Source: Eubacteriales bacterium (GTDB lineage Bacteria; Bacillota; Clostridia; Lachnospirales; Lachnospiraceae). Taken from it: a DNA stretch of 33,653 nt. The translations under genes were made by a program, and so were the position numbers. A model generated the notes under the pieces. It had not been told where the DNA came from. It saw nothing but the letters and a program-made list of their open reading frames with translations, and ran no database searches. Shown piece by piece: positions 1 through 33,653 of this stretch. The stretch is from the NCBI GenBank assembly GCA_030533235.1, contig JAUNJN010000026.1, positions 1 through 33,653 of the forward strand, in the 5' to 3' direction. Positions within the stretch are counted from its first letter, which is position 1, and every line of letters starts with the position of its first letter.

Positions 1-756
1 TCGGGTATGCCTCAGCCGGGTATGGTTCCTCAGGGTATGCCGCCTCAAGGTATGCAACCAATGTATGGTCAGCAGCCACAGGCTCCAAAGCCACCAAAAG
101 CTCCGCGCAAGCCACTTTCAACAGGTGCAAAGGTTGGTATCATTGCCGGTATTGTTGCAGTTATTTTAGCAATTGTATTCTTTGTTGTTATTCTTCCGAT
201 TCTGAAGCGTTCAGACCTTAAGGGTGAGTATACATACAAGGATAGCTGGGGTGATGAATATGTTGCCGTCTTCGATGACGGAACCTTTGTAATTCATTAT
301 TATGACGGCGACGATATCTATGCAGCAGGCACTTATACAATTAAGGATAACAAGGTTGAGCTTAGAGAGCTTGATGGAGATACATACGACGGTACCTTCA
401 ATGAAGATGATAATATGATTAAGGTTTATGGTATGAAATTTACTTCCTCTAACAAGAAAGCAAAGGCAGACTATAAGTTAGACGAGGACTATTTGGATAA
501 TCTTACCGCACAAATTAAAACCTTTACAGAAAAAGCCATCGGAGATGAAGATATTTATGACGAGCTGTATTGGGGTAGTTATGTTACCGGAAGCGATTTA
601 GATAATCCGTACACCGAGTATTTAAAACAGCTTGCTTCTGAATTGAATTACAGTAGCAATGTAGCACTTCAGGATTTGATGGGAACAGGCTATTTAGAGT
701 TTTATGTATACATCAACTACAATGATGAAATCGAAATTTCGTCTTATGTATATTAA
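1..756 (+). CDS. Proline-rich single-pass membrane protein (5' end outside window)
   Basis: The reading frame is open from the first base, so the true start lies upstream; the first ATG in view is at 7. The visible N-terminus is a low-complexity stretch rich in Pro, Gln, Gly and Met with PQGM-like repeats (about residues 1-38), then a basic stretch, one strong transmembrane helix (about residues 42-66), then an acidic, tyrosine-rich domain of about 180 residues that should face outside. Such proteins in Clostridia often carry a zinc ribbon before the proline-rich linker, but that part would be outside the window. The gene ends just before a strong hairpin terminator. I do not recognise the extracellular domain and assign no function. 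Confidence 0.8.
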   Translation, partial: SGMPQPGMVPQGMPPQGMQPMYGQQPQAPKPPKAPRKPLSTGAKVGIIAGIVAVILAIVFFVVILPILKRSDLKGEYTYKDSWGDEYVAVFDDGTFVIHYYDGDDIYAAGTYTIKDNKVELRELDGDTYDGTFNEDDNMIKVYGMKFTSSNKKAKADYKLDEDYLDNLTAQIKTFTEKAIGDEDIYDELYWGSYVTGSDLDNPYTEYLKQLASELNYSSNVALQDLMGTGYLEFYVYINYNDEIEISSYVY

Positions 757-772
757 TGAACTTTTTCAGCGA

Positions 773-901
773 TTATACTAATATAAAAATCTCACTGTCA
801 TTATGACAGTGAGATTTTTGTTTTACAGCACCAATTGTTCCACCGGCGCCGCAAGCTGTAACACTTCCGAAGAACTCATTTGTCCCTGCCGCATCGTTCA
901 T
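773..901 (-). CDS. Doubtful small ORF downstream of the Dabb gene
   Basis: This is a 42-residue frame beginning MNDAAGTNEFF, with an alanine/glycine-rich middle (TACGAGGTIGAV). Its ATG lies 10 bases after the Dabb stop codon, behind a purine-rich GAGGGAG ribosome site, which is what makes it worth listing. Against it, a perfect terminator hairpin lies inside its last third, so minus-strand transcripts would probably end before the stop codon and leave a non-stop message. The double-glycine and small-residue pattern faintly recalls peptide bacteriocin precursors, but no transporter or maturation gene is next to it. Confidence 0.22.
   Translation of the reverse strand: MNDAAGTNEFFGSVTACGAGGTIGAVKQKSHCHNDSEIFILV
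785..819. terminator. Bidirectional intrinsic terminator
   Basis: A 15-bp perfect stem (AAAAATCTCACTGTC paired with its complement) closes a 5-base loop at 800-804. Runs of A before and T after it make it functional on both strands. It sits between the convergent membrane-protein gene (plus) and the Dabb gene (minus). Confidence 0.85.
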
Positions 902-911
902 AGTACTCCCT

Positions 912-1214
912 CTATACCTCATAATCCATACATAAGCGAGTTTCCGTAAAAGGACGAACGTATGTATTTGCCACATGTACATGATCCGGATGCATCTGAT
1001 ATCCTTTTAACGCATCCTGTGTCTCCAAATCGCTGTCTAACATAACATCCGCGTTCGAAGATTCAAGCGGACGAATTACTATATTCATGCGAAGCAATCC
1101 CGGTACCTTTCCTACAAGTCCCTCCAGATTTTCCTTCATACCTGCAAGAACCTGTACCTTTTGTTCCTCTGACAAGTCCTCCTTTAACTTCCATAAAATA
1201 ATGTGCTTTACCAT
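912..1214 (-). CDS. Dabb (stress-responsive alpha/beta-barrel) domain protein
   Basis: This 100-residue protein consists of a single Dabb domain, a dimeric ferredoxin-like alpha/beta barrel. The start MVKHIILWKLKEDLSEEQ and the later HPDHVHVANTYVRPFTETRLCMDYEV stretch are characteristic of the family, including the conserved histidines near the end. Family members are small cytoplasmic proteins linked to stress or, in some lineages, to enzymatic barrels; the bacterial function is usually unknown. A perfect TAGGAGGA ribosome site stands at the proper distance before the ATG. A terminator hairpin separates it from the histidine kinase upstream, so it probably depends on read-through or a weak local promoter that I cannot define. 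Confidence 0.88.
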   Translation of the reverse strand: MVKHIILWKLKEDLSEEQKVQVLAGMKENLEGLVGKVPGLLRMNIVIRPLESSNADVMLDSDLETQDALKGYQMHPDHVHVANTYVRPFTETRLCMDYEV

Positions 1215-1236
1215 AGCTTATATCCTCCTATATTAT

Positions 1237-1270
1237 ATAAAAGCTGTCGTAACATTACGACAGCTTTTAT
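1237..1270 (-). terminator. Intrinsic terminator after the histidine kinase gene
   Basis: ATAAAAGCTGTCG pairs with CGACAGCTTTTAT around a short loop. On the minus strand the stem is followed by a T-rich tail. It lies just after the kinase stop codon at 1293 and before the Dabb gene. Confidence 0.8.
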
Positions 1271-1292
1271 CATTATACCGATATGGGAAGGA

Positions 1293-3065
1293 CTAATCCT
1301 CCTGCTTATCTATGTATTTATTCAACGTCTTAACAACTGTATTTAAGTTATACGGCTTTGCAATGTAATCGTCTAATTTGTTTTCAAGGATGCGTTCCTT
1401 GTCTCCAAACATCGCACGTGCCGTAACTGCAATAATCGGAAGTCTCTTACGCTTTTCTTTACGCTCAATTTCTCGAATCTCCTGCGTCGCAGCAATACCA
1501 TCCATAACCGGCATCTGCACATCAAACAATGCTGCATCGTAATTCTTCTGTTTGAAAAGCTCTATTGCCTTTTCTCCGTTTTCTGCAATATCATATGAGA
1601 ATCCGGCCATACCGAGGAGCTTACCGATTACCTGCTGATTTACAGGCTCATCCTCTGCTACAAGGATACGTGCCTTACTCTTTGCGTTCATCGTAAATAC
1701 TGCGGCTGTCTCCTGCTGTTTCTTTTCTTCTGCACGCTGTGCATCAACCTCTGCCGCCTTCACAATCTTCATCGGTACCTCAGCAATGAATGTGGAACCG
1801 ATGCCTTCCTTACTCTGTACGGTAATCGTACCGCCCATGAGCTCTGCAATCTGCTTGGAGATGACAAGCCCAAGTCCGGAACCACCATACTTACGTGTAT
1901 CGGATGCATCGACCTGCGAGAAACGAATAAATAACTTATCCATATCCTTCTCGGAGATACCGATACCGGAATCTGCAACCGCGATACGAATATTGATGGT
2001 TTCTTTATCAAGATCAATAGCCGCAATCTTCACGCGCACACTACCCTCTGAGGTAAACTTTAATGCGTTGGAAAGAAGACAATTCAAAATCTGCTGTACA
2101 CGTTGTCCATCGCCCTTGACAAGCTTTGGAATATTGTTACCGAATACACAATCAAGTGCAAGACCCTTGTTGGTTGCAAGCGGAACCTGTGCCGCAACCG
2201 TCTCCTCGATTGCGCTGCGGACATCAAAGATTTCTTCCTTGAGGTTATACTTTCCGGCCTCAAGCTTACTGATATCCAAAATATCATTAATCAGGCGAAG
2301 CAATGTGTCAGCACAATTTTTCGCCGTACATAAATTATCTCTGTAATCTGCCTGCAAATCCTCCGCCATAAGAGTCAGCTGGAGCATACCTAAAATGCCA
2401 TTAATCGGAGTACGAATCTCATGGCTCATATTTGCAAGGAATTCTGCCTGTGTCTTGTATGCGGCATTGGCATCCTCGATAGCCTTTGAAAGCTTATTTT
2501 CTGTCTCCTTCTGGTCAGTAATATCGATAACTACCATGTTGATGTAATCTGCTTCAGATTTGTACATAACCGTGTTAAATACCTTGCCGAGGTTCTCCAT
2601 GGTAATCTCAACATCCATAAAGTCGCCTTCCTTTGTACCGGAAGTGTTGTACGCCTTAAACCATGCATTGATATCCTGCAAGACCTCAATCTTGCTCTCA
2701 CCTAAAATCTTGTTCTCATAATCCGTGGAATCAAGATTAAAATAATTTCCAAACTTCTCGTTGGCATCCTCAATACAATACCCGCTTACATTGCCGACCG
2801 AATCTGTAATAATCTTTGCCTGCGCAAATCCAATCGGAAGATTCATAAAAAGCTTTTTGTATTTATCAATCTTGGAATGTCCGATAATCTCTGTTCCGCA
2901 CAACAAATAGATAACACCGCCGGTAATTGCCGCACATAACAGACCGACAATCAAGCCCGCTGCAAAGCTACCTGCGATTGCCCCAATCACAATACCAAGC
3001 ACAAGCTCTGCTGCCGCCGCAATAATCATAAGCTTTTGCCATCCTAATTCCTTCAAACGTTCCAT
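1293..3065 (-). CDS. Hybrid sensor histidine kinase with PAS and receiver domains
   Basis: The predicted protein has 590 residues. Two hydrophobic helices (about residues 10-57) anchor it in the membrane with almost no extracellular loop. A PAS-like domain follows (about 68-185), then a HisKA domain with the phosphorylatable histidine in FLANMSHEIRTP (about His215), a HATPase domain with N box (LLSNALKFT), G1 (ADSGIGI) and G2 (YGGSGLGL), and a C-terminal receiver (about 464-590) with acidic pair EDE and phospho-acceptor Asp in LFDVQMPVMDG (about 515), plus the conserved TA and K (AKPY). All catalytic residues are present. No output domain or response regulator gene is adjacent, so the final target is unknown. 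I prefer the ATG at 3065; an in-frame GTG four codons earlier (3077) is almost on top of the AGGGG sequence. Confidence 0.93.
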   Translation of the reverse strand: MERLKELGWQKLMIIAAAAELVLGIVIGAIAGSFAAGLIVGLLCAAITGGVIYLLCGTEIIGHSKIDKYKKLFMNLPIGFAQAKIITDSVGNVSGYCIEDANEKFGNYFNLDSTDYENKILGESKIEVLQDINAWFKAYNTSGTKEGDFMDVEITMENLGKVFNTVMYKSEADYINMVVIDITDQKETENKLSKAIEDANAAYKTQAEFLANMSHEIRTPINGILGMLQLTLMAEDLQADYRDNLCTAKNCADTLLRLINDILDISKLEAGKYNLKEEIFDVRSAIEETVAAQVPLATNKGLALDCVFGNNIPKLVKGDGQRVQQILNCLLSNALKFTSEGSVRVKIAAIDLDKETINIRIAVADSGIGISEKDMDKLFIRFSQVDASDTRKYGGSGLGLVISKQIAELMGGTITVQSKEGIGSTFIAEVPMKIVKAAEVDAQRAEEKKQQETAAVFTMNAKSKARILVAEDEPVNQQVIGKLLGMAGFSYDIAENGEKAIELFKQKNYDAALFDVQMPVMDGIAATQEIREIERKEKRKRLPIIAVTARAMFGDKERILENKLDDYIAKPYNLNTVVKTLNKYIDKQED

Positions 3066-3151
3066 GATTTTATACACCCCTATCCCATAATTTATCCGAA
3101 TCCACCTTCTTTGGAAACGGTAATCAGTAACAAAATACTATAAATATTCTA

Positions 3152-6100
3152 CTATACATTTACAGTTCGGTCAATGTCATTGTCGCCAATTTTTTCTTTT
3201 CTCCGGCGTATTTTGGAAACCCTTCCAAAAAGGAAAAGTGTCCAGGAAACAACCGTTATGATAAATCCCGGCCAAAAACCTCGCGGCGTATAACGAAACG
3301 TAATTTCGTGTATACCGGGTGTCATTTTAACCCCGATAAATGCGTTGCCAATCTGTGTAATTTCGGTCTGTGTTCCATCTACATATACCTTCCAGCCAGC
3401 GTCATACGGAATCGATGTAAACAACAGTTTCCCGGCAGGTACATTCACAGTCCCCTTTACATATCCGTCAGAAACCTCGCTTACCTCAAGCATATTTGTC
3501 TTTAAATCCTCATATACAGAGCGATACGCGACCGCATCAAATGTTGCAAGATGCAAAGAAACCGTATGTGGTGTCGGTTCCATACTATTTAGCTGGTACT
3601 CCACTGTGACGCTGTCTCCGACTCGAAGCTTTCCAAGATGGAATATCTGTATCTGATAACGGTCGTACGCGATTTGCTCTCCGTTTATGTGAAACGCAAT
3701 CTTGTTGATATTATTTCCCCGACAGTTGATATAGTAATCTCCATCCCTGTAAATATGAAACGTTGCAAACACCTTTACCGTCCCTGTTTCATTCGGAGTA
3801 AAATTAATCGTGCTTCCAATCGTTGTCGTCGTGCAGTTTTCTCCAGAAGTAACCATATCCGGTACCATCGGCTGAAAAATGGATACCCCGCCGTTCATAT
3901 GGTAAATCAATGAGTTCTGCGCATCTAGTGGTAAATTCGAATTGCGATCCCATTCCTCAACCTTGTCATCGACGCAAAATCCAAGCGACAACGGATACGG
4001 GTTTTCATAGATGTCAACATCCGCAACCGTAGTCACATAGTTAAAATCAAAATTATTGAGTTCCTCCGGCCTGTGGAGCAGATATTGTACATTAAAAATC
4101 GAGTTTGTAAACGGGGTTGCTCCCATATACAGGAATTCATTGGCGCCCGTATAAAATCCTAACCGTCCCATTGTACTTACAAGCTCTCCGGCAACGGTAG
4201 AACCAAATATGCTAATACTTGGCATATTATGCCAGCTTGCCTCATCCAGCACGGCAGAATCCATAAGCTCGGCACGATAAAACCCTGCCTTTGATTCTTG
4301 CGCAAGCTCCTCAACCGTATGATATGCCTCGGTTACATTCATCGCGTTTTCATAAGTCGCAGAATACCCTGCATATCCGACATGATTATATCCAAACACC
4401 GCCGATACGAGCAGTTCCAAGCACATCATTCCGGCAAACAACGGACGCAGGATGCGCCCCGATATGTTCCTTCCTGCAGCAAAGAGACACCAGACCGTAT
4501 AAACGACGATTAAGACCGCCGATACCGTCACGACACGACCTTCCATACCACCATCCGACTTCACGCGACATAAATATAAAAGCACATCGGTCAAAATCCC
4601 GGCACCGATAATCGCAACCGGCTTCATCTTGCGAATGTTTCGAATGACATCATACGCCATCACAAGCAATACAAAAATGAACAGAAATGAAAACCGGTTC
4701 GGAATCCCGTACTGATTGTGCATACCATGCCAGATATAATTTAGATTCTCGGCATTAAAGCTTACCATCATAAACGTCAGCAGCAAAAGTTTTGTTACCT
4801 TATCATACAGGGAGATGCCCCGTCCGAACATATATAAGAAACATGCAAACACTGCAAACATTCCGCAGTATAAATTTACATTTCCGTCAAACGTCTGATT
4901 TGTAATCGGCTTAGTCAGAACAAACATTTGGCGCAGCATATTAAAGATTGATCCGTACCATGCGAGCGGAGGAAGCTTCATTTTGCCCGCACTCGTTGCC
5001 ATTATTCCAAAATAAGCCGGGAGCAGCGAAAATGCTGCCATACATCCGGATAGCAGAGAATACCATGCAAATCGTATTCCATGCATAAATAGCTGACGGA
5101 TACCTCGATGTCTGTATACAAAAAACCACAGCACCATAAAGATGCAGATCATAAATCCAATATAGTAATTGCAGTATAAGCAGTAAAACATCGACAGCGT
5201 ATAAAGAATCGGATTTCCCTGTTTCATAAGTCGATGAAAACCGAGAACAATAAGCGGAAGCACCATGATACAGTCCAGCCACATAATATTCCAGCCATAT
5301 CCGATCATATAATTGGATAATGCATACGCAACACCAAATGCAATTATTACAGGATTTCTCCGCTTGATTCCATCCTTATAGGACAACAGATGCACCATTG
5401 TCGCCGCCGAAATCATAAGCTTGATTGCCGTGATACATGCATACATAGCCGGAATATGGAACTTGTCAACAAGTAAAAACAAAAAATTAAACGGACTCGC
5501 AAGATAATATGCAGAAAGTGCCGAAAAATTAATCCCCATACCGATGTTCCAGCTATAGAACAGGCTTCCCTCATGAAGAAGCTTGTCACGAAACTCCGAG
5601 ATATACGGCACATACTGATGAATGCTGTCAACAAGCGTCACTGAATTCGGACCGAACGGCATACACCGCATTGCGATGCAGACTGACACATAGACAACGA
5701 AAACAATACCCATTGCAATATAATAGCAATAGTTATCACGGATGTGTTCCTCGATGCTGCGACGTTTCTTGTTAAATACAAACAGCTTACTGAACATATA
5801 ATTTGCAATTATGACTATCAACTGAACACAAAGCTTTGAAGCAAGCTCCGGAAAACGGAAGGTATCACACAAAATCGCAAAACCGAGCACCTCTACCCCC
5901 ATCGATATCAAACGCATACCCACGAAGCTTAAAAGCTCTGTCAGAAGCTGAGAGACGCCCTTGGTCCTGCTGCGGAAAACATAGAACTTGTTTATAAAAT
6001 ATGCAAATGTTATCGCCAGCATTATGGCGATAACATTGCATGTGTTTCGATTTAAGGATGTAATTGTACGAAGTAAAAAGAATACTACAATATTGACAGC

Positions 6101-6172
6101 GGTTGTCATACCCCCACCAATCAGATATCGAATCTTATCATTTGTCAATATGCGGTAAATCTTTTCTAACAT
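3152..6172 (-). CDS. GtrA-YfhO fusion: polyprenyl-glycan flippase domain joined to a GT-C-like membrane glycosyltransferase
   Basis: The protein has 1006 residues. Residues 1 to about 140 form a four-helix GtrA domain (start MLEKIYRILTNDKIRYLIGGG, later NKFYVFRSR and SKLFVFNKK, both typical of GtrA). From about 150 the protein matches the YfhO family: about ten membrane helices, the first extracytoplasmic loop with LVDSIHQYVPYISEFRDKL, a large extracytoplasmic beta-rich region, PYDAGWKVYVDG near the end, and a last helix (about 970-988) before a basic tail. YfhO proteins act with undecaprenyl-phosphate-sugar donors to decorate wall polymers; GtrA is thought to flip such lipid-linked sugars. 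The start has GGGAG nine bases upstream. It follows the GH9 gene by 22 bases, implying one transcript. The GT2 (GtrB-like) enzyme that should make the donor is not in the window. Confidence 0.9.
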   Translation of the reverse strand: MLEKIYRILTNDKIRYLIGGGMTTAVNIVVFFLLRTITSLNRNTCNVIAIMLAITFAYFINKFYVFRSRTKGVSQLLTELLSFVGMRLISMGVEVLGFAILCDTFRFPELASKLCVQLIVIIANYMFSKLFVFNKKRRSIEEHIRDNYCYYIAMGIVFVVYVSVCIAMRCMPFGPNSVTLVDSIHQYVPYISEFRDKLLHEGSLFYSWNIGMGINFSALSAYYLASPFNFLFLLVDKFHIPAMYACITAIKLMISAATMVHLLSYKDGIKRRNPVIIAFGVAYALSNYMIGYGWNIMWLDCIMVLPLIVLGFHRLMKQGNPILYTLSMFYCLYCNYYIGFMICIFMVLWFFVYRHRGIRQLFMHGIRFAWYSLLSGCMAAFSLLPAYFGIMATSAGKMKLPPLAWYGSIFNMLRQMFVLTKPITNQTFDGNVNLYCGMFAVFACFLYMFGRGISLYDKVTKLLLLTFMMVSFNAENLNYIWHGMHNQYGIPNRFSFLFIFVLLVMAYDVIRNIRKMKPVAIIGAGILTDVLLYLCRVKSDGGMEGRVVTVSAVLIVVYTVWCLFAAGRNISGRILRPLFAGMMCLELLVSAVFGYNHVGYAGYSATYENAMNVTEAYHTVEELAQESKAGFYRAELMDSAVLDEASWHNMPSISIFGSTVAGELVSTMGRLGFYTGANEFLYMGATPFTNSIFNVQYLLHRPEELNNFDFNYVTTVADVDIYENPYPLSLGFCVDDKVEEWDRNSNLPLDAQNSLIYHMNGGVSIFQPMVPDMVTSGENCTTTTIGSTINFTPNETGTVKVFATFHIYRDGDYYINCRGNNINKIAFHINGEQIAYDRYQIQIFHLGKLRVGDSVTVEYQLNSMEPTPHTVSLHLATFDAVAYRSVYEDLKTNMLEVSEVSDGYVKGTVNVPAGKLLFTSIPYDAGWKVYVDGTQTEITQIGNAFIGVKMTPGIHEITFRYTPRGFWPGFIITVVSWTLFLFGRVSKIRRRKEKIGDNDIDRTVNV

Positions 6173-6194
6173 CTAAACTACTCCCGTCTAACAT

Positions 6195-8489
6195 TTACAT
6201 CAATCCTGTCATGAGATAAACCAACGGAGAATTCCAGTAAATGGTAATCTCGTTACAAGAAAAGCTCTGTGAATTATCTACATATGCAAGTGCACCCGGT
6301 CTTCCATAAAGAACTGCTGCTGCATACGGATCCTCAAGGTTTTCATTGGCACCTCCGACAAGCATACCCGGCATCGTCTTTCCAAGTGCCTGGGATGGTC
6401 TGTGGTGCGTATCCTGCGGCGACAAATCACCATGACCTGTCACATAACAATAGCCTGTCCCGTTGAACCCAAAAATATAATCACGCTGTTTTGCAGCATA
6501 CTCAAGATACGCCGGATCCTCCTCAAGCTTGGATGCCATGAGAAGCAGCATACCGTCACCTGCAACTGTCATATTACTGCCCCACGCATAAATGTCGGTT
6601 CCGATATATACGTGAGAGTTCTTGCAGCTTGAGAGCTTCTTGTGTGCTACATCGAGGAATTTTGTCTTTGCCGTCTGGGATACACTGCTGTTGATACCGG
6701 TTGCCTTTGCAAGATCGTAAAGTGCGTATCCGCCAATACCGGCCCAGCCAAATCCTGTATTAAACTTTGCATCAAGTGCAGTCTGTGTAGCCTCCAGATA
6801 GGATTCCTCACCGGTTGCAAGATATAATTCTGCACACGCCCACAATGTCTCATCGGTCATTCCGCCATCCGGATATTCGCCGGTTAAAATCTCGTCCGGA
6901 TTCTTAAAGCCTGCCATACCCTCGTTTGCAAGCATAAATTCATATGCCTTCTCGGATGCCGCAAGACAAGCATCTGCAAACACTGCATCATAATCTCTGT
7001 AAATCACGGAAGCCTTTGCCATAACTGCGGCAAAATCTCCGGTTGCCGTATAAGAAATCGGTGCAAGCACCATTGGATCCGTCTCCTCCTCCGGCATAAT
7101 CATCCCCGGAAAGGTAAAACCTGTTACCTTATGGTAAACGCCACCGTTTGAAGGCTCCTGCATCTTAAGCATCCATTCAAGCTCATATCTTGCCTCATCT
7201 AAAATGTCCGGAACACCGTTTCCGCTTTCCGGAATACCGATATCATCAGCATCAAAACCAAAATCTTCATAAGAAAGCATCAAATCCATCACAGCCTTTG
7301 CACCCGGTACGACATATCTGCCATAGTCACCGGCATCATGCCAGCCGCCGGATACATCATAGGTTTTGCCGGATGAATCTCCGTAAACGGTTGCCTCCTG
7401 CGTATGGCATGCAGGATGCGCAAAGTCTCCGGAAATCGATGCATCAAGCTCCGTTCCGCAACGCTGATTGTAAAACATCAGCACAACATCTTTATAAATG
7501 TCATCATAGAGGTTGTCTCCGATTTCGAACTCATAGGAAGCACCCGACGGACTGGAAATAATCTGATACGTCCCCGGTGTTGTAACCTCTGTAAAATCTC
7601 CCATACGAATCGACGTTCCCATGGATGCATCAAACGCCGAAGTACTATAGGTTCCGATATAAACCGTCTCATTTGTATTTACATCAACGACCTTAAACTT
7701 CTCGTCATCCTTTGAAGTTGCAAGTACGGACTTTACGTCATCCGGCTTGTATCCGATCTGATTCACCTTTACCTGAATCGGTACCGGACATCCTGTGATA
7801 ACCTCAGCATTGGAACCGTCCTCCACAAACAATGATACATTGTCCACAGTAATCGTATGAGAAGGAAGCGATTCATACCCCTCGTATTTACCCGCATTAA
7901 TTGCAAATCGTGGTGCCGGATCTGAAATATCTTCCATCGTAAATACGTAGTCCACCTTGGTCGGCTCCGGTCCGATCTCGATATATTCACTTGCATATGC
8001 ATGATAATCTCCACCGTTTAACTGAATTCTCCACTGAACCTTACGCTCGACTGTAGAAGAAATGTCAAAGCTCATACGATATACGCACCCGTTCGCCATC
8101 GCAAATCCGTCAAAATAAATCTGGCATCCGTGCTCTGCCGTACCAAGCCCCGTAATATCTGCCTGCAGTGCACCGTCCTTGGCAGCAATATTAAACACGC
8201 CACCCTCTGCAAACGTCGTAAATCCATGTAAATCATTGTCATCAAAATCAATTCCGATTGCATCCGAACCATCTACAATCGTAAATCGTTTACTGTCCGG
8301 AAGTGCTGCCTCCGTTGTCACCCAATCGCCGTCATCAACGATACCTGCCGACTCTGTCGTTGCCGCATCTAAGCCTGTGGCAGTTTCCGTGCTGTCATCC
8401 TGCTTGTCCGCCGTTTTTCCGCAGCCAGCCATCGTACACATTATAGCCGCAACCAGAATCCCTGCAACCGTCTGTTTCATTTTTTTCAT
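6195..8489 (-). CDS. GH9 cellulase (endoglucanase) lipoprotein with CBM-like and Ig-like domains
   Basis: The 764-residue protein begins MKKMKQTVAGILVAAIMCTMAGC, a lipoprotein signal with lipid-acceptor Cys23, so it should be displayed on the outer face of the membrane. An acidic/threonine linker (24-65) is followed by a carbohydrate-binding-like beta domain (about 68-225), an Ig-like CelD_N domain (about 238-325, KVNQIGYKPDD start) and the GH9 catalytic domain (about 326-764). Catalytic features seen: GGWHDAGDYGRY (Asp385, Asp388), the GHGDLSPQDTHHRPS histidine motif, and NEITIYWNSPLVY with the acid Glu at about 747. It would hydrolyse beta-1,4-glucans. The start is fixed by AGGAGG just upstream, which overlaps the stop codon of the HisA-like gene; the longer frame from 8522 lacks a ribosome site and would spoil the signal peptide. 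Confidence 0.95.
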   Translation of the reverse strand: MKKMKQTVAGILVAAIMCTMAGCGKTADKQDDSTETATGLDAATTESAGIVDDGDWVTTEAALPDSKRFTIVDGSDAIGIDFDDNDLHGFTTFAEGGVFNIAAKDGALQADITGLGTAEHGCQIYFDGFAMANGCVYRMSFDISSTVERKVQWRIQLNGGDYHAYASEYIEIGPEPTKVDYVFTMEDISDPAPRFAINAGKYEGYESLPSHTITVDNVSLFVEDGSNAEVITGCPVPIQVKVNQIGYKPDDVKSVLATSKDDEKFKVVDVNTNETVYIGTYSTSAFDASMGTSIRMGDFTEVTTPGTYQIISSPSGASYEFEIGDNLYDDIYKDVVLMFYNQRCGTELDASISGDFAHPACHTQEATVYGDSSGKTYDVSGGWHDAGDYGRYVVPGAKAVMDLMLSYEDFGFDADDIGIPESGNGVPDILDEARYELEWMLKMQEPSNGGVYHKVTGFTFPGMIMPEEETDPMVLAPISYTATGDFAAVMAKASVIYRDYDAVFADACLAASEKAYEFMLANEGMAGFKNPDEILTGEYPDGGMTDETLWACAELYLATGEESYLEATQTALDAKFNTGFGWAGIGGYALYDLAKATGINSSVSQTAKTKFLDVAHKKLSSCKNSHVYIGTDIYAWGSNMTVAGDGMLLLMASKLEEDPAYLEYAAKQRDYIFGFNGTGYCYVTGHGDLSPQDTHHRPSQALGKTMPGMLVGGANENLEDPYAAAVLYGRPGALAYVDNSQSFSCNEITIYWNSPLVYLMTGLM

Positions 8490-8500
8490 CGTGTTCCTCC

Positions 8501-9286
8501 TTAATCCATCTTCCCCTGACAAAAATCAAGGACATCCTCATACCGCATCGTTCCGCCAAATATATCAAGTGCACTCCCGATTGTAACATCCAGGCAATCC
8601 TTCCCGAGTGTTCTTAGCGTTTGTAAATCCTCAAAGGACGCAACCCCGCCTGCATAAGTCATCGGAAGCTTTCCCCATGCTCCAAGCAGCCGGACAAGCT
8701 CTGTCTCAATCCCTTGTGCCTTACCCTCTACATCCACTGCATGAATCAGATACTCATTGCAATAGGAGGCCAGTCTGTCAAGAGTCTCGTGACATACAAC
8801 AACATCCGTATATTTCTGCCAGCGATCTGTCACGATGTAATACATCCCATCCCGCTTTCTGCAGCTTAAATCAAGTACAAGCCGTTCCTTTCCAACTGCT
8901 TTTATGAGCTGATTTAAATTCTCATAATTGATTTTACCATCCCGAAATACATACGATGTCACGATAACGTGCGAAGCTCCCATATCAAGAAATCGTTTCG
9001 CATTGTCCGAATTTATGCCACCGCCAATCTGCAAGCCTCCCGGATATGCACGAAGTGCACGTTCGGCCTGCTCCACATCCGCCTCATAATACTCACTCTG
9101 CGGTGGATTTAACAGTATAATATGTCCTCCCGAAAGCCCACTGTCCCGATACATTTTTGCAAAAAAATCAGCGCCCTGCCCGGACACATAATTATCGGTT
9201 GCATAATCTGCCTCATCTCGCAGACTCCCTCCAACTATTTGTTTTACCGCACCGTTATGAATATCGATACATGGTCGAAAATGCAT
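8501..9286 (-). CDS. hisA: Eukaryotic-type HisA (HIS6-like) phosphoribosylformimino-AICAR ribotide isomerase
   Basis: The 261-residue TIM barrel matches the eukaryotic branch of HisA rather than the usual bacterial one. Diagnostic stretches are RPCIDIHNGAVKQIVGGS, LQIGGGIN, VIVTSYVF, LVLDLSCRKRDG, NEYLIHAVDVEGKAQGI, YAGGVASFEDLQ and IGSALDIFGG, which align by eye with yeast HIS6. The enzyme would isomerise ProFAR in histidine biosynthesis in the cytoplasm; catalytic aspartates near the N-terminus (CIDIH) and in the HAVDVEG segment are present. No other his gene is nearby. Instead it is first in a set with the GH9 cellulase, whose ATG lies 11 bases after this stop codon. AAGGAG stands eight bases before the ATG. 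Eukaryotic-type HisA is known in a few bacteria such as Fibrobacter and attributed to lateral transfer. Confidence 0.9.
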   Translation of the reverse strand: MHFRPCIDIHNGAVKQIVGGSLRDEADYATDNYVSGQGADFFAKMYRDSGLSGGHIILLNPPQSEYYEADVEQAERALRAYPGGLQIGGGINSDNAKRFLDMGASHVIVTSYVFRDGKINYENLNQLIKAVGKERLVLDLSCRKRDGMYYIVTDRWQKYTDVVVCHETLDRLASYCNEYLIHAVDVEGKAQGIETELVRLLGAWGKLPMTYAGGVASFEDLQTLRTLGKDCLDVTIGSALDIFGGTMRYEDVLDFCQGKMD

Positions 9287-9327
9287 ATCGTCTGCTCCTT
9301 TGCACGTTACGTCTAATCAGTAGACTG

Positions 9328-9356
9328 ATTGTACCATATTGAGTCTGCTTTTTCAA
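9328..9356 (-). promoter_or_regulatory. Promoter of the hisA-GH9-GtrA/YfhO set
   Basis: On the minus strand TTGAAA (9351-9356) is separated by exactly 17 bases from TACAAT (9328-9333), about 40 bases upstream of the hisA start. An inverted repeat AATCAG-TAGA-CTGATT at 9315-9330 overlaps the -10 box and the expected transcription start. Confidence 0.75.
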
Positions 9357-9368
9357 CAAATTTCCCAC

Positions 9369-9398
9369 TTTACGCATTGTTCCTCGCAGTGCTATAAT
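9369..9398 (+). promoter_or_regulatory. Probable promoter of the AAA+ gene
   Basis: TTTACG (9369-9374) and TATAAT (9393-9398) are spaced 18 bases apart, about 47 bases before the ATG. The -10 is perfect, the -35 is partial. It is divergent from the hisA promoter with little space between them. Confidence 0.55.
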
Positions 9399-9445
9399 AA
9401 TTTTCAAATCTTGTCCGAATCGGATGCGCAGAAAGGATATATATT

Positions 9446-10936
9446 ATGATTTCAAGCTTGAAACAGGAACTGAATGATTGCTATATGTACGGAGAAATAA
9501 TTACCCAGCAGGGCTTCGGACCAAAAACCGGCATTTCCATGAAGGATATGATCCGTTTTGATTTATTGCAGTACCTTGCATTTCTTTTGGATACCAAAAA
9601 CGGCTCCATGTATTCGGAAATCTCATTTATCCACGAATATTTAGGAGAATATTTTACATTAGATCGCTTAATTCGTTTTAAGGACGATCGCACCCGAACA
9701 CCGGATTACGTGCGCACGGTACCTCGTTCCATCACTTATTTCGCCGAAGCGGATCTTTCCGGTAAATCTGCCTACACGACAAAGGGATATTCCAAATCCC
9801 GTAATTTATATAACCTGTTCGTTTCGATGGGACAGGAATTTATCGTTGCAAACGGCATTGAGACGGCTGACGAAATCGACAATCTCACAATGTATACAAC
9901 GATGATTGAAAATTATTTGCGCAGTCACAAGCTGTATGATTCCTCACCGAAAGCGGGATCAATCAAGCCGAGCAGTTCAGGAAGTACGCCTTCCAAGCTA
10001 TCTGCTGCGGATAAGAAGACTACATCAAAACAAGCCGCCACGTCGGCAGCGCTTGCTGCCATGCGAGGCGAATTAAACAAAGAGTCCATCGGGGAACAGG
10101 AAGTCACGCTGGATGCACTTATGAACGAGTTAAACGATTTGACCGGACTTGAGGATGTCAAGAAAGACATCAAGAGTCTTGTAAATCTGTTAAAGATCAA
10201 GAAGCTTCGTGAAGAAAGAGGTATGAAACAGCCATCGGTTTCCTTGCATATGGTTTTTTCCGGCAATCCGGGTACGGGCAAGACGACGGTTGCAAGACTG
10301 CTTGCTAAAATATATGGCTGCCTTGGTGTTTTGGAGACCGGTCAGCTCGTGGAGGTGGACCGTTCAGGCCTTGTCGAAGGGTTCGTCGGTCAGACTGCAA
10401 CCAAAACAAAAGAGGTTGTCGAAAGCGCACTCGGAGGTGTTCTGTTTATCGATGAAGCCTATACACTCACCGCAAACAAGGACGGCAAGGACTTTGGGCA
10501 GGAGGCAGTCGACACATTGCTTAAGCTTATGGAAGACAACCGCGACAATCTGATTGTCATTGTTGCCGGCTATACGCAGCTGATGGAAAATTTTGTGAAT
10601 TCCAATCCGGGACTAAAATCCCGCTTTAACAAGTATATCCTTTTCAAGGATTATACCGGCGATCAGCTATTTGACATCTTTATGTCGATGTGCAAAAAAC
10701 AGGACTACGAACCAAATACACCGGGCAAAAAATATGTGAAGGAGTATTTTACCGAACGGGCCAAAAGCCATGATGAAAACTTTGCAAATGCACGAGAGGT
10801 ACGAAACTACTTAGAGCGTGCGATTGCGCGCCAGGCAAGCCGTATCGTCACAATCGATAACATAACCGATAAACAAATTCGAACCCTGACAAAAGCGGAT
10901 TTGGAGGAATCAATTGAGCCGTCTGCACAATCATAG
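9446..10936 (+). CDS. CbxX/SpoVK-type AAA+ ATPase with an N-terminal helical domain
   Basis: The protein has 496 residues. The C-terminal half (about 221-490) is a CbxX/CfqX-family AAA+ module: Walker A GNPGTGKTT (about 273-281), Walker B GGVLFIDEAYTL (about 330-341), sensor 1 VIVAGYT, the arginine-finger region NPGLKSRFNKYILF and sensor 2 NAREVRNYLERAIARQA. Relatives include the rubisco activase CbbX and the sporulation protein SpoVK. The first 165 residues are mostly helical and acidic, loosely like a TerB-type domain but not firmly assignable; a Ser/Lys-rich linker (170-200) joins the two. An AAAGGA site precedes the ATG. No obvious client gene is adjacent: the neighbours are divergent hisA and convergent GT2. 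Substrate unknown. Confidence 0.88.
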   Translation: MISSLKQELNDCYMYGEIITQQGFGPKTGISMKDMIRFDLLQYLAFLLDTKNGSMYSEISFIHEYLGEYFTLDRLIRFKDDRTRTPDYVRTVPRSITYFAEADLSGKSAYTTKGYSKSRNLYNLFVSMGQEFIVANGIETADEIDNLTMYTTMIENYLRSHKLYDSSPKAGSIKPSSSGSTPSKLSAADKKTTSKQAATSAALAAMRGELNKESIGEQEVTLDALMNELNDLTGLEDVKKDIKSLVNLLKIKKLREERGMKQPSVSLHMVFSGNPGTGKTTVARLLAKIYGCLGVLETGQLVEVDRSGLVEGFVGQTATKTKEVVESALGGVLFIDEAYTLTANKDGKDFGQEAVDTLLKLMEDNRDNLIVIVAGYTQLMENFVNSNPGLKSRFNKYILFKDYTGDQLFDIFMSMCKKQDYEPNTPGKKYVKEYFTERAKSHDENFANAREVRNYLERAIARQASRIVTIDNITDKQIRTLTKADLEESIEPSAQS

Positions 10937-10954
10937 TGCAAACGGCTCTTTGTT
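10916..10954. terminator. Shared terminator at convergent gene ends
   Basis: GAGCCGT...ACGGCTC with an inner GCAC/GTGC stem forms a hairpin that contains the stop codons of both the AAA+ gene (10934-10936) and the GT2 gene (10931-10933). The T-rich tail is better on the plus strand. The two coding regions overlap by six bases inside it. Confidence 0.7.
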
Positions 10955-12793
10955 TGTTGCAAAGTTTTGATTGTAATACGGGTCTCCGTTTTGAAGGTAA
11001 TCTGCGTGTGTCTTAAGCATCCGCATCGTTACCTCCTCCGACTGTGCTTCCATCCGCTTTTCGGGTGCGCCATGTATATGTCTGCACCAGCCGGCTCGCG
11101 CCACACTCACAACAATCTTTTGCTGTTCCCATATTTTTATGCCAAAATCCACCTCCGACAAACCCTCGGAAATATCCGTCCGAAAACCACCCAACGCATG
11201 AAACAAATTTTTTTTGACCATAAGACAGGCGGCAGATACTGCACTGTAATCACAATTCATTCGATTGTGCATCAGATATCCGTAAACACCCTTGCGGACT
11301 CCGCGATACACATCCATAAATGTACCGTCCCGTCGAATGACGATTCCGCTACTTACCGTCGCTCCGTTTTCCGCGTAAAGCATACCGCCTGCGACTCCGA
11401 TTTCGTCACGCATACAGCAGCCGATCATCTCACTGATTGCGGTAGACTCCATAATCTCAACATTTCCGTCGAGAAACAAAATATAATCTCCCTTTGCAAA
11501 GGATGCACCGTAGTTTCGTTTTCCGGCAAGTCCTTTTTTATCCCGACATATTACCACCCGCATATTTTTACGCGTCATTTCAAGCTTCCTATAATAAGTA
11601 AGCATCTCGTTGTCAACTTCTCCGTCAACAATTATGATTTCGAAATTACTGTATCTGGTCCGCTCAAACAATGGCATCAGACATTTTTCAAGTATCTCCG
11701 GATTACCACCGCTCGTCACCACTATGGAAAGCAATGGGTTTCCGGGCGTGTCATAAATGACATGATAGATTCCCTTTCTGTCTGTAAGACTAACCGTTGC
11801 ATAATACCCAAGTCTTTGGAGATGCTCGGTGAGTGCCTTTTTCCCTGCCGCATCCGATTGTTCCTTTTTTCGAAGATGCATATCTGTTATGCGTGCATGC
11901 AATCTCGTATGATACAATACTCTCGGGATATGCACAATCTTTTTATAGATCATGTCCCATTGCTCGCAGAAAAGCATTTCACAGCAGCGAAGTACAAAAT
12001 CATAATCACGCACCGCATCATATTCCTTCCGAAATCCACCGGCACGACGTGCGAGCTCACGCCTTACCACAAGGAAATTGCCCATGTAATTATAACAGCG
12101 TAATAAATCCATATTAAATCTTGTCTTAAATGCCGGATCCGAATATTTTGTTCCATCCTCCGACATCTTATCTTCATCCGAATAAAGAATCTCCGCCGGA
12201 TATTTATTGAGCTCGGCTACGATCTGATAAAGTGCGTCCTCTGTCAGCACATCATCGTGGTCAAGCAGTGCAATATAATCTCCTGTCGCCATTTCAAAAG
12301 CATGATTTGTATTATCACAAATCCCTCTGTTTTCGTCTAACAAAATATATCGTATCCGCTCGTCATTATCCGCATATTGATGAATTGTCTTTTCCGTTTC
12401 CCGACTGTAAAGTTGTTCGTAAACGCTCGGTTCGTCCGGTATATCCGTCCCTGCATCGACTGCCTGACTACCGTCAACAATGCATAATTCCCAGTTTGCA
12501 TAGGTCTGTTTTTGCACAGACTCAATCATGGCACGTAAAAAAAACTCCGGCGTCATATATACCGAAACGAGAATACTGATTTTAGGTGCATAAGCAAACT
12601 CGGTTTCCCGTTGACTGATTAACATCTCTTCATCCGCCTCATGTACTTCCTTGTACCAGCCGTTATAGGATAGTCCCGGTCCGCTCATCTTATACTTTAC
12701 CTTGGATACGACACCTTCAATTCCATTGAATTTTATGTAATTTAAGCCTTTTTTTATGCTGTCTGCATTGATTGCGCGAAGGTCAAATTTCAT
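10931..12793 (-). CDS. Two-domain family 2 glycosyltransferase
   Basis: The 620-residue protein has two GT2 (GT-A fold) domains. The first (about 75-290) shows ISILVSVYMTPEFFLRAMIESV, CIVDGSQ, DENRGICDNTNHAFEMATGDYIALLDHDD and an acidic SDEDKMSEDG; the second (about 355-590) shows LSIVVTSGGNPEILEKCLMPL, EIIIVDG, KKGLAGKRNYGASFAKGDYILFLDGNVEI. The second is slightly degenerate in its acidic motif (DGN instead of DxD), so one domain may be inactive or differ in donor. No membrane segments; the N-terminal 70 residues resemble the cap seen in rhamnan/teichoic-type transferases. Likely role: surface polysaccharide assembly. I chose ATG 12793 because GGAAG is correctly spaced before it; the in-frame GTG at 12814 has none. 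Confidence 0.9.
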   Translation of the reverse strand: MKFDLRAINADSIKKGLNYIKFNGIEGVVSKVKYKMSGPGLSYNGWYKEVHEADEEMLISQRETEFAYAPKISILVSVYMTPEFFLRAMIESVQKQTYANWELCIVDGSQAVDAGTDIPDEPSVYEQLYSRETEKTIHQYADNDERIRYILLDENRGICDNTNHAFEMATGDYIALLDHDDVLTEDALYQIVAELNKYPAEILYSDEDKMSEDGTKYSDPAFKTRFNMDLLRCYNYMGNFLVVRRELARRAGGFRKEYDAVRDYDFVLRCCEMLFCEQWDMIYKKIVHIPRVLYHTRLHARITDMHLRKKEQSDAAGKKALTEHLQRLGYYATVSLTDRKGIYHVIYDTPGNPLLSIVVTSGGNPEILEKCLMPLFERTRYSNFEIIIVDGEVDNEMLTYYRKLEMTRKNMRVVICRDKKGLAGKRNYGASFAKGDYILFLDGNVEIMESTAISEMIGCCMRDEIGVAGGMLYAENGATVSSGIVIRRDGTFMDVYRGVRKGVYGYLMHNRMNCDYSAVSAACLMVKKNLFHALGGFRTDISEGLSEVDFGIKIWEQQKIVVSVARAGWCRHIHGAPEKRMEAQSEEVTMRMLKTHADYLQNGDPYYNQNFATNKEPFAL

Positions 12794-12831
12794 AAATCTT
12801 CCTTTCATTGCCACAAACGTTTTTCGATTCC

Positions 12832-12840
12832 ATTATAACA
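12832..12840 (-). promoter_or_regulatory. Extended -10 promoter of the GT2 gene
   Basis: On the minus strand TGTTATAAT is a perfect extended -10 element, 38 bases upstream of the GT2 ATG. The expected -35 region (about 12855-12860) is weak, which suits a promoter helped by an activator; direct repeats lie further upstream at 12900-12933. Confidence 0.6.
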
Positions 12841-12899
12841 AATCCTTCCGAAAATGGGTAGATACTTTTCCATCCGGGGCATTTCGTCAAACCTCATCA

Positions 12900-12933
12900 G
12901 CAAACTGTGCCAGATTTTTTGCAAAGTGTGCCA
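12900..12933. repeat. Pair of 13-bp direct repeats with 21-bp period
   Basis: GCAAACTGTGCCA (12900-12912) and GCAAAGTGTGCCA (12921-12933) match at 12 of 13 positions and start exactly 21 bp apart, two helical turns. They sit between the divergent GT2 promoter and the plus-strand promoter at 12950-12978. The geometry is that of tandem sites for a dimeric regulator such as a LytTR-domain protein; the assignment is inference. Confidence 0.6.
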
Positions 12934-12949
12934 AACCCCGAATATCCTA

Positions 12950-12978
12950 TTGATTCTATCTGTTTATTTTACTATAAT
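12950..12978 (+). promoter_or_regulatory. Promoter of the putative small RNA
   Basis: TTGATT (12950-12955) and TATAAT (12973-12978) are separated by exactly 17 bases. The predicted start, about seven bases after the -10, falls at 12985, which is the first base of a 14-nt inverted repeat. No plus-strand coding region follows. Confidence 0.65.
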
Positions 12979-12984
12979 TCAGAC

Positions 12985-13118
12985 ATTGTATACGTCATAC
13001 CAACAACATAACAATACAATACATCATCAATTCAATCTTCCAAATGTTTAAAAAACATATTAAACCATACCTGATGACGAATACAATAAGGGCCATCCGA
13101 ACGGATGACCCTTTTTTT
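12985..13118 (+). ncRNA. Putative small RNA, about 130 nt
   Basis: The predicted transcript starts at 12985 from a good promoter and ends at an intrinsic terminator. Its first 14 bases (ATTGTATACGTCAT, 12985-12998) pair with ATGACGAATACAAT (13074-13087), 13 of 14 pairs, and the second arm abuts the terminator stem at 13088, so the two helices could stack. The enclosed 75-nt region is nearly free of G (two G residues) and mostly unpaired apart from a six-pair hairpin ATGTTT/AAACAT (13044-13058). No ORF of credible size lies in it. This fits a regulatory RNA with an exposed A/C/U-rich region. Alternatives are a small mobile element bounded by the inverted repeat, or a Rho-loading sequence. I do not recognise a known family. 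Confidence 0.5.
13088..13118 (+). terminator. Intrinsic terminator (small RNA; possibly also the Mur ligase gene)
   Basis: AAGGGCCATCCG pairs with CGGATGACCCTT (one C-A mismatch) and is followed on the plus strand by seven T residues. On the minus strand the tail is weaker (TTATTGT), so it may only partly stop transcription from the Mur ligase gene. Confidence 0.75.
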
Positions 13119-13149
13119 CGTCACAAGTTTCTTAACAGACTCTTTCCTG

Positions 13150-14685
13150 TTATATTTCCGTGCACGCAACCTCGCTCGCACTGTCATATGCTTCCATATA
13201 CATTCGCACATATTCAATATCGGACTTGCAATTTACAACATGATCCTTGTAATGAATCTTCGTTCCGCTTCCATGCCCGGTCACAAGTAACACTGTTTTG
13301 CCCGACACTTCGGAAATCGCCGTCCGTATTGCCTCTCCGCGATCTTCAATAACCTCATACGGACAACCTGCCCGATCAAGATGAACACCGATTTCACTGC
13401 AAATCTTTTCAAACGGCTCATCTCCCGGATCAATCGCTGTCAAATATGCTTTCTTCGCATACTGCCCGACAATCGTTCCAAGCTCCTGTCTGCGGTTTAG
13501 CGCCTTGCCTCCGACGCACCCAAACACCGAAGCAATCGCATAGTCCGGATATTCCTCCCGGATAGATGCATACAGACGTTCAAAGCTAAGCTTGTTATGT
13601 GCATAGTCAACTACCGTTATCAAGTTTTTATCCCGACTCACATACATTTCCATACGTCCCTTTGATCGTGCACGATACAACCCGGAATGCATATACTTTT
13701 TCGGAATATCCAACAGCAGGGACGCTGCGATAACTGCCAAAGCATTTTCAACGTTAAACAAGCCCGGCATTGTAAGTCTGAATTCCTCGTCAAAATCTTT
13801 GGTACGAACCATAAACACCGTCTCATCACCATCCTTGCGGATAGCATACCCGTAAACATCTGCCGTGGCATCCTTCGTACTAAAGGTCAATACCTTCTCA
13901 CAGGCCCTTGCGCAGCTCTCTATACGCGCATAATAATCTGCATCCTTATTGATAACCGCCTGTTTGCATTGCTCAAACATCAAAAGCTTCGAAGAAAAAT
14001 AATCCTCGAAATCCGGATGCTCTACCGGACTGATATGATCTTCCGAAATATTTAAGAACATACCCACATCAAAACGAACGTCATCCACACGATGGTACTT
14101 TAATGCCTGAGCAGAAACCTCCATCTGGAAATATTTAATATGACTGTTAACTGCATTGCGAAAATGTGCCCAAAGAGCAACCGCCTCCGGCGTTGTAAGT
14201 CTGGATTCCTCACAAATTACTCCGTCATACGTATCAATGGATGACAAAATCGCACTTTCAGATTCTCCGGTTGCCATCATATAATCGTCTATGATGGCCT
14301 TCATATAATATGCAGACGTTGACTTGCCCTTGGTTCCTCCGATGCCGATAAGCGTAAGAGCCTCCTCCGGATGGTTATTATACCAAACCGCAAGCGGCGG
14401 CATGGCAAGACGGATATCCTTTACAAGCATATACGGAATCTTTGTTTCTGTGTCGTAAGGCACCTCGCTCACATAGCAGATTGCACCTTTTTTTATCGCC
14501 TCATCCAAATATTGCTTTTTGAATGCTGCTCCCTTACATATAAAGAGTGTTCCCGGTCTCACTGCTTTTGAATCATATGTCAGCAGAGAAACCGGCTCTT
14601 CATTTGCATCACAGCCCACTGCCTCGACCAACATATTTTTATTTTGTAATAATTGTCTGTATTGTGCCAATGTATATTTTTGCAT
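13150..14685 (-). CDS. MurE-like Mur ligase (UDP-MurNAc-peptide synthetase family)
   Basis: The 511-residue protein has the three Mur ligase domains: an N-terminal UDP-substrate domain (LTYDSKAVRPGTLFICKG), a central ATPase domain with P-loop GIGGTKGKST (about 114-123) and the metal/phosphate residues in LNISEDHISPVEHPDFEDYF, and a C-terminal domain (VVDYAHNKLSFERLYASIRE, FGCVGGKALNRRQELG). These place it nearest MurE. The GTKGK form of the P-loop is also seen in streptococcal MurE. The usual substrate-reading DNPR (diaminopimelate) or DDPNP-like (lysine) motif is replaced by AIDPGDEPF, so the amino acid added cannot be read off. No cell-wall (mra/dcw) genes are adjacent, so it may be a second, specialised copy. 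ATG 14685 has GGGAG eight bases upstream; the earlier in-frame ATG at 14718 does not. Confidence 0.87.
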   Translation of the reverse strand: MQKYTLAQYRQLLQNKNMLVEAVGCDANEEPVSLLTYDSKAVRPGTLFICKGAAFKKQYLDEAIKKGAICYVSEVPYDTETKIPYMLVKDIRLAMPPLAVWYNNHPEEALTLIGIGGTKGKSTSAYYMKAIIDDYMMATGESESAILSSIDTYDGVICEESRLTTPEAVALWAHFRNAVNSHIKYFQMEVSAQALKYHRVDDVRFDVGMFLNISEDHISPVEHPDFEDYFSSKLLMFEQCKQAVINKDADYYARIESCARACEKVLTFSTKDATADVYGYAIRKDGDETVFMVRTKDFDEEFRLTMPGLFNVENALAVIAASLLLDIPKKYMHSGLYRARSKGRMEMYVSRDKNLITVVDYAHNKLSFERLYASIREEYPDYAIASVFGCVGGKALNRRQELGTIVGQYAKKAYLTAIDPGDEPFEKICSEIGVHLDRAGCPYEVIEDRGEAIRTAISEVSGKTVLLVTGHGSGTKIHYKDHVVNCKSDIEYVRMYMEAYDSASEVACTEI

Positions 14686-14795
14686 CTGTCTATCTCCCAT
14701 GAAAATCCGTACGTACATTGCGAAAATGCTTTTCTTTTAGTATTGACGTAACAACGGAATACATACATTTATTATAATGTGAATTTTCTGAAATC

Positions 14796-14824
14796 ATTAT
14801 AACGATACGATGTGTCTGCGTCAA
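14796..14824 (-). promoter_or_regulatory. Promoter of the Mur ligase gene
   Basis: On the minus strand TTGACG (14819-14824) and TATAAT (14796-14801) are 17 bases apart. An inverted repeat GTCTGC-12-GCAGAC (14814-14837) straddles the -35 box and could be an operator. Confidence 0.75.
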
Positions 14825-14877
14825 CTTTTATGCAGACGTCAAATATCATATCCGTAAATTGATTCACAATTTTCCCG

Positions 14878-17283
14878 TCATGGTTTTACGACATTTGAAA
14901 TATCTTCCATGAATTTTATTAGTTTTTCATTTGTCGCCAAATTTAAATCCACCTTCGAAGGAATGATATCCTGCAATTTTTTACTGTTTGAATATTGATA
15001 GGTGTCATATAAAATTCCAATATCGAGATTTTCTGCCTGCCACCATGCAAGCAGCGCCGCTTTTAACACAGGCGTCTCAAACATAACCTTAACGGAAGAC
15101 TGAAGGCCGTAAGAATACGGACTTTTTCCGCTTTTGTACACACGCACCGATGCCACAATATCCGCACTTGCCGATGATGTTGCGACAATCAAATCATAAT
15201 ATCCCTCTTCACAAAGGAATGCCTCGTAGTCCATATCATAATAACTAAAATCCTCGGAATCAAGCTCAAACGTAAAGGTCTTTTGCTCACCCGGCACAAG
15301 ATACAACTTATGAAATTTTTTTAATTCTTTTACCGGCTTGGCGACCGAGGATTCCACGTCGGAAATATACAACTGGACAACCTGTGCTCCCGGATAAGAA
15401 CCGGTATTTGTTATTGTCCCGATAAGTGTAACCGTATCCTCAAATTTTTTCCGATTGACCGTAACATTTGAAATCTCAAAGCTTGTATAGGACAAACCAT
15501 ATCCAAACGGGTACAATGGTTTCACACATTTTTTATCATAATATCGGTATCCGACATAGATTCCCTCCCCATAAGTAACCTGCGCGCCTTCCCCCGGAAA
15601 GTTTACATAAGTCGGAGTGTCCGTGTCATGCTTCGGAAACGTAACCGGAAGCTTTCCGCTCGGATTCTCAACCGCACAAATGAGATTTGCAAGTGCACGA
15701 GGTCCCTGCATACCCGGAAGAAAAATACAAAAGATTCCATCAATATCCGGTTCATATTCCGTAATATCAACCGGACCGCATGTATTTAATATCAAACCGA
15801 TCCGGTATCCTGCTTTTTTCTTATTTTGAATCAGCGACTCCAAAAGCTTACGGTCCGGTGCCGAAAGCAACAAATCTGTGCGGTCGTTGCCCTCCATTCC
15901 GACAAGTGATGCAACAACGAGCACGGTATCACACGTCTCGGCAAGTGAAAGCTCCTGCCCCGAGCACATGCATACCTGCTTGGGTCCAAGCAACGACGAC
16001 AATTCCTTCAAAAAGCTTGTATTCCGGCATGTAACAACGCCTGCACTTCCCGTTCCGCATGTAAGTATCCTTTCACATCCGGTTCCCATAACCGCCACGC
16101 GACGTTTATCCTCAGGCAACACCGGGAAGATTTTGTTTTGATTTTTCAGGAGTACAATTCCTTCCTTTGCAGCCTCATACGCAGCTACATCGCCCACACG
16201 GAAAAACTCCTCCGGAGAAAACCTGTCTGTTTTATTTTGCTCATATACCTGCTTTTTATCCTCCAGCCAATCCATTACCTTCAATATATGATTCACCGCA
16301 AGGTCGAGCTCTGACTCTGCCAGCGCTCCCCGACGAACCGCCTCAATTACCGGTTGCGGGTTCACGGGTCCCGGCATATTCAAATCATTTCCGCCATGAA
16401 TCGCCTGTACCTGATTGTATACTGCCCCCCAATCCGACATAACAAGTCCCTCAAAGCCCCATTCATCCCGAAGCACATCCGTAAGCAGCCATGCATTCTC
16501 CGTGCAGGCAACGCCGTTTATTTTGTTGTATGCACTCATGACGGACTGAACGCCGGCCCTGACGCAGGCACAAAAGCCCGGAAGATATATTTCATACAAC
16601 GCACGTTTTGTTATAATTTCATTAATGCCAATCCGGTTTGTTTCCTGATTATTTGCTGCAAAATGCTTGACATTTGCTATCACCGGATAAGATTGCACAC
16701 CTTTTACAAGCTCCGGTGCGAGCGTTGACACAACACGTGGATCCTCGGAGTAACCCTCGAATAATCTTCCGTTTTTGGGATCTCGATGGATATTGACATT
16801 GGGTGTTCCAAGCAGATAATCCACATGATAAGCGACCGCCTCCATTCCGAGCGCCTCACCGACTTTTCTAACCGTTTCCGGCGAAAAGGTTGCGCCAAGC
16901 AAAATTCCCGGCGGATAACAGCCCGGTGCAAGCTCCGGTTGCCCGGTCCACGCATCCAGCATTTTTTTAACCAGTACATAGAGAGGATAAAGCTCTCCGT
17001 CAAGCTGCTCCGGTTTATAGAATTTTTTTCGAACCTCGGCCAGCTGTTCCGTATTATATATATTGTTCTCCCCTTCAGGCTCTGTAAATCGCGTTGCAAA
17101 GTCGCTAAACAGCTGTTCAAAATTTATTCCGGTTCCGCCGTCCAGGAATTGCAAACGTGGTATATGATGCTTCGACATTTCTGCCGAACCAAAAATAGAG
17201 GAGCCGCCAACTAAGGTTGCCTTCTCCTCTAATGTCATCTTGGCTATTTTATTTTGATACCTCTTGTCCAAGTCTGTCAACAT
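14878..17283 (-). CDS. GH3 beta-glucosidase, probably cytoplasmic
   Basis: The 801-residue protein is a complete family 3 glycoside hydrolase: (beta/alpha)8 domain with LEEKATLVGG, FLDGGTGI, NVNIHRDPKNGRLFEGYSEDP, VKHFAANNQE (Lys206-His207) and nucleophile Asp284 in VMSDWGAVYN; alpha/beta sandwich with KEGIVLLKNQ; and a fibronectin-III-like domain (PGAQVVQLYISD... KELKKFHKLYLVPGE). About 100 further residues (about 700-801) form a C-terminal extension I do not recognise. No signal peptide is present, so it would act on imported cellobiose or other beta-glucosides. GGGAGG precedes the ATG. Its first 35 bases overlap the end of the upstream EAL gene, implying translational coupling. Confidence 0.94.
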   Translation of the reverse strand: MLTDLDKRYQNKIAKMTLEEKATLVGGSSIFGSAEMSKHHIPRLQFLDGGTGINFEQLFSDFATRFTEPEGENNIYNTEQLAEVRKKFYKPEQLDGELYPLYVLVKKMLDAWTGQPELAPGCYPPGILLGATFSPETVRKVGEALGMEAVAYHVDYLLGTPNVNIHRDPKNGRLFEGYSEDPRVVSTLAPELVKGVQSYPVIANVKHFAANNQETNRIGINEIITKRALYEIYLPGFCACVRAGVQSVMSAYNKINGVACTENAWLLTDVLRDEWGFEGLVMSDWGAVYNQVQAIHGGNDLNMPGPVNPQPVIEAVRRGALAESELDLAVNHILKVMDWLEDKKQVYEQNKTDRFSPEEFFRVGDVAAYEAAKEGIVLLKNQNKIFPVLPEDKRRVAVMGTGCERILTCGTGSAGVVTCRNTSFLKELSSLLGPKQVCMCSGQELSLAETCDTVLVVASLVGMEGNDRTDLLLSAPDRKLLESLIQNKKKAGYRIGLILNTCGPVDITEYEPDIDGIFCIFLPGMQGPRALANLICAVENPSGKLPVTFPKHDTDTPTYVNFPGEGAQVTYGEGIYVGYRYYDKKCVKPLYPFGYGLSYTSFEISNVTVNRKKFEDTVTLIGTITNTGSYPGAQVVQLYISDVESSVAKPVKELKKFHKLYLVPGEQKTFTFELDSEDFSYYDMDYEAFLCEEGYYDLIVATSSASADIVASVRVYKSGKSPYSYGLQSSVKVMFETPVLKAALLAWWQAENLDIGILYDTYQYSNSKKLQDIIPSKVDLNLATNEKLIKFMEDISNVVKP

Positions 17284-19198
17284 CCCATGCCTCCCTTAAA
17301 AGCTTTAAGAATGTTTTCTCCGGTACAGGCTTTGAATAATAATATCCTTGTAAAAATCCACAGCCGAGTACCCCCAGCATCTGCGCCTGTTCAGCCGTCT
17401 CTACGCCCTCGGCAACGATGTGGATATCCAAATCCTTAATCATGGCAATCGTATGACGAAGTGCCCGCATTGCCCGATCGTTTTTCATCGCCGACCATAC
17501 CATACTTTTATCAATTTTAATAATATGGAACGGATAGCTGATGACATTGGAAATATTGGAATAGCCCGTGCCATAATCATCCAAAGAAAACGTCACGCCA
17601 TTTGCCAAAAGCGGATCAATATTACGACGCAGAATTTCTTCCGAAGATACCGTTGCTGACTCCGTAATCTCAAGATTAATATATTCACACGGAAGCTTAT
17701 ACTCATCCATAATCGCAAACAGCTTCTCATGCAAATCTGCTTCCATACACTGTACAGGTGACAGATTTACTTCAATATACTCGATTCCCTTCTCCCACAG
17801 GCGTTCCCTTGAGAGCATACTGCAAACGCTGCGGAACACATATTCACCAAGCTCAAAAATCGTACCGTTCTTCTCTGCAATCGGAATGAATTCATCCGGT
17901 CCGACGAACCCAAGCTCTTCGTCTATGAGTCGTACAAGTGCCTCTGCCGAACGGTATTTCTTTTTCGCAACTGAGTAAATCGGCTGATAATACACCTCAA
18001 ACTTATGATCTGCAAGCGCCCGCTTCATAAGCTGCGCAATTGCATGCTCTCTTCGTAACTTTGCAAGTACTTCCTCGCTGCTTCGAAGAACAACTCCATC
18101 TTCCTTTTCTCCGACCTTTTCTATCTCATAATCCACCATATCCAAGATATCCTCAAGCTTATCGACATCCTTTGGATAATCAAGTACAAACATAGCCGCA
18201 GATATTACAATTTGCATTCCCTGATATTTAACTGCACTGTTAAATTCCTCATGAATAAACCGAATTGCATTTTCAATGCTTTCATCGCGATCATTTCCCT
18301 TTGCACAGGCAATATAAATTCCATCCGCCATCCAGCACAAGTCAAGCTTTGTAAGATTTTCTGACAGAAAATCCACAATTTGTTTATGAAATGCCACACT
18401 ATTTTCTACGCCAAGAGTCTCACGGACAACCTGAAATCCATTAAACCGGATACCTAAAAGCTTCATCGGCTCTTTATCCTCCACGGCACAGGATATTATT
18501 TTCATAAATCCCTGACGATTATAAATACCAAGCTCGGTTTTCTCAAAATTTTTCGTATTTTCCAACGCTTGATACATTAGCCATACAGAAACTGAAACCG
18601 CAAACTGTAAAAGCAAAATTTTTGGAAATGAAACCTGTAAAAACAGGCTTGCCAAAAGACCAACGGAATAGCTCGTAACAGACAATATCTGCGTCTTCGT
18701 AAAGCGTCTTCGATTGCGCTGCGTATAAAAAAGTGTCGCAAACACATAACAAAATGCTACCGCATAGGAAATATGAAACAGTTTGCCGTGAACATATGCA
18801 CCATCGGCATCAACATAAAATATCCATTTTGTAAGCGGTGTTGTTACAAGCAAAGCCGCATACACCACATAAGGAATAACAATCGCAATCCGCCGACGCC
18901 TTGTCCACCATGTCGGCCGTACGAGCATAGATGAAATATATTTGAAATACAGAAATGAGAGACTTGAAAACACAAGCAGATAAATCATATTTGCCGCATA
19001 TGTTACCCATACAGGCACCGTAATGACCATTAAAAGCACTGTGACAATATCCATCATCCCGGACAACAAGGCACCCCAAAGGATCGCATAAAACACCTTT
19101 GTCCGATAATTCATTATGTTTTTTCGGAGCAAAAAGCTTATCATTGTAAAAGCAGATATTACGACCGCCGCAACATCATAATGAATTACATATGACAT
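17249..19198 (-). CDS. Membrane EAL-domain protein (c-di-GMP phosphodiesterase) with degenerate GGDEF
   Basis: The 649-residue protein starts with seven or so hydrophobic helices (about 1-205), then a GGDEF-type fold that has lost its signature (about 215-380), then an EAL domain (about 400-640). EAL residues are intact: EALVRL (Glu419), VNLSPVQ, LEITES, DDYGTGYS (540-547), IKIDKS, VAEGVE and LQGYYYSKP. It should therefore hydrolyse c-di-GMP, with the membrane part and dead GGDEF domain sensing or regulating. A ribosome site GAGGGA precedes the ATG. The gene overlaps the GH3 gene by 35 bases, tying c-di-GMP breakdown to beta-glucoside use in one transcript. Confidence 0.93.
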   Translation of the reverse strand: MSYVIHYDVAAVVISAFTMISFLLRKNIMNYRTKVFYAILWGALLSGMMDIVTVLLMVITVPVWVTYAANMIYLLVFSSLSFLYFKYISSMLVRPTWWTRRRRIAIVIPYVVYAALLVTTPLTKWIFYVDADGAYVHGKLFHISYAVAFCYVFATLFYTQRNRRRFTKTQILSVTSYSVGLLASLFLQVSFPKILLLQFAVSVSVWLMYQALENTKNFEKTELGIYNRQGFMKIISCAVEDKEPMKLLGIRFNGFQVVRETLGVENSVAFHKQIVDFLSENLTKLDLCWMADGIYIACAKGNDRDESIENAIRFIHEEFNSAVKYQGMQIVISAAMFVLDYPKDVDKLEDILDMVDYEIEKVGEKEDGVVLRSSEEVLAKLRREHAIAQLMKRALADHKFEVYYQPIYSVAKKKYRSAEALVRLIDEELGFVGPDEFIPIAEKNGTIFELGEYVFRSVCSMLSRERLWEKGIEYIEVNLSPVQCMEADLHEKLFAIMDEYKLPCEYINLEITESATVSSEEILRRNIDPLLANGVTFSLDDYGTGYSNISNVISYPFHIIKIDKSMVWSAMKNDRAMRALRHTIAMIKDLDIHIVAEGVETAEQAQMLGVLGCGFLQGYYYSKPVPEKTFLKLLREAWDVDRLGQEVSK

Positions 19199-19234
19199 CC
19201 CAATCCCTCACTCTCCGATTTTTTTATATGTTAT

Positions 19235-19263
19235 ATATTACATCAAAAATTGCGAATCCACAA
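19235..19263 (-). promoter_or_regulatory. Probable promoter of the EAL-GH3 pair
   Basis: On the minus strand TTGTGG (19258-19263) and TAATAT (19235-19240) are 17 bases apart, 37 bases before the EAL gene start. Both boxes are imperfect. Confidence 0.45.
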
Positions 19264-19283
19264 GCACTATATGAAGAACTCTC

Positions 19284-19961
19284 TCATGTTTCGTCACTTT
19301 TTTCTGCCGGCTTGTCGCATTTCTTTGGACATAATAAATTTAGTCCCCAGTCGACAATGCTCTTACTAAACGGCATAATAATCCCTGCCGCCGTGCCGAC
19401 CACAAATGCACAAACCAAAGTACCGATTCCAAACACACCTCCAAGAAGCACGCCAATCAAAAAAAATGTTACATCCACAATGATACGCACAATTCCAAAC
19501 GACTTTTTCAGTTTGTCGCTAATTACAACCGCAACCAAATCATTCGGACCGGTTCCCGCCTCCGATGTAATGACAATTGTCATTCCAAACGCAAGAATGA
19601 CACATGCCAGCACAACTATAAGTAACCGGACGACAAACGGCCTGTCGCCGTTTATTATATTTTTCAACAGAAACGTAAATCCATCAATAATCGGCCCTCC
19701 GAGCACCATGCACACAATTGTTCCAATCTTGATATAGCTTCGGTCGGTAATTAATAAGATAAGTATAATGATAAAACAGATTCCCATGTGCGTAATGCCG
19801 TGACTAATCGGAAGCTTTCCCGAAAGCCCCTGAATCATAACATTAAAAGGATCTGCTCCCAGGTTCGTAAGTAAGAACATTGTAACCCCAAGATGGGCAA
19901 TTATTAGGCCGATTACAAGTAATAATAGTCTGACTGCTTTTTCCTTTATCTTTTGATTCAT
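19284..19961 (-). CDS. YczE/YitT-like integral membrane protein
   Basis: The 225-residue protein has about five to six membrane helices and the family pattern IIAHLGVTMFLLTNLGADPFNVMIQGLS near the start and MTIVITSEAGTGPNDLVAVVISDKL in the second half, an internal duplication of a G-x-GP-D/N motif typical of YczE/YyaS/YitT proteins. The biochemical role of the family is not established. ATG 19961 has AAAGGA nine bases upstream; the longer frame to 20024 runs back through the promoter, so it is rejected. The C-terminus is basic and polar (PKKCDKPAEKSDET). Confidence 0.85.
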   Translation of the reverse strand: MNQKIKEKAVRLLLLVIGLIIAHLGVTMFLLTNLGADPFNVMIQGLSGKLPISHGITHMGICFIIILILLITDRSYIKIGTIVCMVLGGPIIDGFTFLLKNIINGDRPFVVRLLIVVLACVILAFGMTIVITSEAGTGPNDLVAVVISDKLKKSFGIVRIIVDVTFFLIGVLLGGVFGIGTLVCAFVVGTAAGIIMPFSKSIVDWGLNLLCPKKCDKPAEKSDET

Positions 19962-19995
19962 GTATAAGTATCCTTTCGCTTTTTCTATTAATTGC

Positions 19996-20024
19996 ATTAT
20001 AACGATATAGCGAGAATTTGTCAC
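19996..20024 (-). promoter_or_regulatory. Promoter of the YczE-like gene
   Basis: On the minus strand GTGACA (20019-20024) and TATAAT (19996-20001) are 17 bases apart, 35 bases before the ATG. Confidence 0.7.
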
Positions 20025-20093
20025 GCAGTGTCTTTCACACTTCTTTGTGTCTCATCTCCATAGCACATCATCCGGTACCTTTGACACCCGAAA

Positions 20094-20136
20094 CCTAAAA
20101 AAAGGATGCACCGCCTTATTTTGCGATGCATCCTTT
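20094..20136 (-). terminator. Intrinsic terminator after hsp20
   Basis: AAAGGATGCA pairs with TGCATCCTTT, extended by an inner GC stem, and is followed on the minus strand by a run of seven T residues. It begins 15 bases past the hsp20 stop codon. Confidence 0.9.
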
Positions 20137-20151
20137 CACTATTATAGTTGC

Positions 20152-20598
20152 CTAACCTAAAATCTCTACATACTGCTTTTCGATTGCTACAGGTTCCGGC
20201 TCTTTCTTTGGGACATAAAGCTTTAAGACGCCGTCCTCAAATTTTGCCTTGATATCCTCCTTTGTTACCTCTTCCCCTACATAGAAGCTACGGCTGCAGG
20301 TTCCGCTGTAACGCTCTCTGCAAATGTACTTGCCGTCCTCATCCTTTGTATCCTCAGATGAAGATGTGGATGCGCGAACCGTCAGATATCCATCCTTAAG
20401 CTCAGCCTGTACATCTTCCTTCTTAAATCCCGGAAGGTTCATAGAGATGTCATAGCCGTCTTCTTTTTCTTTAATATCTGTTCGCATTGCACTGCACTGT
20501 GTGTATTTCGGGTGTGTTGTTCGCCCAAAACCGTTAAATCCCGGCATCTCAAAAAAGTCATCCAATAAGTTTTCTCTAAATAAAGTAGGCATCAACAT
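20152..20598 (-). CDS. hsp20: Small heat shock protein, Hsp20 family
   Basis: The 148-residue protein has a short N-terminal arm (MLMPTLFRENLLDDFFEMPGF), an alpha-crystallin domain (about 38-140) with MRTDIKEKEDGYDISMNLPGFKKEDVQ and the conserved FEDGVLKLYVPKKE, and a short C-terminal tail. It would be an ATP-independent holdase preventing aggregation under heat or solvent stress, like Hsp18 of clostridia. GGAGGA is correctly spaced before the ATG. Upstream lies a perfect CIRCE element overlapping the promoter, so it is expected to be repressed by HrcA. It is transcribed alone. Confidence 0.95.
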   Translation of the reverse strand: MLMPTLFRENLLDDFFEMPGFNGFGRTTHPKYTQCSAMRTDIKEKEDGYDISMNLPGFKKEDVQAELKDGYLTVRASTSSSEDTKDEDGKYICRERYSGTCSRSFYVGEEVTKEDIKAKFEDGVLKLYVPKKEPEPVAIEKQYVEILG

Positions 20599-20667
20599 AA
20601 GTCATTCCTCCATTCATATTTTCCGATATTTTGTATCGGTGTTATGTGTTACCTTTGTTCTATATGT

Positions 20668-20697
20668 GTTATAACACACATTGTTAGCACTCGTCAA
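20668..20697 (-). promoter_or_regulatory. hsp20 promoter
   Basis: On the minus strand TTGACG (20692-20697) lies inside the CIRCE spacer and TATAAC (20668-20673) follows after 18 bases. HrcA bound at CIRCE would cover the -35 box. Confidence 0.7.
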
Positions 20698-20713
20698 TAG
20701 AGAGTGCTAACAA
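20681..20713. promoter_or_regulatory. CIRCE element (HrcA operator)
   Basis: TTAGCACTC (20684-20692), nine bases, GAGTGCTAA (20702-20710) is an exact match to the CIRCE consensus. Three further matching bases on each side (TTG/CAA) give 12-bp arms. Confidence 0.97.
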
Positions 20714-20784
20714 TTCACATTTTTTTCACATTTCCTTTCATAATTAGAATGTGCTCTATATTTATATATTATGCATTGCATCAC

Positions 20785-20824
20785 TAAAACAAGCCGGACA
20801 ATGCAGCTGCATCATCCGGCTTGT
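20785..20824 (-). terminator. Intrinsic terminator after the condensation-GNAT gene
   Basis: ACAAGCCGGA (20789-20798) pairs with TCCGGCTTGT (20815-20824); the loop contains its own palindrome (ATGCAGCTGCAT). On the minus strand it is followed by TTTT. Confidence 0.8.
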
Positions 20825-20863
20825 CCGGTTTATCATTGATAATATGAATTTACAATCTTTCAT

Positions 20864-22624
20864 TTACAGCATGATTTCCATCTCATGCCACTGTTCATTT
20901 CCCCATGTAGAGTCCGCATATCCATGGTCAACAAATCCCATTTTCTCATACATGGAAACCTTCTCATCCAAACATGTCAGTATAAGGCTCTTTCTATTGT
21001 TGGCCTGCTCTCTTTGTATATATCGATTTACAATTGTACGGGCAAGGCCGAGCCCCCGATACTCCGGCAGCACATCCAAGCCAAGCAGCATCACATGCTT
21101 ACCGGATGTTTTGTGCAAACTGATATTCAGGAAGAAATCATCTCGAAAGCTTACGTCATCCGTGGCAATCCCATTGAAAAATCCTGCTATTTTTCCGGTA
21201 TGGCGATCTTCTGCCACCAGAAAAAGCTCCGGTGCGAGCTCAACACGTTCCTTCACTCGCTCCGGCGCGCACGCCTCATGCGGAGGAAAACAGATCTGCT
21301 CAATCTCCGCCAGAAGCCCAGCTTCCTCTATGCGTGCCTCACGAAGATAAAATCGTTCTTCCATCATACGATCGAGAAACTCCGCAACTGTCGTCTCGTA
21401 AGTATGCAGCAGTGCCTGAATGGTTTCCACCTTATATTTTTCCTTGCAATACTCGACCTTAAGCCGAAAATATTCGCCCTCTTTAAATACCATAATTGAT
21501 ACATCATCATCCATACCATGAAGCGGTAGCGCCTCCCACGGACAATCCATTCCGTCAAGCTGTACGTGACTGAAAAAATCGCCCTGATAGAGCACTGACA
21601 AATCAATGGACAAGCCGTATTCCTGCATCAGCCTTCCAATCCCGTAATTTCCCTTTTTTATTGCACCATATACACGGTCTGTTGCCTGTTCCAAATAACC
21701 GTAAATCGATTTGTCTGCATCATAGGTAATGTAAATCGGCAGCATGCGCACAAACATTCCGACTGAATTTTTCATACGCGCATCAAACCTACCATGATTT
21801 CCCGTATATACGATAGATTCTTTCTTTCCGACAAACCGAGCTACGGCACATGCAAAGGCACCGATGAAAAATGCGCCCACCTTACCGTCCGTTAACATGC
21901 TTACTTTTGTATGGGTAATTTTACGATTCATATCATATCCCATAGTCCCATCACCCGGCGTGTCATCTGCGGATAAATCTGCAGGAATTGTCATACGCGG
22001 ACACTTGTCTCCGAAAAGTGTTTTGTAGTACTGTCCTGCCACAGCAAAATTGTCTGTCTTTGCGTACATTTCATCAAACGCACAATAATCAAGCATCGTT
22101 ACCTGTTCAGGTTCAAGCGGCTGACCAAGGTACGCCTGATTGATTTCCCGAAACCAGACTGCACAGGATGATCCATCATAAATTAAATGATGGAAATCCG
22201 AAAGGATACAATAGGACGTTTCCGTTTCGCAAATCTCCACCCGAAACAAGCAATCTGATTTCACATCAAATGGCTTAGCAAAAGCGTTCTTTCGGTCACA
22301 AAGTGCATCAGCCGAAATCTTAAGCACCGGAATTTCCATATCATCATACTGCTTATTTGTATCGACCCAATATGGCAGTCCATCCTGTTCTACAATCCTG
22401 CATCGAAGCGCGACGTGATTGTTAAGGGCTTTTCGAATTGCCTGACAAAGGCGATCCAAATCCACATGCTCCTTAGGAAGCATACAAGCACTCGGCAAAT
22501 TATATGCCAGACTCTTTGGATGCTCCTTGCAGAAAAAATACAATCCGATCTGACTCTGATTTAGCAAATATCGATTTTGTTTTTTTTCGATACAATCGGT
22601 CAATAACTGATTTAAATCATTCAT
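20864..22624 (-). CDS. Fusion of an NRPS-type condensation domain and a GNAT N-acetyltransferase
   Basis: The 586-residue protein begins with a condensation-family domain (about 15-425) carrying an intact HHLIYDG (145-151), a match to the HHxxxDG catalytic motif, preceded by LNQSQIGLYF as in the C1 motif and followed by an NSVGMFVRMLPIYI segment. Residues about 428-586 are a GNAT domain with acetyl-CoA motif LDVLPEYRGLGLA (about 516-528) and a CPELFLVAED-like, arylalkylamine-acetyltransferase-type N-terminal part (here LAPELFLVAED). There is no adenylation, carrier or thioesterase domain, and none is encoded nearby. The protein presumably condenses an acyl or aminoacyl thioester with an amine and acetylates a product or substrate; the molecule is unknown. 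AGGAG lies six bases before the ATG. A terminator separates it from pgi upstream. Confidence 0.85.
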   Translation of the reverse strand: MNDLNQLLTDCIEKKQNRYLLNQSQIGLYFFCKEHPKSLAYNLPSACMLPKEHVDLDRLCQAIRKALNNHVALRCRIVEQDGLPYWVDTNKQYDDMEIPVLKISADALCDRKNAFAKPFDVKSDCLFRVEICETETSYCILSDFHHLIYDGSSCAVWFREINQAYLGQPLEPEQVTMLDYCAFDEMYAKTDNFAVAGQYYKTLFGDKCPRMTIPADLSADDTPGDGTMGYDMNRKITHTKVSMLTDGKVGAFFIGAFACAVARFVGKKESIVYTGNHGRFDARMKNSVGMFVRMLPIYITYDADKSIYGYLEQATDRVYGAIKKGNYGIGRLMQEYGLSIDLSVLYQGDFFSHVQLDGMDCPWEALPLHGMDDDVSIMVFKEGEYFRLKVEYCKEKYKVETIQALLHTYETTVAEFLDRMMEERFYLREARIEEAGLLAEIEQICFPPHEACAPERVKERVELAPELFLVAEDRHTGKIAGFFNGIATDDVSFRDDFFLNISLHKTSGKHVMLLGLDVLPEYRGLGLARTIVNRYIQREQANNRKSLILTCLDEKVSMYEKMGFVDHGYADSTWGNEQWHEMEIML

Positions 22625-22642
22625 ACATTACTCCTAAAGAAA

Positions 22643-22668
22643 ACGGGCAGAAAACCGCTTCTGCCCGT
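22643..22668 (-). terminator. Intrinsic terminator after pgi
   Basis: ACGGGCAGAA pairs with TTCTGCCCGT across a six-base loop. On the minus strand it is followed by TTTTCTTT. It lies 19 bases before the start codon of the condensation-GNAT gene, which may therefore be read mainly by leakage from pgi. Confidence 0.88.
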
Positions 22669-22687
22669 AAATTAATTCTGCGTATCA

Positions 22688-24271
22688 TTAGATATTAAAC
22701 ATATCGCTGTATACCTTTAACGCACCTTCTGTCTCATGCGCAAGTACCTTCTTCGCAAGCACCTTTCCAAGCTGTACACCTTCCTGATCGAAGCTGTTGA
22801 TATTCCATAAGAAGCCCTGGAACATAACCTTGTTTTCAAAGTGCGCAAGCAAAGCTCCGAGTGCTTCCGGCTCTAACCTGTCACCAACAATAATGCTGGA
22901 CGGGCGACCTCCCTCAAAACGCTTGTTGCTGTTTTCGTCATCTTTTCCGCAAGCGAAAGCAACAATCTGCGCTGCAACATTGGCACAAAGCTTCTGCTGG
23001 CTTGTACTGCCCTGAATGTCAACATCTGTACCGAGCTGGCTGTTCTTAAATCCGATAAACTGCAATGGAACGATATCGGTTCCCTGATGCAACAGCTGAT
23101 AGAAGGAATGCTGACCGTTTGTACCCGGCTCTCCAAAGATGATTGGTCCTGTCTTATAAGAAACCGGCTCTCCAAAACGATTGACAGACTTACCATTTGA
23201 CTCCATATCAAGCTGCTGAAGATGTGCCGGGAATCTGCTAAGTGCCTGTGAATACGGCAATACACCGGTTGCCTCATATCCGAGTATGTTACGCTCATAA
23301 ACACCGATCAATGCATCAAGCATCGCCGGATTCTTCATAATATCTGTATTCTTCGCTGTCTGATCCTCTGCTGCCGCACCATCTAAGAACCGCGCAAATA
23401 CATCCGGACCAAACGCCAGTGAAAGAACCGCACCACCAACTGCTGAGGTTGATGAGAAACGTCCTCCGATATAATCATCCATAAAGAATGCTGCCAGATA
23501 ATCATCGCTCTTTGCAAGCGGAGATGTCTCACTTGTAACTGCGATCATATGCTTGGATGCGTCAAGACCTGCCTTTGCAAGCGCATCCTTTACAAATGAC
23601 TCGTTTGTAAGTGTCTCTAATGTAGTACCTGACTTTGATACGAGAATAAAAATAGAATGTGCAACATCTGTTGACGCAAGCACTGCTGCGGCATCATCCG
23701 GATCTACATTACTGATAAACTTTGCATCCATCTTGAAGGTGCCGTTTTTCTTTGCCCAATTCTCAAGTGCAATATACATAGCACGAGGACCAAGATCACT
23801 TCCGCCGATACCGATCTGTACAACGGTTGTAAATTTCTCTCCTGCCGCATTTGTAATCTCTCCGTTGTGTACCTTTGTCGCAAACTCAGCAATACGTTTC
23901 TGCTGCTCTGCATAAAATGTACGCTTGTCTACACCATCCGCCGTAACAGCCTGTCCAAGCTGTCCGCGAGTCAGCTGGTGAAGGACAAGTCTCTTCTCTC
24001 CTGTATTTACAACTGCACCATTATAAAGCTCCTCGAACTTCTCAACAAGCTCGGATTCCTTTGCCAGTGCGGCAAGCTTCTCAAGCACAGTGTCGTCTAC
24101 CTGCTTGGCTGCGAAATTATAAGCAAGACCTGCTGCCATCGGCACGTTGTACTTTGCTACACGCGTACCACCGTTTTCTCCGGCCATGGCTGTAGCAATA
24201 TCTACACTACCCTTTGTAGCTTCCAATGCCTTGTATGCATCCAAAGTATCTAAATTCTTCCAATTTGTCAT
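22688..24271 (-). CDS. pgi: Glucose-6-phosphate isomerase
   Basis: The 527-residue cytoplasmic enzyme interconverts glucose-6-phosphate and fructose-6-phosphate. Family signatures are visible: IGIGGSDLGPRAM, the SKSGTTLET phosphate-binding loop, the DDYIGGRFSSTSAVGG signature, the FGEPGTNGQHSFYQLLHQGT stretch with catalytic Glu/His, and NKVMFQGFLWNINSFDQEGVQLGK near the end with catalytic Lys. It is of the larger (about 530-550 residue) type. ATG 24271 has GGAGG eight bases upstream; the earlier in-frame start at 24310 lies almost on the promoter. It has its own promoter and terminator. It connects sugars released by GH9 and GH3 to glycolysis. Confidence 0.97.
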   Translation of the reverse strand: MTNWKNLDTLDAYKALEATKGSVDIATAMAGENGGTRVAKYNVPMAAGLAYNFAAKQVDDTVLEKLAALAKESELVEKFEELYNGAVVNTGEKRLVLHQLTRGQLGQAVTADGVDKRTFYAEQQKRIAEFATKVHNGEITNAAGEKFTTVVQIGIGGSDLGPRAMYIALENWAKKNGTFKMDAKFISNVDPDDAAAVLASTDVAHSIFILVSKSGTTLETLTNESFVKDALAKAGLDASKHMIAVTSETSPLAKSDDYLAAFFMDDYIGGRFSSTSAVGGAVLSLAFGPDVFARFLDGAAAEDQTAKNTDIMKNPAMLDALIGVYERNILGYEATGVLPYSQALSRFPAHLQQLDMESNGKSVNRFGEPVSYKTGPIIFGEPGTNGQHSFYQLLHQGTDIVPLQFIGFKNSQLGTDVDIQGSTSQQKLCANVAAQIVAFACGKDDENSNKRFEGGRPSSIIVGDRLEPEALGALLAHFENKVMFQGFLWNINSFDQEGVQLGKVLAKKVLAHETEGALKVYSDMFNI

Positions 24272-24318
24272 CGTTACGACCTCCATAAAACATCTTGAGC
24301 CTACGCCCATAATGCCTT

Positions 24319-24347
24319 ATTATAACCAATTTTGAAGAATTTGTCAT
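24319..24347 (-). promoter_or_regulatory. pgi promoter
   Basis: On the minus strand ATGACA (24342-24347) and TATAAT (24319-24324) are 17 bases apart, about 48 bases before the ATG. Confidence 0.75.
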
Positions 24348-24393
24348 TATAATTCTTTGAGAGGATTATTTTGATTAACTTATACACCTTCCC

Positions 24394-25566
24394 CTATACA
24401 ACTCTCTCCGTGCATATATCGATAAACGGATATTTCTTTCGTTCCTCTCTTTTATTTGTACTTTCAATATATCCCCTTTGCCAATCCTCCGGTGTATAAT
24501 AGTCCCGGATATTCTTTCTGAATTGATTTAGAATTGTCTCACATTTTATTTTATAATCTTTTTCCGGAAGGATACATATAACCGTATCTTCGTTAATCAT
24601 TGCCATGGTATCATCATCCGATAAATTCTCTGAAACAATCGTCCTTATCCTGTTGATGATTTCGTCCCCTTTTTCATCTCCGTATTCTCTTCTGTATGCC
24701 CGTAATGCCTTATAATTCTCAATTTTAAACAAGACAACTTTACAGTCTCCAACTCCACTATCTCTATATTTGTCTGCGTTCTTTTTTGAATTCGCTCTTT
24801 TGATGACATCAAGTGCCTTCGGATAGATTTCTTTAAAGTCCTCATTCGGAGTTCTGAGGAAAAATCCCTGTCCATAATGTACCCCAAGCTTTATCAACGT
24901 CTTTAATTCCTCTTCCTTTTCAATTCCCTCTGCGATTACACAAATACCTGTCAGATTCGAGAACTCCACCATAGACTTTACCATGGCATATTTTATTGTG
25001 TCCTTATGTATATCCCGAATCAGCTCCATATCAAGCTTTAAATAATGAGGTACGATATCACAAATCAGATTCAAACCGGAATAGCAGGATCCTACGTCAT
25101 CAATCGCTATTTTATATCCCTGCTTTTTATAATGCCTGATAGTTTCCTTAAACCCTCTTACATCCTCTACCGCACTTCTTTCCGTCACTTCAAAAACGAC
25201 GTTGTCCATGCTTAATTCGTATTTATTAAGATATTGTATCGTGAATCCGACTTGAAATTTCTTGTCATGAATAACCATCGGATTTACATTTATAAAAAGC
25301 TTTCTGTTATCCTTTCGACAAAATAATTCACAATACTTTTCCAATATCTTGTTACGGCATAACTGCTCCAAATCCCATACCTTTCCATATAGCCCTGCAA
25401 GCTTAAACAGTTCTTCCGTATTACTGATCTTTTTAGGCTCCACGACTCTGCTCAATGCCTCATATCCAATTATTCTTCCATCCACCAAGGATACGATAGG
25501 CTGAAAAAACGGTTTGATTCTCTGTCCTTCTAAAATGTCAATAAAATCTTCTTTTAATAATTTCAT
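24394..25566 (-). CDS. Cytoplasmic EAL-domain protein with C-terminal degenerate GGDEF
   Basis: The 390-residue protein has no membrane segment. An EAL domain (about 5-250) carries YEALSR (Glu36), INVNP, FEVTER (Glu126), AIDDVGSCYS (156-163), YLKLD (Lys177), IAEGIE (Glu213) and GQGFFL, so metal and catalytic residues appear kept although the DDFGTG loop reads DDVGSC. A degenerate GGDEF-like domain follows (about 265-370), with INEDTVICIL in place of the GGDEF signature. The EAL-then-GGDEF order is the reverse of the common arrangement. It probably degrades or senses c-di-GMP. The ATG follows GAGGAAAAA. It is a single gene, with no clear promoter match in the 130 bases upstream. Confidence 0.88.
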   Translation of the reverse strand: MKLLKEDFIDILEGQRIKPFFQPIVSLVDGRIIGYEALSRVVEPKKISNTEELFKLAGLYGKVWDLEQLCRNKILEKYCELFCRKDNRKLFINVNPMVIHDKKFQVGFTIQYLNKYELSMDNVVFEVTERSAVEDVRGFKETIRHYKKQGYKIAIDDVGSCYSGLNLICDIVPHYLKLDMELIRDIHKDTIKYAMVKSMVEFSNLTGICVIAEGIEKEEELKTLIKLGVHYGQGFFLRTPNEDFKEIYPKALDVIKRANSKKNADKYRDSGVGDCKVVLFKIENYKALRAYRREYGDEKGDEIINRIRTIVSENLSDDDTMAMINEDTVICILPEKDYKIKCETILNQFRKNIRDYYTPEDWQRGYIESTNKREERKKYPFIDICTERVV

Positions 25567-25698
25567 TTTTTCCTCTTCCTTCTACAATACTACATTGCTA
25601 TTTCCAATCTTTTACGTCCACTTTAATATGTATATGTAAACACTTCTATCCAGTTGATGTAAAATGTAGGTAAAATAGGAAAAAACATCTTCTATAAT

Positions 25699-26610
25699 TT
25701 ATTGTGTGAATCCATATGTTATTTCATGTATTGTTCCATCAAAGTATATAAAATCTCCCTCCGGGTAATTCCAGACTGCCTGAAACTTTGTCGGATACTT
25801 GATTTTGTTTTCCGCCTCCTGATAATCACTGCAAATTGCTGACCACGGCACATACTCGATGCTTCCGTCTGTTCCGATTACACCCCGGTCCTCTGTCGTA
25901 AATGAAACCATTTCGTATTTTTCATTAAAATGAAAGATTCCACTTGCTGTCTGTCCACCGTAAGTAATGGTCGCCTTTACCTCATAATCATTTATTTCTT
26001 CAAATGCAACATAATCCTGCGTAAGAACTGTCGGCACAAACATACTCTCTGCAAGAAACGTCACAAGGCATGCCTTGTCCATCTCCGGCCCTCTTTGGTC
26101 AAAAATTGTAATCAGCTTGGCAATCACACCTTTCATTCCACCGGTGCCGTTTTGATAGTAATCATAACCCTCAAACGGAACGCCAAACATCCGACTGTCA
26201 ATCAATGCCATACGGCATGGCTCCTTGACAAAATTGTATTGTGTATAGTCAATTTTCAAGGTCGGACCGTTTTTCCCCTGTTTAAAATCCACATTGTGAT
26301 ATTCCATTGTAAGATACGACATCTTTTGCGTACCGATATATCCGCTTTGTTGAAGATACTTTTGAATCGGAGTCGGCAGACCTGAAAACTCCTCTTGCGT
26401 AAATACCTTCTCATCCGTATGCAAGATGTTCTCCGCCTTTAATGCATCGACATCCTTTTTGAATTCTTTTTTTACCGGCGAATACGCAATGTGAAACCAG
26501 ATCAAAACAATTCCTACAATAATTAGTACGACACCGAACACTATCATCATTTTTCTCTTTCTCTCCTTTTTCTTATTTTGTTTCTTTTTGTGATTGATGT
26601 CTTGCTTCAT
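25699..26610 (-). CDS. Membrane-anchored DUF6544-like protein
   Basis: The 303-residue protein has a very basic N-terminus (KKKQNKKKERKRK), one transmembrane helix (about 21-42), then an extracytoplasmic domain with FSGLPTPIQKYLQQSGYIG, MEYHNVDFKQG, GVIAKLITIFDQRGPEMD, LAESMFVPTVL and a WSAICSDYQE segment, the pattern of DUF6544/DUF6920 proteins (family name from memory, moderately sure). Function unknown. Its ATG overlaps the stop of the MarR gene by four bases (ATGA), so the two are translationally coupled and share MarR control. Confidence 0.75.
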   Translation of the reverse strand: MKQDINHKKKQNKKKERKRKMMIVFGVVLIIVGIVLIWFHIAYSPVKKEFKKDVDALKAENILHTDEKVFTQEEFSGLPTPIQKYLQQSGYIGTQKMSYLTMEYHNVDFKQGKNGPTLKIDYTQYNFVKEPCRMALIDSRMFGVPFEGYDYYQNGTGGMKGVIAKLITIFDQRGPEMDKACLVTFLAESMFVPTVLTQDYVAFEEINDYEVKATITYGGQTASGIFHFNEKYEMVSFTTEDRGVIGTDGSIEYVPWSAICSDYQEAENKIKYPTKFQAVWNYPEGDFIYFDGTIHEITYGFTQ

Positions 26611-27089
26611 TCGATATCACATCCTTTTGCATATTCTTCCACCTTCTCCAAACCATCATATAACTTCATATATAATGTATACATTTGTTGAATCTCTTCC
26701 CCTGTAAATTCAGAAAAGAATAATGAAAGTGCCTCGTCTGTACGGCTGTCAAACTCAGCTGCATACTCCTGCACCTTTTCGGTAAGCTCAATACAAACAG
26801 AGTTCTGACCGCCCTGCACAAGGCGAATAAATCCTTTTTCCTCCAATGCACGTGCAAGTGTTTTTACATTTTGTCTGGAGCAACCCATCAGCTTTCCTAC
26901 CTTTGTGAGCGTCCTTGGCGGCGGGCAACATCCGGTCATCGCAAGCATGAGCCACTGCTTCATCGTGACCTCCTTCATAATCTTCTCTCCCGCCGTCTGC
27001 ATACGGTTTTGCAAAATAAAAATACTGGAAAATATCGCCTGTTTTCTATGCATATCATCACATCCAAACTGTTTAAATAATTCTTTCAT
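26607..27089 (-). CDS. MarR family transcriptional regulator
   Basis: The 160-residue protein has a winged helix-turn-helix of MarR type: MKQWLMLAMTGCCPPPRTLTKVGKLMGCSRQNVKTLARALEEKGFIRLVQ, with the wing in QGGQNSVCIELTEKVQEYA, and helical dimerisation ends. Start ATG 27089 is preceded by GAAGGGA; the longer frame from 27146 runs through the operator and is rejected. It very likely represses itself: a consensus promoter with two copies of a palindromic site lies directly upstream. It forms an operon with the DUF6544-like gene. Confidence 0.92.
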   Translation of the reverse strand: MKELFKQFGCDDMHRKQAIFSSIFILQNRMQTAGEKIMKEVTMKQWLMLAMTGCCPPPRTLTKVGKLMGCSRQNVKTLARALEEKGFIRLVQGGQNSVCIELTEKVQEYAAEFDSRTDEALSLFFSEFTGEEIQQMYTLYMKLYDGLEKVEEYAKGCDIE

Positions 27090-27126
27090 CTGCGTCCCTT
27101 CTTTCATTATAATATAATTTATTATC

Positions 27127-27148
27127 GAGTGGTAATATATTACCACTC
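27127..27148. promoter_or_regulatory. MarR operator O2, perfect 22-bp palindrome
   Basis: GAGTGGTAATA is followed immediately by its exact reverse complement. It lies just downstream of the predicted transcription start of the MarR-DUF6544 operon. Its right-hand 17 bases (GTAATATATTACCACTC) recur exactly at 27167-27183. Confidence 0.85.
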
Positions 27149-27160
27149 TACCTTTGCATT

Positions 27161-27189
27161 ATTATAGTAATATATTACCACTCTGTCAA
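27161..27189 (-). promoter_or_regulatory. MarR operon promoter with operator O1 filling the spacer
   Basis: On the minus strand TTGACA (27184-27189) and TATAAT (27161-27166) are perfect consensus boxes 17 bases apart. The 17-bp spacer is exactly the sequence GTAATATATTACCACTC also found in O2, 35 bp away. A bound repressor would lie between the two boxes. Confidence 0.88.
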
Positions 27190-27255
27190 GCATGTATTTC
27201 GTATTCCGGAGATTGTATGTATTTGTGTACTTTTTGTGTTTTTCTCACATTTTTC

Positions 27256-27284
27256 TTGACAGGTGACAGCTTGTCAGCTATGAT
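27256..27284 (+). promoter_or_regulatory. Promoter of the TetR-RND operon with inverted repeat
   Basis: TTGACA (27256-27261) and TATGAT (27279-27284) are 17 bases apart. The spacer holds TGACA-GCT-TGTCA (27264-27276), a likely operator for the TetR protein encoded next. Confidence 0.8.
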
Positions 27285-27316
27285 TAGGCAGTGTTGTCAT
27301 GCAGGGAGGTGACACT

Positions 27317-27934
27317 ATGCCAACAGAAAGATTTTTCAATCTGCCGGAAGAAAAGCGCGCACGTATTACCCGGGCAATTTTTGAGGAAATGTGCAGAGTA
27401 CCTTATGATGAAATCTCGATTAATAAGATTATTCAAAGTGCTGACATTCCGCGGGGAAGCTTTTATCAATATTTTGAAAACAAGGATGAGCTTCTGACAT
27501 TTATGCTCAAGGATTTTCAGAAACAGCTGTTTACCATGGCAAAGGATACACTGATTGAGGTAGACGGCGATATTTTTCGGACATTTTCAGTCTTCTTACG
27601 AAGAGTGATAGCATTCGGGGAACAGGAAAAATACTGTACCCTGCTTCAGAATATATCGTACGGTATCAAATACAATCATATTCATGATGCAAAAATGTTA
27701 CAAAAAAGAGGAACGAATTTTTTGAATGAATTGTTCGATTTAACAAACATGCGTGAAATCAACATACAGACAAAAGAGGATTTTTGGGATCTTGCCTACA
27801 TTTTGACACTGCTTATATGGAGTGCCGGTATTGACATTTTCCTTGATCTATCAAAAAAAGAAGAGATTCTTACGAAAACAGAAAAAAGAATCAACATGAT
27901 TAAATATGGCGTAATGAAGGAGGAAACAAAATAA
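27317..27934 (+). CDS. TetR/AcrR family transcriptional regulator
   Basis: The 205-residue protein has an N-terminal TetR helix-turn-helix: EEKRARITRAIFEEMCRVPYDEISINKIIQSADIPRGSFYQYFENKDEL, followed by a helical ligand-binding domain with no assignable ligand. ATG 27317 has GGGAGGTGA at good spacing; the ATG at 27299 does not. It is followed after one base by the RND transporter gene, whose AAGGAGG lies inside the end of this gene, so they form an operon. An inverted repeat in its own promoter suggests autoregulation, with the pump induced when a ligand is bound. Confidence 0.93.
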   Translation: MPTERFFNLPEEKRARITRAIFEEMCRVPYDEISINKIIQSADIPRGSFYQYFENKDELLTFMLKDFQKQLFTMAKDTLIEVDGDIFRTFSVFLRRVIAFGEQEKYCTLLQNISYGIKYNHIHDAKMLQKRGTNFLNELFDLTNMREINIQTKEDFWDLAYILTLLIWSAGIDIFLDLSKKEEILTKTEKRINMIKYGVMKEETK

Positions 27935-27935
27935 C

Positions 27936-30900
27936 ATGTCTAAATTTAGCGTAAAAAAGCCATTGACCGTTTTCATGGTCGTAATCGCGGTCGTTGTTTT
28001 AGGTTTCGTCTCATACGGAAAGATGACCCCGGACCTGTTACCAAACATCGACCTTCCATATGTTGTTGTTATGACGACATATCCGGGTGCCTCTCCTGAA
28101 AAGGTTGAGACGGTTATTTCAAAACCGATGGAGCAATCCCTTGCAACACTTGATAATGTCAAAAACATACAGTCTGTTTCAAACTCCAATGTGTCTCTTA
28201 TGATTATTGAGTTTAGTACCGGCGTTAATATGGACACCGTCGGTGTTGACATTCAACAAAAGATAAATCTCATTGAAGGTTATTGGGATGATGCAGTCGG
28301 CACACCGATTATTTTAAAATTAAATCCGTCTATGCTTCCGGTTGCAGTTGCCGCTGTCAGCATGGAAGACATGGATCAAAGAGAGCTTTCTGCTTTCGTT
28401 GATGATACACTTATGAACAAGTTAGAAGGAATCAACGGTATCGCCAGCGTATCTGCAACCGGACTTTTGGAATCCAAAGTAAACGTTGTAATTACGCAGG
28501 AGAAGATTGATACCGCAAACGACAAAATCCGTCAGTCTATCGATGCGCAGATGGAGGCTATGATGTCCGGCGGTTCGGATATTGACCCTGCCGTTTTGGC
28601 ACAGATGATGACGGTTGATCAAGCTCAGGCTATGGGTATGGATCTTTCTTCTCTTACAATGCAGCAGGCTATGGAAAGCGGTGTAAACGTTCTTACTCTC
28701 ACTTCTGCTGAAGCCGAAGAAAAAGGTCTTCCCGTTATCGCTCAGGAATTAAAATCGATGGAAGAAGCACAGGCAATGGCAGAGGGCAACATGGAGGACC
28801 TCTATGCTAAGACCGATATGAACAATATTATTACAATGGATATGGTATCCGGTCTTCTTCAGGCACAGAACTTTGCTATGCCGGAAGGCTATGTCGCACA
28901 GGATGGTGTTTCTTATTTAGTAAGTGTCGGAGATGAATTAACATCTTTGGAAGACATTGAAAATCTACTGATTATGGATATGGGTATGGAAGGTGTCGAT
29001 CCGATATATCTGAAGGATGTGGCTGAGGTTACAATCATCGATAACGCCGCTGACTGCTACGCAAAAATCAACGGAAAGGACTGCATTGTTTTCTCATTCT
29101 CCAAGCAGTCTGATTTTGCTACTGCAAAGGCTTCTTCCAATATCAAGGATAAATTTGACGAGTTAGAAAAATCCTACGAAGGAATGAAATTTTCCATGCT
29201 GATGGATCAGGGTGATTACATCTACATGGTGATAAACTCGATCATCCAGAGCTTATTACAGGCTGCAATCTTTGCGGTAATCGTCCTCTTCCTCTTCCTA
29301 AAGGATTGGAGACCGACACTCATTACACTACTCAGTATTCCTGTTAGCGTTATTTTTGCATTTGTACTTATGTATTTCTCAGGTGTAACATTAAACATGA
29401 TTTCCATGTCGGCTCTTGCTATTTCCGTAGGTATGCTTGTTGATAACTCAGTCGTTGTTATCGAAAATATTTACCGACTTCGAAGCAAGGGTGTTTCCGC
29501 CGTTAAAGCGGCGGTCGCAGGTGCCAAGCAGGTTGGCGGTGCCATCCTTGCATCCACGCTCACAACGATTTGCGTGTTCGCACCGATTGTATTTGTCGAT
29601 GGTCTTACAAGACAGCTCTTTTCAGACCTCGCACTGACACTTGCATATGCGCTTCTCGCAAGCTTGATTATTGCAATGACGCTCGTTCCGGCAATGGCTT
29701 CAGGATTGTTGAAGAAAAATACAGAGAAAAAGCACAAACTGTTCGATATATTTACAAACGGTTACAAGAAGCTCTTACAATGGAGCCTTCGTTTCAAACC
29801 GATTGTCATAGTACTTGTAATCGCACTTTTGGTATTCAGTGTATGGGGTGTATTAAGAAGAGGCTTTACATTTATGCCGGAAACAAGTATGCCGCAGATT
29901 TCTGTTACTGCTGAATTTCCGGAGGATGCAACCTTCGAAGAAATAAAGACAACCTCTGATCAGATTATGGATAATATCTTAACGATCAAGGGTGTGGATA
30001 TGGTCGGTGCAACCGCCGGCGGCAACGACGAAATGTCAGCCATGATGGGTGGTTCGAATGCAAACAAAGCATCCTTGTATGTTCAGCTTGAAGAAGAAAC
30101 CGATGTTTCAAGCAAAGAAGTTTCTGATCAGATTATGGAACTTTGCAAAGATTTAGACTGCAAGATTACGACATCAAGCTCCGGTATGGACATGAGTTCC
30201 ATGGGTGGCTCCGGTCTCAGCCTCTATGTATACGGCAATGATATTGATGAGCTTATGGAAACAAGCGAAAAGATTGCCACAGTACTTGAGGGAATTGAGG
30301 GAACCGATGAAGTAAAATCCGGAATCGAAGAAACCGATCCGGAAATACACATTGCTGTCGATAAGGACGCCGCTATGCGCGAAGGTGTTACTGTCGCTCA
30401 GGTTTACATGGCAATCAACGAAAAGATGTCCAATGAAACAGCTGCAGGCAGCATCAACATTGACAAAACGGAATATGACTGTGTCGTTATCGACAAGGAA
30501 GAAGCAGCCAAGACGCCGGACGACATCCGCAACATGACCATCTCCGTAACCGGACAGAACGGCATCGAAAAGGAACTTAAGATTTCCGATATTGCTACCA
30601 TCGAGGATACAAATACGCTTGCTTCGATTAACAGAAAAAATCAGAGACGTTTCCTTAATGTTACCGCCTCCATCAAGGAAGGCTACAATGTAACAAAGAT
30701 AAACGATGAAGCAGAAAAAGCGATTAAGAACATGGACCTTCCAAAGGGTGTTTCCGTTGAGTTCTCCGGCGAAACCGAGCAGATTATGGATTCCATGAAG
30801 CAGCTTGTTTTGATGCTTCTCCTTGGACTGTTACTCGTTTATATGATTATGGTTGCGCAGTTCCAGTCACTGAAATCGCCATTTATCATCATGTTTACAA

Positions 30901-31337
30901 TTCCGCTCGCATTTACAGGTGGTTTCCTTGCATTATTCCTCACAGGTCAGGAATTAAGTATTATCTCAATGCTCGGATTTATCATGCTTTGCGGTATCAT
31001 TGTAAATAATGGTATCGTTCTTGTAGATTACATTAACCAGCTTCGAATGGAAGGTATGGACAAGAAGGAAGCAATTGTGGAAGCAGGTATCACAAGAATT
31101 CGTCCGATTCTTATGACATCGCTCACAACGATTCTTGGTCTTGCAGTTATGGTGCTCGGTATCGGCAACACTGCCCAGGGTGCAGAATTGATGAAACCAC
31201 TTGTCATTGTATGTATCGGTGGTCTTATCTATGCAACTGCACTTACCTTGATCTTTGTTCCGGTTCTTTACGATCTTATGAACAAGAATAAGATGCGAAT
31301 CGTAAAGGATGAGGATCTTGCATTTGAGGAAGAATAA
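27936..31337 (+). CDS. RND superfamily efflux transporter with a Met-rich insertion
   Basis: The 1133-residue protein has the HAE/SwrC-type RND layout: TM1 (about 10-28), first large extracytoplasmic domain, TM2-6 (about 435-600), a cytosolic linker, TM7 (about 640), second large domain, TM8-12. Motifs include LPNIDLPYVVVMTTYPGASPEKVE and VGMLVDNSVVVIENIYRLR (Asp503; AcrB has two Asp here) with IIVNNGIVLVDYINQ in TM10, where AcrB has a Lys. The first extracytoplasmic domain has an insertion (about 205-316) in which 16 of 111 residues are Met. No membrane-fusion adaptor is encoded, as expected if it works alone in a single-membrane cell. Substrate unknown; TetR control suggests a toxic compound or lipid. 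Confidence 0.95.
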   Translation: MSKFSVKKPLTVFMVVIAVVVLGFVSYGKMTPDLLPNIDLPYVVVMTTYPGASPEKVETVISKPMEQSLATLDNVKNIQSVSNSNVSLMIIEFSTGVNMDTVGVDIQQKINLIEGYWDDAVGTPIILKLNPSMLPVAVAAVSMEDMDQRELSAFVDDTLMNKLEGINGIASVSATGLLESKVNVVITQEKIDTANDKIRQSIDAQMEAMMSGGSDIDPAVLAQMMTVDQAQAMGMDLSSLTMQQAMESGVNVLTLTSAEAEEKGLPVIAQELKSMEEAQAMAEGNMEDLYAKTDMNNIITMDMVSGLLQAQNFAMPEGYVAQDGVSYLVSVGDELTSLEDIENLLIMDMGMEGVDPIYLKDVAEVTIIDNAADCYAKINGKDCIVFSFSKQSDFATAKASSNIKDKFDELEKSYEGMKFSMLMDQGDYIYMVINSIIQSLLQAAIFAVIVLFLFLKDWRPTLITLLSIPVSVIFAFVLMYFSGVTLNMISMSALAISVGMLVDNSVVVIENIYRLRSKGVSAVKAAVAGAKQVGGAILASTLTTICVFAPIVFVDGLTRQLFSDLALTLAYALLASLIIAMTLVPAMASGLLKKNTEKKHKLFDIFTNGYKKLLQWSLRFKPIVIVLVIALLVFSVWGVLRRGFTFMPETSMPQISVTAEFPEDATFEEIKTTSDQIMDNILTIKGVDMVGATAGGNDEMSAMMGGSNANKASLYVQLEEETDVSSKEVSDQIMELCKDLDCKITTSSSGMDMSSMGGSGLSLYVYGNDIDELMETSEKIATVLEGIEGTDEVKSGIEETDPEIHIAVDKDAAMREGVTVAQVYMAINEKMSNETAAGSINIDKTEYDCVVIDKEEAAKTPDDIRNMTISVTGQNGIEKELKISDIATIEDTNTLASINRKNQRRFLNVTASIKEGYNVTKINDEAEKAIKNMDLPKGVSVEFSGETEQIMDSMKQLVLMLLLGLLLVYMIMVAQFQSLKSPFIIMFTIPLAFTGGFLALFLTGQELSIISMLGFIMLCGIIVNNGIVLVDYINQLRMEGMDKKEAIVEAGITRIRPILMTSLTTILGLAVMVLGIGNTAQGAELMKPLVIVCIGGLIYATALTLIFVPVLYDLMNKNKMRIVKDEDLAFEEE

Positions 31338-31356
31338 ACGGACTCATAAATATAAT

Positions 31357-31399
31357 AAGCCGCGTCTTGATTATAACGAATATAATCAAGACGCGGCTT
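31357..31399. terminator. Intrinsic terminator after the RND gene
   Basis: A perfect 19-bp stem (31357-31375 with 31381-31399) has a five-base loop and a T-rich tail. It separates the RND gene from the convergent lipoprotein gene and may serve both. Confidence 0.9.
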
Positions 31400-31427
31400 T
31401 TGTATTACATGAAAAGTCCCTTTTCTA

Positions 31428-32825
31428 CTAATCTTCCATAAACGTATTTCCATCCATCAGCATGTAAAGGACATTTCCATCCAATGCATTGATTGCCAAT
31501 AGGGCATAGCTTTGTGGCATCGTCTCCATATATGGACTCATGTAAGCAATCCATGCCGGAACCATCGCCAAACCATCTTCCGAAACAACCGGAAGAGACG
31601 CAAATGTCACACGGGAAACTTCTAAGCTTGTCGCATCAAGTTCCTTTATCTCTTCCTCCATCTCAGCTTCTGCAATTTCCAACATCTGATCAAAGGAAAT
31701 CATAGACGGGCGATCGGACATACACTTTCCATATTCCATATGATTCATATATTTTACGCTGATTAATCCTAATGAATCAACTTCTACCGCCACATAAGGC
31801 AAATATGAATACATGGAATCATTACGCTTGTCAATAATAAGTGAACATGGTGAGTAAGCAACCTTAAGCTCCATCATCTCCGGTGTATAAATAAACCGGT
31901 ATCCGTTTTGCTGGGAGTAAACTCCGTTGTCTGTTGTGCCTTGATAACCAATCATTCGATTATATTCCGCCGCAATCCTGTAATCGGATCCAACCATATT
32001 TTCCACGATTTGATCAGCCACTTTGCGTGCCTCTTCGTAATCGCACTCGTTTTCTCCGTATACAGAATCCAGAGAACTGTCAAACTCCAATTCATAAGTT
32101 TCTCGCGTCGATACATCAACCGTATGCAAATCTACATGGGCTCTTTGGTCAGTAGAGGAGCACGTGATACAAAGCTCATATTCTTTGCCGTCAATCATTC
32201 CCCTGATTCTTGCCATCTCATAATCATCTGACTTAGCCTGATCCGCAATAACACCAAAATCATCAAGCAGCGAAACCGTTTCCGTATATGGATACATGAT
32301 GGTTTCTTCCACAAGAGTCCTCTCCTGTGATCCGTCTTTTGTTTGCATTGCATTTTCTGCCAGATTTTTCACGATGCTCTCAAGCTCGGCTCCTTCGTCC
32401 GTATACATATTTTGCTTATTCGCATCAATGATCCCCTCAAGCTCTCCATCCGTCATCAGTTTATATGGCAAGAGAACCTTATACTCCCCATTATCGAACA
32501 ATCTTTTTGCGAGTTCCTCCACATAGCTTGCATCAATCGGAACCATAAACGCCTCATAAACACAAGCATTCTTAAATCCTTCTGATATGACATCCGCATC
32601 CACAACAATCTTCTTGTTTGAAGCATCATCTCTTATCTCAAGATTGACATGTGCAGGAATCTCCGCGTTTACCGGTTGACCGGATGAACCCGAGTCCACG
32701 TTCAAAACCACTTCTCCTTCGGTTACCTTATCGAAGTCCTCCTGCATACTTTCCGCATTCTTTTTTCCGCAACCGCAACAAATAATTGAAACAATGAGTG
32801 CAGTCGCAATGAGTTTTCTTTTCAT
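31428..32825 (-). CDS. Lipoprotein of unknown function (DUF6034-like)
   Basis: The 465-residue protein starts MKRKLIATALIVSIICCGCGKK, a lipoprotein signal peptide with candidate lipid-acceptor cysteines around 17-19. The rest is acidic and soluble, with no repeats and no motif I can assign; it resembles the clostridial DUF6034 lipoproteins in length and layout, but that is a weak call from memory. The end (LPVVSEDGLAMVPAWIAYM, LLAINALDGNVLYM) has a PepSY-like feel. GGGAGG precedes the ATG. It follows the truncated acyltransferase gene by 91 bases, with no convincing promoter between. Confidence 0.75.
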   Translation of the reverse strand: MKRKLIATALIVSIICCGCGKKNAESMQEDFDKVTEGEVVLNVDSGSSGQPVNAEIPAHVNLEIRDDASNKKIVVDADVISEGFKNACVYEAFMVPIDASYVEELAKRLFDNGEYKVLLPYKLMTDGELEGIIDANKQNMYTDEGAELESIVKNLAENAMQTKDGSQERTLVEETIMYPYTETVSLLDDFGVIADQAKSDDYEMARIRGMIDGKEYELCITCSSTDQRAHVDLHTVDVSTRETYELEFDSSLDSVYGENECDYEEARKVADQIVENMVGSDYRIAAEYNRMIGYQGTTDNGVYSQQNGYRFIYTPEMMELKVAYSPCSLIIDKRNDSMYSYLPYVAVEVDSLGLISVKYMNHMEYGKCMSDRPSMISFDQMLEIAEAEMEEEIKELDATSLEVSRVTFASLPVVSEDGLAMVPAWIAYMSPYMETMPQSYALLAINALDGNVLYMLMDGNTFMED

Positions 32826-32916
32826 TATATCCTCCCATTCTTGATTTTTATTTTATGCAACCACTCTACACTCAAATTGTATCTTTTTTGCATCAAATGT
32901 CGGTAACTTCTTTTTA

Positions 32917-33570
32917 TTATTTTTTTCTCTTAAGTATCCATCGTTCTGCTATTTTAAATATAACATTCAATCCATATGCAAGTACAAAAAGCACAATAAA
33001 TGTTCCAAGATTTGCTGACACCGGATTTTTCACCGTTACATATATGTGTAGGGCAATCTTCGTCCCATAAATCATCTGCAATGCATAAAGCTCTAACGTC
33101 ACGGACCCCAGCACATCCCATACCCGGTTATTTTTCACATAACTGCTTATCCACGCAAAAAACAGGACAACCGGTATCGCCAGCAAATAGAATGCATCAT
33201 GAATCGGAACATGCAGCCGTCTGTAATAACCATAATAATATAACAAAATCAAGCCAACCGGTAATGCTGCAACCGAAAGCCCATTGACCCATACGTTTGG
33301 AATTGCCTGTCGTATTTTTGGTGAATACTTCTTGCATGCGTACCCAATCATAATTATCGGAATCCGATTTGTAAAAATAAAAATCTTCGTATAGCCTGCA
33401 AGCTGTTCAAGCAACACACTAAAAAACAGCCATCCCAACAGTATTATCATTATTTTTCCTTTGTTATCCCATTTCACAAAAAACGGGTACACAAGGTAAA
33501 ACAATATTATCGCAGGAATAAACCATAAAAAAGCTCCGCCGCCCTTTTCGAACAAATCAACAAATGTCAA
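32917..33570 (-). CDS. N-terminally truncated acyltransferase-3 family membrane protein, possible pseudogene
   Basis: The frame encodes the C-terminal two-thirds of an acyltransferase-3 protein: GGGAFLWFIPAIILFYLVYPFF, then six or so membrane helices and a basic tail. Intact members are about 330-400 residues with ten helices and a catalytic His near the N-terminus; here that part is missing. The only start is a TTG at 33570 with poor ribosome-site spacing. A GGAGGG site upstream instead serves an ATG in another frame that stops after seven codons, and the matching frame is closed by a TGA near 33615. This suggests a frameshift or deletion. Sequence beyond the window is needed to know if the N-terminal part survives. 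Confidence 0.6.
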   Translation of the reverse strand: MTFVDLFEKGGGAFLWFIPAIILFYLVYPFFVKWDNKGKIMIILLGWLFFSVLLEQLAGYTKIFIFTNRIPIIMIGYACKKYSPKIRQAIPNVWVNGLSVAALPVGLILLYYYGYYRRLHVPIHDAFYLLAIPVVLFFAWISSYVKNNRVWDVLGSVTLELYALQMIYGTKIALHIYVTVKNPVSANLGTFIVLFVLAYGLNVIFKIAERWILKRKK

Positions 33571-33609
33571 TGCCTTCCATAATTTTTCCCTCCGGAAAGA
33601 TATTACTTC

Positions 33610-33639
33610 GGCTGTTAAATGTCACAATATTTAACAGCC
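33610..33639. repeat. Perfect 11-bp inverted repeat upstream of the truncated acyltransferase
   Basis: GGCTGTTAAAT (33610-33620) and ATTTAACAGCC (33629-33639) are exact complements around eight bases. There is no good T-tract, so it is a weak terminator at best; it could be an operator or the edge of a lost element. Confidence 0.5.
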
Positions 33640-33653
33640 ATATATTTCAATAT

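Follow-up and report, generated by a model that had tools for sequence, protein, structure and literature searches.

The locus and its predicted RNA

The window, that is, the whole stretch of 33,653 nucleotides that was analysed, is contig 33 of genome G000 (67 contigs, 87% complete). Judged from its sequence, the plus-strand interval 12985-13118 very probably encodes a small regulatory RNA (sRNA) of about 134 nt. A -35 box TTGATT (12950-12955), recognised by direct reading and by a promoter scan, is followed after a 17-nt spacer by a -10 box TATAAT (12973-12978) and, after 6 nt, by the first arm of a closing stem, P1 (ATTGTATACGTCAT, 12985-12998), which starts at the predicted first nucleotide and cannot be extended 5'-wards. 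The second arm (ATGACGAATACAAT, 13074-13087) pairs with the first at 13 of 14 positions, with one A.A mismatch, and directly abuts an intrinsic terminator with a T7 tail (AAGGGCCATCCGAACGGATGACCCTTTTTTT, 13088-13118). The 75-nt loop between the arms contains two G residues and carries motif A (CAAUCUUCCA, 13033-13042), motif B (AAACCAUACC, 13062-13071) and, between these, a small hairpin P2 (AUGUUU/AAACAU, 13044-13058), which appears weakly in minimum-energy folds and near which other hairpins occur in relatives. All of these elements are on the plus strand, and direct reading placed the promoter, the start-anchored arm, the G-poor loop, the second arm and the terminator exactly where an earlier note on this DNA had put them. 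Both neighbouring genes lie on the minus strand. The divergent one encodes a GT2-family glycosyltransferase (10931-12814; PF00535, E 1.8e-38), and its ORF starts 170 nt from the sRNA start; the convergent one encodes a Mur-ligase-like protein (13150-14718; PF08245 and PF02875).

The combined elements were compared with what chance would provide. The fold of the whole sRNA has an energy of -25.9 kcal/mol (z -4.85), and none of 200 shuffled sequences folded to an energy as low. Two 14-mers pairing at 13 or more of 14 positions (G.U allowed) at the fixed offset of the arms were found at 5 of the 67,006 positions that the two strands of the window offer; when any offset of 60-130 was accepted, 182 positions qualified. 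Segments of 75 nt with at most two G residues numbered 50 of 33,579 on the plus strand and 0 of 33,579 on the minus strand, and they fell into two regions, one of which was the sRNA loop. The second G-poor stretch (25517-25629, plus strand) covers the start and upstream region of a minus-strand gene that looks EAL-domain-like, and no sRNA-like layout was found in it on reading. Promoter-like sites are common in the region, with 29 found against 17.7 expected in a scan of 9000-17500; therefore, the promoter match alone proves nothing.

The terminator hairpin can also be read on the minus strand, where its T run is weak, and it may therefore also serve the convergent Mur-ligase gene. Together with the abundance of promoter-like sites, this raises the question of whether the locus consists only of a bidirectional Mur-ligase terminator to which a promoter and a repeat were added by chance, with no RNA gene at all. 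Such an arrangement is highly improbable, since the terminator stem differs in sequence while the arms, the promoter spacing and motif B remain conserved, and the same layout is found at other loci in 12 genomes. There is little doubt that an RNA gene exists at this locus. The inverted ends also suggested a MITE or another mobile element; this reading was dropped because the sequence is present in a single copy and its ends coincide with the promoter and the terminator.

Members of the family in the genus

A DNA search over 37 genomes of the genus, G000 included, returned one relative, G031, with only 28 matched bases, because a contig break falls inside the loop of the G031 copy. Contig 64 of this genome ends with the 5' half of the sRNA beside a GT2 gene, and the 3' half stands at the start of contig 6; these ends presumably adjoin each other in the genome. 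Alignment revealed that a -35 box (TTGAAA, at the matching place), the 17-nt spacer, TATAAT and the following 6 nt were kept. The first arm carries three changes; AAACCATACC is kept as well, and the second arm is unchanged. The G031 arms pair at 12 of 14 positions, including one G.U pair, and there is therefore one new break and no double change between G000 and G031. The terminator has a different stem sequence, still folds and has T6 at the same place. The elements kept in G031 are those that an sRNA gene needs. In G031, genes that look like those of a response regulator, a kinase and an ABC transporter separate the sRNA from the Mur ligase gene.

No related locus was found when the Mur-ligase-like protein was used as the query. 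This protein looks like a second copy, the other one in G000 being encoded on contig 32 and 34% identical. It had matches in 35 of the 36 other genomes of the genus; the only close match was in G031 (74%), and the best matches outside G031 were 30-34% identical.

A covariance model built from G000 and G031 (R1) pointed to two more copies, in G004 (E 0.09) and G003 (E 0.84). E-values of this size say little over 37 genomes; what convinced was the intergenic position and the full layout of both copies, which also share CAATCTTCCA and AACCATACC with the window. The other four of the six non-self matches with E up to 1 (G016, G030, G011 and G026) were rejected, because inspection by eye placed them inside genes or showed no such layout. 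A motif pattern gave 70 matches in 35 of the 37 genomes. Seven of these were kept for shared sequence (G000, G003, G004, G020, G021, G022 and G036), G020, G021, G022 and G036 being new, and the other 63 were taken as chance. A model of eight sequences (R3) then added G035 (E 9.0e-11), G002 (1.7e-4), G019 (0.030), G025 (0.067), G018 (0.091) and G032 (0.18). R3 produced 13 matches at E up to 1, seven of them in its training set, and all were kept after inspection of the promoter, arms and terminator; it misses G031 because that copy is split. In total, the sRNA was found in 14 of the 37 genomes (about a third), with one match in each. When the count was restricted to the 18 genomes with completeness of at least 90% and contamination of at most 5%, R3 detected it in 9.

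Other searches were less specific. A promoter-plus-arm pattern allowing three mismatches matched 34 of the 37 genus genomes, about the control level, and without mismatches it matched only G000 and G031. Candidate L036 (E 0.64) was rejected by eye, and the matches listed in viral scans were taken as chance. An exact pattern of the loop core matched none of the 397 genomes of a family sample in which this genus is represented by G000 and G027 only. The shortened core of the window copy does not fit that pattern either, and this negative result cannot exclude diverged relatives.

It was also considered whether the window copy is itself a member. A profile of the 12 complete relatives gave no match to it at default filters, and with the filters off the copy came sixth in the list with an E-value of 4. 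Motif A followed by motif B matched once in the window and in none of 100 shuffled sequences. The tie of the window copy to the family rests on the R1 matches, the presence of both motifs in order, the identical layout and the shared GT2 neighbourhood. On these grounds, membership of the window copy is considered quite probable.

In G018 and G019, the sRNA is flanked by a TrkH gene on one side and, divergently, by a GT2 gene on the other; the same arrangement was found in G002 and G025, where TrkH was recognised by eye. The GT2 assignment was made by Pfam for the window, G018 and G019 and by a BLAST-type match for G002 and G025. In the window and G031, too, the divergent neighbour of the sRNA is a GT2 gene. 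In G003, G004, G020, G021, G022, G035 and G036, it is divergent from an ORF of 489-525 codons, which is of the Wzy_C type by Pfam in G004 and G022, Wzy_C-like by eye in G003 and G036, and known by length alone in G020, G021 and G035. Overall, a long divergent ORF (at least 424 codons) starts 24-236 nt away in 12 of 13 members, the exception being G032, in which the divergent ORF has 68 codons and lies at 292 nt.

This recurrent position on the opposite strand from a long ORF, which is GT2 or Wzy_C wherever it was typed, would be expected if the sRNA controlled the divergent envelope gene through leader pairing or promoter interference. However, the predicted duplexes between the sRNA and the leader of the divergent gene had energies below those of all 100 shuffles in only 1 of 13 members, and the loop is unchanged although the neighbouring genes are of two different kinds. 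Control of the divergent gene is therefore regarded as improbable.

Conservation of the start, the closing stem and the loop

In all 12 complete relatives, as in the window, 6 nt separate a TANNNT box from the drawn start of the stem, and such a box is found at the equal stem offset in G031 as well. The stem begins 7 nt after the -10 box, give or take a base. P1 cannot be drawn further 5' in 7 of the 13 complete members, the window included; it could gain one 5' pair in G022, G035, G002, G025 and G018, and up to four in G019 if G.U pairs are allowed. A -35 box with TTG at 17 nt is present in 9 of the 12 relatives and missing in G002, G019 and G025. Since the stem starts at or about one base from the predicted first nucleotide in most members, a link between 5' pairing and stability can be tested in this family.

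Covariation in P1 was measured on alignment A8, which holds the 12 relatives and leaves out the window and G031; alignments A1, A5 and A6 misplace P1 and were excluded from the counts. In A8, 93.3% of the P1 cells are paired. Changes on both sides were found in 4 of the 9 P1 pairs, a number reached by 31 of 500 shuffles. Ten cells with double changes were counted against 3.5 in the shuffles, none of 500 reaching ten. The covariation score was 0.305 against 0.168, a value again reached by none of 500 shuffles, and slid structures scored lower. Further pair types in P1 were no more numerous than in the shuffles (481 of 500 reached the observed number). Because the members are related, the cells with double changes are not independent events; three to five separate stem sequences can be distinguished by eye. 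Examples of the stems in relatives are GUCAUAUGG/CCAUAUGAC, GUCAUAUGA/UCAUAUGAC and GUUAUAAGG/CCUUAUAAC. The stems of G018 (UCAUAUAAAC/GUUUAUAUGA) and G032 (GUACAGA/UCUGUAC) are misaligned in A8 and entered only a descriptive pair count, in which the arms were picked for pairing; the A8 test is the actual test. The RNA gene, both of its ends and its closing stem thus withstood the check that the earlier note had proposed, namely conservation and compensatory change in relatives, and an sRNA read by hand from a start-anchored stem can survive comparative testing.

Two motifs of the loop are conserved. One is AUUCUUAUAUCAAUCUU, of which the window retains only CAAUCUUCCA, and the other is AACCAUA. 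The 17-nt core ATTCTTATATCAATCTT is exact in 11 of the 12 relatives and has one mismatch in G025; motif A of the window, which is unpaired, corresponds to the 3' part of this core plus CCA. AACCATA is present in all 12 relatives and in the window and G031, that is, in 14 of 14 members, and CAGT directly after the core is invariant in the 12 relatives. Their loops contain 2-5 G residues in 51-67 nt. Neither the core nor AACCAUA contains a G, and the folds leave both largely single-stranded, although a hairpin takes in the CCA of motif A in G003 and G004. The idea of an exposed G-free stretch is thus supported for the most part, although the conserved CAGU behind the relatives' core has a G.

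All 13 complete members, which range with the family from 105 to 134 nt in length, had fold z-scores of -4.9 to -8.0, with none of 100 shuffles as low. The order of -10 box, 6-nt gap, first arm of P1, a loop that is poor in G and holds the core and AACCAUA, second arm and terminator was found in 13 of 13, with the limits that the core is shortened in the window, the T run is weak in G032 (TGGTTTGT) and P1 is drawable further 5' in 6 of 13. The G032 copy (L346, 57-134, minus strand) additionally contains a partial second core, ATCATTCTTAT, directly before the true core, which resembles a local seed duplication.

The locus had been described as free of ORFs, which is literally wrong: three rule-based ORFs of 61-102 aa overlap the sRNA (12854-13051 and 13044-13352 on the plus strand, 13032-13217 on the minus strand). 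The RNA could accordingly be viewed as a small mRNA for a short peptide. However, the 102-aa frame passes through the terminator, the loop keeps no start codon across the 12 relatives, and the changes in P1 are compensatory. The start of the frame at 13044, the sole frame of the three examined in this way, has no counterpart in the alignment of the 12 relatives. A peptide-coding role is thus scarcely probable at all.

Kinship, upstream repeat and proposed action

No Rfam 15 family matched the window at the gathering cut-off. When E-values up to 5 were accepted, the loci of eight of the 14 members (G000, G002, G018, G019, G022, G025, G032 and G035) gave no match to the sRNA on its own strand; on the opposite strand, STnc490 overlaps the G032 copy with 26.2 bits against a cut-off of 56. 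In 6S RNA and S. aureus RNAIII, the ends of the RNA pair and close the molecule. The present sRNA resembles them in that its 5' end is paired from about nucleotide 1 with a 3'-proximal arm, but it differs in having no Rfam match, no long double helix with a central bubble and a length of only 105-134 nt.

The csRNAs of streptococci, which depend on CiaR, are described in PMC3091779 as having a conserved unpaired stretch and possible anti-SD and CAU elements. They share with the present sRNA that they are short Gram-positive intergenic sRNAs placed between a direct-repeat promoter and a terminator and that they contain a conserved unpaired stretch. UCUUCC and CAU lie within the conserved motifs described here and might be counterparts of the csRNA elements, but the target search in start regions (see below) yielded no target for them. 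In contrast, several csRNAs occur per genome, whereas the present sRNA is found in one copy, and here the 5' end pairs with the bases before the terminator and encloses the conserved stretch. The CiaR repeat TTTAAG-N5-TTTAAG is absent from 12816-12985, and for this reason the present sRNA was not filed under the csRNAs. It is regarded here as a new family within a known class, the intergenic sRNAs. Among the papers listed in literature searches, none dealt with conserved sRNAs of Lachnospiraceae or described this RNA, which may be included among the thousands of predicted microbiome RNAs in the supplementary tables of PMC8040213.

Upstream of the -35 box lies a tandem repeat on which the earlier note was silent, seen by direct reading and in a genus pattern search. 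Its two copies of GCAAASTGTGCCA (12900-12912 and 12921-12933, plus strand) have a 21-bp period and probably form an activator site. Similar repeats with the same period are present in G031, and the gap between the repeat and the -35 box is 16 nt in both genomes. Of the 37 genus genomes, only G000 and G031 contain the exact pattern TGTGCCA-N14-TGTGCCA, and none of the other 12 members has TGTGCCA within the 120 nt that precede the sRNA. In the family sample, the repeat-plus-promoter pattern occurred in 1 of 397 genomes, G000. Among 36 contig stretches with this pattern, only L251, which is G031's own contig, was member-like. Three Clostridia contigs (L246, L252 and L279) carry similar TGTGCCA pairs before TTGACA-type promoters of protein genes.

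Small RNA genes controlled by LytTR regulators (VirR/VR-RNA and AgrA/RNAIII) have a direct repeat with a period of about 21 bp at the promoter. The repeat of the window is also direct, has a 21-bp period and lies upstream of the -35 box, but it departs from the LytTR consensus. G000 encodes five LytTR proteins, and the heptamer pair (up to three mismatches) was not found in any of eight LytTR loci of G000 and G031. In the lineage of the window, the sRNA is probably switched on by a putative regulator that would bind both repeat copies from the same side of the DNA helix.

Taken together, the sequence data make it fairly probable that this is the gene of a stand-alone, stable, trans-acting base-pairing sRNA, present in one copy per genome in part of a Lachnospiraceae genus. 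With its first nucleotides paired, the RNA would have a 5' end shut to RppH and RNase J; in PMC3997798, B. subtilis RppH is described as requiring at least two unpaired 5' nucleotides. The second arm beside the terminator would close the 3' side and the terminator would shut the 3' end, so that the RNA should be stable owing to the protection of both ends. We infer that the loop stretch acts by base pairing. It would present CAAUCUU(Y)CA and AACCAUA as seeds for trans pairing with mRNAs, the surroundings of ribosome-binding sites being the most likely place. There, UCUUYC could pair with GRAAGA and CAU with AUG, in the manner suggested for csRNAs (PMC3091779).

Potential targets of the core were sought in 670 start regions of G019 and 673 of G022 (about 28% of the two genomes), and no excess over 12 shuffled seeds was found. 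With the core only, 15 sites reached a score of at least 20 in G019, against a shuffled mean of 29.0, and 21 in G022, against 19.0. Because neither this search nor the comparison with the divergent genes supports particular targets, a protein partner is the main rival explanation: the RNA would be real, the invariant loop would be a protein site, and the molecule would act as a sponge or scaffold. The lack of enrichment in the target search agrees with it. So does the core, which 11 of 12 relatives have in identical form, in contrast to the variable P1 and hairpins; at 17 invariant nucleotides, it is long for a seed, exceeding what a seed usually needs, and a protein partner would fit as well. 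However, the core is reduced to its 3' part in the window, a loss that would scarcely be tolerated in a strict protein site, and no known RNA family was matched in Rfam. Binding of a protein as the function of the RNA is therefore considered unlikely, and trans-acting base pairing is preferred.

A broader form of the base-pairing reading may be proposed tentatively, as a possibility that is more doubtful than probable. The sRNA might be a genus-specific master regulator of the envelope, self-closed from nucleotide 1, with a fixed bipartite G-free seed of 17 plus 7 nt, located at different loci nearly always divergent beside polysaccharide genes (GT2 or Wzy_C-type), and transcribed from its own switchable promoter with lineage-specific activator sites. 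Since the sRNA offers defined ends, covariation and a fixed loop sequence, its targets should be findable by few experiments.

Elsewhere in the window, positions 20864-22624 of the minus strand encode a single protein in which a condensation domain and a GNAT acetyltransferase domain are combined.
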